From positions 1,488,001-1,552,000 of the forward strand of contig NZ_CP141062.1 of NCBI RefSeq assembly GCF_034661295.1: a stretch of 64,000 nucleotides of DNA, given 5' to 3'. Below, one piece after another: positions 1-64,000 of this stretch (positions are counted from its first letter, which is position 1; each line of letters opens with the position of its first letter). The translations under genes were made by a program, and so were the position numbers. The DNA comes from Faecalibacter sp. LW9. GTDB taxonomy: Bacteria; Bacteroidota; Bacteroidia; Flavobacteriales; Weeksellaceae. The notes beneath the pieces are model-generated. The model was not told where the DNA came from and did no database searches. It saw only the letters and a list, made by a program, of their open reading frames with translations.

Positions 1-174
1 TACGAAGCATTACAAAAATTACCTAAAAACGCTTCTCCTGTTCGTTTACACAACCGTTGTAAATTAACAGGTCGTCCAAGAGGATACATGAGAACTTTCG
101 GGATCTCTCGTGTAACTTTCCGTGAGATGGCTAACGAAGGGTTAATCCCAGGTGTTAAGAAAGCTTCTTGGTAA
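1..174 (+). CDS. rpsN: 30S ribosomal protein S14, C-terminal part (window edge)
   Basis: The window opens inside this gene and 57 codons remain before a TAA stop. The protein ends in the S14 C-terminal signature: [11 protein letters not shown], then [12 protein letters not shown] and the closing KKASW. S14 binds the head of the small subunit near the decoding region. Only one cysteine of the zinc-binding type of S14 is visible in this part, so the C-plus/C-minus type cannot be decided here. It is the upstream neighbour of rpsH in the spc-type operon, but 210 bases separate the two here, which is unusual. Confidence 0.95.
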
Positions 175-201
175 TCTACCAATAGCTTATAGATATATAA
201 G

Positions 202-230
202 TCCTTACTCAGAAATGAGTAAGGATTTTT
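202..230 (+). terminator. Intrinsic terminator after rpsN
   Basis: A perfect 10-bp stem (TCCTTACTCA / TGAGTAAGGA) closes a GAAA tetraloop and is followed by five T, then a further T-rich run. It lies 28 bases after the rpsN stop and looks like a strong rho-independent terminator inside what is normally one ribosomal protein operon. Confidence 0.85.
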
Positions 231-274
231 CTTTTTAGGATATATCTTAAGTTAAGATAATAATTTGCAACGTA

Positions 275-307
275 TTGCGATTATATTAAAAAAAAGATAT
301 ATATTTG
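275..307 (+). promoter_or_regulatory. Probable Bacteroidota-type promoter for rpsH onward
   Basis: TATATTTG at 300-307 matches the TAnnTTTG minus-7 element of Bacteroidota sigma factors. A TTG at 275-277 lies 22 bases upstream, slightly longer than the usual spacing of 19-20. The element is about 78 bases before the rpsH start and follows the terminator at 202-230, so it would restart transcription of rpsH through rplQ. Confidence 0.6.
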
Positions 308-384
308 CAACCCAAATGCATAGTGCATTAAGGTAAAATTTTAATTTTAAAAGTAGGGTTTAGCCCTATACTATAGAATTATTT

Positions 385-786
385 ATGTATACAGATCCAA
401 TTTCAGATTTTCTAACGCGTGTTAGAAATGCTCAGATGGCGGGACACAAAGTTGTGGAAATCCCAGCATCTAAAATTAAAAAAGAGATCACTAAGATCTT
501 ATTTGAACAAGGTTATATCTTAAACTACAAATTCGAAGGTCAAGATCAACCTCAAGGTACAATCAAAATCGCTTTAAAGTACGACAAAGTAACTAAAGAA
601 GCTGCTATCCGTAAAATCAAAAGAGCTTCGACTCCAGGTTTACGTCAATACGCAGGTGCTAAAGAATTACCACGCGTTTTAAACGGTTTAGGTATCGCTA
701 TCGTTTCTACTTCTAAAGGAGTAATGACTGATAAACAAGCTCGTCAAGAGAATGTAGGTGGTGAGGTATTATGTTTTGTTTACTAA
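385..786 (+). CDS. rpsH: 30S ribosomal protein S8
   Basis: The 133-residue product is full length for S8. It begins [17 protein letters not shown] and ends with the conserved block from [22 protein letters not shown], the RNA-binding C-terminal region. S8 binds the central domain of 16S rRNA and in many bacteria also represses its own operon. The start is ATG with an A/T-rich leader and no Shine-Dalgarno site. It is the first gene after the internal terminator and promoter and is followed 19 bases later by rplF. Confidence 0.97.
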
Positions 787-805
787 TATTTAAAAGCAAG
801 TAATT

Positions 806-1351
806 ATGTCAAGAATAGGAAAAGCAACAATAAATATCCCTGCAGCAGCTACAGTAGAATTCGCTAACAATGTTGTAACTGTAAAAGGTAACAACATCAC
901 GATGACTCAAGAAGTTAAACCAGGTTTCGAAGTTAAAATCGAAGACGGTGTATTATCAGTAGTTCGTCCAGATGATTCTAAAGAAAACAGAGCATTACAC
1001 GGATTATACCGTGCGTTAATCAATAACATGATTATCGGTGTTACTGAAGGATTCAAAAAACAATTAGAATTAGTAGGGGTAGGGTATAGAGCATCAAACC
1101 AAGGACAAAAATTAGATATGTCTTTAGGTTTCTCTCACAACGTAGTTATGGAAATTCCTGCTGAAGTAAAAGTTGAAACTTTTACTGAAAAAGGTAAAAA
1201 CCCAATCATTACTTTATCTTCTCACGACAACCAATTATTAGGTATGATCGTAGCTAAAATTAGAGGATTCCGTAAACCAGAACCTTACAAAGGAAAAGGT
1301 ATTAAGTTCGTAGGAGAAATTATTAGAAGAAAAGCAGGTAAATCTGCATAA
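806..1351 (+). CDS. rplF: 50S ribosomal protein L6
   Basis: The 181-residue product has the usual L6 length and its two repeated alpha-beta domains. It starts MSRIGKATINIP and carries the conserved C-terminal KPEPYKGKGIKF element that contacts 23S rRNA near the sarcin-ricin loop. It lies 19 bases after rpsH and 13 before rplR, so co-transcription is very likely. An A-rich leader precedes the ATG, as elsewhere in this operon. Confidence 0.97.
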   Translation: MSRIGKATINIPAAATVEFANNVVTVKGNNITMTQEVKPGFEVKIEDGVLSVVRPDDSKENRALHGLYRALINNMIIGVTEGFKKQLELVGVGYRASNQGQKLDMSLGFSHNVVMEIPAEVKVETFTEKGKNPIITLSSHDNQLLGMIVAKIRGFRKPEPYKGKGIKFVGEIIRRKAGKSA

Positions 1352-1364
1352 AAATCATTGAAAA

Positions 1365-1712
1365 ATGGCATTATCTAAAGTAGAAAAAAGACAAAAAATA
1401 AAAAGACGCGTTCGTCGTAATATTTTTGGTACTGCTGAGAAACCTCGTTTATCAGTTTACCGTTCAAATAAAGAAATTTACGCTCAAATTATCGACGATA
1501 ATTCAGGAGTTACTATCGTATCTGCTTCATCTCGTGAGGCTGGAGTTGAAGGAACTAAATCTGAAAAATCAACGACTGTTGGTAAAGCATTAGCTGCTAA
1601 AGCTATCGCTAAAGGAATTGAAACTGTTGTTTTTGACCGTAATGGTTTCGTATATCATGGTAGAATTAAAGCTTTAGCGGAAGGAGCTAGAGAAGGTGGT
1701 TTAAAATTCTAA
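1365..1712 (+). CDS. rplR: 50S ribosomal protein L18
   Basis: The product has 115 residues, normal for bacterial L18. A basic N-terminal stretch (residues 1-20, [15 protein letters not shown]) precedes the conserved [20 protein letters not shown] block and the C-terminal [25 protein letters not shown]18 delivers and holds 5S rRNA in the central protuberance. It sits between rplF and rpsE with short spacers. Confidence 0.97.
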
Positions 1713-1728
1713 AAAAGAGAAAGAAATT

Positions 1729-2250
1729 ATGTTAGGATTCAAAAACGTAGAAAGAGTAAAACCAACAGGATTAGATTTAAAAGATCGTTTAGTTGGAGTT
1801 CAACGTGTTACTAAAGTAACAAAAGGAGGTAGAGCATTCGGTTTCTCTGCTATCGTAGTTGTAGGAGATGGTAATGGTGTAGTAGGTTACGGTTTAGGGA
1901 AATCTAAAGATGTAGCTTCTGCTATCGCTAAAGCAATTGAAGATGCTAAGAAAAACTTAGTGCGTATTCCATTAAATGGAAACACAATTCCTCACGAACA
2001 AGAAGCTCGTTTCGGTGGTGCGCAAGTATTCATCCGTCCTGCAGCAAAAGGTACTGGGGTAATCGCTGGTGGTACTGTACGTGCAGTATTAGAATCAGTA
2101 GGTTTACACGACGTATTATCTAAATCTAAAGGTTCTTCTAACCCTCACAACGCTGTTAAAGCTGTATTCTGCGCTTTATTAAGCTTACGTTCAGCTGAAA
2201 CAATCGCTCGACAAAGAGGTATTTCTGTAACTAAAGTATTTAACGGTTAA
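1729..2250 (+). CDS. rpsE: 30S ribosomal protein S5
   Basis: The 173-residue product starts directly with the S5 core. The double-stranded RNA-binding-like N-terminal domain includes [25 protein letters not shown] at about residues 26-50, and the C-terminal domain includes [16 protein letters not shown]5 lies at the back of the 30S neck and affects accuracy. It is placed 16 bases after rplR and 11 before rpmD. Confidence 0.97.
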
Positions 2251-2261
2251 TTAAAATTATC

Positions 2262-2438
2262 ATGAAAGTAAGAGTAAAACAAACACGTAGTGCTATCAAC
2301 CGTGATAAATCTCAAAAAGCAACGTTAGTAGCTTTAGGATTAAGAAAGTTAAATCAAGTTGTTGAGCACGAATCAACTCCTCAAATTGAAGGAATGATCC
2401 GTAAAGTGCAACACTTAGTAGTAGTAGAAAGAGCTTAA
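2262..2438 (+). CDS. rpmD: 50S ribosomal protein L30
   Basis: This short gene encodes 58 residues starting MKVRVKQTRSAINRDKSQK and ending HLVVVERA. The KATLVALGLRKLN segment is the L30 signature. The position between rpsE and rplO is the standard one in the spc operon. The ATG is at 2262 and the stop at 2436-2438. Confidence 0.95.
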   Translation: MKVRVKQTRSAINRDKSQKATLVALGLRKLNQVVEHESTPQIEGMIRKVQHLVVVERA

Positions 2439-2466
2439 TCGCTTTAACCTTTAAAAGATTTAAAAA

Positions 2467-2925
2467 ATGAATTTAAGTAATTTAAAACCAGCTGCTGGTT
2501 CAGTAAAAAATAAATTCCGTAAAGGTAGAGGTGAAGGTAGTGGAAACGGTTTAACTGCAGGTCGTGGACACAAAGGTGCTAAATCTCGTTCTGGTTATTC
2601 AAGAAAAATCGGATTCGAGGGTGGACAAATGCCTTTACAAAGACGTTTACCAAAATTTGGTTTCAAAAACATCAACCGTGTTGAGTATAAAGGAATCAAT
2701 TTAGATACTATCCAAGCTTTAGTTGATAACAACAAAATCACGGATACATTAAATAAAGAAACTTTAGTACAGTTAGGATTAGCTCACAAAAACGACTTAG
2801 TGAAAGTCTTAGGTCGTGGTGAACTAACTGCTGCTGTTACAATCACTGCTGATAAATTTACTCAATCTGCTCAAGAGGCTGTTGAGAAAGCTGGTGGTAA
2901 AGTTGAATTAATTAACGCTAAGTAA
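2467..2925 (+). CDS. rplO: 50S ribosomal protein L15
   Basis: The 152-residue product begins [22 protein letters not shown]. It has the Gly/Arg-rich N-terminal extension (roughly residues 10-55, with [16 protein letters not shown] and [17 protein letters not shown]) that threads into 23S rRNA, followed by a globular domain. L15 is a late assembly protein. It lies directly upstream of secY, the usual arrangement. Confidence 0.97.
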
Positions 2926-2937
2926 TATTTTTTATAG

Positions 2938-4311
2938 ATGAAAGGGTTTATTCAGACCGTAAAAAATATCTGGAGCATTAAAGAATTAAAGGAAAAGTTA
3001 ATTTTAACTTTTCTTTTAATTTTGGTTTATAGATTCGGATCATATATTCCGCTTCCAGGTGTCGATATTAACGAAGTAAATCGTTATGTTGCAGACCAAG
3101 CAAGTGCAAATTCTGGAATTTTAGGATTATTAAACTCTTTTACCGGAGGTTCTTTTAGTAGAGCTTCCGTTTTGGCGTTAGGTATTATGCCATATATCTC
3201 TGCTTCAATTGTTGTACAATTAATGGGATTAGCGGTACCTTATATACAAAAACTACAAAAAGAAGGGGAAAGTGGACGTAATAAAGTAAACCAAATTACA
3301 CGTTGGTTAACGATTGGAATTTGTTTAGTACAGGCACCTGCGTATCTTACTTTAGTAACTTCACAAATTTTACCTTATGATCCTGCATCACCATATGCAT
3401 TTTATTTAGTTCCACCATCGAACTTTTGGTTTTGGTTTCCTTCAGTAATCATATTAATTACAGGAACAATCTTTTCGATGTGGATGGGAGAAAAAATTAC
3501 AGACAAGGGAATCGGTAATGGTATTTCAATCTTAATTATGGTTGGTATCTTAGCAGATTTACCTCGTGCAATCTTAAATGCATTTGAAACTGATGCTTCA
3601 GGAGGAATCTTCTTCTTGTTAGAAATGTTAGGATTAATTATCGTAATTGCATTATGTATTATGATTGTTGCAGCAGTACGTCGTGTACCTGTACAATACG
3701 TTAGAAGAGCGCAAACTTCAAGTAGCTCATATATGAGATCGGTTACAGATTCTGTACGTTCTTATATTCCTTTAAAGGTGAATGCTGCTGGAGTTATGCC
3801 AATTATCTTTGCACAAGCAATTATGTTTTTACCAGGAACGCTTGCAAGTTATGTTTTATCAGACGATAGTGTGATTAAACAATTCTTTACAAAGATGGCA
3901 GATCCTTTTACTTTAGAGTATAATTTAATTTTTGGATTCTTAATTATTATCTTTACTTATTTCTATACTGCGATTACAATTCCAGTAAATCAAATGGCTG
4001 AAGATTTAAAAAGAAACGGAGGAATTATTCCAGGAATCCGCCCAGGAAAAGAAACTGCAGATTTTTTAGATGAAATTTTATCAAAAATTACGTTACCTGG
4101 AGCAATTTTATTAACTTTGCTTGCTGTTTTACCAGCGGTTGTCAATTTATTAGGAGTTGAACAAAATTTAGCTATGTTCTACGGAGGTACATCAATGTTA
4201 ATTATGGTTGGTGTAATTCTTGATACAGTACAGCAAATCAACACTTATTTATTAAATCACCGTTATGATGGATTAATGTCGTCAGGAAGAACATCAAGTG
4301 ATATAGCTTAA
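2938..4311 (+). CDS. secY: Protein translocase subunit SecY
   Basis: The 457-residue membrane protein is the channel subunit of the SecYEG translocon in the inner membrane. It has about ten transmembrane segments. The plug and first periplasmic region (RFGSYIPLPGVDI, about residues 32-45), the loop MGEKITDKGIGNGISILI and the cytoplasmic loop with IPGIRPGKETADFLD are all recognisable. It follows rplO by 12 bases and precedes infA by 13. It exports lipoproteins and T9SS cargo such as those encoded elsewhere in this window. Confidence 0.97.
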   Translation: MKGFIQTVKNIWSIKELKEKLILTFLLILVYRFGSYIPLPGVDINEVNRYVADQASANSGILGLLNSFTGGSFSRASVLALGIMPYISASIVVQLMGLAVPYIQKLQKEGESGRNKVNQITRWLTIGICLVQAPAYLTLVTSQILPYDPASPYAFYLVPPSNFWFWFPSVIILITGTIFSMWMGEKITDKGIGNGISILIMVGILADLPRAILNAFETDASGGIFFLLEMLGLIIVIALCIMIVAAVRRVPVQYVRRAQTSSSSYMRSVTDSVRSYIPLKVNAAGVMPIIFAQAIMFLPGTLASYVLSDDSVIKQFFTKMADPFTLEYNLIFGFLIIIFTYFYTAITIPVNQMAEDLKRNGGIIPGIRPGKETADFLDEILSKITLPGAILLTLLAVLPAVVNLLGVEQNLAMFYGGTSMLIMVGVILDTVQQINTYLLNHRYDGLMSSGRTSSDIA

Positions 4312-4324
4312 TTAAATTTTAAGA

Positions 4325-4540
4325 ATGGCTAAAACAAAACATATTGAACAAGACGGAACAATTACAGAAGCATTATCAAATGCCATGTTCCGTGTTGAAT
4401 TAGAAAATGGACATGTCGTGACATGTAACATTTCTGGTAAGATGCGTATGCACTATATTAAATTATTACCAGGTGACAAAGTAAAAATTGAAATGTCTCC
4501 ATATGATTTAAGTAAAGGGCGTATTTCATATCGTTACTAA
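4325..4540 (+). CDS. infA: Translation initiation factor IF-1
   Basis: The 71-residue protein has the length and OB-fold sequence of IF-1: [19 protein letters not shown], then [20 protein letters not shown] and the C-terminal [17 protein letters not shown]-1 binds the A site of the 30S subunit during initiation. It is the usual gene between secY and rpmJ. Confidence 0.96.
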
Positions 4541-4571
4541 TACAAGTAAAAATATTAATAATGACTGGAGG

Positions 4572-4598
4572 TAGAGTTAATAGGCGATATTAGCTCTA
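4572..4598 (+). promoter_or_regulatory. Stem-loop in the rpmJ leader
   Basis: An 11-bp inverted repeat (TAGAGTTAATA / TATTAGCTCTA, one G-T pair) closes a five-base GGCGA loop, 25 bases before the rpmJ start. A GGAGGT lies immediately before and into its 5' arm. No T-run follows, so it is not an intrinsic terminator. It could be a ribosomal protein leader or an mRNA processing site; the function is unknown. Confidence 0.45.
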
Positions 4599-4623
4599 TC
4601 GGATTATAGATAAATTTATAAAG

Positions 4624-4740
4624 ATGAAAATTAGAGCATCCATTAAAAAGAGAAGCGCTGACTGTAAAATTGTGCGTCGTAAAGGACGTTTGTATGTGAT
4701 CAACAAAAAGAATCCTAAGTTTAAACAAAGACAAGGTTAA
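4624..4740 (+). CDS. rpmJ: 50S ribosomal protein L36
   Basis: The 38-residue product begins [29 protein letters not shown] and ends FKQRQG. It has only one cysteine (C14) where the zinc-binding L36 type has three Cys and one His, so this is the zinc-free type. It occupies its standard place between infA and rpsM. Confidence 0.95.
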
Positions 4741-4752
4741 TTATTTAGAATT

Positions 4753-5130
4753 ATGGCAAGAATTTCAGGTGTAGATTTACCTAAAAACAAAAGAGGGGTA
4801 ATCGGACTTACATACATTTACGGTATCGGTAGAAGTACAGCTTCTAAAATCTTAGCTGAGAACAACATCTCAGAAGATACAAAAGTTAGCGATTGGTCGG
4901 ATGAAGAGATCAATGCAATCCGTGCGTCAATCAACGACAACTTTAAAGTTGAAGGAGAATTACGTTCAGAAATCCAATTAAACATTAAACGTTTAATGGA
5001 TATCGGATGTCAGAGAGGTATTCGTCACAGATTAGGTTTACCATTACGTGGTCAAAGAACTAAAAACAACTCACGTACTAGAAAAGGTAAAAAGAAAACA
5101 GTTGCTAACAAGAAAAAAGCCACTAAATAA
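4753..5130 (+). CDS. rpsM: 30S ribosomal protein S13
   Basis: The 125-residue protein begins [26 protein letters not shown]. It has the helix-two-turn-helix core and the basic tail with [28 protein letters not shown] that reaches towards the P-site tRNA. S13 forms intersubunit bridges in the 30S head. It starts the alpha-operon portion, 12 bases after rpmJ. Confidence 0.97.
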
Positions 5131-5141
5131 TAAATAGGATC

Positions 5142-5531
5142 ATGGCAAAAAATCAAAAAGTAGTTAAGAAAAGAAAAGTAGTTATTGAAGCTACTGGACA
5201 AGCTCATATTCAAGCATCGTTTAACAACGTTATCGTTACTTTAACGAACAAAAACGGTGAAGTTATTTCTTGGTCTTCAGCAGGTAAAATGGGATTCCGT
5301 GGTTCTAAAAAGAACACTCCTTACGCTGCTCAAGTTGCTGCTCAAGATGCGACTTCAGTTGCTTACGAAGCTGGATTAAGAAGAGTAAAAGTATTTGTTA
5401 AAGGACCAGGTCAAGGTCGTGAGTCTGCTATTAGAACTATTCACAACGGAGGGATTGAAGTTTCTGAAATCATCGACGTAACTCCATTACCACACAATGG
5501 ATGTCGTCCTCCTAAAAAGAGAAGAGTATAA
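5142..5531 (+). CDS. rpsK: 30S ribosomal protein S11
   Basis: The 129-residue product contains the S11 core: [27 protein letters not shown], then [14 protein letters not shown] and the C-terminal [17 protein letters not shown]11 sits on the 30S platform near the 3' end of 16S rRNA. That is relevant here because the 3' end is altered. It follows rpsM by 11 bases. Confidence 0.97.
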
Positions 5532-5576
5532 TTTATTTTTCTTTATTTAACAATTAATTTTATAACAGAATAAATC

Positions 5577-6179
5577 ATGGCAAGATATACAGGACCAAAA
5601 ACTAAAATCGCTAGAAAATTTGGACAACCAATTTTCGGTGATGACAAATCTTTTGAGAAAAAGAAATATGCTCCAGGGCAACACGGGCCTAACAAAAGAA
5701 GAGCTAAAAAATCTGAGTATGCTATCCAATTAGCAGAAAAGCAAAAAGCTAAATATACATACGGAATTTTAGAGCGTCAATTCTCTAATTTATACAAAAA
5801 AGCAAATGCTTCTAAAGGAATTACTGGTGAAGTATTATTACAATTATGTGAGTCTCGTTTAGATAACGTTGTTTACCGTTTAGGTATTGCTAATTCTCGT
5901 GCTTTTGCTCGTCAGTTAGTTTCTCACAAACACGTAACTGTTAACGGAGAAGTAGTTAACATCCCTTCTTACCAATTAAAAGCTGGTGATGTTATTGCTG
6001 TAAGAGAAAAATCAAAATCTTTAGCTCCTATCGCAAACTCATTACACGCACGTAAAGAATACGATTGGTTAGTTTGGAATGATGAGCAATTATCAGGAAC
6101 TTTCACTAAAGCTCCAGAAAGAGTTCAAATCCCAGAAGAGATTAAAGAGCAATTAATCGTCGAGTTATATTCTAAATAA
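5577..6179 (+). CDS. rpsD: 30S ribosomal protein S4
   Basis: The 200-residue protein begins [18 protein letters not shown]. It has the N-terminal assembly domain and the S4 RNA-binding domain at about residues 90-155 ([33 protein letters not shown]). S4 nucleates 30S assembly and in many bacteria represses the alpha operon. It is flanked by rpsK and rpoA. Confidence 0.97.
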
Positions 6180-6201
6180 ACCTTAAAATCAGACTAATAA
6201 A

Positions 6202-7194
6202 ATGACTATTTTAAATTTCATCAAACCTGACAAGGTAATCTTAGTTGAATCTGATTCTAACTTTGGACAATTCGAATTCCGTCCATTAGAGCCAGGATAC
6301 GGGATTACTGTTGGAAATGCTCTTCGTAGAGTATTACTTTCTTCATTAGAAGGTTTCGCAATTACTTCAATCAAAATTGAAGGTGTAGAGCACGAATTTT
6401 CAACAATTCCAGGGGTAGTGGAAGATGTTACAGAGATCATTTTAAATCTGAAAAAGGTTCGTTTTAAGAAACAAATTGATGAATCAGATGCTGAAACTGT
6501 AACTGCTACTATCTCAGGGCAAGATCAATTAACAGCAGGTGATTTAGGTAAGTTTATTTCTGGATTCCAAGTTTTAAACCCTGAATTAGTAATCGCTAAC
6601 TTAGATTCAAAAGTGAATTTGACAATCACTTTCACAATTGAGAAAGGTAGAGGATACGTACCAGCTGAAGAGAATAAAAAGGCTTCTGCGCCAATTGGTA
6701 CTATAGCAATTGATTCAATTTACACTCCGATAAAGAATGTAAAATACGCAATTGAAAACTATCGTGTAGAACAAAAAACTGATTATGAAAAATTAGTTTT
6801 TGAAATTACTACTGATGGTTCTATAACTCCACAAGATGCTTTAACAGAAGCAGCTAAAATCTTAATTCACCACTTTATGTTATTCTCTGATGAAAGAATC
6901 ACTCTTGAAGCAGAAGAAGTAGCATCTGGTGAAACATACGATGAGGAAGCTTTACATATGCGCCAATTGTTAAAAACTAAATTGGTTGATATGGACTTAT
7001 CAGTTAGAGCATTAAATTGTTTAAAAGCAGCTGAAGTTGAAACTTTAGGCGAATTAGTTTCTTTCGCTAAGTCTGACTTAATGAAATTCAGAAACTTTGG
7101 TAAGAAATCACTTACTGAATTAGAAGAATTGGTGGATAGCAAAGGGTTAAACTTTGGTATGGACATCGTAAAATATAAGTTAGACGTAGAATAA
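6202..7194 (+). CDS. rpoA: DNA-directed RNA polymerase subunit alpha
   Basis: The 330-residue protein has the assembly domain (residues about 1-230, with [20 protein letters not shown]) and the C-terminal domain (about 250-320, with [20 protein letters not shown] and the [13 protein letters not shown] helix-hairpin-helix). Alpha dimerises to nucleate RNA polymerase, and its C-terminal domain contacts UP elements and activators. It lies between rpsD and rplQ as in nearly all bacteria. Confidence 0.98.
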
Positions 7195-7204
7195 TATTAT
7201 TACA

Positions 7205-7678
7205 ATGAGACACGGAAAAAAAATAAACCATTTAGGTAGAACTGCCTCTCATAGAAGAGCTTTATTATCTAACTTAGCTATCGCGTTAATTACTCACAAG
7301 AGAATTAATACGACTGTAGCTAAAGCTAAGGCTTTACAAAGATACATCGAGCCTTTATTAACAAAGTCAAAAACTGACGATACAAACAACCGTCGTGTTG
7401 TTTTCTCTTACTTACAAGATAAAGAGGTCGTTACTGAATTATTCAGAACAGTAGCTCCAAAAATCGCTAACCGTCCAGGTGGATACACTCGTATCATCAA
7501 AACTGGTTTCCGTTTAGGAGATAGCGCTGATATGGCTATGATCGAGTTAGTAGATTTCAACGATATCTATACTAACGCTAAAGTTGAGAAAAAAGCAACT
7601 ACACGTCGTGGACGTAAAAAAGCAACTGAGACTGTAGAGGAAACTCCTGCAACTCCAGAAGCTACTGAAGAAGCTTAA
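7205..7678 (+). CDS. rplQ: 50S ribosomal protein L17
   Basis: Residues 1-120 match bacterial L17 ([34 protein letters not shown], then [31 protein letters not shown]). A tail of about 35 residues rich in Lys, Thr, Glu and Ala ([29 protein letters not shown]) makes the protein longer than the roughly 120-residue E. coli form. Such tails are common in Bacteroidota. It is the last gene of the operon and is followed by a strong terminator. Confidence 0.97.
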
Positions 7679-7702
7679 TCTTAATTAGATTATCAATAAA
7701 GA

Positions 7703-7729
7703 AAAAAGGACTCCATTGGAGTCCTTTTT
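7703..7729. terminator. Bidirectional intrinsic terminator between rplQ and the T9SS gene
   Basis: The palindrome GGACTCC-ATT-GGAGTCC is preceded by an A-run and followed by five T. It can therefore stop transcription from rplQ and from the convergent gene at 7743-8666. Confidence 0.85.
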
Positions 7730-7742
7730 CATTTTATATCGT

Positions 7743-8666
7743 TTACTTCTTAATGAATTTTTTCGTCATCGTTTTACCATCTTTAAAAGTGATTTTAGCA
7801 ATATAATTTCCTGGTTTTAGAACATTAGTATCAACTGATTTTAAACCTTTAGAAATCATTTCTAATTGTCCTAATCCATTATATATTTCAACGGTTTGTA
7901 CTTCTTCAATTGTATGAACAAATAGATTTTCTTTCACTGGATTTGGATAGATAGAAGCCTCATGAATTGCAAGTTCTGATGTATTCATCTCGACTTCATT
8001 AATCTTAAAGTTATCATAGAAAGCATCTCCGCCGTAATTGTTATGGAGTATTGTTAATCCCTTAATCTCAGTTTGTGTAAAATTAGGTGTCGTATGAATT
8101 AAAGTACCATTCAAGTAATAATTAATTTGATTGGCATTTACTTCTATTCTAATAGTATTCCAGGCATTAAGAGGACAGTTTTCTCCTGCATCGGCATATT
8201 CAAATTCATAATCTGTATTTTTAGTTATGTAGATGTAACCTCTATTCTCCATTCCAATTCCAACTACAGGTACATATTCCTCATTTGCATTAATTCCATA
8301 TAAATTAAATTCAAAATTTGCACCATTACGTTGTGAAATATATACATCGTACGAGATTGTAAATTCTTGATAAGAATAAGGAGTTTCAAACGCTTTACTA
8401 CTTCCGAATATTGGTAACCATTGGGGATTATATTCGGATTGATAGCCATTTTTGAAAGATAAGATTCCATCACTTGCTCTTTCGTCTGTAATGATTTGAT
8501 TCGTTAAAAAACCATTATACCCTTCTGTGACTTCCCAACCATTTTGTTCGTTTAATGATCCTATCATATAACCTTCATTGGTCTCGAAAGAAATCGTTTC
8601 TTGTGCATAAGTAGTAGATGCTAATGCAAAAGCTACAGCACAAGCAAAGTAAAATTTTTTATTCAT
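7743..8666 (-). CDS. Secreted T9SS cargo protein with jelly-roll domain
   Basis: The 307-residue protein has a Sec signal peptide (residues 1-22, ending TTYAQ). A central domain of about 200 residues resembles LamG/concanavalin-like jelly rolls (FTISYDVYISQRNG, then WNTIRIEVNANQINYYLNG). A C-terminal type A T9SS sorting domain of about 70 residues runs from SIYPNPVKENLF to the end GKTMTKKFIKK. It is therefore expected to be exported across the outer membrane and anchored or released. The jelly roll may bind carbohydrate, but no catalytic residues can be assigned. It is convergent with rplQ. Confidence 0.85.
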   Translation of the reverse strand: MNKKFYFACAVAFALASTTYAQETISFETNEGYMIGSLNEQNGWEVTEGYNGFLTNQIITDERASDGILSFKNGYQSEYNPQWLPIFGSSKAFETPYSYQEFTISYDVYISQRNGANFEFNLYGINANEEYVPVVGIGMENRGYIYITKNTDYEFEYADAGENCPLNAWNTIRIEVNANQINYYLNGTLIHTTPNFTQTEIKGLTILHNNYGGDAFYDNFKINEVEMNTSELAIHEASIYPNPVKENLFVHTIEEVQTVEIYNGLGQLEMISKGLKSVDTNVLKPGNYIAKITFKDGKTMTKKFIKK

Positions 8667-8712
8667 GATTAATGTTTATTGAATTTATAAATATACAAAT
8701 TTCATGATATAA

Positions 8713-8739
8713 AAAACTCCATCGCATGGGATGGAGTTT
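8713..8739 (-). terminator. Intrinsic terminator after the glycosyltransferase
   Basis: The inverted repeat ACTCCATC-GCATG-GGATGGAGT is followed by a T-run on the minus strand. It lies a few bases after the stop of the glycosyltransferase frame. Confidence 0.75.
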
Positions 8740-8742
8740 ATA

Positions 8743-10030
8743 CTATAAGCGTTGAAGTTTTTGTGCTAATTCTTGGGTCAATTGACGTCGATGAAATTTT
8801 TGTACTTCGGAAATTTCGGCTTGCATGGTTTGATTAGGATTTGCTAGCCATTGAATATAGATTTCTAAAATATATTTTTTGATGCTGTCGACCTCTTGAT
8901 GGGAAAAATATTGTCCAGCTTTGGTTTGGTTTAATATTTTTTCTACATCTGCATCTTGTGGTCCAATGGCGATTATCGGATTGTTTGTAGCCATATATTC
9001 AAATAACTTTCCAGGAATGATACCTTTTGAAGCTTCAGTATCAAAGTTGGTTAAAACTAAGATATTCGCTTTATTGATTGCTTCTAATGATTCCTGATGC
9101 GATACATATCCATGAACCAATAATTGATCTTTAATTCCAGCTTCTAAAATAGATGCCTTTACATCTTCTGCTAAGGAACCATAAAAATTCAATTTAAAAT
9201 CACTTTTAAAAAATGAATTGCTAGCCGAAAGATCAGCTAGTGCTTTCCAAAGTGCGACGGGATTACGAAGCATTTCTAAACCTCCTGAATAGGTAATATG
9301 AAAATGTTCATGATCCTTTTTCGTATCCTTTTTAACGGATTCAAAACCATTCGTGATAACTTGAACATTTTTAGCACCAATTTTTGTGAAGTTTTCACCA
9401 TCCGTGTAACTAGTGGCAAGAACCAAGTTAGCTTTAGTCATCACTTCATGTTCTAAGGATTCATGTTTTTTGGCTGCCCATGAAGTTAATTTTAATTCTT
9501 TATGGTAACTGATTTGTGTCCATGGATCCCGAAAATCTGCAACCCATTTAAGTTTTGGATTGGATTTTTTCAAACCTAAACCAATCAAATGCATACTATG
9601 AGGTGGACCAGAGGTCACAATAGTATCAATTTGTTCTTTCTGGATGTAATCCGTTAAAAACTGGATGGAAGGTTTAATCCAATATTTTCGAGCGTCAGGT
9701 ATAAAGAAATTCCCTCGAATGAATACCGATACTTTTGACATGAAAGATTGTGATTCTTTCTTTTCAAAATGACCACCTTTATAGGATTTGTTCTTGGGAT
9801 TTAATTTCTCAGCAATTTGGTATGGTTCCCAAATTTTAGATTTGATGATTTTGACATTTGAATTGATGTCCTTAGCCAATGTTTCATCTAAAATGGGATA
9901 GGATGGATTTTCTGGAATATACACATGAGGTTCATACCCAAATTCAGGAAGATATTTGGTAAACTTCAACCATCTTTGAACACCATCCCGCAGGAGGCCA
10001 ATAATAGGTGATAATTAATATTTTTTTCAT
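8743..10030 (-). pseudogene. Glycosyltransferase family 4 protein, frameshifted near the N-terminus
   Basis: Read on the minus strand, an ATG at 10030 gives MKKILIITYYWPPAG, the classic start of flavobacterial GT-B glycosyltransferases. The next expected residues (GVQRWLKFTKYLPEFGYEP) continue in another frame. The change of frame is at about 9985, where only four bases separate the GCG of PPAG from the GGT of GVQ. The downstream frame (to 8743) encodes about 408 residues with both Rossmann lobes, including ITYSGGLEMLRNP and the nucleotide-sugar-binding PGKLFEYMATNNPIIAIGP. If translated alone it would need a TTG start and would lack the first strand and glycine loop. It lies 6 bases downstream of the YfhO gene. 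A sequencing error remains possible. Confidence 0.75.
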
Positions 10031-10036
10031 TTCAAA

Positions 10037-12676
10037 TTAAGCAACTGATTTGAAATCTTCATTTTTATCTTTACAATTCTTATATCCAAAGAATATTCCA
10101 CCAATTAGGATGGCAATCAGAAGAATATTGGATGCAATCATAATGGTTTTTCCTGTAGAAATGACCGACGGTTCGTAGGTAAATACAATTTCATGATTTC
10201 CTTTTGCTAAAGGAATTGCTCTTAAAATGTAATTTGCTTTTACAATTTCAACTTCTTGTCCATCGACAGTAGCTTTCCATCCATGCGGATAATAGATTTC
10301 AGAGAAAACAGCAATTTGATCTGTAGTACTTTTTGCTTGATATACCAATTTTGTAGGTGAATAAGAAGTTAATTTGATTTGAGCTGTAGAATCAGGCGTG
10401 ATAGTTTGCGGTAATTGTTTCGCTATATCATTTCTTACAATAACTTCTTCTTCTAAAAAAGTATTATTAAGCGCTAAAATTTCTTCGTTCGCATTATTTA
10501 CAACTTTTGTTTTACCCACTAACCAAGCATTTCCAAAAGCTGTAGGATTCACTTCAATTTTAGGTTCTTGAATACTACCATGAACAATGTATTTGGTATT
10601 TAACATGTTCAATACATTAATCATTCCACTTTCGTCTGTAATCCCATATTTTTTAGCACGTGGATCATTTGAAAAATACAAATCGATAATATCTTGGTAT
10701 TTTCCTAATTTGGCTGCGTGATACCCTCCAATTGAATGAACAAAGAACGATGTTCCGGCTTCATTAAAGGTGCTTTGAGTCGTATTATAAACGCGATATT
10801 GCCCTTTATCCGATTGTGCTAAATCAGAGAGAGCTTTATTCAGTGGAACCTTGTAAGCAATTTGAGCTACATTGTTATTGGAATTTGCCTCTGATTCTAA
10901 CTTCACAGATAATTCAGTAGGGAATGGGTTATCTACGATATAGCTCGATACAAAGTTTTCTTCATTAAAATATCTTTTGTTCACAAACAATCCATCGATC
11001 AGTGCCAATCCTCCTAATGCTAAAACAACAATCGTTGTATTTTTGATGTATTTCTTTTGATAAGCAAATAATAAGGCTACTGTACATAATACAAAAATCA
11101 AAGTACGTACAGTATCTGCTCTAAACATTGATACACGATCTGCGATTAAAGCTTGATCCAATTGCTGTAAAGTAGATTGCCAAAAACCAATTGCATTTGG
11201 ATTCGCCTGACCAATCAATGACATGAATTGATCCGTCATGTATTTATCAGTAGACGATTGGAAAGGGAAAATAGCATCTGCCCCTAGGTATAAAATTCCT
11301 AATATTACAACTGTAGCCCCACCAACAACAGTTAAGATTTTTGTTTTGTATTGATCATCTTTTTCTTCATTTATAAAGTAATAAACTGTGATGATAGCAA
11401 GTAAAGGCATTGTAAATTCCGCCATTACTAAGATGGAAGATACAGCACGGAATTTATCGTACATTGGGAAATAGTCGACAAAAATATCTGTTAACCATTG
11501 TAAATTTTTACCCCATGCCAATAAGATACTTAAGACAGTAGCTGATAATAACCACCATTTGTATTTGGCATAATGACCTTTAACCATGACTAAACCTAAG
11601 ATGAAAAGGAATACAACAATAGCTCCTTGATATGCTGGTCCTGAAGTTCCAGGTTGTTCCCCCCAATAAGTTGATCGAGGTTGCTGTGCTAATGCTTGAA
11701 ATACCTGCTGATTAAATTCATCATCTCCAATATTTTGATATAGATTTTGTAATTGACCATAATAATTGGCTAAATCTTCTTCAGAACTCATCGATGAACC
11801 ACCCATTAAATTCGGAATGAATAAGTTTAAAGTTTCTAATTTTCCATAGCTCCATTGCGTGATATAATCATGATCTAATCCCTCTGTATTGGTTTTTAAT
11901 AAGGACATTTCAGATTTTCCACGAGTTGTTTCTTTAGAATATTCGTAAGTGGATAATAATCGTGAAGCATTAAGTCCTAAAGCAATGATACATGCTACCA
12001 CAACTAGTCCCGAGGCTTTAAAGAAATCTGGAAGTTGTTTAGCTTTGAGATCGGCAATGAATTGGAAAATTGCAAACACTAACATCACTAAGAATAAATA
12101 AAATGTCATTTGGATGTGATTGGCTTGCAATTGTAAGCCCATAAAAAGTGTCGTTAAGACAAAACCAGAAATATATTTTTTACGGTAAAGTAATAGTATT
12201 CCGGCAACCAACGGAGCAAAATATGCAATCGTGTGAACTTTTGCGTTATGTCCTGCGGCTATGATAATAAAGAAATAGGCACCAACAGCAAAGAAAATCG
12301 ATCCTGTTAATGCATATTTCCATTTTTTTAATAAGGTAAGTCCAAGGATAAAGAATCCACTGAATAATAAAAAGATATAATCTGCTGGCATTGGTAAAAA
12401 TCGAATAACTTTATCAATACCTTTAATTAAATCAAAATCATATTGTGCTCCTGTTTGGTAGGTTGGCATCCCTCCAAACATAGCATTGGACCAATAGACA
12501 TGATCATCGGTTTGTTCTTGATAAGTTAACATTTCTTCGGCACTACCACGGTAATTGATAATGTCGGGTTGTATAATGGATTTTCCTGATAATACAGGGG
12601 AACAATAAATCAATGCAACCAATGCAAAGAAAATGATTGAACCAAGGATGTAGAGTAAATTCTTTTTATTTTTCAT
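10037..12676 (-). CDS. YfhO family membrane protein
   Basis: The 879-residue protein has a long N-terminal half with about a dozen transmembrane segments (first at residues 7-27). A large extracytoplasmic region of about 270 residues follows, and a last membrane segment lies near the C-terminus (about 845-868). The N-terminal loop YWSNAMFGGMPTYQT and the late segment IYYPHGWKATVDGQEVEIVKANYILRAIPL are typical of the Bacteroidota YfhO family. Family members are thought to act in glycosylation of cell-envelope polymers. The gene overlaps DUF4834 by 11 bases and lies next to a glycosyltransferase, which fits an envelope glycan role. The exact substrate is unknown. Confidence 0.85.
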   Translation of the reverse strand: MKNKKNLLYILGSIIFFALVALIYCSPVLSGKSIIQPDIINYRGSAEEMLTYQEQTDDHVYWSNAMFGGMPTYQTGAQYDFDLIKGIDKVIRFLPMPADYIFLLFSGFFILGLTLLKKWKYALTGSIFFAVGAYFFIIIAAGHNAKVHTIAYFAPLVAGILLLYRKKYISGFVLTTLFMGLQLQANHIQMTFYLFLVMLVFAIFQFIADLKAKQLPDFFKASGLVVVACIIALGLNASRLLSTYEYSKETTRGKSEMSLLKTNTEGLDHDYITQWSYGKLETLNLFIPNLMGGSSMSSEEDLANYYGQLQNLYQNIGDDEFNQQVFQALAQQPRSTYWGEQPGTSGPAYQGAIVVFLFILGLVMVKGHYAKYKWWLLSATVLSILLAWGKNLQWLTDIFVDYFPMYDKFRAVSSILVMAEFTMPLLAIITVYYFINEEKDDQYKTKILTVVGGATVVILGILYLGADAIFPFQSSTDKYMTDQFMSLIGQANPNAIGFWQSTLQQLDQALIADRVSMFRADTVRTLIFVLCTVALLFAYQKKYIKNTTIVVLALGGLALIDGLFVNKRYFNEENFVSSYIVDNPFPTELSVKLESEANSNNNVAQIAYKVPLNKALSDLAQSDKGQYRVYNTTQSTFNEAGTSFFVHSIGGYHAAKLGKYQDIIDLYFSNDPRAKKYGITDESGMINVLNMLNTKYIVHGSIQEPKIEVNPTAFGNAWLVGKTKVVNNANEEILALNNTFLEEEVIVRNDIAKQLPQTITPDSTAQIKLTSYSPTKLVYQAKSTTDQIAVFSEIYYPHGWKATVDGQEVEIVKANYILRAIPLAKGNHEIVFTYEPSVISTGKTIMIASNILLIAILIGGIFFGYKNCKDKNEDFKSVA

Positions 12677-12926
12677 TCTTTTCTTCGATTATTTCGAAAT
12701 CTATAGTTTCAGCTTCAATATTATAGCGTGGTTTCTCTGTGTTAGGACGTTGTGATTGTCCTTGTGATGATTGTTGATATGGATTTTGAGGATGACCACC
12801 ACCAAATTGTTGACTTTGGTTAATGGCATCCTTAAATGCTTTTTTGATCATCAATAATTTTCGGACAAATCGAAAAACGAAAAGGAAAATAATCCCTAAG
12901 ACAATAATCCAAATAATAGTTTTCAT
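12666..12926 (-). CDS. DUF4834 family small membrane protein
   Basis: The 86-residue protein has one N-terminal transmembrane segment (about residues 3-20, IIWIIVLGIIFLFVFRFV). A basic stretch, a Gln/Gly/Pro-rich linker (QQFGGGHPQNPYQQSSQGQ) and an acidic C-terminus (YNIEAETIDFEIIEEKNE) follow. This matches the DUF4834 proteins found next to YfhO genes in Flavobacteriia. It overlaps the YfhO start by 11 bases, so translation is probably coupled. Function is unknown. Confidence 0.75.
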   Translation of the reverse strand: MKTIIWIIVLGIIFLFVFRFVRKLLMIKKAFKDAINQSQQFGGGHPQNPYQQSSQGQSQRPNTEKPRYNIEAETIDFEIIEEKNEK

Positions 12927-12932
12927 TTTTTC

Positions 12933-14003
12933 TTAATTTACAGTCGTTGTCGTCGTCACATTTTCAGTCATGGTTTGTTTTTGTCCATTGACTTCAATTG
13001 TACGTTTCATTGACTCTTTTTTCGTTAAATTAACATTATTGATCCAACCTGATTGGGTATCAATTAAAATAGTACCTGTGACATCAGCGTTTGCATTTGC
13101 ACTCATCGACATTCCTTGCTGAGAATCTGATCCACTTAGTTTTTGATTTCCTTTTACAGTAATTTTAGTGTTCTTAGAATCGACATTGGCAAGGGTACGT
13201 GTTAGATCAGAATTCCCTTTCATTCCCCCTTGGTTTAGATTTTGTTTATCCGACCAAGTTTCTTTTAATTTTAATTTTTTATCAGGATAAATGTTCATGG
13301 TTTCTTCGAACTGACCTGATATAACTTCTTTGCTTAAAGATGCTTTCAACATTTCAGAAACAAATTTTTGCTCTTCTGCTGATAATCCGTTTTTTACTGA
13401 AGCTTCGATTTGTTGACGGATTTTGTCTAGACCTTCTACAGCAACCACTTTACCTTTTTGATCAATTTTTAAGGTATACGTTTTACCAATCATCGCTTTG
13501 TAAATAGACCAAGGGAAAGCTACATCTTTATCCGCAGGTTTTGGTCCATTGGTATCATAAGCGATTGTTTTACCGGTTTGATCAGTCATTTTTTCGCTAT
13601 AATGTTTCGATTTAACTTCTAAAGTATAAACTCCATTCGAAAAATCTTTCACATAGTATTCAATGGTCTTTTTGTTTTCATTTGTCATTTTCACCGTTTC
13701 TTTTCCGTCACTTGCAGAGTGCGTACCTTTTACGGTTAACGTCATAGGATATGTTTTTCCTTTCTCTAAGTTATAACGGAAATCATACGTGTCATCTTCA
13801 TTTTTTTGAATCGCTGTTTGATCGTCTATTGTAATAGGTTTTGCAATGGTATCAGCCACATCTTCCACTTTTACAATGGTATCTCCTTTTTCGTCAACAA
13901 CTAACTCTTGTCCTGCTTCATTTTTACCAACTACTTTTTGTTCTTCTTTCTTACAAGCAACAACTGCAGAGATAATCGCAACAGCGAATAATATTTTTTT
14001 CAT
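12933..14003 (-). CDS. Putative lipoprotein, DUF6263-like
   Basis: The 356-residue protein has a lipoprotein signal (MKKILFAVAIISAVVAC, Cys17). A charged linker rich in Lys, Glu and Asp follows, and from about residue 70 a beta-rich domain (FRYNLEKGKTYPMTLTVKG, TGTILIDTQSGWINNVNLTKKESMKRTIEV). It resembles the DUF6263 proteins of Bacteroidota, but I assign that only by recall. It ends 6 bases before DUF4834 and probably begins the operon DUF6263-DUF4834-YfhO-glycosyltransferase. No catalytic motif is visible. Confidence 0.7.
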   Translation of the reverse strand: MKKILFAVAIISAVVACKKEEQKVVGKNEAGQELVVDEKGDTIVKVEDVADTIAKPITIDDQTAIQKNEDDTYDFRYNLEKGKTYPMTLTVKGTHSASDGKETVKMTNENKKTIEYYVKDFSNGVYTLEVKSKHYSEKMTDQTGKTIAYDTNGPKPADKDVAFPWSIYKAMIGKTYTLKIDQKGKVVAVEGLDKIRQQIEASVKNGLSAEEQKFVSEMLKASLSKEVISGQFEETMNIYPDKKLKLKETWSDKQNLNQGGMKGNSDLTRTLANVDSKNTKITVKGNQKLSGSDSQQGMSMSANANADVTGTILIDTQSGWINNVNLTKKESMKRTIEVNGQKQTMTENVTTTTTVN

Positions 14004-14257
14004 AGTAAATTCAATTTATATTTTGATCAAATACCAAAATCAATCCAAAAATATGGATTTATATCCTAATGGAATTCATTTTAAAAGCCGAACCACTTTA
14101 TTTCAGACGGTTTGAAGTTTAAATTCATTCATGCTCAATCATATAGAGAGGTATATTGCAGAATGTCCATTGAAACAAAAATAAGGCTTTTTATTTTCAT
14201 GAATTTAGAAAGTGTCATGTTTTTATTGTAAATCTTGACCACTTAATTTTATCCCCT

Positions 14258-14284
14258 AATCAAAACAATCAAAACAATCAAAAC
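14258..14284 (+). repeat. Three tandem copies of a 9-base unit before a T9SS start
   Basis: The unit AATCAAAAC occurs three times in a row and ends directly at the ATG at 14285. The rest of the 281-base intergenic region (14004-14284) is AT-rich and I see no clear operator or RNA gene there. The repeat also provides an A-rich leader in a lineage that does not rely on Shine-Dalgarno sites. Confidence 0.6.
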
Positions 14285-15102
14285 ATGAGAAAACAATTAC
14301 TGTTTGCATTTTCATTAGTTGCAATGATCACAACAAATGGACAAATTAATATTTCGGAGAATTTCGAAACCCCCTATAATGATTGGGCAAATCCAGAATC
14401 GGGAAGGGATCGTTTTGTGGTTTCCGAAATTTACGTATGCAATGGCTCAGGTGCTGCCGGTGCAATGATTGAATCAATTTTAGGGAATTTCGGAGTAGGT
14501 CCTAAATACATGTATTCTCCACTATTGACAAATAATAACGGCAATGACCTTCATATTCAATATTCGGTGATGATGGGTCAAGCTAATGCAACTTTAACGG
14601 AAATGATTGCCATTCCTTCTGAAGTTGATTGGGGTATATGAAGGTAGCGTACTCTACGGATAATGGTAGTTCTTGGGCTGAAATTCAAACCCTGAATTCT
14701 AGTAATTATATATCCAAAACGACATGTGAACCTTATCATTTGATTATTCCATCCGATGAATTATCAAGTTTAAATCCTGTAATTCTTCGTTGGGAAGTCG
14801 ATAAAAATGTTAATCATGATGAACTGATGATGTATGTAATCGATGATGTGATGGTCAACCAAGATGTATTATCGACGCACGATGTAATGAAATAGAAAGT
14901 GAAAATATATCCTAATCCAGCTTCTGTTTTTGTTCAAATTGGGATCGATGATGTGATAAAAGTGGTGGAAATTTATAATCCAGCGGGAGTCCTTGTAAAA
15001 AAAGTATTCAATACCGACTATATTGAAATTAAACATTTACCGAGAGGAAATTATTTTTTAAAGATTAATGATTCCTTGACGTCAAAGTTCATGAAGAAAT
15101 AA
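14285..15102 (+). pseudogene. T9SS cargo protein gene, frameshifted and interrupted by a stop
   Basis: Three pieces in two frames form one protein of about 270 residues. The first (14285-14641) has a signal peptide (MRKQLLFAFSLVAMITTNGQ) and an adhesion-like domain. After DW (near 14630) the reading moves by one base into MKVAYSTDNGSSWAEIQTLN, consistent with one lost T in GGTTAT. A TAG at 14893-14895 then interrupts the frame just before KIYPNPASVFVQIGIDD, the start of the type A T9SS sorting domain, which ends SKFMKK at 15102. With two lesions, real decay is more likely than a single sequencing error. The sorting domain resembles that of the gene at 7743. Confidence 0.8.
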
Positions 15103-15107
15103 AAAAA

Positions 15108-15137
15108 AAAAGCCACTCGATTTTTCGAGTGGCTTTT
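15108..15137. terminator. Bidirectional intrinsic terminator
   Basis: A 13-bp perfect inverted repeat, AAAAGCCACTCGA / TCGAGTGGCTTTT, with a TTTT loop lies between the convergent T9SS pseudogene and dnaK. The A-run and T-run allow it to work on both strands. Confidence 0.9.
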
Positions 15138-15169
15138 GAATATGAAAAAGAAATGTATTTAATCTATGA

Positions 15170-17056
15170 TTATTTTACTTCTTCGAAGTCTACATCTTCA
15201 ACACCATCTGCTTTAGCGTCAGTACCTGGTTGAGCTTGAGCTCCTCCTTGTTGACCTTCGTTCATTGCAGCATAGATTTCTTGTGATGCAGCGTTCCATG
15301 CAGTATTTAATTTCTCCATTGAAGTGTCGATTGCAGCAACATCTTGTGCAGCGTGAGCAGCTTTAACTTCTGTTAATGCTTCTTCAATAGGTTGTTTTTT
15401 ATCTGCAGGGATTTTATCTCCGTACTCTTTTAATTGTTTTTCCGTTTGGAAAATTAAAGCATCAGCCGCATTGATTTTTTCAATCTTTTGTTTTGCTTCT
15501 TCATCTTTAGCCGCATTTTCTTGCGCCTCTTTTTTCATTCTTTCGATATCTGCATCAGATAATCCTGAAGAAGCTTCAATTTTGATTGATTGCTCTTTTC
15601 CAGTTCCTTTATCTTTAGCTGATACATTTAAGATACCATTCGCATCGATGTCAAAAGTAACTTCGATTTGAGGAACACCACGTGGTGCTGGTGGAATATC
15701 AACTAAGTCAAAACGTCCGATTTCTTTGTTGTCATTGAATAATGGACGCTCTCCTTGACCAATTCTTAAAGTTACAGCAGGTTGGTTGTCAACAGCTGTT
15801 GAGAATACTTCAGATTTTTTTGTTGGGATTGTAGTGTTCGCTTCAATTAATTTTGTGAAAACACCTCCTAACGTTTCAATACCTAAAGATAATGGTGTAA
15901 CGTCTAATAATAATACGTCTTTTACATCACCTGTTAATACCCCTCCTTGAATAGCAGCTCCGATCGCAACAACCTCATCTGGATTAACTCCTTTTGATGG
16001 TTTTTTACCAAAGAATTTTTCTACTTCTTCTTGAATTTTAGGGATACGAGTAGATCCACCTACTAAAATTACTTCATCGATATCAGAGATTGATAAACCT
16101 GCATCGTTTAAAGCTTTTTTACATGGTTCCATTGAACGACGAACTAAATCTTCTGTTAATTGATCAAATTTAGCACGAGTTAACGTTTGAACTAAGTGTT
16201 TAGGACCTGTTTCGTTTGCTGTAATATATGGTAAGTTAATTTCTGTTTGAGCAGAAGAAGATAACTCAATTTTTGCTTTCTCAGCAGCCTCACGTAAACG
16301 TTGTAATGCCATTGCATCTTTCTTTAAGTCTACATTTTCAGCCGCTTTAAATTCGTCAGCTAACCAATCGATGATGGCATCATCAAAATCGTCACCACCT
16401 AAACGAGTATCTCCATTAGTCGCCAATACTTCAAATACACCGTCACCTAATTCTAAGATCGAGATATCGAATGTACCACCACCTAAATCGTAAACTGCGA
16501 TTTTTTTATCTGATGAAGCTTTATCTAATCCATAAGCTAATGCTGCTGCAGTAGGCTCATTGATGATACGTTCAACTTTTAAACCTGCAATTTCACCTGC
16601 TTCTTTTGTTGCTTGACGTTGTGCATCATTAAAGTAAGCTGGTACTGTAATTACGGCTCTTGTAACTTCTTGTCCTAAGTAATCTTCAGCAGTTTTTTTC
16701 ATTTTTTGTAATGTCATTGCTGAGATTTCTTGTGGAGTATATAAACGACCATCGATCTCTACACGTGGCGTATCGTTGTCACCTTTTACAACTTTATATG
16801 GCATTGCTTCTGCATCAGCAGTATCAAATTTAGAACCCATGAAACGTTTTACAGAGTAAATTGTTTTTGTAGGGTTAGTTACTGCTTGACGTTTTGCAGC
16901 ATCTCCAACTTTTCTTTCACCTCCTTCAACGAAAGCTACGATAGATGGAGTTGTTCTTTTTCCTTCTGCATTAGGGATAACAACTGGCTCACTACCTTCC
17001 ATTACAGATACACAAGAGTTAGTTGTCCCTAAATCGATTCCAATAATTTTGCTCAT
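15170..17056 (-). CDS. dnaK: Chaperone protein DnaK (Hsp70)
   Basis: The 628-residue protein begins [21 protein letters not shown] and contains the Hsp70 signatures [15 protein letters not shown] and [16 protein letters not shown] within the ATPase domain (about 1-385). The substrate-binding domain and helical lid follow, and it ends with the acidic [10 protein letters not shown] tail that contacts co-chaperones. It folds client proteins in the cytoplasm with DnaJ and GrpE, neither of which is adjacent. The gene stands alone. Its upstream region carries a palindrome and a sigma-54-like motif, described separately. Confidence 0.98.
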
Positions 17057-17120
17057 ATTATTTTTTATTTCTTTAATTAAAATTGATTGTTAACTTTTAT
17101 ATGATTGCATTTACAATTCG

Positions 17121-17147
17121 TGTCTATATAGACAATCTTTGTGCCAA
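17121..17147 (-). promoter_or_regulatory. Palindrome and minus-24/minus-12-like motif upstream of dnaK
   Basis: On the minus strand TTGGCAC, five bases, then TTGTC resembles the sigma-54 consensus TGGCAC-N5-TTGCW, with one mismatch in the second block. Immediately downstream is the perfect 14-base palindrome TGTCTATATAGACA (17121-17134), which could be an operator. The dnaK start is 65 bases further on. No clear TAnnTTTG element is visible in this stretch. No CIRCE-type inverted repeat was seen. Confidence 0.4.
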
Positions 17148-17258
17148 GGCAAAAAAAAATGACAAGCAACATATAAGTGTGTCATCTTGTCATAATTATT
17201 TAAAATAATTTGTTTTGATGTGTAGAAAAGTCATTATAAATTCAGATTCTGTCAAATT

Positions 17259-18125
17259 TTATCCAATTTTCAAACCATTTTCTATTTTTCGTTCGGGGTT
17301 TAAAAGAATTACATCTTTATCGTTACCATAAACACCCATTACCAAACATTCGCTCATAAATTTTCCGATTTGTTTTGGAGGAAAATTAACCACTGCAATG
17401 ATTTGTTGGTTGATTAGCTCATCTTTCGTATAAAGTGAAGTAATTTGTGCCGAACTCTTTTTTATTCCTAACGGACCAAAATCTATTGCTAATTGATAAG
17501 CAGGGTTATTTGCTTCAGGAAAATCATCAACATTAATAATAGTACCAACACGCATATCAATCTTCTCAAAATCTTGCCAAGAAATTGTAGTATCAGCTTT
17601 TATTTCTTTCGGAAGTTCTTTGTTTTCGATTTCTTTCAAAACTCTTTCGATATTTTCTTTTTGTTGTTGGTATTTCGATTTTAAATCATTTGTCATTCGG
17701 TTATAATAAGTCAATGCTTTATTTCCGAATTGTTTTACATAAAAATCACTAAAAACTGGAATATGTGGAAACTTTTCATGGAATATCATTTCGTGATAGG
17801 CTTGCCATTCGCGCTCTTCTCTCGCTTCGATTTGTTCTTTTCCTGTTCGTTGATAAACATGATACATTTCGTGCATTAATAAATTCGCAACCAAAGCTAA
17901 ATCGAAGTCTAAAATATTACGCGGAACTTTTATCGTAATTCCAGTAGTTTCTGTCCCTTCTGCCGTTAATAATAATCCTTTTGGGTTGATTTCTTCTCGA
18001 AATTCAAATCCATTAAAAGAGGAATGGCGTAAATCAAACTCTTCAAGAATTTCGTATAAGGCTTCAAATATGAGTTGATTTTTCTTCAGATATAGGATTC
18101 GATTTTTAAATTCTTTTGTAATCAT
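17259..18125 (-). CDS. Metallopeptidase-like domain fused to a CsaA-like tRNA-binding domain
   Basis: The 288-residue protein has two parts. Residues about 1-165 hold a zincin-like motif, LLMHEMYHVYQ (HExxH at about 85-89), with a likely glutamate ligand in the following helix (EEREWQAYHE). A charged coiled-coil stretch of about 20 residues links it to the second part. Residues about 180-288 match the CsaA/methionyl-tRNA-synthetase-type OB fold (FEKIDMRVGTIINVDDFPEA, GIKKSSAQITSLYTKDEL, VVNFPPKQIGKFMSECLVMGV). CsaA alone is about 110 residues and is described as an export chaperone or tRNA-binding protein. The fusion suggests proteolysis or RNA binding targeted by the second domain, but this is inference. 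Confidence 0.75.
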   Translation of the reverse strand: MITKEFKNRILYLKKNQLIFEALYEILEEFDLRHSSFNGFEFREEINPKGLLLTAEGTETTGITIKVPRNILDFDLALVANLLMHEMYHVYQRTGKEQIEAREEREWQAYHEMIFHEKFPHIPVFSDFYVKQFGNKALTYYNRMTNDLKSKYQQQKENIERVLKEIENKELPKEIKADTTISWQDFEKIDMRVGTIINVDDFPEANNPAYQLAIDFGPLGIKKSSAQITSLYTKDELINQQIIAVVNFPPKQIGKFMSECLVMGVYGNDKDVILLNPERKIENGLKIG

Positions 18126-18183
18126 TATTTTAGGCTTTACTTCAAATATATAATGTTATTTTTGATAAGTTTTAATAATTAAC

Positions 18184-19827
18184 ATGAAGAAGATACTGTT
18201 ACTCCTAGGTTTACTTTCGTTGCCTTTAAGTGCACAAGTTTTAAGTCAAAAACAAGAATTTACCAAACAAGATACTTTGCGTGGAACCAATACGCATTAT
18301 AGGGATTGGTGGGATGTCAAACATTATAAAATTTCGGTAGAACCTGATTTTAAAACAAAGTCCATTAAAGGGCATACAACGATAACATTTGATGCTGTAA
18401 AAAAATCAGAGACCAATGAACTTCAGATCGATTTACAAGCACCAATGCAAATTACTTCAGTTCAATTCAATGGAAAGAAAATAAAAGCTTGGACAACCGA
18501 TGGACATGTGGTTTTTATTCCGGTTGGACCAAAAGTTAAAGCGCAAGGAAATCAGTTGACGCTAGGATTTGATGGTATTCCAAAAGAAGCTAAAAATCCT
18601 CCATGGGATGGTGGATGGATTTTTCGTAAAGATGAAAAGGGACGTGAATGGATGTCTGTGGCATGTCAAGGTTTAGGAGCGAGTGTGTGGTATCCCAATA
18701 AAGATTATTTAGGCGATGAACCTGATCATGGAATGGAATTGGAAATTATTACCCCTAAGGATTTGGTGGGTGTTGGTAATGGTCGTTTGATAAGTCAAAA
18801 ACCTAAGGGTGATAAAATGATCTATACATGGAAAGTAACCAATCCCATTAATAACTATAATATAATTCCTTATATCGGAAAGTATGTCAACTTTAAAGAT
18901 ACATACCAAGGGGAGAAAGGGGCACTTGATTTAGACTATTATGTCTTGGATTATAATGTAGAGAAAGCTAAAGTTCAATTTGAACAAGCAAAATCGATGT
19001 TAACAAGTTTTGAACATTGGTTCGGTCCTTATCCATTTTATGAAGATTCTTTTAAAATGATCGAATCACCACATTTAGGAATGGAACATCAATCCGGAAT
19101 TGCTTATGGAAATCGTTTTGAGAATGGATATTTAGGAAATGATTTATCCAATACAGGATGGGGATTGAAATGGGATTTTATAATTATTCATGAAGCAGGA
19201 CATGAATGGTTTGGTAATAATATTACGAACAAAGATGTAGCTGATATGTGGATTCATGAAGGTTTTACATCCTATTCAGAATCCCTATATACTGAATCCT
19301 TATTTGGAAAACAAGCTGGTTCAGATTATGTGATTGGAACGCGTTATTCAATTGCTAATGAAAAACCATTGATTGGGATTTATGGCGTTAATCATGAAGG
19401 ACCTACAGACATGTACAATAAGGGAGCAAATATGATTCATACATTCCGTACATGGTTGAATGATGATGTCAAATTTCGTGAAATCCTTCGTGGCATGAAT
19501 AAAACATTCTATCATCAAACTGTCACTACAAAACAAATTGAAGATTATTTAGCGCAACAATCAGGGTTGGATTTAAAATTATTTTTTGATCAATACCTAA
19601 GAACGCCTCGCATTCCTCTATTGGAAATTAAACAAGAAGGAAAAGATATTTTATACCGTTACAATTATGTGGTAGATGGATTTAATATGCCAGTACGTTT
19701 GGTTGGGGATCAAATTACATTATACCCAACGCAGGAGTGGAAAGTGTTAAAAGAAGGAAAGTTTAAATCATCATTTGATGTAGAAGTAAATCCGAATTAT
19801 TATATTGACACGTTTGTCATCAAATAA
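18184..19827 (+). CDS. M1 family metallopeptidase (aminopeptidase), exported
   Basis: The 547-residue protein has a Sec signal peptide (MKKILLLLGLLSLPLSAQ). The M1 zinc site HEAGHEWFGNN is at about residues 335-345, with the third ligand in MWIHEGFTSYSE about 20 residues later. The substrate-binding element appears as GLGASVWYPN and GMEHQSG. It is a short M1 form: the long C-terminal helical domain of classic aminopeptidase N is missing. It probably cleaves peptides in the periplasm or at the cell surface. It begins 58 bases from the divergent fusion gene. Confidence 0.9.
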   Translation: MKKILLLLGLLSLPLSAQVLSQKQEFTKQDTLRGTNTHYRDWWDVKHYKISVEPDFKTKSIKGHTTITFDAVKKSETNELQIDLQAPMQITSVQFNGKKIKAWTTDGHVVFIPVGPKVKAQGNQLTLGFDGIPKEAKNPPWDGGWIFRKDEKGREWMSVACQGLGASVWYPNKDYLGDEPDHGMELEIITPKDLVGVGNGRLISQKPKGDKMIYTWKVTNPINNYNIIPYIGKYVNFKDTYQGEKGALDLDYYVLDYNVEKAKVQFEQAKSMLTSFEHWFGPYPFYEDSFKMIESPHLGMEHQSGIAYGNRFENGYLGNDLSNTGWGLKWDFIIIHEAGHEWFGNNITNKDVADMWIHEGFTSYSESLYTESLFGKQAGSDYVIGTRYSIANEKPLIGIYGVNHEGPTDMYNKGANMIHTFRTWLNDDVKFREILRGMNKTFYHQTVTTKQIEDYLAQQSGLDLKLFFDQYLRTPRIPLLEIKQEGKDILYRYNYVVDGFNMPVRLVGDQITLYPTQEWKVLKEGKFKSSFDVEVNPNYYIDTFVIK

Positions 19828-19883
19828 ATCGATACAGAATAAATATCAGCAATTTCTATTGTCTGATGCACTAAATTTGTCTC

Positions 19884-21545
19884 ATGAAAAAATACGTTGC
19901 TTATGCAATAGCCTCAGGGCTTTTATTATCGGCAGGTTGGTCATCGTATGGTTTTCCGTTGTTACTCTTCTTTGGATTCGTTCCATTGATGTTAGCCGAA
20001 CATCAGATTACTCAACGTGCACAATACAAAAAGAAAGCACGCAAAGTTTTTGGATTATCGTTACTATCATTCCTAATTTGGAATGCCATCGTTATTTGGT
20101 GGTTGCATTATGCACAACAAGCAGATGCCAATGGTGATTTTCATAATTCGTGGGTATCCTATATTGGACCTGTGATCGCCAATTCATTATTAATGAGTGG
20201 ATGTTTTATGCTGTATCATTTTGTGAAGCGTAAAGCAGGAAATTTATATGGATTAATCTTTTTACCTGCGGTTTGGATGTCATTTGAAAAAATGCATCTG
20301 AATTGGGAATTGGCATGGCCATGGTTTAATTTAGGAAATGGGTTTGCTCGATTTTATGAATGGGTCCAATGGTACGAATTTACAGGTACGTTTGGAGGAA
20401 CATTGTGGATTTGGTTGGTAAATATTACAGCCTTTTACTATATCACAGCTTACATCAACAAAAAAGAGATGAAGTATGTGAACAAATTAGGGATGTATGT
20501 ATTGCCTATGATTTTAGTTCCAATTGGAATTTCATACATCATGTATGCCACATATGAAGAAAAAGGAGAACCATTACATGCATTAGTTCTTCAACCAAAT
20601 TTGGATCCTTATACAGAAAAGTATGAAAAAGATGGATTACAAATTTATGATGAGGTAAAACAATTGGCGATTCAAAATATTAAACCAGAAACGCAATTTG
20701 TTGTTGCACCAGAAACATCTATTCCGGGTTCTTCGTATTTGGTATTTGATAATATGTACAAAGATTTAATTGTACAAGATATCCGCCAATGGACGGGAAT
20801 GAAGAAAGACCTGAATTTCGTCTTTGGAGCCTCAGTGATTCGTTTTTATCCAACCCCATCATTAGCATCTGAAACGGCTTCTGTCATGCCGGATGGAATC
20901 ACTTGGTATGATAGCTTCAACTCAGCATTACAAGTGAACGGAAATGATTCAATTTCGATTTATCATAAGTCAAAATTAGTCGTTGGTGTAGAAAATTTTC
21001 CATATCGTAGCATTTTAATGCCAATTATTGGAGAATTTATGCTTAACTTTGGCGGCACAACAAAAACGTTAGGTGTTCAACCTACTCGTTCTGTTTTTAA
21101 TAATAAAACAAACGACGCTTCTGTCGCTCCGATAATATGTTACGAATCGATTTTCGGAGAGTATGTGACAGACTATGTGAGAGCGGGTGCGAATGTTTTA
21201 TTCACGATGACCAATGATTCTTGGTGGGGCTACACCGATGGACATCGTCAATTACTATTATATGGTAATTTAAGAGCCATTGAAAACAGACGCGCTATTG
21301 TTCGATCAGCAAACTCCGGAGTTTCGGCTTTCGTGAATCAGCGAGGAGATATCATGAAGTCAATTCCATATGGAGAGCAAGGGGCTTTAAATGGTACCGT
21401 ATTGATGAATAGTGAGTTAACGTTTTATTCGAAGTATGGTGATTATCTAGCGAGAATAGCTTTATTGGTAATGGGAATTATCTTAGCTTATACTTTCGCT
21501 CAGAAACTGCTATACCAAAAGAATACGAAAAAAAATAAGAAATAA
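19884..21545 (+). CDS. lnt: Apolipoprotein N-acyltransferase
   Basis: The 553-residue inner membrane enzyme has about six N-terminal transmembrane segments, a periplasmic carbon-nitrogen hydrolase domain (about residues 225-500) and a C-terminal anchor. The expected catalytic residues are visible: Glu in VAPETSIPGS, Lys in YHKSKLVVGVENFP and Cys in PIICYESIFGEYV. It adds the third acyl chain to lipoproteins, such as those encoded at 12933 and 25971. It lies 56 bases after the M1 peptidase gene. Confidence 0.93.
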   Translation: MKKYVAYAIASGLLLSAGWSSYGFPLLLFFGFVPLMLAEHQITQRAQYKKKARKVFGLSLLSFLIWNAIVIWWLHYAQQADANGDFHNSWVSYIGPVIANSLLMSGCFMLYHFVKRKAGNLYGLIFLPAVWMSFEKMHLNWELAWPWFNLGNGFARFYEWVQWYEFTGTFGGTLWIWLVNITAFYYITAYINKKEMKYVNKLGMYVLPMILVPIGISYIMYATYEEKGEPLHALVLQPNLDPYTEKYEKDGLQIYDEVKQLAIQNIKPETQFVVAPETSIPGSSYLVFDNMYKDLIVQDIRQWTGMKKDLNFVFGASVIRFYPTPSLASETASVMPDGITWYDSFNSALQVNGNDSISIYHKSKLVVGVENFPYRSILMPIIGEFMLNFGGTTKTLGVQPTRSVFNNKTNDASVAPIICYESIFGEYVTDYVRAGANVLFTMTNDSWWGYTDGHRQLLLYGNLRAIENRRAIVRSANSGVSAFVNQRGDIMKSIPYGEQGALNGTVLMNSELTFYSKYGDYLARIALLVMGIILAYTFAQKLLYQKNTKKNKK

Positions 21546-21558
21546 TAACCTAAAAGAG

Positions 21559-21589
21559 TTGCTTAAGTAATTTATAATTTGTTACTTTG
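21559..21589 (+). promoter_or_regulatory. Probable promoter of the rpmB-rpmG-DUF4295 operon
   Basis: TTG at 21559-21561 is followed after 20 bases by TTACTTTG (21582-21589), close to TAnnTTTG. The rpmB ATG at 21621 lies 31 bases downstream. Confidence 0.55.
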
Positions 21590-21620
21590 CACTCCGTTTA
21601 AAATAAGACAAGAAAAGGAA

Positions 21621-21857
21621 ATGTCAAAAATTTGTCAAATTACAGGTAAGAAAAGATTAGTTGGAAACAATGTTTCTCACGCTAATAACAAAACAAAGCG
21701 CACATTTGAGGTAAACTTATTCTCAAAAAGATTTTTTATGCCAGAAGCTGGTGAGTGGATTACATTAAAAGTTTCTGCACACGGTTTAAAAATAATCAAC
21801 AAATTAGGTGTTGATGAGGCTGTTAGACGTGCACGTAAAGAAGGTTTAATCAAATAA
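21621..21857 (+). CDS. rpmB: 50S ribosomal protein L28
   Basis: The product of 78 residues starts MSKICQITGKKRLVGNNVSHANNKTKR and continues with TLKVSAHGLKIINKLGVDE. An in-frame upstream start at 21579 would add 14 residues unlike L28, so I chose the ATG at 21621. L28 is a late 50S assembly protein. It forms an operon with rpmG and the DUF4295 gene. Confidence 0.95.
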   Translation: MSKICQITGKKRLVGNNVSHANNKTKRTFEVNLFSKRFFMPEAGEWITLKVSAHGLKIINKLGVDEAVRRARKEGLIK

Positions 21858-21868
21858 TTTAAGACACG

Positions 21869-22051
21869 ATGGCTAAAAAAGGAAACAGAGTACAAGTTAT
21901 TTTAGAGTGTACAGAGCATAAAGAAAGTGGTATGCCAGGAATGTCTCGTTATATCACTACAAAAAACAAAAAAAATACTCCTGATCGTATCGAGTTGAAA
22001 AAATTCAACCCAGTATTAAAGAAGTATACAGTTCACAAAGAGATTAAATAA
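21869..22051 (+). CDS. rpmG: 50S ribosomal protein L33
   Basis: The 60-residue product begins [24 protein letters not shown] and contains the [23 protein letters not shown] core of L33. Only one of the four zinc-ligand cysteines of the C-plus type is present, so it is a C-minus L33. It is 11 bases after rpmB. Confidence 0.95.
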
Positions 22052-22065
22052 TAAAACTTTAGACG

Positions 22066-22215
22066 ATGGCAAAGAAAACCGTAGCAACATTACAAACTGG
22101 GTCAAAGAAAATGACTAAAGTTATTAAGATGGTAAAATCTCCTAAAACTGGAGCTTACGTATTTGTTGAAAAAGTAGTAAACGCTGACGAAGCAGATTCT
22201 TTCTTTGCGAAATAA
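22066..22215 (+). CDS. DUF4295 small basic protein, probable Bacteroidota ribosomal protein bL38
   Basis: The 49-residue product runs from MAKKTVATLQTGSKKMTKVIK to DEADSFFAKK and is basic. It lies 14 bases after rpmG and before ftsY, the conserved place of DUF4295 in Bacteroidota. From memory, cryo-EM of the Flavobacterium johnsoniae ribosome revealed a lineage-specific protein named bL38, which I believe is this family. The ribosomal gene context supports that. The DUF4295 family assignment is firmer than the ribosomal role. Confidence 0.85.
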   Translation: MAKKTVATLQTGSKKMTKVIKMVKSPKTGAYVFVEKVVNADEADSFFAK

Positions 22216-22249
22216 TCTTTTGGCATTACTTACAATATAATATATTAAG

Positions 22250-22280
22250 AGCTGCTCTATCAAATAGAGCAGCTTTTTTT
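22250..22280 (+). terminator. Intrinsic terminator after DUF4295
   Basis: The stem AGCTGCTCTAT / ATAGAGCAGCT with a three-base loop is followed by seven T. It separates the ribosomal operon from ftsY. Confidence 0.9.
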
Positions 22281-22335
22281 ATTCGTTCAATTTATTGTAT
22301 CTTCGTACAGAATTTTTAAGATAAATTAACTTTTA

Positions 22336-23298
22336 ATGAGTTGGTTCAAAAAAATATTAGGTAAAGAAAGCAAAGAAAAGTTAGATGAAGGGTTAGAAAA
22401 ATCTAGTTCATCTTTCTTTGATAAAATATCTCGTGCGGTCGTTGGTAAATCTAAAGTTGATGATGAGGTATTAGACGATTTAGAAGAAGTGTTAATCTCT
22501 TCAGACGTGGGTGTTGAGACAACAATCAAAGTCATTCGTCGCATCGAAGAACGTGTAGCACGTGATAAATATGTATCGACATCAGAATTAGATAAAATCT
22601 TACGCGAGGAAATTGCTGGATTATTGTCTGAAAATAATGTAGAAGATTCCAATGGTTTTGCTATTCCTAAAAAGAACGTACCTTATGTAATTATGGTCGT
22701 TGGGGTGAATGGAGTAGGAAAAACAACGACAATTGGTAAATTAGCTTCTCAATTCAAATCACAAGGATTAAAGGTTGTTTTAGGTGCAGCAGATACTTTC
22801 CGTGCAGCAGCTGTGGATCAATTGGTGATTTGGTCAGAGCGTGCAGATGTACCAATTGTTAAACAAGCCATGGGATCTGATCCCGCATCAGTTGCTTTCG
22901 ATACCATTCAATCAGCCGTTGCTCAGAATGCTGATGTGGTATTAATTGATACCGCAGGGCGTTTACATAATAAAATTAATTTGATGAACGAGTTATCGAA
23001 AATCAAACGTGTCATGCAAAAGGTCATTCCAGATGCGCCTCACGAAGTTTTATTGGTTTTAGATGGTTCAACTGGTCAGAATGCTTTTGAACAAGCCAAA
23101 CAATTTACACAAGCGACTGAAGTGTCTTTATTAGCGGTAACTAAATTAGATGGTACTGCAAAAGGTGGAGTAGTAATTGGTATTTCAGACCAATTCAAAA
23201 TTCCAGTGAAATACATTGGAGTAGGAGAAGGTATAAATGATTTACAAGCCTTCAATAAAATGGAGTTTGTAGATTCTTTCTTTAAACGAGTACAATAA
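22336..23298 (+). CDS. ftsY: Signal recognition particle receptor FtsY
   Basis: The 320-residue GTPase starts MSWFKKILGKESKEK, a short amphipathic membrane-targeting region. It has the N domain and then the G domain: GVNGVGKTTTIGKLA (G1, about residue 121), DTFRAAAVDQL, DTAGRLHNKINLM and TKLDGTAKGG. It lacks the long acidic A domain of E. coli FtsY, as is usual outside enterobacteria. With the SRP it delivers ribosome-nascent chains to SecYEG. Confidence 0.96.
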   Translation: MSWFKKILGKESKEKLDEGLEKSSSSFFDKISRAVVGKSKVDDEVLDDLEEVLISSDVGVETTIKVIRRIEERVARDKYVSTSELDKILREEIAGLLSENNVEDSNGFAIPKKNVPYVIMVVGVNGVGKTTTIGKLASQFKSQGLKVVLGAADTFRAAAVDQLVIWSERADVPIVKQAMGSDPASVAFDTIQSAVAQNADVVLIDTAGRLHNKINLMNELSKIKRVMQKVIPDAPHEVLLVLDGSTGQNAFEQAKQFTQATEVSLLAVTKLDGTAKGGVVIGISDQFKIPVKYIGVGEGINDLQAFNKMEFVDSFFKRVQ

Positions 23299-23322
23299 GT
23301 AATTTTTACTTTAATATAGTTA

Positions 23323-23350
23323 AGCTTCTCAGTTTTGAGGAGCTTTTTTT
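23323..23350 (+). terminator. Intrinsic terminator after ftsY
   Basis: AGCTTCTCA pairs with TGAGGAGCT (one G-T pair) around a four-base loop, followed by a T-run. Confidence 0.85.
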
Positions 23351-23544
23351 ATTTTTTAAAAATTTAATGTTGAGCTATAACATTATGGAGCAATATTATA
23401 AGGATTAAAACGTTTAAAAATTTTATATAGCAAAATATATTTCAATTTTAAATTAAGTGGTAATGAATTTTTACTGAGATTAATTTAAGTAAGGATACAG
23501 TTCAAGTCCTTGCTTGAAACAAATAAAACTATATTTAATCCATA

Positions 23545-24213
23545 ATGAAAGGATTTTTTTTATTGCTACTTTTTATTTTGAATTCTGTTGTAGCTTTTGC
23601 TCATAAAGAAAAATGGGATGAGAATAAAGTGGAATGGTCACCATTGATGATCGCTATCTATAATAGTAATAACGATAAGGTAAGAGAATTTATAGGTCAA
23701 AATACGAATATAAATTTTATAACTTCAGGGAAACATAGTAATTGGCGATTAACTGCATTAGATGTAGCAATTTATATAGATAACGAATATGCAGCTGAAT
23801 TACTTTTATTAACAAATAAAATTTCTAAACCAGAAAGATTTTTAATGACCGCTAGCAAACAACAAAGTACCAATACGGTATTACTTCTTTTAAAATATGG
23901 AGCCAATCCCAACGAAACTTTATCCAATGGCTTATTCTGTATTAATGAACGCAGCAAGTTTTGGCTCTGTAGAAATTGTAGAATGTTTATTAAATAATGG
24001 AGCTAAGGTTAATCAGAAAAGGGATGTTGATGGAATAACTCCTTTGATGTTTGCAACGATTAATGGCGATGTGAAAAAAGTGAAATTTTTACTAGCGTAT
24101 GGTGCTGATAAGTATTCTAAAGATATATAGCATTGAATTATGTAGATCGTATTCCCGATAGATTACAAATTAGTAATTCTACAAAAAACGAATTACGAAA
24201 AATTCTGAGATAA
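23545..24213 (+). pseudogene. Secreted ankyrin-repeat protein gene with two frameshifts
   Basis: A signal peptide (MKGFFLLLLFILNSVVAFA) is followed by ankyrin repeats (WSPLMIAIYNSNNDKVREF, ALDVAIYIDNEYAAELLL, TVLLLLKYGANPNETLSNG). At 23932-23933 one extra T shifts the frame; the next frame continues YSVLMNAASFGSVEIVECLL and GITPLMFATINGDVKKVKFLLAYGAD. Near 24128 one lost T returns to the first frame, which reads ALNYVDRIPDRLQ to a TAA at 24211-24213. Restored, the protein would have about 220 residues. Two opposite one-base changes make either decay or local sequencing errors possible. The partner of the ankyrin surface is unknown. Confidence 0.75.
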
Positions 24214-24308
24214 TTAAAAATTCTAACCATAGTAACGGAAAATATCTTTTATTATAATCACATTTTGTATAATTGAGTTTAGAAATATATCCAATTTCAT
24301 AAAATAAT

Positions 24309-24332
24309 AAAGCCTCCCATTTAGGAGGCTTT
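24309..24332 (-). terminator. Intrinsic terminator of the acyl-CoA reductase gene
   Basis: The stem AAAGCCTCC / GGAGGCTTT has a six-base loop and a T-rich tail on the minus strand, 6 bases after the stop. Confidence 0.8.
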
Positions 24333-24337
24333 TAAGT

Positions 24338-25402
24338 TTATATTTCAGCTAAGAATTTTAACGTATCAATATTATCGGCATAATCCGTTAAGGTTGGTGT
24401 TTGCGTTTTTCCAAATTCCACATAGTTTGGATTATCTTTCATATCGTGTCCAACTACACATTGGATTTGATCTTGGTTTTCGTTTAAGAAAGATTTTACT
24501 TGATCTAAATCCTCATAAATTTCATAATTTACGACAGCAATTGGTGAATGTAAATTTTGATCTTTCTTTAATAAAACAAAGTTGTTATCTAAGAAATCAT
24601 CTTTTCCTAATAAGTAAATCGCACGATTGTAATCATAATTGTTTGCGTATTTCGGGTGATTAATCACAATATTTCCCCAGTCCATTATATTTTCAAAAAA
24701 CGTTGGGATTTGTTCTTCTGATTTAAAGTAAATCTTTGTGATGTTACGGCAACCTAATCCATAATAGCGGAAAATATCATCACCTAAAGCTTTAAAATCT
24801 TCTAACGTTTCTGTTCCATTTAATACAGCAACAGAGGTTCTATTTTTACGAATGATGTTCGGAACTTTCGAAAAGTATTGTTCAAAATAACGAGCAGTAT
24901 TGTTGCTACCAGTAGCAATTACGGCGTCAAATCCTTCTAAACGTTCAACAGTTTGAATAATCGTTTGGAATTCTTCATCTATACCTTGTAAAAATTGAAT
25001 CACAAAAGCCATTAATTTATCATCCTTCGATGAGGTTTTGATTAAGGCATTGTGTCCAGCCAATATAACCGATAACAAATCATGAAATCCAACCAACGGT
25101 AGATTTCCTGCCATAATAATCCCTACATTTTTAGGTGTAGTAGCCATGGGATAATCTTTTACCCATTCGGCTAAATTCGATGTGGTTAATGCTTCTGCCC
25201 AATTGTCCAAAGCAAAAAATACATTTTCTTTTGTAAACCAATTGTTGTATGCTTCAGCATCGCTAATGGCATAACCAATCGTTTCGTCTAACGATTCAAA
25301 TTTAGTTTTTAAGGCTTCGCATGTAGGAAGCGTCTTATTTGTAATATATTTAAATAGTTGTGCTAATTGGTTAAATGCTGAAATCCTTTGATTGATTGTC
25401 AT
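24338..25402 (-). CDS. Acyl-CoA reductase (LuxC-like)
   Basis: The 354-residue protein belongs to the aldehyde-dehydrogenase-like acyl-CoA reductases. GIIMAGNLPLVGFHDLLSVI is the cofactor-binding region, FDAVIATGSNNTARYFEQYF follows, and the likely catalytic Cys lies in YYGLGCRNITKIYF. I chose the ATG at 25402; an in-frame extension to 25465 adds 21 unlikely residues and overlaps the promoter region. It reduces acyl-CoA to an aldehyde or a related substrate; the native substrate is not known. It is divergent from a ferredoxin gene, an arrangement I recall from other Flavobacteriia. Confidence 0.85.
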   Translation of the reverse strand: MTINQRISAFNQLAQLFKYITNKTLPTCEALKTKFESLDETIGYAISDAEAYNNWFTKENVFFALDNWAEALTTSNLAEWVKDYPMATTPKNVGIIMAGNLPLVGFHDLLSVILAGHNALIKTSSKDDKLMAFVIQFLQGIDEEFQTIIQTVERLEGFDAVIATGSNNTARYFEQYFSKVPNIIRKNRTSVAVLNGTETLEDFKALGDDIFRYYGLGCRNITKIYFKSEEQIPTFFENIMDWGNIVINHPKYANNYDYNRAIYLLGKDDFLDNNFVLLKKDQNLHSPIAVVNYEIYEDLDQVKSFLNENQDQIQCVVGHDMKDNPNYVEFGKTQTPTLTDYADNIDTLKFLAEI

Positions 25403-25422
25403 AATACTTAAAAAATAAAATG

Positions 25423-25815
<393 letters not shown>

Positions 25816-25832
25816 TCTTATTTTAAACACAT

Positions 25833-25872
25833 AAAAAAATCCCTTTTGATTTCAGTCAAATAGGGATTTTTT
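25833..25872 (+). terminator. Intrinsic terminator after ferredoxin
   Basis: An imperfect inverted repeat (AAAAAATCCC ... GGGATTTTTT) with an inner TTTGA/TCAAA stem ends in a T-run. Confidence 0.8.
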
Positions 25873-25970
25873 ATTTTATAAGATAAATCCAAAGATGTAA
25901 AGGATTAATCCTGTGACCATTAAAATATCACATCTTCCACCAAATAAACTAGGAGGTAAATTGAATATAC

Positions 25971-26435
25971 TTATTCTTTTGACTTATTCATATAGGCTTG
26001 GATAAATTCATTGGTGAATTCTTCCATTTCTAAATCTTTTGGAGCTTCCTTTCCATTAAATAATAACACAGAAAAAGGCTTTTCAACTAAATTGACATCG
26101 TGTAATTGCCCATCACTTGTCGTAAACGTTATGATTTCATTGGCTAGTCGATCAATGGTTTCAATTTTATTTTCTTCCAGAATAAGATTAGCTTCATTGA
26201 TGAAATGTGCTCCATCGCCATGAAATATTTGATAATCCTCACCGAACTCTTTTTTGGCTTCTTCCAATTGTTCGTTTGTTGGAACCACTAAAATAGCCAT
26301 GGGACGATTCACGACGAAGTTTTTACCGACGGTAATCTCTCCTTCCGCATTTTCATGAATTTTAGCTTCATTTTTAGGTTGTTCACAACTTGTGAATAAT
26401 GCCAATACGGATAGTATTAAGATGTACTTTTTCAT
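25971..26435 (-). CDS. Putative lipoprotein of unknown function
   Basis: The 154-residue protein has a lipoprotein signal (MKKYILILSVLALFTSC, Cys17). An acidic domain follows, with the segments RPMAILVVPTNEQLEEAKKEFGEDY, HFINEANLILEENKIETIDR and KPFSVLLFNGKEAPKDLEMEEF. No family is recognised. It is probably exported and acylated by Lnt. It is a single gene between ferredoxin and gldG, reading in the direction of gldG. Confidence 0.7.
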   Translation of the reverse strand: MKKYILILSVLALFTSCEQPKNEAKIHENAEGEITVGKNFVVNRPMAILVVPTNEQLEEAKKEFGEDYQIFHGDGAHFINEANLILEENKIETIDRLANEIITFTTSDGQLHDVNLVEKPFSVLLFNGKEAPKDLEMEEFTNEFIQAYMNKSKE

Positions 26436-26481
26436 ATTTTGTGTTTTGTACTTCTAAAATAAGGGATTTATGACCAATAAA

Positions 26482-26504
26482 AAAGTCCGATATCAATCGG
26501 ACTT
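26482..26504 (-). terminator. Intrinsic terminator after gldG
   Basis: AAGTCCGAT / ATCGGACTT with a four-base loop is followed by T-rich sequence on the minus strand and lies just after the gldG stop. Confidence 0.8.
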
Positions 26505-26509
26505 AAAAT

Positions 26510-28180
26510 TTATTTACTGAATTTTTTTCTTCGAATAAAGTAACCTAATCCGCCCAAAAGGGCGATGATTCCAATTGGAACAATTAAGTTCAGCTGTTGC
26601 CAATATTGTTTATCAGATAATACTTTAGTTTCATTTAATAAAGGAATTTCCGATTTACGATTACGTAAGGCTAAGAAATCTTCATCACCCAATAAATAAT
26701 CCATGGCATTTAATACAAATGTTTGATTCGCATAGGTTGTAGGACGAGAATTTGGATTATCAGGTCGTACAGAATATTTATCTTCTCCCAAACGCATCGG
26801 CATTCCTCGCCACAGGTGATTTTTTAAAACATCACCATCCGAGATAACGATCATTTTACCATTGGTTGATTGAGCCTTGAAATTTGGAATCTCTTGTCGT
26901 TCGAATCGAGAGGCATAAGCCGATTTAAAGTTCCCTTCCAATAACACAGCCATTGGAATTTTTCCCATCACAAATTCATCTACATTCTCTACATCAACTT
27001 CATCCAACGAAATATAATTTAATGCAGGTTTCATTGAGGTTTGTGGAGACGAACTTAATAAGACAGTTTGTTTAATGTTTGGATTTTCTAAAAGTTCAAT
27101 AGGATTCGCAAAATTAAAAATAACTGGATCAATACTCGCGGTAATAGGATTAGGATCACCTGCTAAACCTAACTCAAAGTAAGGCCAAGTGTAGTAATTG
27201 TAACTTACATTTCCAGCCGTTTCACCATCTGCTAAAACGATTTTCCCTCCATTTAAGTCTTTGATAATGGTATTGTGTAATCGAACCCCATAATTGAATA
27301 AGAATTCATTAATTTTTAGATCACGTGGGAAAGCAACAATTTTACCTGATCGAAAAATTGAATCCATTTCAGCATCAACAGTCTCAACAGCAAAAAGCAT
27401 TTTTCCTCCATTCATGATGTATTGATCTAATACCATTTTATCTTTTTCTGAAAATGGTAAAGTAGGTTTTGCAACAATCAATCCATCAAATCGTTTCAGA
27501 CTATCAATATCTTCATAGTCAAAACTAAATTTTTTATTGGCAATTGGATTTAAGTATATCTCAACATCGTATTTTTCTGATAGCGCACGACCTAATCCAT
27601 CGATATTTTGCTGTGGTAATTCATCATGATGAACAATAAATCCAATTTTCTTACGATTGGTATTGGTAATTTTCTGAATCTTTTCAGCAAATAGATATTC
27701 TAACTTTTCAGTCGAAGCCACGGCTAATTCCTCGAAAGGAGTAGACGGGTCATTGACTAACGTTTCCATCCACATTACTTTATCACCATAAGAAAGACGA
27801 GCGTAGGGATAAACATTAAGTACACCTTTATCTGTTTTTATAGGTATTGCAACTATCCCTGCTTCTTCCATTTCTGAAGTATTCATTTCCAATGGATCAA
27901 CGAAACGGTATTTTACTTTTGGATTTTTCTCTTTTAATTCTTCTAATAAAAACTGAATTTCATTTTTAAGAATACGATAATTACCTGTTAATTCGCCACC
28001 TAAAAGAATATCAATTTGTAATTCTTTATCGATATTTTCTAATAACAGATTTGAAGTTTCTGTTAAAGTATAGCGTTTATCTTGTGTAAGGTCAAAACGT
28101 TTATAAGCAAATTGGCTGATAATCAAAACAGCGATTAAAAGCCCAAAAACAACGAATGATTTTTTTTCAATTGCTTTCAT
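26510..28180 (-). CDS. gldG: GldG, gliding-motility ABC transporter substrate-binding-like subunit
   Basis: The 556-residue protein has an N-terminal transmembrane segment (about residues 8-26) with FAYKRFDLTQDKRYTLTETS. A long periplasmic region of the ABC-type uncharacterised transport family follows (DILLGGELTGNYRILKNEIQ, DGLIVAKPTLPFSEKDKMVLDQYIMNGG), and a C-terminal membrane segment precedes IRRKKFSK. GldG works with GldF and the ATPase GldA in Flavobacteriia. The ATPase gene is not in this window. It follows gldF by 4 bases. Confidence 0.92.
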   Translation of the reverse strand: MKAIEKKSFVVFGLLIAVLIISQFAYKRFDLTQDKRYTLTETSNLLLENIDKELQIDILLGGELTGNYRILKNEIQFLLEELKEKNPKVKYRFVDPLEMNTSEMEEAGIVAIPIKTDKGVLNVYPYARLSYGDKVMWMETLVNDPSTPFEELAVASTEKLEYLFAEKIQKITNTNRKKIGFIVHHDELPQQNIDGLGRALSEKYDVEIYLNPIANKKFSFDYEDIDSLKRFDGLIVAKPTLPFSEKDKMVLDQYIMNGGKMLFAVETVDAEMDSIFRSGKIVAFPRDLKINEFLFNYGVRLHNTIIKDLNGGKIVLADGETAGNVSYNYYTWPYFELGLAGDPNPITASIDPVIFNFANPIELLENPNIKQTVLLSSSPQTSMKPALNYISLDEVDVENVDEFVMGKIPMAVLLEGNFKSAYASRFERQEIPNFKAQSTNGKMIVISDGDVLKNHLWRGMPMRLGEDKYSVRPDNPNSRPTTYANQTFVLNAMDYLLGDEDFLALRNRKSEIPLLNETKVLSDKQYWQQLNLIVPIGIIALLGGLGYFIRRKKFSK

Positions 28181-28184
28181 TCAA

Positions 28185-28913
28185 TTATTTTTTAAGGTGT
28201 AGGTTAATAATAGTTGCTTGAAGTAATAAAGCAATAATCACGACAAAATAGGCTAAATCTCTCGTGTCTAATATTCCTTTTAAAAATTGTTGGTAGTGGG
28301 AATAACTTCCTATTTTTTGTACATAGTAATCAGCAGATCCTAATAAGTTATAAGATGCTAATCCTTCAAATCCATAATAGCTAATAAAACAGATGAATAC
28401 AGCAAAAACATAGGCCATCACCTGATTTTTAGAAAGGCTAGAAGTCAAAATTCCTATTGCTGAAAATAAACTTCCCAATAGAAACAATCCCAAATAACCA
28501 TTATAAATCGTTCCATAATCCAACGATTGATCAGAAATGATAAAGTTTTCTAATGTCAAAGTAAATAAGAACGTTCCCAATAAACAGAAAATAACAATGC
28601 TTAGAACAGCAAAGAATTTCCCCCATACAATTTGGTTAATTTTTATAGGTAGTGTAAATAACCATAATAAAGTACCATTGTTTTGCTCTTCAGCAATCAT
28701 CTTCATGGTTAGCGCGGGTATCATAAACATAAAGATCCAAGGTGCGATAAAGAAGAAACTACTTAATGAAGCGTTTCCAGTATTGAATACGTTAAACTGG
28801 TTATCGAAGAACCAAAGAAATAATGTAGAAATGAAAATGAATGCAAATGCAGCCAAATACGCTGTAAATCCTAAAAAGAACTGATTAAATTCTTTTTTGA
28901 AGATGGTCCACAT
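28185..28913 (-). CDS. gldF: GldF, gliding-motility ABC transporter permease
   Basis: The 242-residue protein has six predicted transmembrane segments, starting MWTIFKKEFNQFFLGFTAYLA. It includes the ABC-2 permease segment APWIFMFMIPALTMKMIAEEQNNGTLLWLFTLPI. It pairs with GldG downstream (4-base gap) and follows the HemJ/CopD gene by 1 base. GldAFG is needed for gliding in some Flavobacterium species, but the genes also occur in non-gliding relatives. Motility should therefore not be assumed here. Confidence 0.92.
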   Translation of the reverse strand: MWTIFKKEFNQFFLGFTAYLAAFAFIFISTLFLWFFDNQFNVFNTGNASLSSFFFIAPWIFMFMIPALTMKMIAEEQNNGTLLWLFTLPIKINQIVWGKFFAVLSIVIFCLLGTFLFTLTLENFIISDQSLDYGTIYNGYLGLFLLGSLFSAIGILTSSLSKNQVMAYVFAVFICFISYYGFEGLASYNLLGSADYYVQKIGSYSHYQQFLKGILDTRDLAYFVVIIALLLQATIINLHLKK

Positions 28914-28914
28914 G

Positions 28915-29460
28915 TTAGTTTTTATTGTTACGGTTAATAATCTTTACAATTGCCATAATGATAAATCCAACTAAAAAGAAGCTGATTACCGCCCATGGCC
29001 AATGTTGTACAAAACCTCCTTTTTGGATAACTGCAAACACAACAGCAAATAAAATAATCGTTGCTACTTCATTCATCATGCGAAGACGAACGGATGTATA
29101 TTTATGAATATCTTTTTTCTGTTCTTGGATGGTTTTCCAGCACCAAAAGTGGTAGGCAGACAATAAAACGATAACTCCGAGTTTAAATTGCATCCAACCT
29201 GCATTTAATAATCCTGGATTTTTAAAAAGCATGTTAGCCCCCATAATTACCATAATGGAAAATGCAGGCACAGTAATCACATTCCAAAGACGTGATTTCA
29301 TAAATTTATACTGTTCAGCTAAAATAGACTTTTTTGGTTCTTCCATCGATTGGGTGTCATTATGATAAATCATTAATCGGACGATATAAAATAATCCTGC
29401 AAAATAACTTACCACGAAAATCACGTGTATCGCTTTATATATAAGATAATTATAACCCAT
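28915..29460 (-). CDS. HemJ/CopD family membrane protein
   Basis: The 181-residue protein has four to five transmembrane segments and starts MGYNYLIYKAIHVIFVVSYFAGLFYIVRLMIYH. The conserved His in the first segment and the KFMKSRLWNVITVPAF block match the HemJ-type protoporphyrinogen oxidases, often annotated as CopD. It would oxidise protoporphyrinogen IX in haem synthesis. The assignment rests on pattern, and no haem genes are adjacent. It lies 16 bases after the SAM-hydrolase gene and 1 base before gldF. Confidence 0.75.
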   Translation of the reverse strand: MGYNYLIYKAIHVIFVVSYFAGLFYIVRLMIYHNDTQSMEEPKKSILAEQYKFMKSRLWNVITVPAFSIMVIMGANMLFKNPGLLNAGWMQFKLGVIVLLSAYHFWCWKTIQEQKKDIHKYTSVRLRMMNEVATIILFAVVFAVIQKGGFVQHWPWAVISFFLVGFIIMAIVKIINRNNKN

Positions 29461-29476
29461 ATAATTCTATCTATCG

Positions 29477-30331
29477 TTAGAAATTCGATTGGTTATCGAA
29501 TTCAATTGTAATTGTATCTCCTTTTTTTAATCCCATTAATTGATTTGCTCCACCCGTAAGTTCAGGATTACTTTTATACAACGTGACTTCTAGGAAATCC
29601 GCTGAATTGAACAGACATAATGTTCTACCCATTGCTTGGAATTCTTTCGAGAAATCCTGAACAACGTCATTGTAATGATTGTAGATGATATCAATGTCTG
29701 TAATCGAAAAGTCTTTTTGTCTTAAAATGATCTTGAATGCTCTATCATTCGATACTTCATTAAAATATCGACGTGTAATATTCGTAATCACATTTCCAAA
29801 ATGATCGATGTAAATCACATTCCCTACTAAGAATTTATCATCACGATAAATTGGTTTTAATTCATTCAGTTGTTTAAATTCGTTTCGTTTAAACCCAAGT
29901 AAAGATGGTAATCCACCACGTGCTAAATGGCACGCTACAGGAACAAAACAATTCTTTACAGGGAACAAACTATCGATTCCTTCCGGATGTACCGTTATTT
30001 CATAAACTTCCTCATGAATCTCCGTTTGGCAAATCAAAGATAATATTCCATTATCTCCACAAATAAAATAGTGTCCATTGATATGAGCACAAATAGGTTT
30101 TTGGTCTGGTGTTGTCAATGAGTTGACACCAATAATGTGTATCGTTCCTTTCGGAAACTCATTGTATGAATTACGAATAATATACGCCGCTTCTGATAAG
30201 TCGTAAGGACTTACCTGATGCGAAATATCTACAATAGTAACGTCCGACAATTCTTTAAGAATTGCACCCTTAATACTCGAAACAAAATAGTCTTTGGTAC
30301 CAAAATCGGTAGTTAACGTAATAATTGCCAT
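29477..30331 (-). CDS. SAM hydrolase / SAM hydroxide adenosyltransferase family protein
   Basis: The 284-residue protein has the family N-terminus IITLTTDFGTKDYFVSSIKGAI with the conserved Asp. VDISHQVSPYDLSEAAYII, the CGDNGIL loop and the C-terminal beta-barrel (IDHFGNVITNITR) follow. Family members split S-adenosylmethionine using water (duf-62 enzymes) or, rarely, halide. The ATG at 30331 gives MAIITLTTDFG; an upstream in-frame start at 30352 adds seven unconserved residues. It is divergent from phoH. Confidence 0.9.
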   Translation of the reverse strand: MAIITLTTDFGTKDYFVSSIKGAILKELSDVTIVDISHQVSPYDLSEAAYIIRNSYNEFPKGTIHIIGVNSLTTPDQKPICAHINGHYFICGDNGILSLICQTEIHEEVYEITVHPEGIDSLFPVKNCFVPVACHLARGGLPSLLGFKRNEFKQLNELKPIYRDDKFLVGNVIYIDHFGNVITNITRRYFNEVSNDRAFKIILRQKDFSITDIDIIYNHYNDVVQDFSKEFQAMGRTLCLFNSADFLEVTLYKSNPELTGGANQLMGLKKGDTITIEFDNQSNF

Positions 30332-30397
30332 TATTCTTTTAATACTTAGCAAATATATTGTTTATTTTTGTGTTAGTGAACCAAAACAATAGCACAT

Positions 30398-31381
30398 TTG
30401 ACTGAAATTAATATAGAACTAAATGAAATAAATGCACAAGACTTCTATGGTCCTAATAATGAGCATTTAAAGCGTATTAAAGAATACTATCCTAAACTAA
30501 AAATTATTGGGAGAGGGAAGGTTTTGACGGTGTTTGGAAACGAAGATCAATTGCAGATTTTCGAACAAAAAATAGCAAAAATTATTCAGCATATTCAAAA
30601 ATATAATCGTTTGAACAATAGAGATCTTGAAATTATTATGATGGAAGATCAATTGGAAATGCTTCAAATGAAAAAAGAAGATGAAATTATTGTTCATGGA
30701 GTGAATGGGAAGTTAATAAAGCCTCAAACTCCGGGACATAAGAAACTCGTCGAAAAAGTGTATGCGAAAGATATGACATTTGCGATTGGTCCTGCTGGAA
30801 CCGGAAAAACCTATATGAGTGTAGCTTTAGCTGTTCAAGCATTAAAAAATAAGGAAGTTCGTCGAATTATCTTGACTCGTCCAGCTGTAGAAGCAGGTGA
30901 AAGTTTAGGATTTTTACCAGGGGATATGAAAGATAAATTGGACCCATATTTACAACCTCTATATGATGCATTAAAAGATATGATTCATTTCGAAAAATTA
31001 GATGGTCATTTGGAGCGTGGAGTAATTGAAGTAGCGCCTTTAGCTTTTATGCGTGGACGAACGTTGGATGATGCTTTTGTGATCTTAGACGAAGCCCAAA
31101 ATACAACATATGCTCAAATGAAAATGTTCTTAACGCGTATGGGGAAAAACTCGAAGTTTATTATTACGGGTGATCCGAATCAGGTTGATTTACCGCCACG
31201 TCAAAAATCAGGTCTACGAGAAGCTTTGCATATATTAAAAGATGTAAAAGATATTGGATTTATCTTTTTGGATGATCGTGATGTGGTTCGTCACCAATTG
31301 GTGAGGGATATTTTAAAAGCTTACAAAGTTTCCGAAGATAAAGAAAGAGAAGAAATCGACATCAATGATGTTAAAAAATAA
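30398..31381 (+). CDS. PhoH family ATPase
   Basis: The 327-residue protein has an N-terminal KH-like region (about 1-110), then the PhoH ATPase domain with Walker A GPAGTGKTYMSVALA (about residue 129), VILDEAQNTTYAQMKMFLTR and ITGDPNQVDLPP. The best start is a TTG at 30398, giving MTEINIELNEI; no ATG lies suitably upstream. PhoH proteins are ATP-dependent and linked to RNA metabolism and phosphate stress in some bacteria. The gene is divergent from the SAM hydrolase gene and convergent with yifB. Confidence 0.92.
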   Translation: MTEINIELNEINAQDFYGPNNEHLKRIKEYYPKLKIIGRGKVLTVFGNEDQLQIFEQKIAKIIQHIQKYNRLNNRDLEIIMMEDQLEMLQMKKEDEIIVHGVNGKLIKPQTPGHKKLVEKVYAKDMTFAIGPAGTGKTYMSVALAVQALKNKEVRRIILTRPAVEAGESLGFLPGDMKDKLDPYLQPLYDALKDMIHFEKLDGHLERGVIEVAPLAFMRGRTLDDAFVILDEAQNTTYAQMKMFLTRMGKNSKFIITGDPNQVDLPPRQKSGLREALHILKDVKDIGFIFLDDRDVVRHQLVRDILKAYKVSEDKEREEIDINDVKK

Positions 31382-31385
31382 AAAG

Positions 31386-31413
31386 AAAGCAAGGTGTTAA
31401 GCCTTGCTTTTTT
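31386..31413. terminator. Intrinsic terminator between phoH and yifB
   Basis: AAAGCAAGG / CCTTGCTTT with a seven-base loop and a following T-run serves phoH. Its 3' end overlaps the stop codon of the convergent gene. Confidence 0.8.
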
Positions 31414-32929
31414 AGTTTCGGTCCAAGCTTCGGTATTGGATGGCCTCCCCAATATGTTTCGATAAAATTGGCTCTGATTCATCTAAGTCAGCAATTGTAC
31501 GTGCCACTCTCAATATTCGATCGTATGCTCGTGCCGAAAGATTTAATCGGTCCATTGCAGTCTTAATTAATTTTTTACTCCCTTCATCCAATACACAATA
31601 ACGATCCAATTCCTTAGGTCCCATTTGAGAATTATAATGAATGGTTTGATTTTCGAAACGTTGGGTTTGTTTAGCTCTTGCTTGGATAACCCTTGCGCGA
31701 ATGACATCACTTTTTTCTCCATTTCGACTTTGAGATAAATCATCAAAAGGTACTGGAGTAACTTCGATATGTAAATCAATGCGGTCCAATAAAGGACCAG
31801 AAATTTTATTCATGTAACGTTGCATTTCGGCTAATGTGGATGTATTTTGTGGGTCATCTGGGAAGAATCCACTTGGACTTGGATTCATAGAAGCAACAAG
31901 CATAAAACTTGAGGGATAAGTAACCGTAAACTTCGCTCTTGATATGGTTACTTCTCGATCTTCCAAAGGTTGACGCATGACCTCTAAAACGGAACGTTTA
32001 AATTCAGGTAATTCATCTAAAAATAATACACCATTATGCGATAACGAAATTTCTCCTGGTTGTGGATATGAACCACCTCCCACCAAAGCAACATCTGATA
32101 TGGTATGATGGGGTGATATAAATGGGCGTTGTAAAACAAGAGACTTCGAACCTAATTTACCTGCGACGCTATGAATCTTTGTGGTTTCAAGTGCTTCATC
32201 AATGGTCATCGGTGGTAAAATGGTCGAAATTCTTTTCGCTAACATTGTTTTCCCACTTCCCGGTGGACCTATTAATATAATATTATGTCCACCAGCAGCA
32301 GCAATCTCCATGGCGCGTTTCACATTTTCTTGCCCTTTTACATCCGAAAAACAATATTTGTATTGATTTAGTTCATTTAAATGATGATGTGTCAAATCAA
32401 AATGATGAGGTTCTAATTCGATGTCGTGATTTAAAAATTGAATCACTTGCAAGATATTAGTTACTCCATAAACTTCGATACCTTGTACTACGGCTGCTTC
32501 ATCCGCATTTTGTTTTGGTAGAATGATTCTTTTAAATCCTTGATTTTTGGCTTCAATTGTAATAGGTAATGCTCCTTTGATTGGTCGCAATGATCCATCT
32601 AAAGAAAGTTCACCCATCATGACATATTCTTCCAATTGATCATTATGAATCTGTTCAGAGGCGGATAAAATTCCAATCGCAATGGTTAAGTCATAAGCAG
32701 AACCTTCTTTTTGTAAATCGGCAGGCGCCATGTTTATGGTAATTTTTTTTCCAGGAATTTTGAATCCTTGATTCTTGAGCGCGGATTGGATGCGAAAATT
32801 ACTTTCTTTAATCGCTGAATCGGGTAGTCCGACCAGATGATATCCAACGCCTTGATCAATATTTACTTCGACCGTGATGGTCTGAGCTGAAACTCCAAAA
32901 ATTGCACTTCCGTAAATTTTCTTCAACAT
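31412..32929 (-). CDS. comM: YifB/ComM family Mg-chelatase-like AAA+ ATPase
   Basis: The 505-residue protein starts MLKKIYGSAIFGVSAQTITVEV and has the Lon-like S5 domain (about 20-180), the AAA+ module with Walker A GPPGSGKTMLAKRI (about 218), VLFLDELPEFKRSVLEVMRQPLEDR, and the Mg-chelatase C-terminal domain. In naturally transformable bacteria ComM is a helicase that extends integrated DNA at branch points. No competence genes are nearby, so the role here is assigned by family only. Confidence 0.92.
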   Translation of the reverse strand: MLKKIYGSAIFGVSAQTITVEVNIDQGVGYHLVGLPDSAIKESNFRIQSALKNQGFKIPGKKITINMAPADLQKEGSAYDLTIAIGILSASEQIHNDQLEEYVMMGELSLDGSLRPIKGALPITIEAKNQGFKRIILPKQNADEAAVVQGIEVYGVTNILQVIQFLNHDIELEPHHFDLTHHHLNELNQYKYCFSDVKGQENVKRAMEIAAAGGHNIILIGPPGSGKTMLAKRISTILPPMTIDEALETTKIHSVAGKLGSKSLVLQRPFISPHHTISDVALVGGGSYPQPGEISLSHNGVLFLDELPEFKRSVLEVMRQPLEDREVTISRAKFTVTYPSSFMLVASMNPSPSGFFPDDPQNTSTLAEMQRYMNKISGPLLDRIDLHIEVTPVPFDDLSQSRNGEKSDVIRARVIQARAKQTQRFENQTIHYNSQMGPKELDRYCVLDEGSKKLIKTAMDRLNLSARAYDRILRVARTIADLDESEPILSKHIGEAIQYRSLDRN

Positions 32930-33039
32930 AACAACTATTTTTTATAAATTTACTTCCTTTTTCTAGTTAATAAAAGCTCAAAAAGGATTTAAATGTTTAA
33001 TTATAAACAGAATAGCGAAGAAGTCTATTCAAAATCTAT

Positions 33040-33513
33040 ATGAAGAAAGAAAAAATAAGTTTCGAATACGAAGTATTTGACTCAATCCACGATTTATCAG
33101 AGGAAAATAAAGTCTTAGTATCGAAAGCCAATCATATCTCAAAATCGGCTTACGCCCCTTATTCAAAATTCCATGTTGGAGCTGCTGTAGAATTGGAAGA
33201 TGGACAAGTCTTTGTCAGTAGCAATCAAGAAAATGCATCCTACCCTGTAGGAACATGTGCAGAACGTGGACTATTAGCATATGTCAATGCCAATTTCCCT
33301 AATATTAAAGTAAAAAAACTAGCGGTTTCTACCATTAATATTAACGTTCCTTTACCTCCTTGCGGGATGTGCCGTCAATACATTCTTGAAATTGAAAAGA
33401 AGCAAAACGATAATATAGCGTTGTTTTTATCCGGAAACGAAGGGCAAGTAATTAAAGTAGATGCTGCTAAAGATTTGCTACCGCTCAATTTTACGGAAGA
33501 TTTTTTAGACTAG
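33040..33513 (+). CDS. cdd: Cytidine deaminase
   Basis: The 157-residue protein has the zinc-deaminase motifs TCAERG (catalytic Glu) and PPCGMCRQ, with the preceding SKFHVGAAVELEDG and NQENASYPVG substrate-binding blocks. It converts cytidine and deoxycytidine to uridine forms in pyrimidine salvage. The length is slightly above the usual 130-140 because of an N-terminal extension (FEYEVFDSIHDL) that I recall as typical of Bacteroidota Cdd. It is 56 bases before pdhA. Confidence 0.94.
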   Translation: MKKEKISFEYEVFDSIHDLSEENKVLVSKANHISKSAYAPYSKFHVGAAVELEDGQVFVSSNQENASYPVGTCAERGLLAYVNANFPNIKVKKLAVSTININVPLPPCGMCRQYILEIEKKQNDNIALFLSGNEGQVIKVDAAKDLLPLNFTEDFLD

Positions 33514-33569
33514 CAATTTTGCACACTTATAAAGTTTAGTTTATTTTTGTTCGAACGAATTGTGCAATT

Positions 33570-34571
33570 ATGGAAAAATTAACGCAAGAACAATACCTAC
33601 AATGGTATCGAGATATGAACTTTTGGCGTCGCTTCGAAGACAAGTGCCGTTCATTGTATTTAAAACAAAAGATTAGAGGTTTCTTACATTTATATAATGG
33701 TCAAGAAGCTTTACCAGCTGGGTTTTTACATGCAATGCAACCAGAAGATCGTGTAATTACAGCTTATCGCTGTCACGTATGGCCAATGGCAATGGGAGTA
33801 GATCCTAAACGCATCATGGCTGAGTTATGTGGGAAAGCGACAGGTACTTCTCAAGGTTTAGGAGGTTCGATGCACGTATTTAGTAAAGAACACCACTTCT
33901 TCGGTGGACACGGAATTGTCGGTGGACAAATTAACTTAGGTGCAGGTATTGCATTTGGGGATAAATACAACGACAAAAAACATGTAACAATCTGTTTAAT
34001 GGGAGATGGGGCTACGCGTCAAGGAACATTACACGAAACTTTTAACATGGCAATGAACTGGAAATTACCAGTGGTATTTGTTTGTGAAAACAACCAATAC
34101 GCTATGGGAACTTCTGTAAAACGTACAGCGAATCACGAAGACATTTGGAAATTAGGTTTAGGATATGATATGCCTTCAATGCCTGTGGATGGAATGGATC
34201 CTGTAAAAGTAGCGGAAGCGGCTTACGAAGCGATTGAACGTGCGCGTCGTGGTGATGGACCTACATTCTTAGATATTCGTACGTATCGTTACCGTGGTCA
34301 TTCGATGTCGGATGCAGAACCATACCGTACGAAAGAAGAAGTTGAATCATTCAAACAAGAAGATCCAATTTTACATGTTGAAAATGAAATTTTATCAAAT
34401 AACTGGGCAACTCGCGAGCAGTTAGATGTAATTATGGATGAGGTGAAAAGCGCTGTAGAAGAGTGTGTGGAATTTGCAGAAAATTCACCATATCCAGACG
34501 CGAATGTGATGTATGACTACATCTATTCTCAAGAAGATTACCCATTTTTAGATAAAGTTGAAAATAACTAA
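33570..34571 (+). CDS. pdhA: Pyruvate dehydrogenase E1 component subunit alpha
   Basis: The 333-residue protein has the thiamine-diphosphate motif GDGATRQGTLHETFNMAM, with the metal-binding VFVCENNQYAMGTS and the phosphorylation-loop-like TYRYRGHSMSDAEPYRTKEE. It decarboxylates pyruvate together with the beta subunit, which is not adjacent. It is followed after 8 bases by pdhC, so E1-alpha and E2 are co-transcribed. Splitting off pdhB is, from memory, common in Flavobacteriia. Confidence 0.95.
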   Translation: MEKLTQEQYLQWYRDMNFWRRFEDKCRSLYLKQKIRGFLHLYNGQEALPAGFLHAMQPEDRVITAYRCHVWPMAMGVDPKRIMAELCGKATGTSQGLGGSMHVFSKEHHFFGGHGIVGGQINLGAGIAFGDKYNDKKHVTICLMGDGATRQGTLHETFNMAMNWKLPVVFVCENNQYAMGTSVKRTANHEDIWKLGLGYDMPSMPVDGMDPVKVAEAAYEAIERARRGDGPTFLDIRTYRYRGHSMSDAEPYRTKEEVESFKQEDPILHVENEILSNNWATREQLDVIMDEVKSAVEECVEFAENSPYPDANVMYDYIYSQEDYPFLDKVENN

Positions 34572-34579
34572 TTAAAACC

Positions 34580-36193
34580 ATGGCAGAAATTATTACAATG
34601 CCGCGCTTAAGCGATACAATGGAGGAAGGTACTGTTGTAAAGTGGCATAAAAATGTTGGAGATAAAGTTTCAGAAGGGGATATTTTAGCCGAAATCGAAA
34701 CAGATAAAGCAATTCAAGAATTCGAATCCGAATACGATGGTGTTTTATTATTTCAAGGGGCAAAAGAAAATGAGCCTGCTGCTGTTGATACAATTTTAGC
34801 AGTAATCGGAAACGAAGGGGAAGATATTTCAGCGCTTATCAATGGTGAATCGACTCAAGGATCAGAAGTAGAGGTAAAACAAGAAACGCCTGTAGTTTCA
34901 GAACAACCTGCTTCTGCACCTGCAGAAATTCCATCTAATGTAAATGTAGTCACAATGCCTCGTCTTTCAGATACAATGGAAGAAGGGACAGTGGTTGTTT
35001 GGCATAAAAATGTTGGAGATAAAATTTCAGAAGGTGATATTTTAGCCGAAATTGAAACGGATAAAGCAGTACAAGAATTCGAATCTGAATTTGATGGTGT
35101 TTTATTATATCAAGGGGCTAAAGAAAACGAACCTGCACCTGTAGATACAGTATTAGCAATTATAGGTGAAGAAGGAACAGATGTTTCAGCTCTTGTGGCA
35201 AATGGAGGTCAAATTCCAGTTCAAGAATCAAAAACTGAAGTGATTGAAGACGAAAAACCAGTAGTGGTGGAGTTAGCTGTCGAGCCAACTCAAACGTCGA
35301 ATGATCGTATTTTTGCTTCTCCATTAGCAAAGTCAATTGCAAAAGATAAAGGAATTAATTTAGCTGAAGTTAAAGGTTCAGGAGATCAAGGTCGTATCGT
35401 GAAGAAAGATGTTGAAAACTTCCAACCAGCTGCTAAAGCAGAAACTCCTAAAGAAACGAAATCAGAAGTAGCTGCTCCAATTGCTGCTGCTCCAGTTCAA
35501 GAGTTTATATCAGGAGAGGATAAAGAAATTCCAAATTCTCAAATGAGAAAAGTAATTGCAAAACGATTAGCAGAATCGAAATATTCAGCTCCTCATTATT
35601 ATTTAAATATTGAGCTGGATATGGATAATGCGATTGAAGCACGTAAGCAATTAAATTCTGTGCCTAATACGAAAGTATCGTTCAATGATATTGTAGTGAA
35701 GGCTTGTGCAATGGCATTACGTAAACATCCAGCAATTAATGCTTCTTGGTATGATGATAAAATTGTACAACACGTAAATATTAATATTGGAGTAGCGGTT
35801 GCTGTAGAAGATGGATTATTAGTACCGGTTGTTAAAAATACAGACCAAAAAACATTCTCTCAAATTTCAGCAGAAATTAAAGATTATGCAGGTCGCGCAA
35901 GAGAGCGTAAATTGAAAGCAGATGAAATGGAAAAATCGACTTTCTCAGTTTCTAACTTAGGAATGTTTGGTATTGAATCATTTACTTCTATTATCAATCA
36001 ACCAAACTCTTGTATTTTATCTGTTGGTGCAATCATTGAAAAACCTGTCGTGAAAAATGGTCAAATCGTTGTAGGGAACACGATGAAGTTATCTTTAGCA
36101 TGTGATCACCGTACGGTAGATGGGGCAACAGGTGCACAGTTTTTACAAACATTGAAAATGTACATCGAGAATCCAGTAACTATGTTAGTTTAG
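34580..36193 (+). CDS. pdhC: Pyruvate dehydrogenase E2, dihydrolipoamide acetyltransferase
   Basis: The 537-residue protein has two tandem lipoyl domains (about residues 1-78 and 124-202), each with the lipoylated Lys in ETDKA. They share near-identical DNA, probably from duplication. A linker rich in Pro, Glu and Val leads to the E3/E1-binding domain (about 236-270, FASPLAKSIAKDKGINL), and the catalytic core ends with HRTVDGATGAQFL. It transfers acetyl from E1 to CoA in the PDH core. The IS1182 element begins 28 bases after its stop. Confidence 0.95.
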   Translation: MAEIITMPRLSDTMEEGTVVKWHKNVGDKVSEGDILAEIETDKAIQEFESEYDGVLLFQGAKENEPAAVDTILAVIGNEGEDISALINGESTQGSEVEVKQETPVVSEQPASAPAEIPSNVNVVTMPRLSDTMEEGTVVVWHKNVGDKISEGDILAEIETDKAVQEFESEFDGVLLYQGAKENEPAPVDTVLAIIGEEGTDVSALVANGGQIPVQESKTEVIEDEKPVVVELAVEPTQTSNDRIFASPLAKSIAKDKGINLAEVKGSGDQGRIVKKDVENFQPAAKAETPKETKSEVAAPIAAAPVQEFISGEDKEIPNSQMRKVIAKRLAESKYSAPHYYLNIELDMDNAIEARKQLNSVPNTKVSFNDIVVKACAMALRKHPAINASWYDDKIVQHVNINIGVAVAVEDGLLVPVVKNTDQKTFSQISAEIKDYAGRARERKLKADEMEKSTFSVSNLGMFGIESFTSIINQPNSCILSVGAIIEKPVVKNGQIVVGNTMKLSLACDHRTVDGATGAQFLQTLKMYIENPVTMLV

Positions 36194-36220
36194 GATTTAA
36201 GATTTTAACATAATCGATAA

Positions 36221-36253
36221 AGAGGCTGTCTCAAAAGACAGTCTCTTTTTTTT
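36221..36253 (+). terminator. IS left end that folds as an intrinsic terminator
   Basis: The inverted repeat AGAGGCTGTCT / AGACAGTCTCT with a CAAA loop is followed by eight T. It is both the terminal repeat of the element and a terminator for transcripts arriving from pdhC. Confidence 0.75.
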
Positions 36254-36348
36254 GTATTTTACCTGATGAATCTAATTTTGTAATTTAATAGTTCAAAATT
36301 GAATTAAATAAGCAAAAAATGTAAAAATGATGGTAAAATGAACTTTTT

Positions 36349-37686
36349 TCAGGTGATTTTCGCCATTTTCTTTAAGTTATGAGCAATAGCAAGTAAGCCG
36401 ACTTCAATTTCGACTTTATCAACTCCTCTTAACATAAATCGTTTAAAGTTTTTGTTGTGTTTTATTTCGGCAAAAACTGGTTCAACATCGTGACATCTTT
36501 GTTTTCTGAGTTTGATACCTCTCACTGTATTGAGAAGTTTATATGCTTTTTCTCTTATTTTAGCCAGTTTGGGATTGCTCTCTGAAGAAGTAATTTGTCC
36601 TGATTTTTGATCTTTTCTGAAGTAATTGTATTTTACGTAAGGTTTTATCTTTTTTGATTTAAGCAAGTTATAATTTTCTTCTGAGCCATAGCCCGCATCG
36701 GCTACAAGCTCTTTTGGAGTTCTATGGTAATGCTGCTCAAAACCTGCTAAATGAGGTTTTAGAGTTTTTGTATCGGTTGGATTATGGTGAATAGAATAAT
36801 GTAAAATATACTGTTTATTCGTGGAGATTTGCAGATTATAAGCGGGTTTTAGCTGACCATTTTTCATATGATCTTCTTTCATTCTCATAAATGTAGCATC
36901 TGTATCGGTCTTAGAGTAAGAATTTCTTTGTTGTAAAATCTCTTCTTGTTTTTTGTATTTTTCTAAATTCTTAGACCAATTTTTCTTTCCATAATTGAGC
37001 TTTTGACGAATCTTTGATGGGATTTTTTTATCTTTCAAAACTTCATTTATCTTATCAATTGTTTGTGTGACTTTTTCAGAATCGATTTCTTTAAATTCAA
37101 TATTTTCTGTGTTTTGAAGCTCTTCTTTTGCTACACTTTCTGCGTAATTCCATAAGTCTTCTAACTGCTCAGAAATTCTAGCTTTGTGTTTTTTTATCGC
37201 TCTTCCCCAAACGAATGTATAGCGATTAGCGTTTGCCTCAATCTTAGTCCCATCAACAAAAGTGGTTGTTAAACTAACGATTCCTTCTTTTTCTAAAAGC
37301 AAGACTATTTGAGTGAATATAGATTTCAGTTTACCTTTTAATCGCTCGCTACGAAAGCGATTTATCGTATTATGGTCAGGACGATTCATTCCAGAAAGCC
37401 ACATAAAATGAATATTTTCTTTCAGTGCTTGTTCTAATTTACGGCTTGAATAAATATTACTTAGGTAGCCATAAATCAACACTTTCAGAAGCATTTTTGG
37501 GTGATAAGATGATGTTCCATATGGTTTATAGCTATTAATAAGATTTTTAATTGCTAAACCATCTATTATATTGGAAATAACTCTAACAGGATGCTTTTCT
37601 TCTATCAACTCCGATAAATTTGGAGGAAAAAGCAAATTTTCTTTGGGATTGTAATCTTTAAAGACTATTTTCGAACTAGTATACAC
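36349..37686 (-). CDS. IS1182-family transposase
   Basis: The 445-residue protein is full length. It has the N-terminal DUF772-like region (KHPVRVISNIIDGL, HPKMLLKVLIYGYLSNIYSSRKLEQAL, NRPDHNTINRFRSERL). The DDE residues are likely in TTFVDGTKIEANANRYTF (Asp), ELVADAGYGSEENY (Asp) and HDVEPVFAEIKHNKNFKRFMLRG (Glu). The frame is intact, so the element may be active or recent. A coiled-coil insertion lies at about residues 165-250. Confidence 0.92.
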   Translation of the reverse strand: MYTSSKIVFKDYNPKENLLFPPNLSELIEEKHPVRVISNIIDGLAIKNLINSYKPYGTSSYHPKMLLKVLIYGYLSNIYSSRKLEQALKENIHFMWLSGMNRPDHNTINRFRSERLKGKLKSIFTQIVLLLEKEGIVSLTTTFVDGTKIEANANRYTFVWGRAIKKHKARISEQLEDLWNYAESVAKEELQNTENIEFKEIDSEKVTQTIDKINEVLKDKKIPSKIRQKLNYGKKNWSKNLEKYKKQEEILQQRNSYSKTDTDATFMRMKEDHMKNGQLKPAYNLQISTNKQYILHYSIHHNPTDTKTLKPHLAGFEQHYHRTPKELVADAGYGSEENYNLLKSKKIKPYVKYNYFRKDQKSGQITSSESNPKLAKIREKAYKLLNTVRGIKLRKQRCHDVEPVFAEIKHNKNFKRFMLRGVDKVEIEVGLLAIAHNLKKMAKIT

Positions 37687-37742
37687 ACAGCAATTTAATA
37701 AAATTGCACCAATTGGGAAAGCTTAGGCTTTCCTTTTTTCTT

Positions 37743-37784
37743 AAAAAAAAGCTGTCTCACTTTTGAGACAGCCTCTTTTTTTTG
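37743..37784. terminator. IS right end that folds as a bidirectional terminator
   Basis: GCTGTCTCA / TGAGACAGC is preceded by an A-run and followed, after CTC, by eight T. It can stop transcripts leaving or entering the element on both strands. Confidence 0.7.
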
Positions 37785-37823
37785 TTTCAAAAATTGTACA
37801 TTTACGTTAACCAACAAATTTCT

Positions 37824-38765
37824 ATGAATAAGCTAAAATTCTACTTTAATATATTAAAACAAACAATTGTCGAATTTGGGGATGATCGCATTATGAAAAT
37901 GAGTGCGTCATTAACGTATTATACGATTTTCTCCTTGTCGCCCTTGATCTTAATTATTATTTCAAGCGCCAGTTTGTTTTATAAAAAAGATGCTATTGAG
38001 AATCGATTATTCTATGAATTGAAAAATGTGGTAGGTCCAGATGTCGCTTTATCAATTCAGAATTTTGTGGCTAATTCTACATTATCAGGGGATAGTTCGG
38101 TTGCTTTATATATAGGTATTGGAGTTCTACTGTTTGGTTCTACGACGATGTTTACTGATATGCAAGATTCACTCAATCTTATTTGGAGAGTGGAAGCAGT
38201 GCCAAAAAGAGCATGGTTAAAACAAATCATTAATCGCGTGTTATCTTTTTCAGTGATTTTGGGCTTAGGATTAATTTTAATGACCACGGTTATTTTAAAT
38301 AGTGTGCTGGTTGGATTTGGAGAAGAGATTTTTTCAACTTTACAATTGGACATAAAATTAACTTCTGCAACGGTAATTCTGATTAATAATGCGTTGAGTG
38401 TTTTATTATCGATATTAATTTTTTATATCTTATTCAAAGTATTACCCGATGCAAAGATTAAAACGCGACCCGCTTTAATTGGAGCTTTATTTACAGCTGT
38501 ATTATTTTTTATCGCTAAATATTTAATCGGTATTTATATCTCAAATACACGTTACACAACGATTTTTGGTTCAGCAGGTTCGTTGGTGATTTTATTGTTG
38601 TGGATTTATTATGTTGCGACCATTATTTACTTGGGAGCTAAATTCACAAAAGTATATGCCGAACATATGGGATATCCTATTATCCCAACTAAAAATGCTA
38701 AACTGCGCCAAGTAACTTTTGTCCAGAATGAAAATCCAAATAAATTTTTGAATGATGAGGTATAG
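37824..38765 (+). CDS. YihY/virulence factor BrkB family membrane protein
   Basis: From the ATG at 37824 the product has 313 residues with six transmembrane segments. The family signature MSASLTYYTIFSLSPLILIIIS is near residue 30, FGSTTMFTDMQDSLNLIW lies mid-protein, and GSAGSLVILLLWIYYVATIIYLGAKFTKVYA is near the C-terminus. An in-frame TTG at 37782 lies at the IS border and is less likely as a start. Its function is unknown; it was once called RNase BN by mistake. The IS inserted about 50 bases upstream and may have displaced the native promoter. Confidence 0.88.
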   Translation: MNKLKFYFNILKQTIVEFGDDRIMKMSASLTYYTIFSLSPLILIIISSASLFYKKDAIENRLFYELKNVVGPDVALSIQNFVANSTLSGDSSVALYIGIGVLLFGSTTMFTDMQDSLNLIWRVEAVPKRAWLKQIINRVLSFSVILGLGLILMTTVILNSVLVGFGEEIFSTLQLDIKLTSATVILINNALSVLLSILIFYILFKVLPDAKIKTRPALIGALFTAVLFFIAKYLIGIYISNTRYTTIFGSAGSLVILLLWIYYVATIIYLGAKFTKVYAEHMGYPIIPTKNAKLRQVTFVQNENPNKFLNDEV

Positions 38766-39343
38766 TGATAATCTGTATTATTTATTCAAAAGTGAGTAAA
38801 AGGTCTGCTTCTAGAGTAGTCCTTTTATTTTTTTATTGTTATTGCATTAATATTGTAGCGAGGTAGTGATTTGGTGAATGTGATGATTAGTTAATTTGAG
38901 AATGTGATAATCATGCTATTCGTATAATTTAATATTTGGTCATTCTGAGTTGGTCTCAGGATTCCATACGATCTATTATAGGGAAAAAAACTGAAACACG
39001 TCCAGCTTGACAGGATTAGGCTTATATCTTAAACCTTATGTCTTATGCCTTATTTAAGTTGTGGGTTCTGGGTTATTTTGTAAAAAGTAAAAAGTAAAAA
39101 GTAAAATGAAAAATGATTAGTGAATAACTAAAAGTGAAAAGTTTTCTTTTGTTCTAAATTCTAAGTTTACCACTCCACACCATTCATCATTTCTAATTTA
39201 TAATTAGACGAGAAGTAAGACAAAAACCAGTAAAAACAAGATAAAAGTAGAACGTCTTACGTAAAACGTATCTGGTGTATAAAAAATATTTCACCGAGGT
39301 TCAGTGAGTTAGGGATAAAAGAGAAAATAATTCCCAAAAGCAT
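38766..39343. other. Gene-free stretch between the YihY gene and the rRNA promoters
   Basis: No coding frame is supported. A probable terminator lies at 38798-38833. A decayed pair of REP-like arms follows at about 38939-39009 (CATTCTGAG ... CTCAGGATTC, then CTGAAACACGTCCAGCTTGAC). Low-complexity words come next: a CTTAT/TCTTA array at about 39020-39058 and GTAAAAA units in tandem at about 39082-39105. It reads as accumulated non-coding repeat debris upstream of the rRNA operon. Confidence 0.6.
38798..38833 (+). terminator. Probable intrinsic terminator after the YihY gene
   Basis: An imperfect inverted repeat AAAAGG(t)CT ... AG(t)CCTTTT is followed by T-rich sequence. Confidence 0.6.
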
Positions 39344-39375
39344 TTGGAAGTTCGGAAAAACTTCCCCTATATTTG
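39344..39375 (+). promoter_or_regulatory. rRNA operon promoter P1
   Basis: TTG at 39344-39346, a 21-base spacer and TATATTTG at 39368-39375 form a Bacteroidota promoter about 340 bases upstream of 16S. Confidence 0.7.
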
Positions 39376-39513
39376 CACTCTCAATACGAAAGAAGAGTAG
39401 TATTGAAAACTTGAAATCGCAGAGAAGTAACTTATTAATCAGAGATAAGAATTAAGATTAATCTTAATAAAGTCTTGAAAAAATAAAACTTCAAAAATTT
39501 TTGAAAAAAGATT

Positions 39514-39542
39514 TTGTAGTTTAAAAATAAGTACTACCTTTG
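39514..39542 (+). promoter_or_regulatory. rRNA operon promoter P2
   Basis: TTG at 39514-39516, an 18-base spacer and TACCTTTG at 39535-39542 form a second, well-matched promoter about 175 bases upstream of 16S. Tandem promoters are common for rRNA operons. Confidence 0.75.
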
Positions 39543-39620
39543 CAACCGCAAACAACGAAAGAAGTTTGCTTGATTTGAGAAGTTCATTTGAAATTACAAT
39601 ATAGACAGAAGAAATAAAAG

Positions 39621-39642
39621 CCGAATATAAATTAGGTCAATC
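39621..39642 (+). other. 5' arm of the 16S precursor processing stem
   Basis: This segment (CCGAA ... AATTA-GGTCAATC) pairs with GATTGACC-TTAATT-CGG at 41263-41279 downstream of 16S, bringing the 16S ends together as expected for RNase III processing. Confidence 0.6.
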
Positions 39643-39715
39643 CTTAAATAATAGAGTCATAAGGAAATTCGAAGTTGTAAAACATAGAAGCTAACGCTTC
39701 AAACAATATTTATTT

Positions 39716-41230
<1,515 letters not shown>

Positions 41231-41350
41231 AGAGAACGACGAATTTTCTTCTATTTATAGAAGATTGACCTTAATTCGGTTTTATTTACTGTCAAAATTT
41301 GATTTCAATAGATATATAAAAAAAAAGACCACTCTTTAAGAGTATTAAAG

Positions 41351-41424
41351 AGTCTCATAGCTCAGCTGGTTAGAGCGCTACACTGATAATGTAGAGGTCG
41401 GCAGTTCGAGTCTGCCTGAGACTA
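41351..41424 (+). tRNA. tRNA-Ile (anticodon GAT)
   Basis: The cloverleaf folds fully. The acceptor is AGTCTCA / TGAGACT, the D-arm GCTCAGCTGGTTAGAGC, and the anticodon stem CTACA / TGTAG with loop CTGATAA. The T-arm is GGCAG-TTCGAGT-CTGCC. The CCA end is not encoded. It lies in the 16S-23S spacer as in many bacterial rrn operons. Confidence 0.96.
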
Positions 41425-41501
41425 CGAAATAGAAGTTAGAAATTAGAAGTGAGAAGTTAGAAAACTTATTACTTACAACTTATAACTTATAACTTTAAAG
41501 A

Positions 41502-41575
<74 letters not shown>

Positions 41576-41759
41576 CATCAGAAGAGTTCATTGACATTAT
41601 TAGAAAAAGATAACAAGAAATTGTTAACGACATACAATCAAACAGAGATTAAGAAATTAATCAAAGCAATATAGAATTAAATAATAAACGATTTAATTCG
41701 GCAAATTGAAGGTATACAATTAAACAAAAACGAGTAAGATTAACATAACCGCTCATTAT

Positions 41760-41775
41760 TATGACGGTTAAATTA
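41760..41775 (+). other. 5' arm of the 23S precursor processing stem
   Basis: TATGACGGTTAAATTA is perfectly complementary to TAATTTAACCGTCATA at 44561-44576, just outside the 23S ends. This is the expected RNase III processing stem. Confidence 0.8.
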
Positions 41776-44555
<2,780 letters not shown>

Positions 44556-44713
44556 AATATTAATTTAACCGTCATAGAGAAGGTTAGTTAATCTTATTTG
44601 AATTGTATACTGGATTGTATATAATAAATTAAAAACAATAAAACTTGTATTCAATTATCTAATAATGTCAAAAATATATTAGGAACAAAACCTAATTAAA
44701 AATAACTAAGAAA

Positions 44714-44823
<110 letters not shown>

Positions 44824-44830
44824 TTATTAA

Positions 44831-44864
44831 AATCCTCAATCATTTATTTGGTTGGGGATTTTTT
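44831..44864 (+). terminator. Terminator between the two 5S genes
   Basis: AATCCTCAATC pairs with GGTTGGGGATT (two G-T pairs) and a T-run follows. It stands between 5S copies 1 and 2. Confidence 0.75.
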
Positions 44865-44912
44865 ATCCCATATCAGGATTGTAAACCTGAACAAAAAATA
44901 CACTTAAAAATA

Positions 44913-45023
<111 letters not shown>

Positions 45024-45030
45024 TGTCAAG

Positions 45031-45062
45031 AAGTCTTTAGATTCGTTTCTAAAGACTTTTTT
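45031..45062 (+). terminator. Terminator at the end of the rRNA operon
   Basis: AAGTCTTTAGA / TCTAAAGACTT with a six-base loop is followed by a T-run. Confidence 0.88.
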
Positions 45063-45110
45063 ATTTCCAAAAGTTTCTCGTTAATTCAGTAGTACTAATA
45101 GAATTAACAT

Positions 45111-46120
45111 ATGAGTCACGGAAAATTACGAGAAGATTCTTATTGTCAAAACTGTGGAAATCACGTAGAACATCGTTATTGTTCCTATTGTGGACAAGAG
45201 AATACAGAACCCCATCAGCCTTTTCATTATATATTTACCCATTTTATCGAAGATTTTGTGCACTACGATGGAAGTTTTTGGACCACTGTGCGAACATTAT
45301 TTTTTGAACCTGGAAAGTCACTAAGGAATATCTTTCTGGCAAACGTAATCGTTGCGTAAACCCCGTTAAACTGTATATCTTTGTCAGCTTTATCTCCTTT
45401 TTTATAATGGCTATTTTTCCAACGAAAAAAAATTGACCAAAATAAAATATATGCGGATGTAAAAACAAGTATTGAAACAAGCCATCAACAGTTGGATAGC
45501 CTTCGTCAAATCAATGAACTTTCAGAAGAAGAATATCAACTGGCAAAAAAAGAATTAGCAAATAAAATCACGTTATTAAATAATGATAAAATGAATGCTA
45601 AAGAACTACGTCGAAAAATAGATGATCAAGCTCCTATATAGAAACCTTTAGGTGAAAAATACATTCAGTTACAAGAAAGTAATATGAGTGCAAGTGATAG
45701 AGAGCGATTGTTTAAAAATAAGATACTGTCCACTATTCCAAAAGGGTTATTTATTTATATGCCTTTATTTGCTTTTGTATTATGAATTTTCTATAATAAA
45801 AAGAAGTGGTGGTACTTTGATCATGGGATCTATACTTTACATTATTTTTCGGTACTCTTATTATCCGTTACATTCACTACGATTTTATCGAGAACTTCCG
45901 ATTGGATTGATATAGGAATCATCAGTTTCTTTATTGGATGCCTAGATTTTATCTTATTCGTTTATTTGATTTTTATTTTTTACAAAGGAGCAAATGTTCT
46001 TTATATTTAGGTAATAAATACATTAATTTCGCTAAGATATCAATCGCATTACTGATTAATACCATCATATTTAGCATTTTACTAATTGGTTTATTAATTT
46101 ATGCTTTTTTGAATATGTAA
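45111..46120 (+). pseudogene. DUF3667-type membrane protein gene, heavily decayed
   Basis: The N-terminus (SYCQNCGNHVEHRYCSYCGQ, two CxxC pairs) and FTHFIEDFVHYDGSFWTT are typical of DUF3667 proteins. The frame is lost at about 45320, where KEYLSGKRNRCVNPVKLYIF continues in another frame. It shifts again in an A-run near 45430, meets TAG at 45639-45641 and TGA at 45783-45785, and shifts again near 46008 before ending at 46120 with SILLIGLLIYAFLNM. At least five lesions make this a true pseudogene. The intact protein would have about 335 residues, with a zinc-ribbon-like head and about four to six membrane segments. Confidence 0.8.
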
Positions 46121-46177
46121 ATACAAAACCACTTATTAGAGTGGTTATTTTGTAGATTAGAAATTAATAACACATTT

Positions 46178-46786
46178 ATGAAATACATTTTCTTTTTACT
46201 CTTCATTTTTTCTAGTTCTGCTTTTGGATGTAGTTGTGCTAGATCATCTTTAAAAGATAGTTTTACGAGGTCTGATGCTATTTTTATTGGAAAAGTGATT
46301 GCGGTTGATTCTACCAAATATGATTTCTCCTCCAATCCTGTTTATGCTTATACTTTTGAAATTGAAAAAGATTTTAAGCGTGAATTTACTCAAGAAAAAT
46401 CAAAAAAATATTATACCACAATTTATACGCCATTAGCAAGTTTGTTTGGTGGATGTGGAATGACATTTCAATTGAATGAAAGTTATTTAGTTTATGGATA
46501 CCGCACATCATTAGGTGTGGATACTGATATTTGTACTAGAACAGATGTATTAAAAGATGTATCCAAAAATGAAATTAATGAATTGGAAAAATTGAAAAAA
46601 GAATTTTTAGCATCTAATGAGATGATATTGCCTTCTAATGAAGATGATGATTTAGAAGTGTTATCGAAAGAATTTGATTTGTATCAATTGACTGCAGAAA
46701 GAAAAGAGAAGTTTTATGGGATTTGTTTAAGCGTTTTAGGAATACTTTTAATAGTAAGTTTGATTTTTAATTTTAGAAGAAAATAA
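46178..46786 (+). CDS. TIMP-like protein with C-terminal membrane anchor
   Basis: The 202-residue protein has a signal peptide (MKYIFFLLFIFSSSAFG). The mature chain would start CSCARSSLKDSFTRSDAIFIGKV, which closely resembles the N-terminus of tissue inhibitors of metalloproteinases (CxC, then SDAIFIGKV). Two further Cys occur in GGCGM and DICTRT. A transmembrane segment lies at about 178-197, followed by FRRK. In animal TIMPs the free N-terminal Cys chelates the protease zinc; whether that happens here is inference. Alternatively the first Cys could be lipidated, although AFGC is a poor lipobox. Confidence 0.7.
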   Translation: MKYIFFLLFIFSSSAFGCSCARSSLKDSFTRSDAIFIGKVIAVDSTKYDFSSNPVYAYTFEIEKDFKREFTQEKSKKYYTTIYTPLASLFGGCGMTFQLNESYLVYGYRTSLGVDTDICTRTDVLKDVSKNEINELEKLKKEFLASNEMILPSNEDDDLEVLSKEFDLYQLTAERKEKFYGICLSVLGILLIVSLIFNFRRK

Positions 46787-47066
46787 TATGTTCATTTTTT
46801 TCTTGATAAAAAAACGAACCAAAAAAATCAAGACTTTAAATCTATTTGACTAAAAATAAATTTCATTACGGAAATGAATTAAATGATTCGCATTCGCTCA
46901 CTAATTCATTTTAATCCTTCAATCAATTTATTTTCTTAACGTCATAGATTTAGATGTCATTTTAATATAATACTAGAAAATATATTCCGTCTAACTTCTC
47001 GATACAATTTTCTTTTGCAATCACAACGAAAACCACTCGAAGTGACGGAGATTGTCAAGCTGATTT
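46787..47066. other. Non-coding stretch with REP-like repeats
   Basis: No coding frame is supported. ATTTCATTACGGAAATGAAT (46859-46878) forms a small hairpin. From about 46997 to 47072 the words ACTTCTCGATACAA, CCACTCGAAGTGACGG and GTCAAGCTG resemble dispersed palindromic repeats that I recall from flavobacterial genomes. Confidence 0.5.
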
Positions 47067-48042
47067 CTATGACAAAACCAAGTTATTTTTATAAATCGTT
47101 TGATTTTTAATTAGCGCATAAATACGATGGATAATTTTATTTCTAACAGCATTCAAAACTGACATTTTATTTTTTCCTTCTTCAACTTTTCGATGAAAAT
47201 ATATAGCCAAATCATTTTCTAATCGAATAGCACTCATTGCTGCTAAATGCAATAATTTTTTCAACTCCTTATCTGCCATTGAAGAAACCTTAGGTCTTCT
47301 TCTTATGGATGTTCCGGATTGAAAATCAAAAGGAGCTATTCCAGCATAGCAAGCCATTTGCCTGGGTGTAGTTATGGTTGTAAAGCCATCTGTTTTTATC
47401 AACATATTAAATGCTATAACTTTTCCCACACCAGGAATTGATTGTATTCTTTTAAATGGTTATTAAGCTGTTCATCCTCGCTAATTAACTGAAAGATTTT
47501 GTTTTCTATTTCATTAATTTGTTTCGTTAAGACATCAATAAGTTTAGTGTTTAAGCGTAAAACAGCTTTATCCATAATGGATTTTAAGAATTGCTCATCT
47601 TGTGTTTGAGCTAATAATCCAGCTTTTATTTTAATGCGATGTTTCCTTTCGGCATTCAATAATTTTATCTTTTCAATGACTTTCGAATTAGGCTTCCACT
47701 CTTGAAGATCCATATAATTCTTTAGTAAAAATAAAGCAATACGTTCACTGTCAATTTTATCATTTTTACCTCTAACTAATCCCATACTTTTTTCAAATGC
47801 AAAGGATTGATCACATAAACAGCAAAAGAATGTTGAATTAATACGTTGTAAAGAAGGGCATTAAATCTCCCTGTGTTCTCCATACCAATTAGAACATTTT
47901 GTTTCTTAACAAATTGTTTGAAAAAAGATTTGATAGCTTTTTCAGTATTAGCAATAGTAACAAAACCATTCACTCCATTTTCTTGAATGCAGATGTCTAA
48001 AGTTAATTTACTCACATCAATACCAATAACAATTTTTTCCAT
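47067..48042 (-). pseudogene. IS110-family recombinase gene with two frameshifts
   Basis: Three consecutive frames form one IS110-family protein of about 325 residues. The first (from 48042) has IVIGIDVSKLTLDICIQ and GMENTGRF, the start of the DEDD RuvC-like domain. The second has RGKNDKIDSERIALFLLKN. The third has the IS116/IS110/IS902 C-terminal domain (RQMACYAGIAPFDFQSG, MADKELKKLLHLAAMSA). The joins are near 47780 (KKVWD against KKSMGLVRG) and near 47455 (LKEYNQFL against LKRIQSIPGVGKV). Each is explained by loss of one A from an A-run. Either the gene is inactive or these are homopolymer sequencing errors. Confidence 0.8.
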
Positions 48043-48060
48043 AAATTTGAATTTAATGAG

Positions 48061-48240
48061 AAGAGAAACTTATCAATAACTCGATTCCTTACTAATGGGT
48101 TTTTAACCCGAATTTCTATTTGAGAATTTGATAAGAAAGAGTTGAGTCTTAATCAGCTTATGAGATTATATAGCTCTGAACTCGTTATAGTGTACTCAAA
48201 CTCTTTTCTCTTCTTTTTACACTACAATTTAAGATTTTCA
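48061..48240 (-). ncRNA. Structured region upstream of the IS110 recombinase, candidate bridge RNA
   Basis: Two consecutive stem-loops lie just 5' of the recombinase gene. The first pairs CTTATCAA (48069-48076) with TTGATAAG (48128-48135), with further inner pairs CTC/GAG, ATTC/GAAT and GGGTT/AACCC. The second pairs AAAGAGTTGAGT (48136-48147) with ACTCAAACTCTTT (48194-48206, one bulge), with AGCT and GAG/CTC pairs inside. IS110 elements encode a bridge RNA with two large internal loops in the non-coding end upstream of the recombinase. Size and position fit; the assignment is inference. The rest of 48043-48385 holds a REP-like hairpin and the carB terminator. Confidence 0.4.
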
Positions 48241-48293
48241 AATCTAAAGGAATTTAGTTCAGCTTCTCATCCTACTATTTAACTTTTTATGTG

Positions 48294-48314
48294 ATGTTGA
48301 AACAAGTTCAACAT
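48294..48314. repeat. REP-like palindrome
   Basis: ATGTTGAA and TTCAACAT flank five bases, and the sequence GTTGAAACAAGTTCAAC resembles the ATGCTGAACTTGTTTCAGCAT repeats that I recall as dispersed in flavobacterial genomes. Confidence 0.5.
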
Positions 48315-48333
48315 GACGAGAAAATAAAACAAA

Positions 48334-48357
48334 AAAGCCTCGCAATTGCGAGGCTTT
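48334..48357 (-). terminator. Intrinsic terminator of the arg/car operon
   Basis: A perfect 24-base palindrome, AAAGCCTCGCAA joined to its complement, is followed on the minus strand by T-rich sequence 29 bases after the carB stop. Confidence 0.8.
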
Positions 48358-48385
48358 GAACTTATAACTTAAGACTTAAAACGTA

Positions 48386-51300
48386 TTACTTATTACGGTA
48401 TTCGTTCCAAGTTTTGATTTTTAAATCTTCCATTGTTAACGTTGTAAATGCGTTGATGAAAGCCGAAGCTAAACGTGCATTCGTAACTAATGGAATGTTG
48501 AAATCTACTGCTGTACGACGAATTTGGTAATCGTTATCTAATTCCGCTTTTGTTAAGTTTTTCGGGATGTTGATCACCATATCAATTTTCTTATCGTGTA
48601 AGTAAGACATAACGTTTGGTTCTTTCTTATCCGATGGCCAGTATACTAACGTCGAGTAAACATCATTTTCAGTAAAGAATTTGTGTGTTCCTTCTGTTGC
48701 GTAGATTTTGTATCCTTTCTCGATTAATTGTTTCGCAGGCGCTAATAAAGCCACTTTAGATTCAATTGGTCCTCCAGAGATTAAAACTGTTTTCTCAGGA
48801 ATTTCGTAACCTACCGATAACATCGATTTTAATAAAGCTTCTTCTGCTGTATCTCCAATACATCCAACTTCACCTGTAGAAGACATATCTACTGATAAAA
48901 CTGGGTCAGCACCAGCTAAACGTGTAAATGAGAACTGAGACGCTTTAACACCTACGTAATCTAAATCGTAAACGATTTCTGAGTGTCCTTTTTCAACTTC
49001 TAATCCTAATAAAACTTTAGTCGCTTTTTCGATTAAGTTATTTCCTGCCACTTTCGATACGAATGGGAACGAACGAGATGCACGAATATTTGTTTCGATT
49101 ACACGAACTGTATTGTTTTTCGATAAGAACTGAATGTTCATTGGTCCAGAGATTTCGAAACGTTTTGCAATTTTCGCTGCAACTTTACGCATTTGGCGAA
49201 TTGTTTCGATATACACTTTTTGAGGTGGATAGTACATTGTTGCATCACCAGAGTGAACTCCAGCAAACTCAACGTGCTCAGAAACTGCGTAATCTACAAT
49301 TTCTCCGTTTTGGCAAACTGCATCTAACTCGATTTCTTTTGCTCCTTGAACGAATTCAGAAACTACAACTGGATAGTCTGGAGAAACTTCTTTCGCTAAT
49401 TTTAAGAATGCATCTAATTCTTCTGTATTGGATACGACGTTCATTGCCGCTCCAGATAATACGTATGAAGGACGAATTAACACAGGGAATCCAACTTCTT
49501 CTACAAATTGGTGTACTGCTTCTAGAGAAGATAACTCTTTCCAACGTGGTTGGTCAATTCCTAATTCATCTAAGATTTCAGAGAATTTGTGACGATTTTC
49601 TGCATCATCAATACGTAAAGGAGAAGTTCCTAAAATATTGATTTTCTCATCGTACAATTTCATTGCTAAGTTGTTTGGAATTTGTCCTCCTGTAGAAATG
49701 ATTGTTCCATCAGGTTGTTCAAAATCCAAGATATCCATTACACGCTCGAACGATAATTCTTCGAAGTATAAACGGTCTGATTCATCATAATCCGTAGAAA
49801 CAGTTTCTGGATTATAGTTGATGATGATTGTTTTGTATCCGTTTTTAGATGCTGTTTGAGCAGCATTTACAGAACACCAGTCGAACTCAACTGACGAACC
49901 GATACGGTAAACACCAGAACCTAAGATACAAACTGATTTTTCAGTCTCCGTTTCGATATCATTCTCAGTTCCGTGGTATGTTACATATAAGTAATTTGTT
50001 TGCGCTGGGAATTCAGCCGCTAACGTATCAATTTGTTTTACAACAGGAACAATTCCAAAGTTTTTACGTAATTCACGAACTGTTAATTCGTTACGGTGAA
50101 CGTTTGTATTTCCTTTAACTAAAACTGCGATTTGTTGATCAGAGAAACCAGCTAATTTGGCACGTTTAACTAAGTCAGCATCCACTTGTTCAAATCTTTC
50201 TAATGCTTCAAATTCTTTCGAAATGTTGAAAATTCTTTCTAAACGTTGTAAGAACCATAAGTCGATCTTCGTTAAATCGTGGATTTTTTCAATTGAATAT
50301 CCCGCTTTGAACGCTTCTGTGATGGCGTATAAACGCTCATCATTTGGTTCAGCTAACCAAGTATCTAAAGATTCTCCTTCTGGGATAACAAATGAATTGG
50401 CTACGAAACCTCTGTGTCCGATGTCTAACATACGAACTCCTTTCTGAATTGCTTCTTCGAAAGAACGTCCGATTGCCATAACCTCACCAACCGATTTCAT
50501 AGCAGAACCGATGTTACGACGAACGCCGTAGAATTTGTTTAAATCCCAACGAGGTAATTTAACTACACAGTAATCTAACGCTGGTTCGAACATCGCAGAT
50601 GTTGTTTGCGTCACGCTGTTTTTTAATTCGTATAAAGAGTATCCTAATGCTAATTTAGCTGCTACGAAAGCTAATGGGTAACCCGTAGCTTTAGATGCTA
50701 AGGCAGAAGAACGAGATAAACGAGCGTTTACCTCAATTACACGGTATTCTTCAGACGTTGGATCAAATGCGTATTGAATGTTACATTCTCCAACTACACC
50801 AAGGTGGCGAATTGTACGAATTGCAACTTCACGTAATTTGTGGTATTCTGAGTTTGTTAATGTTTGAGATGGAGCGATAACGATCGATTCACCGGTGTGA
50901 ACACCGATTGGATCGAAGTTTTCCATATTACAAACTGTAATACAGTTATCGTATGCATCACGTACCACTTCGTACTCAATTTCTTTCCATCCTTTTAATG
51001 ATTCTTCCACTAAAACTTGAGAAGAATAGTTGAATGCTTTTTCAACTAATTCTAATAATTCCTCTTCGTTGTTCGCGAAACCTGAACCTAAACCTCCTAA
51101 AGCGTAAGCTGCACGGATAATTAATGGGAAACCGATACGTTTTCCAGCTTCCATTGCTGCTTCCACTGTTTCAACTGCTTCTGAACGAGCTGTTAAAACA
51201 CCAATTTGGTCTAATTTTTCGATGAAAATATCACGGTCTTCTGTTGCTTCAATGACAGGAATTTGTGTTCCTAAAACTTCAACACCGTATTTTTCAAAGA

Positions 51301-51616
51301 TTTTTTCTTTATTTAATTCAACCGCACAGTTTAAAGCTGTTTGTCCTCCAAAGGCAACTAAAACTCCGTCAGGTTTTTCTTTTTTAATGACTTCTTCTAC
51401 AAAGTAAGGTGTTACAGGTAAGAAGTAAACTTCGTCTGCAATACCTTCAGAAGTTTGAACAGTTGCAATATTTGGATTGATTAAAACTGTTTTAATTCCT
51501 TCTTCTTTTAAGGCTTTTAACGCTTGAGAACCAGAGTAATCAAACTCACCCGCTTGACCAATTTTTAATGCTCCTGATCCTAATACTAATACTTTTTTAA
51601 TATCTTTTTTTAACAT
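48386..51616 (-). CDS. carB: Carbamoyl-phosphate synthase large subunit
   Basis: The 1076-residue protein has the two homologous ATP-grasp halves: KVLVLGSGALKIGQAGEFDYSGSQ at residue 9, and the second half from SVCILGSGVYRIGSSVEFDWCSVNA. The C-terminal MGS-like allosteric domain (about 940-1076) includes EKGYKIYATEGTHKFF. It makes carbamoyl phosphate for arginine and pyrimidines with the glutaminase CarA. It follows carA by 11 bases and is the last gene of the operon before the terminator. Confidence 0.97.
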   Translation of the reverse strand: MLKKDIKKVLVLGSGALKIGQAGEFDYSGSQALKALKEEGIKTVLINPNIATVQTSEGIADEVYFLPVTPYFVEEVIKKEKPDGVLVAFGGQTALNCAVELNKEKIFEKYGVEVLGTQIPVIEATEDRDIFIEKLDQIGVLTARSEAVETVEAAMEAGKRIGFPLIIRAAYALGGLGSGFANNEEELLELVEKAFNYSSQVLVEESLKGWKEIEYEVVRDAYDNCITVCNMENFDPIGVHTGESIVIAPSQTLTNSEYHKLREVAIRTIRHLGVVGECNIQYAFDPTSEEYRVIEVNARLSRSSALASKATGYPLAFVAAKLALGYSLYELKNSVTQTTSAMFEPALDYCVVKLPRWDLNKFYGVRRNIGSAMKSVGEVMAIGRSFEEAIQKGVRMLDIGHRGFVANSFVIPEGESLDTWLAEPNDERLYAITEAFKAGYSIEKIHDLTKIDLWFLQRLERIFNISKEFEALERFEQVDADLVKRAKLAGFSDQQIAVLVKGNTNVHRNELTVRELRKNFGIVPVVKQIDTLAAEFPAQTNYLYVTYHGTENDIETETEKSVCILGSGVYRIGSSVEFDWCSVNAAQTASKNGYKTIIINYNPETVSTDYDESDRLYFEELSFERVMDILDFEQPDGTIISTGGQIPNNLAMKLYDEKINILGTSPLRIDDAENRHKFSEILDELGIDQPRWKELSSLEAVHQFVEEVGFPVLIRPSYVLSGAAMNVVSNTEELDAFLKLAKEVSPDYPVVVSEFVQGAKEIELDAVCQNGEIVDYAVSEHVEFAGVHSGDATMYYPPQKVYIETIRQMRKVAAKIAKRFEISGPMNIQFLSKNNTVRVIETNIRASRSFPFVSKVAGNNLIEKATKVLLGLEVEKGHSEIVYDLDYVGVKASQFSFTRLAGADPVLSVDMSSTGEVGCIGDTAEEALLKSMLSVGYEIPEKTVLISGGPIESKVALLAPAKQLIEKGYKIYATEGTHKFFTENDVYSTLVYWPSDKKEPNVMSYLHDKKIDMVINIPKNLTKAELDNDYQIRRTAVDFNIPLVTNARLASAFINAFTTLTMEDLKIKTWNEYRNK

Positions 51617-51627
51617 CGTGATTCTGA

Positions 51628-52716
51628 TTATGCGTTAGCGCTTTTATATTTTTTTACTTCTTCGATGAATTCATCAAATAAATACTCTGTATCCACTGGA
51701 CCTCCCATGGCTTCTGGGTGGAATTGAACAGTAAAGATTGGTTTAGACTCGTGACGAATCCCTTCACAAGTTCCATCATTTAAGTTGGTAAAGAATGTTT
51801 TGAATCCTTCTGGTAATTTTGAATCATCCACTGCGAAACCGTGGTTTTGAGAAGTGATGAAACATTTTTTCGTACCAACTAATTGTACCGGTTGGTTGTG
51901 CGAACGGTGTCCGTATTTTAATTTAAATGTCGATGCACCAGCTGCTAAACTTACCAATTGGTTTCCTAAACAAATCCCAAAGATTGGTTTATCACCTTTT
52001 AAAGATTCTTTGATATTGTTGATTGTAGGCACACATAAAGCAGGATCTCCAGGTCCATTCGAAATGAATAATCCATCGTACTCTAACGTTGAGTAATCGT
52101 AATCCCAAGGCACACGAATTACTTCAACACCGCGAGTTGTAAAACAACGGATGATGTTATTTTTAACTCCACAGTCGATTAAAACAATTTTTACATCAGC
52201 ACCTTCGTTGTAGCGAATTACTTCTTTACAAGAAACTTGATCTACTAAATTATCTAAATCTGGATTGTAAAATTCTACGTCTGTATCTGCAACGATTTTA
52301 CCTAAAGTAGAACCTTGCTCACGTAATTTCTTCGTGATCATACGTGTATCTACACCGTAAATTCCAGGGATATTTTGGCTTTCTAACCAAGCACCTAATT
52401 TTTGAATCGCATTCCAGTGAGAGTAATCATCAGCGTAATAAGAAATTACTAATCCAGTTACTTGGATTTTGTTTGATTCCATCCAAGCTTCGATTGATTC
52501 AATCATCGCTTTATCGTCTGGAACACCATAGTTTCCGATCATTGGAGCTGTCATTACCATAATCTGACCTTTATAAGAAGGGTCAGTCAAACTTTCATTG
52601 TATCCAACTAATGCTGTGTTGAATACTACTTCTCCTGCGGCAGAAGTGTAAGCACCGAAAGATTTACCTTCGATCTCTAATCCGTCTTGGAATACTAATT
52701 TTACTGTCTTATCCAT
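51628..52716 (-). CDS. carA: Carbamoyl-phosphate synthase small subunit (glutaminase)
   Basis: The 362-residue protein has the CarA N-terminal domain (LVFQDGLEIEGKSFGA). The class I glutamine amidotransferase domain holds the catalytic Cys in GICLGNQLVSLA and the His in QFHPEAMGGP. It releases ammonia from glutamine for CarB. Its start overlaps the end of argD by 8 bases, which suggests translational coupling within argC-argD-carA-carB. Confidence 0.96.
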   Translation of the reverse strand: MDKTVKLVFQDGLEIEGKSFGAYTSAAGEVVFNTALVGYNESLTDPSYKGQIMVMTAPMIGNYGVPDDKAMIESIEAWMESNKIQVTGLVISYYADDYSHWNAIQKLGAWLESQNIPGIYGVDTRMITKKLREQGSTLGKIVADTDVEFYNPDLDNLVDQVSCKEVIRYNEGADVKIVLIDCGVKNNIIRCFTTRGVEVIRVPWDYDYSTLEYDGLFISNGPGDPALCVPTINNIKESLKGDKPIFGICLGNQLVSLAAGASTFKLKYGHRSHNQPVQLVGTKKCFITSQNHGFAVDDSKLPEGFKTFFTNLNDGTCEGIRHESKPIFTVQFHPEAMGGPVDTEYLFDEFIEEVKKYKSANA

Positions 52717-53845
52717 TGATGATAATGTTAATTTCAGTTTCTAATGCTGATATGAATTTATCTACGTATTGTTTTGTAATAGTAAGTGGTGGTAGTAATC
52801 TGATTACATTTGTTCCAGCGTATCCCACAAAAATGTTATGTTTCGCTAGTAAGTTTTTCTTTAATTCCGCAATTGGGAAGTCGAACTCGATTCCGATCAT
52901 TGATCCACGACCACGAACTTCTTGAATTTTAGGGAATTTATTTAATTGAATACCGATGTATTCACCGATTTCTTTTGCGTTTTCGATTAAGTTTTCTTGC
53001 TCAATTACATCTAAAACTGCAACAGCTGCCGCACATGCTAAGTGGTTTCCTCCGAAAGTTGTTCCTAATAAACCGTAAGACGCTTTAAATTCTGGAGAGA
53101 TTAATACACCACCGATAGGGAATCCATTCCCCATACCTTTCGCCATTGTGATTAAATCTGCTTTGATGTTTGAATGTTGGTGCGCAAAGAATTTCCCTGA
53201 ACGTCCGTATCCTGATTGTACTTCGTCTGCGATTAAAATCACTCCGTTTTCTGTACAAATAGTTCTTAATTCTTGAACAAATTCATCTGAAGGTAAAATG
53301 ATTCCTCCAACCCCTTGGATTGGTTCGTAAATGACTGCAGCAACATCTCCACCAGCGATGATTTCTTTAATTGCATCGATGTTGTAATCAACGAAAGAAA
53401 CTTTGTGGTGTGCGTTGAAAGGCGCAACAATTTTTGGGTTGTCTGTTAAAGCAACTGTTCCTGATGTACGTCCGTGGAAAGCTCCGTTGAACGCAATGAT
53501 ACGATCTTTTCCTGTGTGGAAAGATGCTAATTTCGCTGCATTCTCGTTAGCTTCTGCTCCAGAGTTACATAAGAATAATGTATAGTCATCATATCCTGAT
53601 AATTTCCCTAATTTCTCTGCTAATTCTGTTTGAATTGGAATTTGAACAGAGTTAGAGTAAAATCCGATATTGTTGACTTGTTCTGTAATTTTTTGCACAT
53701 AATGTGGGTGTGCATGCCCGATCGAGATCACTGCGTGACCACCGTATAAGTCTAAATATTCTTTTCCGTTTTCATCCCAAAGAATACAATCTTTAGCTTT
53801 AACCGGAGTTACGTTCATTAATGGATATACGTCGAATAGTTTCAT
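52709..53845 (-). CDS. argD: Acetylornithine aminotransferase (class III, PLP)
   Basis: The 378-residue enzyme starts MKLFDVYPLMNVTPVKAKDCILWDENGKEYLDLYGGHAV. It shows the class III motifs LFLCNSGAEANENAAKLA, VILIADEVQSGYGRSG and the PLP lysine in TMAKGMGNGFPIGG. It transaminates N-acylornithine. Whether the acyl group is acetyl or succinyl cannot be read from the sequence. It lies between the four-helix-bundle cassette and carA. Confidence 0.93.
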   Translation of the reverse strand: MKLFDVYPLMNVTPVKAKDCILWDENGKEYLDLYGGHAVISIGHAHPHYVQKITEQVNNIGFYSNSVQIPIQTELAEKLGKLSGYDDYTLFLCNSGAEANENAAKLASFHTGKDRIIAFNGAFHGRTSGTVALTDNPKIVAPFNAHHKVSFVDYNIDAIKEIIAGGDVAAVIYEPIQGVGGIILPSDEFVQELRTICTENGVILIADEVQSGYGRSGKFFAHQHSNIKADLITMAKGMGNGFPIGGVLISPEFKASYGLLGTTFGGNHLACAAAVAVLDVIEQENLIENAKEIGEYIGIQLNKFPKIQEVRGRGSMIGIEFDFPIAELKKNLLAKHNIFVGYAGTNVIRLLPPLTITKQYVDKFISALETEINIIING

Positions 53846-53859
53846 TTTGTTCTTGTTTT

Positions 53860-53885
53860 ACGCTTAACGGTTTACGCTAAACGAT
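53860..53885. repeat. Left flanking repeat of the four-helix-bundle cassette
   Basis: The sequence ACGCTTAACGGTTTACGCTAAACGA overlaps the 3' end of the cassette gene and is an imperfect inverted copy of the right flank at 54234-54264. It is built from the word TAAACG. Confidence 0.6.
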
Positions 53886-54234
53886 TGTTAATTGTTTTTA
53901 TAAAAGCTAAAATCATTGCTTTTACTTTTTCAACTTGATCTTCAAGTTCCGCAAATGTAACTTCAGTTATCAATTTTAAATCTTTAGATAAGATTAATAG
54001 ATATAACGTTTCATTTGTAGAACCTAAAGCGATGTGAAGGAATCGTAAAAAATCTTTATCAGAATTTCTTCCACTACCTTCCGCTATATTATTCGATATC
54101 GATGTACAAGCTCTTCTTAATTGAGAAGTTAGATTAAACATTTCAGATTTAGGAAAATCAGAAGTTATCTCATAAATTTTCAATGTCAATTGATGAGCTT
54201 CACTCCAAACCTTTATTTTTCTGAAATCTTGCAT
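53872..54234 (-). CDS. Four-helix-bundle protein (S23/IVP family)
   Basis: The 120-residue protein matches the four-helix-bundle family best known from intervening sequences in 23S rRNA genes: FRKIKVWSEAHQLTLKIYEIT, FNLTSQLRRACTSISNNIAEGSGR, FLRFLHIALGSTNETLYLL. The function is unknown; relatives serve as accessory proteins in diversity-generating retroelements. Here it sits inside the arginine operon, 31 bases after argC and 26 before argD. It is nearly abutted by inverted repeats, so the unit looks like a small inserted cassette. It is in the same direction as the operon, so the operon may still be read through. Confidence 0.9.
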   Translation of the reverse strand: MQDFRKIKVWSEAHQLTLKIYEITSDFPKSEMFNLTSQLRRACTSISNNIAEGSGRNSDKDFLRFLHIALGSTNETLYLLILSKDLKLITEVTFAELEDQVEKVKAMILAFIKTINNRLA

Positions 54235-54264
54235 ATCGTTTACCGTTTAGCTTAAAGCGTTAAC
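54234..54264. repeat. Right flanking repeat of the four-helix-bundle cassette
   Basis: ATCGTTTACCGTTTAGC followed by TTAAAGCGTTAACC touches the start codon of the cassette gene. Its reverse complement resembles the left flank, sharing the order CGCTT(T)AA, then GCTAAACG, then AAACGAT. Confidence 0.6.
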
Positions 54265-54265
54265 C

Positions 54266-55252
54266 TTAAAAAGCTACCGTCTTTAAATTAAGTCCTAAAT
54301 TCTCGTCCCATCCGAAGATGATGTTCATATTTTGTACCGCTTGACCTGAAGCACCTTTTGTTAAGTTGTCGATGATCGAAGTGATTAATAAAACATCGTC
54401 TTGTTTTTGGATGTGTAATAAACATTTGTTGGTATTTACCACTTGTTTTAAAGCTATTGGCGCATCCGATACAAATGTGTAAGGCTCATCTTTGTAGTAT
54501 TCTTTGTACAATTGGATCGCCTCTTCTTCTGATAAATCAGATTTTAAATAAACACCGGCTAGAATACCACGAGCAAAATCTCCACGCATTGGTAAGAAAT
54601 ACACTTTGTGATCAAAACCTGGTTGTAATAAATTCAAAGTTTGATAAATTTCTCCTTCGTGTTGGTGCGTAAATTCTTTGTAGAAAGATACATTATTGTT
54701 TCTCCAGCTGAAATGAGTAGAAGCGGATAGCGATTGTCCAGCACCAGTCGAGCCTGTAACAGCGTTGATATGGATGTCTGCATGAATTTTTTTACTGGCA
54801 GCTAATGGTAATAACGCTAATTGAATGGCTGTTGCAAAACATCCTGGGTTCGCAATGTTTTTCGCATCTAAGATGGCAGAACGATTGTATTCTGGTAATC
54901 CGTAAACGAAATCTCTTTCTTCAAATTTTTGATTAGCATCTAATCGGAAATCGTTACTTAAGTCGATGACAACGGTATGCTCAGCATATTTATGATTAGC
55001 TAAAAACTCAGCTGATTTTCCGTGACCTAAACATAAGAAAACAACATCAGCATTTTCATCAATTTTATCCGAAAATACGATATCGGTTTCACCGTATAAA
55101 TCGTCGTGAACCTGAGATACAGGATTTCCTGCATTGGATGTGCTGTATACAGAAGAGATATTGACATTCGGATGATGAATCAAAATGCGAAGTAATTCTC
55201 CGGCAGTGTAACCAGCTCCACCTACGATACTAACATTAATTTTGTGTGTCAT
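54266..55252 (-). CDS. argC: N-acetyl-gamma-glutamyl-phosphate reductase
   Basis: The 328-residue protein has the NADP-binding start VSIVGGAGYTAGELLRILIHHP and the catalytic Cys in NPGCFATAIQLALLPL (about residue 137). VTGSTGAGQSLSASTHFSWR is the substrate region. It reduces N-acyl-glutamyl phosphate made by ArgB. The gene lies 81 bases after argG, separated by a stem-loop, and reads into the four-helix-bundle gene and argD. Confidence 0.95.
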   Translation of the reverse strand: MTHKINVSIVGGAGYTAGELLRILIHHPNVNISSVYSTSNAGNPVSQVHDDLYGETDIVFSDKIDENADVVFLCLGHGKSAEFLANHKYAEHTVVIDLSNDFRLDANQKFEERDFVYGLPEYNRSAILDAKNIANPGCFATAIQLALLPLAASKKIHADIHINAVTGSTGAGQSLSASTHFSWRNNNVSFYKEFTHQHEGEIYQTLNLLQPGFDHKVYFLPMRGDFARGILAGVYLKSDLSEEEAIQLYKEYYKDEPYTFVSDAPIALKQVVNTNKCLLHIQKQDDVLLITSIIDNLTKGASGQAVQNMNIIFGWDENLGLNLKTVAF

Positions 55253-55293
55253 TTGTTATTTTTGCGCGTGTTTATTGTAATCTATATTGAAAT

Positions 55294-55323
55294 AAAGTGG
55301 ATTCAAGTCAATGAACCCACTTT
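55294..55323 (-). promoter_or_regulatory. Stem-loop between argG and argC
   Basis: AAAGTGG ... CCCACTTT, with inner TTCA/TGAA pairs, forms a hairpin. On the minus strand it is followed by ATTTC rather than a clean T-run, so it may attenuate or process the transcript more than end it. Confidence 0.4.
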
Positions 55324-55333
55324 AATGAATCAA

Positions 55334-56515
55334 TTAATCAAAACTATGAACAATCTTTAATTGATTACCAAATATTTTGATAAATCCTCTGGCATCTCTC
55401 GAATCCCAAGCGTCGTTCTCTTCACCATATACAGCAACTTTAGACTGCATCATATCGTAAGGAGATTCGATACCGATCATTGAGAAGTGGTAAGGATTTA
55501 ATTGTAATTTTACTTTACCCGTTACTCTTTCTTGAGAAGACTCTAAGAAAGCCTCGATGTCACGCATCACAGGATCTAGATACTGAGCTTCGTGTAATAA
55601 AGTTCCGTACCAATTAGATAAAGAATCTTTGTGTAATAACTGCCATCTTGTTAACGTGTGTTTCTCTAACAAGTGGTGTGCTTTAATTAAGATATAAGCA
55701 GCAGGCGCTTCAAAACCTACACGTCCTTTGATTCCTAAAATAGTATCACCAACGTGGATATCACGACCGATTGCGTATTCACCTCCAATTTTGTTTAATT
55801 TTTGAATTAAATCAACCGGAGACATTTTTTCACCATCTAAAGCAACTGGAATTCCTTTTTCGAATTCAACTTCGATGATAGAAGATTCTGTTTTTGATAA
55901 TTGTGTTGGGTAAGCTTCTTCTGGTAAAGCTTCGTTAGAAGTTAATGTTTCAACACCTCCAACTGAAGTTCCCCAAATACCTACGTTGATCGAGTATTTT
56001 GCTTTTTCCCAGCTATAATTTACTCCTTTAGAAATTAAGTAATCTACTTCTTGTTGACGAGATAATTTTTCGTCACGGATAGGAGTGATGATTTTTGAAT
56101 TTGGAGAGATCACTGCGAAAGCAACGTCAAAACGAATTTGATCATTTCCTGCACCTGTTGATCCGTGTACGATGTATTCAGCTTCTACATCTTTTGCGTA
56201 CTGAGCAATAGCAATTGATTGGAACATACGTTCAGCACTTACAGATAATGGGTAAGTGTTGTTCTTTAAGATGTTTCCGTAAATTAAGTAGCGAACACAA
56301 TCGTTATAATATTTATCTGTAATATCGATTGTTACGTGTTTAGAAGAACCTAATTCGTAAGCACGAGTTTCGATTTCTTTTAACTCTTCCTCTGAAAATC
56401 CACCCGTATTTACAATGACTGTGTGAACTTCCATTCCTTGATCTTTTGTTAAGTTAACTAAACAGTAAGATGTATCTAAACCACCACTGTAAGCTAAAAC
56501 CGCTTTATTGCTCAT
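55334..56515 (-). CDS. argG: Argininosuccinate synthase
   Basis: The 393-residue enzyme has the PP-loop AYSGGLDTSYCLVNL near the N-terminus, EYIVHGSTGAGNDQIRFDVAF, and the later NPYHFSMIGIESPYDMM. It joins citrulline and aspartate using ATP. It is 4 bases downstream of argR, so argR-argG form one transcript. argH is not in the window. Confidence 0.96.
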   Translation of the reverse strand: MSNKAVLAYSGGLDTSYCLVNLTKDQGMEVHTVIVNTGGFSEEELKEIETRAYELGSSKHVTIDITDKYYNDCVRYLIYGNILKNNTYPLSVSAERMFQSIAIAQYAKDVEAEYIVHGSTGAGNDQIRFDVAFAVISPNSKIITPIRDEKLSRQQEVDYLISKGVNYSWEKAKYSINVGIWGTSVGGVETLTSNEALPEEAYPTQLSKTESSIIEVEFEKGIPVALDGEKMSPVDLIQKLNKIGGEYAIGRDIHVGDTILGIKGRVGFEAPAAYILIKAHHLLEKHTLTRWQLLHKDSLSNWYGTLLHEAQYLDPVMRDIEAFLESSQERVTGKVKLQLNPYHFSMIGIESPYDMMQSKVAVYGEENDAWDSRDARGFIKIFGNQLKIVHSFD

Positions 56516-56519
56516 TTTG

Positions 56520-56972
56520 TTATTTGTTTATATTGGGAACTATTGTTTTTAATTCTGTTGTTACCTCTTCTCGAGTACTTGTTTCTTTCATGATGATCAA
56601 AATGGTGTCATCTCCTGCGATAGTACCGATGATGCTTTTGAAAGGCGCATTGTCAATCTCGAAAGCTAAACTTGTTGCGTAACCTGGTTTGGTTTTGATA
56701 ACCCCTAAGTTCTGAGAAAAAGTTAGCGTAACTTGATTCGTATGCGTTATGGTTTGATGAGAATGTTCGTTTTCTGTAAGTTTATAAATGTAATTTCCAT
56801 TATGATTTGGAAACTTAGAAACTTTTAATTCGCGTAAATCTCTTGATAAAGTTGCTTGAGTGACCACGATGTCCAGGTCCATTAACTTTTTTAAAAGTTC
56901 ATCTTGACTTCCAATTTCTTCAGTAGAAATCAATTCTTTAATTACCTGGAATCTGTATTTTTTATTACTCAT
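56520..56972 (-). CDS. argR: Arginine repressor
   Basis: The 150-residue protein has the N-terminal winged helix (KYRFQVIKELISTEEIGSQDELLKKL, VTQATLSRDLRELKVSK). The C-terminal oligomerisation and arginine-binding domain contains GTIAGDDTILIIMKE. It binds ARG boxes when arginine is plentiful. Two ARG-box-like palindromes lie directly upstream, so it probably represses itself and argG. Confidence 0.95.
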   Translation of the reverse strand: MSNKKYRFQVIKELISTEEIGSQDELLKKLMDLDIVVTQATLSRDLRELKVSKFPNHNGNYIYKLTENEHSHQTITHTNQVTLTFSQNLGVIKTKPGYATSLAFEIDNAPFKSIIGTIAGDDTILIIMKETSTREEVTTELKTIVPNINK

Positions 56973-56990
56973 TTTGAATATTTATTCGAA
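56973..56990. promoter_or_regulatory. ARG box 1 at the argR start
   Basis: TTTGAATATTTATTCGAA matches the ArgR operator consensus WNTGAATWWWWATTCANW at all but one position. It lies between the minus-7 element and the argR ATG, so a bound repressor would cover the transcription start. Confidence 0.75.
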
Positions 56991-56998
56991 AATTTATG

Positions 56999-57006
56999 CA
57001 AATATA
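56999..57006 (-). promoter_or_regulatory. Minus-7 element of the argR-argG promoter
   Basis: TATATTTG on the minus strand matches TAnnTTTG, 26 bases before the argR start. No well-spaced TTG is present; an A/T-run occupies that position. Confidence 0.55.
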
Positions 57007-57033
57007 CTATTTTTAGACAAAAAAAAACCTAAG

Positions 57034-57051
57034 AACGAATATTTATTCATC
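57034..57051. promoter_or_regulatory. ARG box 2
   Basis: AACGAATATTTATTCATC resembles the ARG-box consensus (differences at the T before GAAT and at the last base). It lies 61 bases, about six helical turns, from box 1 and overlaps the end of the GNAT gene. Confidence 0.65.
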
Positions 57052-57624
57052 CTCACCATTAATATTTTTATTTTCTTTCGCTGCTTTTGCAAAATCATCA
57101 TCTAAATTATCGTACACTAATCCTGTACAGATGCATCGTTCTCTATCGTTCTCCATTAAGATGTGGTAGTTTTTACAACTCTTACATCCGTTCCAAAATT
57201 CATCAGACTGCGTTAATTCCGAAAAAGTTACTGGTTTGTAACCAAGTTTAGTATTCATACGCATTACGGCTAATGAAGTTGTAATACTGAAAACTTTAGA
57301 ATTAGGAAATTTCGTTCGAGATAAAGCAAAGACTGCTTTTTTGATTTCTTTACCGATTCCTGAGCTCCTTAAATCCGTACGTACAATTAAACCTGAATTA
57401 ACGACGAACTTTTCTTCTTCGTACGTCTCAATGTAACTAAAACCTGCTATTTGATCTTCATCATCAAAAGCAATGACCGCATTACCGTTACGCATCTTGC
57501 GTTCCAGATATGCCGGATTTCTTTTCGCGATACCAGTCTTTCTCATACGAGCGGATTCTTCATACCACTCGCACAAAAGCGCAGAGTACTTGGCATCGTC
57601 TGCATTTGCTATTCTTACATACAT
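57043..57624 (-). CDS. GNAT family acetyltransferase, candidate N-acetylglutamate synthase
   Basis: The 193-residue protein has a GNAT fold: IAGFSYIETYEEEKFVVNSGLIVRTDLRSSGIGKEIKKAVF holds the acetyl-CoA loop (RSSGIG), and VMRMNTKLGYKPV is the family C-terminal signature. After the fold comes a Cys cluster, CKSCKNYH and RCICTG, that could bind zinc or substrate, then an acidic tail. It lies beside argR and no other argA is in the window. From memory, flavobacterial arg clusters often carry such a gene, so it may supply N-acetylglutamate. This is inference from context. Confidence 0.8.
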   Translation of the reverse strand: MYVRIANADDAKYSALLCEWYEESARMRKTGIAKRNPAYLERKMRNGNAVIAFDDEDQIAGFSYIETYEEEKFVVNSGLIVRTDLRSSGIGKEIKKAVFALSRTKFPNSKVFSITTSLAVMRMNTKLGYKPVTFSELTQSDEFWNGCKSCKNYHILMENDRERCICTGLVYDNLDDDFAKAAKENKNINGEDE

Positions 57625-57656
57625 AATTTAGGGAGTGTTGATTAGGAAATTAGAAG

Positions 57657-57777
57657 TTAAAAAAATAGATGACCAATAGCCATCATTACCATTAAAGTTC
57701 CTAAAAGAAGTAGAAACCTTAGAATTAAAAGATTCTTTCTCAGAGTTGAGAAGAATGTTCTTAAAATTTTCTTCCAT
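57657..57777 (-). pseudogene. Possible small membrane protein gene with a +1 shift
   Basis: An ATG at 57777 gives MEE and then an unlikely frame. If one A is removed from the run at about 57767-57770, the frame reads ILRTFFSTLRKNLLILRF, then LLLLGTLMVMMAIGHLFF and TAA at 57657. That would be a product of about 40 residues with one transmembrane helix. It lies just downstream of a good minus-strand promoter and before the GNAT gene. It may equally be a chance frame. Confidence 0.25.
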
Positions 57778-57812
57778 TAATCAACAAGATATTCAGTTAT
57801 TATACTGAGATG

Positions 57813-57844
57813 CAAAGTTAAATACTTTATTTTTGTATCACCAA
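57813..57844. promoter_or_regulatory. Divergent promoters between the GNAT gene and argB
   Basis: On the minus strand TTG (57842-57844), 21 bases and TAACTTTG (57813-57820) match the Bacteroidota consensus and serve the GNAT gene. On the plus strand TATTTTTG (57828-57835) is 41 bases before argB. The two minus-7 elements overlap each other's spacer, so one protein could regulate both. Confidence 0.6.
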
Positions 57845-57876
57845 AAAAACACAATAAAATTTACAGATTTATTAAC

Positions 57877-58644
57877 ATGCTTAAAATTATTAAGATAGGA
57901 GGAGGGATTATTGATAATCCCGAAGAGTTAACGCGATTTTTGAAAGCGTTTTCTGAAATCCAAGAACCAAAGATTTTAGTTCATGGAGGAGGTAAAGGTG
58001 CTTCAAAAATGTTACAGCAATTAGGAATTGAACCTCAGATGGTGGAAGGAAGACGTATTACGGATCAAGCCACACTAGATGTCGTGACAGGTTTATATGC
58101 AGGAAATCTTAATAAGAATATTGTAGCACAATTACAACAATTTGGTACAAATGCTGTCGGTCTTTCTGGTGCTGATGGAAATGTGATACAAGGAGTGAAA
58201 CGTCCGGTAAAAACTATTGATTTTGGATTTGTGGGCGATATTACTCTAGAAGGAATCAATACAGATTTCATTCAATTATTAATTGATCATGGATATACAC
58301 CTGTTTTGTGCGCCATTACTCATAATGGTGAAGCTCAACTGTTAAATACAAATGCCGATACGATTGCTTCAACGGTAGCAGAAGCTTTAGCGATTAAAAA
58401 TGAAGTACAATTGAATTTTTGTTTCGATAAAATCGGAGTGTTACGTGATGTAAATGATGACACTACATTAATCCCTACCATCAACAAAGAATTGTATCAA
58501 ACGTTGAAAGCTGAAGGAGTTATTTTTGAAGGAATGATCCCAAAATTGGATAATGCGTTTCGAGTGATTGAAAATGGAGTGAAACAAGTGACGCTTGTTC
58601 ATGCCAATAACATTAATTCGGATATTAAAACTACATTATGTTAG
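57877..58644 (+). CDS. argB: Acetylglutamate kinase
   Basis: The 255-residue kinase has the phosphate loops IKIGGGIIDNPEEL and LVHGGGKGASKMLQQLG, the arginine-pathway NKNIVAQLQQFGTNAVGLSGADG and the late FEGMIPKLDNAFRVIENG. It phosphorylates N-acetylglutamate. The N-terminal helix that gives arginine sensitivity in hexameric forms is absent, so it may be an arginine-insensitive dimer. Its stop overlaps the argE start by 7 bases. Confidence 0.94.
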   Translation: MLKIIKIGGGIIDNPEELTRFLKAFSEIQEPKILVHGGGKGASKMLQQLGIEPQMVEGRRITDQATLDVVTGLYAGNLNKNIVAQLQQFGTNAVGLSGADGNVIQGVKRPVKTIDFGFVGDITLEGINTDFIQLLIDHGYTPVLCAITHNGEAQLLNTNADTIASTVAEALAIKNEVQLNFCFDKIGVLRDVNDDTTLIPTINKELYQTLKAEGVIFEGMIPKLDNAFRVIENGVKQVTLVHANNINSDIKTTLC

Positions 58645-59705
58645 AATTATCAATTTTAAATAAAAAAGCAGTTGACTTGTTATGTCAATTGATCGAAACC
58701 CAATCATTCTCGAGTGAAGAGCATGAAACAGCAGAAATTATTTTTAATTTCTTAAAAGAGAATGGAGCCACTCCACAACGACAAGATAATAATGTATATG
58801 CCATCCACCCTGGATATGATGAATCGAAAAAGACCATTCTTTTAAATTCTCACCATGATACAGTAAAATTTGGAAAATCGTGGACTTATAATCCTTTGAA
58901 GGCAACTATTGAAGGTAATCGTTTAACAGGTTTAGGGAGTAATGATGCGGGTGCATCAGCAGTGAGTTTATTAGCCACATTTATTTACTACTTAAATGAA
59001 GATATTCCATTTAATTTAATTGTTGCAATTACAGCAGAGGAGGAGAGTTCTGGAAAATTAAATGTGGGAAGTTTATTACCCGCTTTGCCTAAGATTGATT
59101 TAGGAATTGTAGGTGAGCCAACAAAAATGGATATGGCGATTGCCGAAAGAGGGTTAATCGTTTTTGACGTGATTGCAAAAGGTAAAACTGGACATGCAGC
59201 TCGTGAAGAAGGAGTGAATGCTATTTATGAAGCATTAAATGTTATTGAATGGTTTAAAACATATCAATTCGAAAAAGTATCGGATATGTTAGGACCAGTA
59301 AAAACAACGGTAACTCAAATTAATGCAGGGAAACAGCATAATGTAGTTCCTGATGAATGTACTATGGTTGTCGATTGTCGCGTGAATGAATTATATACCA
59401 ACGAAGAAGTGGCATCAATTATTCAAAAAGCTTTACCTCATGCAGAAGTAAATCCTCGTTCATTGCGATTAAATTCATCGCGAATTTCAATTGATCATCC
59501 CATCGTTCAAAAAGGGATTGCATTAGGATGTTCTACATATGGATCTCCAACAATGTCGGATCAAACGATGATGGCTTTTGATACGATTAAAATTGGTCCT
59601 GGTGATTCTGCTCGTTCACATACCCCGGATGAGTATATTTTAATTTCTGAAATAGAACATGGGATTGATTGTTACATTAAATTATTAAAAGATTTCAATT
59701 TCTAG
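58638..59705 (+). CDS. argE: M20 family N-acyl-ornithine/citrulline deacylase
   Basis: The 355-residue metallopeptidase-fold enzyme has the M20 zinc residues: LNSHHDTVKFG (His and Asp), GSNDAGAS (Asp), ITAEEESSG (Glu-Glu) and VGEPTKMDM, with the dimerisation domain in between. It is translationally coupled to argB. In Bacteroidota the pathway may go through N-acyl-citrulline, so the substrate could be acetylornithine, acetylcitrulline or a succinyl analogue. The sequence alone does not decide. Confidence 0.9.
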   Translation: MLELSILNKKAVDLLCQLIETQSFSSEEHETAEIIFNFLKENGATPQRQDNNVYAIHPGYDESKKTILLNSHHDTVKFGKSWTYNPLKATIEGNRLTGLGSNDAGASAVSLLATFIYYLNEDIPFNLIVAITAEEESSGKLNVGSLLPALPKIDLGIVGEPTKMDMAIAERGLIVFDVIAKGKTGHAAREEGVNAIYEALNVIEWFKTYQFEKVSDMLGPVKTTVTQINAGKQHNVVPDECTMVVDCRVNELYTNEEVASIIQKALPHAEVNPRSLRLNSSRISIDHPIVQKGIALGCSTYGSPTMSDQTMMAFDTIKIGPGDSARSHTPDEYILISEIEHGIDCYIKLLKDFNF

Positions 59706-59723
59706 ATATAAATTCATTGGAAT

Positions 59724-59757
59724 AAAAAAATGCGAATCTTATTGATTCGCATTTTTT
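59724..59757 (+). terminator. Intrinsic terminator after argE
   Basis: AAAATGCGAATC / GATTCGCATTTT with a five-base loop and flanking A and T runs lies 20 bases after the argE stop. Confidence 0.88.
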
Positions 59758-59773
59758 ATTTATCATATACAAC

Positions 59774-59806
59774 AAAATAGGACAACCATTGGATTGTCCT
59801 ATTTTT
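59774..59806 (-). terminator. Intrinsic terminator of the exb-tonB operon
   Basis: AAAATAGGACAA / TTGTCCTATTTT with an eight-base loop lies 6 bases after the convergent tonB stop. It can also act on the plus strand. Confidence 0.85.
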
Positions 59807-59811
59807 GTATG

Positions 59812-60765
59812 TTATTGCATTTGGAAACGTACCGGGATGTTGAATTGTAACACCGCTGGTCTTCCGTCTTCAGATTCTGCAGGTTTAATTGTTTTATTTC
59901 TTCTCTGTTGTTTTTGCGTAATACGCTCTAAAGCTTTTTTCGCTTCAGGACCTAATTTCGCATCACCTTGAGGAGAAATTTTAACAATACGACCTTGAGT
60001 ATCAATTTGGAAATTTAATTTCGCAACTGCACTTGTGATACCATCACGTTCTGCAATATCTGCGAAATCTGATAACTCATCAGTTAAGTCGTTTTGTAAG
60101 CGTTTAGACATACACTCAACTGCTTTGTCTTTACCTTTAGCTGCTTCTTTTTCACATCCTGGGTAAACTGCCATAATTTTAGCAGAACGAGCTGTTACTG
60201 TTGCAGGAGCTGCAGGTTTGTTATTGTCACTATCATTCTTAGGAGCTTGAGTAGTGTTTTTAGGAGCTTCAGGGTTTAAGTTAACTGGACCACCTCCAGT
60301 TTGTCCTGTAGACTCTTTACCTTCTCTTTTCTCGAATGATAAATCTTTTCCTTTTAAATCTTCAGCTGGAGGAACTGTTTCCTGAACTTTAGGCTCAGGT
60401 TTTGGTTCAGGCATCACGAATTTCTCTTGTGCCGTTTCCTCTTGGTAGTGATTTTGTTGAGGCTCTGGTTCTTCTGGTTCTGGCTCAACCACTTCTGGCT
60501 CTTCTTCTTCAGGGATATCTGGAATCTCAATTTGAGATAACTCTACGTCAACAGAAACGTCTTCGTTTTTATCACCTTTAGCTAAATCAGAAACTGATAA
60601 CCAAACACCAATTACCATTAACAAAACAATAAAACCACCGCGTAAAAGAGCACGTAATAAGGTTTGTTTTTCAGTCATACGTAATTGGTATGCCCCATAC
60701 TCCTTATTTCTGTTCTCGAATACGATTTCGTCTAAAGACTTTATATTCTTATTGTTATCTGACAT
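59812..60765 (-). CDS. tonB: Energy transducer TonB
   Basis: The 317-residue protein has a cytoplasmic start (LDEIVFENRNKEYGAYQLR) typical of Bacteroidota TonB. A transmembrane helix lies at about residues 38-58. A long periplasmic linker rich in Pro and Glu (PEEEEPEVVEPEPEEPEPQQ) follows, and the TonB C-terminal domain (about 200-317) includes AVAKLNFQIDTQGRIVKIS and ends VLQFNIPVRFQMQ. A Cys pair (YPGCEKEA, VECMSKR) sits before that domain. It couples the ExbB-ExbD motor to outer membrane receptors. Confidence 0.92.
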   Translation of the reverse strand: MSDNNKNIKSLDEIVFENRNKEYGAYQLRMTEKQTLLRALLRGGFIVLLMVIGVWLSVSDLAKGDKNEDVSVDVELSQIEIPDIPEEEEPEVVEPEPEEPEPQQNHYQEETAQEKFVMPEPKPEPKVQETVPPAEDLKGKDLSFEKREGKESTGQTGGGPVNLNPEAPKNTTQAPKNDSDNNKPAAPATVTARSAKIMAVYPGCEKEAAKGKDKAVECMSKRLQNDLTDELSDFADIAERDGITSAVAKLNFQIDTQGRIVKISPQGDAKLGPEAKKALERITQKQQRRNKTIKPAESEDGRPAVLQFNIPVRFQMQ

Positions 60766-60798
60766 TTTAAATTTTCTTTTTTAATTAATCAATCTACG

Positions 60799-61335
60799 TT
60801 ATTTACCTACTTTCTCGTCTAAAGCAGCTTTCTCGTAAGGAGCTACTTCCACGATACCATATTTAGTAGATTTCGTAATTTCCATCTCATCTAAAACGTC
60901 AACTAAGTTTTTATAACTTGCTCCGTCTGTTGGTTTAATGATAACAGTGAATAATTCTTTATCTTCTGCTCTTGCTGCTGCATCAGTAATTACTTTACGG
61001 ATACCTTCAGCAGAGTAGTCTGTTTCATTTAAATCAGCTGCAGTTAAGGTTTGATCTTTTTGATGCCAAAGGATTTTACCTTCTTTTCCAATTAAAATAG
61101 ATAACGAGTTTGATAATTTAATCTCTGGTTTAACAGATTGCTCTATTTTTTCATCTAATTTTGGAGGCATATTTAAGTTCATCACGTTCGGTTTGATTTG
61201 CGTCGCTGCGAACATAAAGAATGTAATTAATAAGAAACCTAAGTCTACTAACGGTGCCATATCAACTTTCGTTGACTGCTTCTTGGAGCGAACTTTTTTA
61301 CCGTCGCCACTATCTGATGTATCTATTTGCGCCAT
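60799..61335 (-). CDS. exbD: Biopolymer transporter ExbD (second copy)
   Basis: The 178-residue protein has a short cytoplasmic start (KKVRSKKQSTKVDMAPLVDLGFLLITFFMFA) with the conserved Asp in the single membrane helix. A periplasmic domain follows, ending near TKSTKYGIVEVAPYEKAA. It is 18 bases after the first exbD. Two different ExbD proteins in one operon are common in Bacteroidota; why both are needed is not evident from the sequence. Confidence 0.93.
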   Translation of the reverse strand: MAQIDTSDSGDGKKVRSKKQSTKVDMAPLVDLGFLLITFFMFAATQIKPNVMNLNMPPKLDEKIEQSVKPEIKLSNSLSILIGKEGKILWHQKDQTLTAADLNETDYSAEGIRKVITDAAARAEDKELFTVIIKPTDGASYKNLVDVLDEMEITKSTKYGIVEVAPYEKAALDEKVGK

Positions 61336-61353
61336 TTCTTAAACTTCTTTTAA

Positions 61354-61944
61354 TTATTCTTGTGATGTGATTAACTGAAACTTGTTCATATTTTTCTCTT
61401 GCAATTGCTTGATTAAAGTTTTGAATTTTGAATATTCAGAATTTTCATCACCTTTAATTGCTAAGAATAAATCTGGATTTGTTTCTTTCGCTTCAAATAT
61501 CCAATCGATAACTTCCACATTTTTACCACCGATAGTATCCAAAGGAATACCAGGGTTATATTGTGACTGTTTATCAGCAGTAAGATTCAAAAATTGTCTC
61601 ATTTCTGCCATTGGTACTCCAAACTCGGGGATACTTTTGAAAGCTTTCTTTTCAGCGTCTGTAAATCTAACTCCATATTTCTCACCCATTCTCTCAAGAA
61701 CTGGAATTCTATCACCTTCTTCGAAAGATAATAAGTAATTTCCTTTTCCATCAATTTTAGCGATCATCATGTTTTCCTCTGCCATTTTCTCATTTGAAAC
61801 AGATGTAGGTGTTACTACTGCTACAGTTTCTGGATCACGGAAGTTAGATGTTAAGATAAAGAAAGATAACAAAAGCCAAGCCATGTCAGACATAGCTGTT
61901 AAGTCCATCGATGGACCTCTTCTTTTTGGTTTTACTCTTGCCAT
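61354..61944 (-). CDS. exbD: Biopolymer transporter ExbD (first copy)
   Basis: The 196-residue protein starts MARVKPKRRGPSMDLTAMSDMAWLLLSFFILTSNF, with the Asp of the proton path in SDMAWLLL. The periplasmic region ends FKTLIKQLQEKNMNKFQLITSQ. It is longer than the second copy and differs strongly in the periplasmic domain, so the two may form a heteromer or serve different receptors. It lies 81 bases downstream of exbB. Confidence 0.93.
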   Translation of the reverse strand: MARVKPKRRGPSMDLTAMSDMAWLLLSFFILTSNFRDPETVAVVTPTSVSNEKMAEENMMIAKIDGKGNYLLSFEEGDRIPVLERMGEKYGVRFTDAEKKAFKSIPEFGVPMAEMRQFLNLTADKQSQYNPGIPLDTIGGKNVEVIDWIFEAKETNPDLFLAIKGDENSEYSKFKTLIKQLQEKNMNKFQLITSQE

Positions 61945-62025
61945 TTTTCTCTGTTTTAATTATTAATATTCGGGATTGTTTTACTAAATCTCAAAGTTTA
62001 ACTTTGAATTGATTTGCGTTGAATA

Positions 62026-62838
62026 TTAATTGTGAGCAGAGAAAGATTGTTGAATGCTCATACCAACTTCGTCAATTTTGAAAGTTAAATCATCAATTTT
62101 AGAAGTAAAGTAAGCATAAGCGATGATAGCGAATGCTGATGCACCAATACCCATACCTGTATTAATTAAGGCTTCCGCGATACCTACAGATAATGTAGCT
62201 GAATCTACAGATCCTCCACCTTCACCTAATGCGAAGAACGACTTAATCATCCCGATTACAGTACCCATTAAGGCAATTAATGTACCTACTGAGGCAATTG
62301 TAGAAATAATTGTCATGTTTTTCTCTAAAGTTGGCATTTCTAATGTAGTAGCCTCTTCTAAAGTTTTTTGTAATTGAGCTAATTTTTGCTCTTTATTTAA
62401 AGTTGTATCGTTTTCTAAAGCTTTGTAAGTTGTTAAACCTTCTTTCACTACGTTTCCGATAGACCCTTTTTGTTTGTCACATAATTCGATCGCTTTGTTA
62501 ATTTCGTTTTTGTTTAATAAAGCGCGGATATCATTTACAAATTTGTCAGCACTTCCTGCTCCTTTAGCTTTTCCTAAAGCGATAGCACGGTCAATTGAGA
62601 AAACAATTACCATGAAGAAGAAAGACATTAAGAATGGGATGATTACCCCCCCTTTATAAATAATTCCTAAAAAGTTTAATGGGTGACCTTTTGCAGTGTC
62701 CCCACCCTCGAAGTTAGAAGGTTGACCAAATAAACCGTAGAAAATAGCCATTGCAAGACCAATTAATACGATCATAGTAATAACAGGATTTATACCTCCT
62801 TTTTTACCTTTAGCTGGTACTGATACATTCTTTTCCAT
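62026..62838 (-). CDS. exbB: MotA/TolQ/ExbB proton channel protein
   Basis: The 270-residue protein has an N-terminal membrane segment (about 18-40) and a second near 60-85 (GGVIIPFLMSFFFMVIVFSIDRAIAL). The paired C-terminal helices include TIASVGTLIALMGTVIGMIKSFFAL and ALINTGMGIGASAFAIIAYAYF. It forms the channel that powers TonB-dependent transport with ExbD. It is the first gene of the operon. Confidence 0.94.
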   Translation of the reverse strand: MEKNVSVPAKGKKGGINPVITMIVLIGLAMAIFYGLFGQPSNFEGGDTAKGHPLNFLGIIYKGGVIIPFLMSFFFMVIVFSIDRAIALGKAKGAGSADKFVNDIRALLNKNEINKAIELCDKQKGSIGNVVKEGLTTYKALENDTTLNKEQKLAQLQKTLEEATTLEMPTLEKNMTIISTIASVGTLIALMGTVIGMIKSFFALGEGGGSVDSATLSVGIAEALINTGMGIGASAFAIIAYAYFTSKIDDLTFKIDEVGMSIQQSFSAHN

Positions 62839-63161
62839 TTACTAATTCTTTTAAATATTATGATTTTTATTAATGTGGGTGTAAATTAAGTGAAAATATT
62901 TTAAAGTCACGATATTTTTTATTCACATATCACGTTAAATTTATAATAAATCTGTTTTTTCTACAATTTATTGTTAATCTGATAATCTGAATTTTTATTG
63001 TATTTTAGTACATTTTCAGCGGTAATTTACTGATGTTAAATTAAATGAAAGACGAATATATTACTTTTTTTATAGTATTGTATTTTTAAATTATAGTATT
63101 TCTAAAAATATTTTAAAAATTAAATTTTAATCAGGAATTTTGTCAAATATTAATAGACTTC
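62839..63161. other. AT-rich intergenic region between divergent exbB and topB
   Basis: No gene is supported. A weak exbB promoter may be present on the minus strand: TTG (complement at 62964-62966), 20 bases, TAAATTTA (62936-62943), which ends in A instead of the consensus G. I see no clear promoter for topB and no operator. Confidence 0.4.
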
Positions 63162-64000
63162 ATGAAAATTTGTATTGCAGAAAAGCCAAGTGTAGCGAAA
63201 GATATCGCCAAAGTAATCGGTGCGCATCAAAAAAAAGATGGGTATTTTGAAGGGAATGGCTATCAAGTCACATGGACTTTTGGACATCTTTGCACTTTAA
63301 AAGAGCCACAAGACTATGCTGCAGAGTGGAAAAGTTGGGATTTGAATTATCTTCCAATGATCCCACCTACATTTGGAATCAAAGTGATTGAAGATAAAGG
63401 GGTAAAGAAACAATTCAAGATTATCGAAAACCTTGTAACTCATCCAGAAGTGGAAGAGGTTATAAATTGTGGCGATGCCGGACAAGAAGGAGAGTTAATC
63501 CAGCGTTGGGTTTTGCTAAAAGCAAGAAGCAAAGCTCCTTTAAAACGTTTGTGGATTTCTTCCTTAACGGAAGAAGCCATTAAAGAAGGTTTTGCCAACT
63601 TGCGTTTAGGGTCACAATACGAAAACCTTTTCGCCGCAGGCCAGGCTCGTGCGATTGGCGATTGGCTATTAGGAATGAATGCAACTCGTTTATTTACCAA
63701 AAAATTTGCACCACCTAAAACAGTCTTATCAATAGGCCGTGTGCAAACTCCAACATTGGCAATGATTGTAAAACGCCAAAAGGAAATCGATGCCTTCCAT
63801 TCAGAAGAGTATTGGGAATTAAAGACATTATATAAGACAGTAGAATTTACTGCTGACATTCCACGCCTAAAATCAGAGGAAAAAGCCAATAATGGGTTGG
63901 CTTTTATCAAGGATCGTCCTTTTGAGATTATTAATTTCGAAGTAAAAGAAGGGAAAGAAAAAAATCCTCGTTTATTCGATTTAACCTCTTTACAAGTAGA
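63162..64000 (+). CDS. topB: DNA topoisomerase III, N-terminal part (window edge)
   Basis: The frame runs off the window after about 279 residues. It starts MKICIAEKPSVAKDIAKVIGAH (Toprim domain) with the Toprim acidic residues in CGDAGQEGELIQ (DAxxEGE). The cleavage domain includes GQARAIGDWLLGMNATRLF and the likely active-site tyrosine region following IGRVQTPTLAMIV. It is a type IA enzyme that decatenates DNA. It is divergent from exbB. Confidence 0.93.
   Translation, partial: MKICIAEKPSVAKDIAKVIGAHQKKDGYFEGNGYQVTWTFGHLCTLKEPQDYAAEWKSWDLNYLPMIPPTFGIKVIEDKGVKKQFKIIENLVTHPEVEEVINCGDAGQEGELIQRWVLLKARSKAPLKRLWISSLTEEAIKEGFANLRLGSQYENLFAAGQARAIGDWLLGMNATRLFTKKFAPPKTVLSIGRVQTPTLAMIVKRQKEIDAFHSEEYWELKTLYKTVEFTADIPRLKSEEKANNGLAFIKDRPFEIINFEVKEGKEKNPRLFDLTSLQV

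Follow-up and report, generated by a model that had tools for sequence, protein, structure and literature searches.

The window analysed in this work is a stretch of 64,000 nucleotides from Faecalibacter sp. LW9 in which two arginine biosynthesis genes recognised from their ORFs and context, argC (54266..55252, minus strand) and argD (52709..53845, minus strand), are separated by a spacer of 420 bp (53846-54265). This spacer is filled by a four-helix-bundle gene of the S23/IVP family (53872..54234, 120 codons) that lies on the same strand, downstream of argC, which is found in all 14 genomes of the genus, and upstream of argD. The gene is bounded by two arms composed of 7-bp words, and together with them it forms a unit of ~410 bp. 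The left arm, 5' of the gene (54237..54265, minus strand), is composed of GTTAACG CTTTAAG CTAAACG GTAAACG, adjoins the argC stop codon and lies 2 bp off the start codon of the four-helix gene. The right arm, 3' of the gene (53855..53883, minus strand), is composed of CGTTTAG CGTAAAC CGTTAAG CGTAAAAC, is inverted with respect to the left arm and overlaps the stop codon of the gene. The original prediction, that a four-helix gene flanked by inverted repeats is located between argC and argD, is therefore real. It had described the repeats as a word TAAACG touching the start and stop codons, but the word is a heptamer of the form STWWACG and not only a 6-mer. Both operon genes are intact, in agreement with the proposal that the host operon is kept readable.

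Each arm in the window has four words of this form, some of them with a mismatch. The pattern STWWACGSTWWACG (two tandem words with at most one mismatch) has eight matches in the 64 kb, against 0.56 expected and a maximum of 3 in shuffles, and six of these eight matches are the two arms. The inverted similarity of this arm pair is weak by itself (z=2.0), so that the case depends on the word periodicity and on the analysis of many copies.

It had also been noted that this protein family occurs in 23S intervening sequences but that the 23S gene here has none visible. In fact, the Rfam LSU model is matched over its full length by the 23S rRNA gene found here (41778-44556), and no extra insert is visible. 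The same rRNA operon ends with two 5S rRNA genes in tandem (44715-44822 and 44914-45021), and a short ORF further on (47776-48042, minus strand) resembles the start of what we take to be an IS110-type transposase, probably truncated.

The window protein matches PF05635 (E=2.9e-39, 134 bits against a cut-off of 33.8) and TIGR02436 (E=1.3e-38, 131.6 bits against a cut-off of 24), and its AlphaFold model consists of four helices with a pLDDT of 96.8. The closest solved structures are 2gsc (Z 20.9, rmsd 1.1) and 2rld, followed by Avd; 2gsc and 2rld contain five chains each, and by homology to them the window protein is probably a pentamer. No nuclease or other catalytic function is recognisable in the ORF. 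An anti-phage defence system was rejected, as none of the PADLOC models matched any of four copies tested at E<=0.1, and a phage-borne gene was rejected because the phage collection that was searched contained no match. To the best of our knowledge, decades of annotation have given S23/four-helix-bundle genes no function.

Heptad flanks of the four-helix genes

The genome contains seven PF05635-like genes, the six others being 30-49% identical to the one in the window. They are located at the argC-argD, groES-groEL, fadB-fadA, hisC-hisB, rfbB-rfbA and purH-purD junctions and in a polysaccharide locus, according to our reading of the neighbouring genes. A search for more copies with the same flanks had been proposed as a check; all seven are flanked by 7-bp words, but each copy has a word of its own. 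When 85 copies from Bacteroidota relatives were pooled, both 60-bp flanks presented an excess of matches at lags 7, 14, 21 and 28 that was absent from the coding region and from sequence 400 bp away. The same periodicity was found in the flanks of copies from named genomes of other phyla, from Gammaproteobacteria ranging from 35 to 67% GC and from plasmids (14 copies, 13 of them cyanobacterial). Among 217 distinct copies from several phyla, at least one flank was significantly periodic at 7 bp in 71%, and both flanks were so in 48%; the corresponding figures at lag 9, which was used as control, were 8% and 1%. Heptads were not evident by eye at some loci of DPANN archaea, and these loci were excluded from some of the counts. 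Two observations count against the reading of the unit as a cassette: ~29% of the 217 copies have significant heptads in neither flank, and a simple score does not separate all the copies of this genome from other genes. Of the four copies present in an 800-kb stretch, not every one has flanks with an extreme value of this score, so that the association between gene and heptads depends on the pooled copies and not on each one of them.

The genes themselves are under purifying selection, with dN/dS values of 0.05-0.15 in 22 close pairs, and they are mostly co-directional with both neighbours (105 copies, against 11 with an opposed neighbour). Some copies occupy other kinds of sites. In three cyanobacterial plasmids (L281, L291 and L293) the cassette lies within CRISPR operons, at cas6/cas4 and cas10/cmr3-like gene junctions, and other copies directly adjoin tRNA genes (L306, L309, L311 and L313; L137, L153 and L189). 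One locus (L072, genome G009) holds two different four-helix cassettes ~1.2 kb apart, with different words.

The best run in each arm covers ~32 bp, equivalent to 4-5 words, and the arms of a copy have one consensus word in common, mostly in inverted orientation. For well-defined arm pairs, the mean similarity of the left arm to the reverse complement of the right one was 0.46, whereas that to the right arm itself was 0.07. Inverted arms prevailed over direct arms 65 to 10, which makes inversion common and not universal, and the roughly ten copies with direct arms count against the cassette reading. The strand that reads inward is rich in G and poor in C in both arms (8.5 and 11% C). When the whole words of one arm were shuffled, its match with the other did not decrease (z=0.14+-0.13, 35 copies), so that the arms share a consensus and not an order of variants. 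This unmatched order argues against both a maintained stem and a hairpin copied from end to end, and it also means that the arms are not classical terminal repeats. Terminal inverted repeats of the IS/MITE type, common to the copies, were not found, the words varying from copy to copy. Word similarity rises with protein identity in copies with different flanks, from ~0.04 below 35% identity to 0.28 at 60-80%, in pairs that are not independent of each other. Stop triplets are ~1.4-fold more frequent than in shuffles in all four arm/strand classes, which indicates no strand-specific purpose, and the possibility that the words serve as stop codons in all frames was rejected on this basis.

Boundaries of the unit and history of its sites

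Related copies at unrelated sites have in common the left arm, the ORF and the right arm, and nothing outside them. The identity between two copies of one genome (L274 and L275) is 80% and extends from 41-45 bp upstream of the start codon to 19-55 bp downstream of the stop codon. Among three copies from cyanobacterial plasmids (L287, L289 and L290) it is 79-83%, from 38-41 bp upstream of the gene to 12 bp downstream of it, where the alignment ends. On either side the limit lies at the outer edge of the arm, and the surroundings of these related copies are unrelated.

The argC-argD site was compared in 14 Empedobacter genomes, among which three (G000, G002 and G010) carry the type found in the window. 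A second type, 56% identical and with GTTATAC-like words, is present in 2 of the 14 genomes, and a third one, ~50% identical and with GTTATGA-like words, in 4 of them, being frameshifted in G006. G008 retains both arms and lacks the gene, and in G004, G005 and G007 the spacer has 17-30 bp, with a remnant in G005 that looks like the right end of a second-type unit. Empty sites had been proposed as a check on relatives, and both gene-less and arms-only sites thus exist in the same genus. In G011 (L049) the four-helix gene is replaced by a lipoprotein-like gene with WG repeats (PF14903), and the heptad arms there are of two different types. The argC of this genome is nearest to those of G012 and G005 (95%) and its four-helix gene to those of G002 and G010 (88%), which indicates an exchange or sorting of the alleles found here. 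All eight intact argC-argD copies fall on one side of a branch with a support of 83, which is not strong; if this branch holds, both arms of a single site would have switched jointly to another word.

Other sites have different histories. At fadB-fadA a copy is present in 13 of the 14 genomes, with a 3-bp gap in G007; at purH-purD it is present in five and absent from nine; and at groES-groEL only this genome of the 14 has a copy, the others having arrays or nothing. The protein tree decides neither for nor against a single clade of the fadB-fadA or of the groES-groEL copies. No target-site duplication could be defined because empty and filled sites are too diverged. Over 13 labelled sites, the protein tree has 13 changes of site label against a minimum of 12 by our count, which indicates that copies mostly remain in place on time scales from genus to order. 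A change of site can be recognised between the hisC-hisB and hisA-hisF lineages. Movement thus appears to be rare or slow, each site having essentially one protein lineage, and as site and lineage almost coincide the units may be long-settled. Taken together, the seven copies, the gene-less and arms-only sites and the arm-ORF-arm identity point to a minimal unit bounded by repeats, with the operon gene on either side undamaged. The minimal mobile unit of the original prediction is largely borne out in that arm, ORF and arm alone are common to unrelated sites, but its movement is slow.

Nature of the unit

Our preferred reading, which we consider probable, is that of a minimal mobile cassette of ~410 bp formed by a left heptad arm, the four-helix-bundle ORF and a right heptad arm. 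It is favoured by the heptads in both flanks across phyla, by the inverted arms with one word per copy, by the alignments that end at the outer edge of the arms, by the gene-less, arms-only and exchanged sites, and by the higher frequency of heptad arrays in genomes with the family. The arms are the ends of the unit, each with ~4-5 iterations of a consensus word specific to the copy and with the C-poor strand reading inward on both sides. The product of the ORF, a putative pentamer, could recognise the iterated words and bring both ends together; this is suggested by its being the sole gene in the unit, by the words travelling with protein lineages and by the rough agreement between five subunits and 4-5 words. 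The strand chemistry would be supplied from elsewhere in the cell, as no recognisable nuclease is encoded. A sense position between a stop codon and the next start codon would provide free transcription while sparing the host operon, and gene-less heptad arrays found elsewhere could be dependent or decayed ends.

The heptads could otherwise act in RNA, the arms pairing within the operon transcript so that the gene is looped out on a stem, perhaps with cleavage by RNase III as in 23S rRNA, and with little disturbance of the host mRNA. The protein family is the same as in 23S intervening sequences, and that of Coxiella burnetii is a close parallel: it has 428 nt, terminal inverted repeats and an S23p ORF, considered to be in decay, whose start codon is directly preceded by 7-bp repeats (PMC4990558). 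The two are thus alike in protein family, in their similar size, in their inverted ends and in the repeats before the ORF. However, the window unit lies in the spacer of an mRNA operon (argC-argD) and not in rRNA, its ends are degenerate runs of words and not a near-perfect 28-bp stem, and its ORF is maintained by selection. Folding gave results on both sides. The arms of a copy pair better with each other than with swapped arms (duplex energies of -28.0 versus -16.5 kcal/mol, and 13.7 versus 6.1 arm-arm pairs in folds), and the window element folds at z=-5.6 with its arms paired, but with 55-nt arms the window copy forms only 3 arm-arm pairs and the window ORF alone already reaches z=-3.6. 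The sense strand is not preferred, as there is no excess of G.U-compatible mismatches (351 versus 503) and the antisense strand folds equally well. Tests for a conserved RNA stem were negative for word order and for sense-strand preference, and the direct arms of some copies are also against it. An RNA stem closing the unit without strand preference is possible, but we consider the RNA element as a whole rather unlikely.

The arrays might also be ordinary intergenic repeats born by slippage, or regulatory sites for a host factor, the gene being a normal operon gene among them. Gene-less arrays are indeed common here: 800 kb of this genome contain 59 heptad arrays, of which many are close to rRNA operons and few adjoin a four-helix gene. 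Both the strong purifying selection and the long residence at one site would be expected of such a gene. Heptamer arrays are also known in the literature, such as GGGAATC and GGGGA(C/T)T in Xanthomonas and Nostoc, with inverted pairs in Xanthomonas (PMC4692102), TAACTGA in Beggiatoaceae (PMC4679880) and the repeats of trnL P6b, described without a four-helix gene (PMC4476775). They resemble the arms in being intergenic runs of degenerate 7-bp words in the same phyla, but here the runs are the ends of a gene-bearing unit and each copy has a separate word; a text search of PMC4692102 and PMC4679880 found no mention of a linked four-helix/S23 gene. Against this explanation, arms are mostly missing or reduced to remnants at gene-less sites, they accompany the ORF to new sites, and the host genes at these sites have no common theme. 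Furthermore, arrays are scarce in the sampled genomes that lack the family: 10 arrays in 318 kb with it versus 1 in 300 kb without it in Gammaproteobacteria, and 9 versus 2 in 200 kb each in Bacteroidota (pooled p=0.0006, in a small sample unmatched for genome size and lifestyle). We assign ordinary repeats a low probability. Lastly, the unit could be a retroelement moved in trans, its protein assisting, as Avd does, a reverse transcriptase encoded elsewhere, with variable words arising from error-prone copying. The four-helix fold matches Avd, both alone (4dwl) and within the reverse-transcriptase complex of a diversity-generating retroelement (8ub7), with Z ~15 and rmsd 1.6-1.7, and one other copy in the genome exceeds the bAvd cut-off (55.7 versus 40 bits). 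The window protein, however, has ~9% identity to Avd and falls far under the cut-offs (NF033474, 22.2 versus 80 bits; bAvd, 21.2 versus 40 bits). This route is weakened by the lack of any RVT_1 match in this genome, such a reverse transcriptase being present in only 4 of the 14 genus genomes, and differences between neighbouring words have no dominant single-base pattern. We judge it very unlikely.

Returning to the mobile cassette, it recalls MITEs and IS elements in being a short unit with inverted ends, gene-less derivatives and empty sites, but it has no transposase, its ends are not identical within the family and its target duplication is undefined. More broadly, we tentatively propose that PF05635 proteins might make and spread scattered heptamer repeats, and that they might be central to a distinct class of mobile elements that lack a transposase. 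Its ends would be iterated 7-nt words read by a pentamer (five subunits for about five words per arm), with a lineage-specific word kept in concert at both ends; 23S intervening sequences would be the members dwelling in rRNA, and gene-less arrays dependent copies. To our knowledge, the accounts of heptamer repeats in cyanobacteria, Xanthomonas, Beggiatoaceae and Bacteroidetes are scattered and name no source for them, and a literature search, largely outside subscription journals, found no paper joining them with four-helix or 23S intervening-sequence genes. The association across phyla, with arms as the ends of a moving unit, would give a common explanation for this gene family and for the 7-base repeats of bacterial genomes, both of them so far unexplained.

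Gene-less arrays are also present in the window, in the 16S-23S spacer between two tRNA genes (41461-41546) and before the 16S gene (39019-39210), and near-identical arrays recur by other rRNA operons of the genome. Outside the window, many heptad arrays with the words GTTAGAA, TAAGCGT and CCTAATC are clustered at 902-906 kb of the genome (L191:1900-6000), where they occupy repeated blocks of intergenic DNA that adjoin polysaccharide genes and lie near another four-helix copy.
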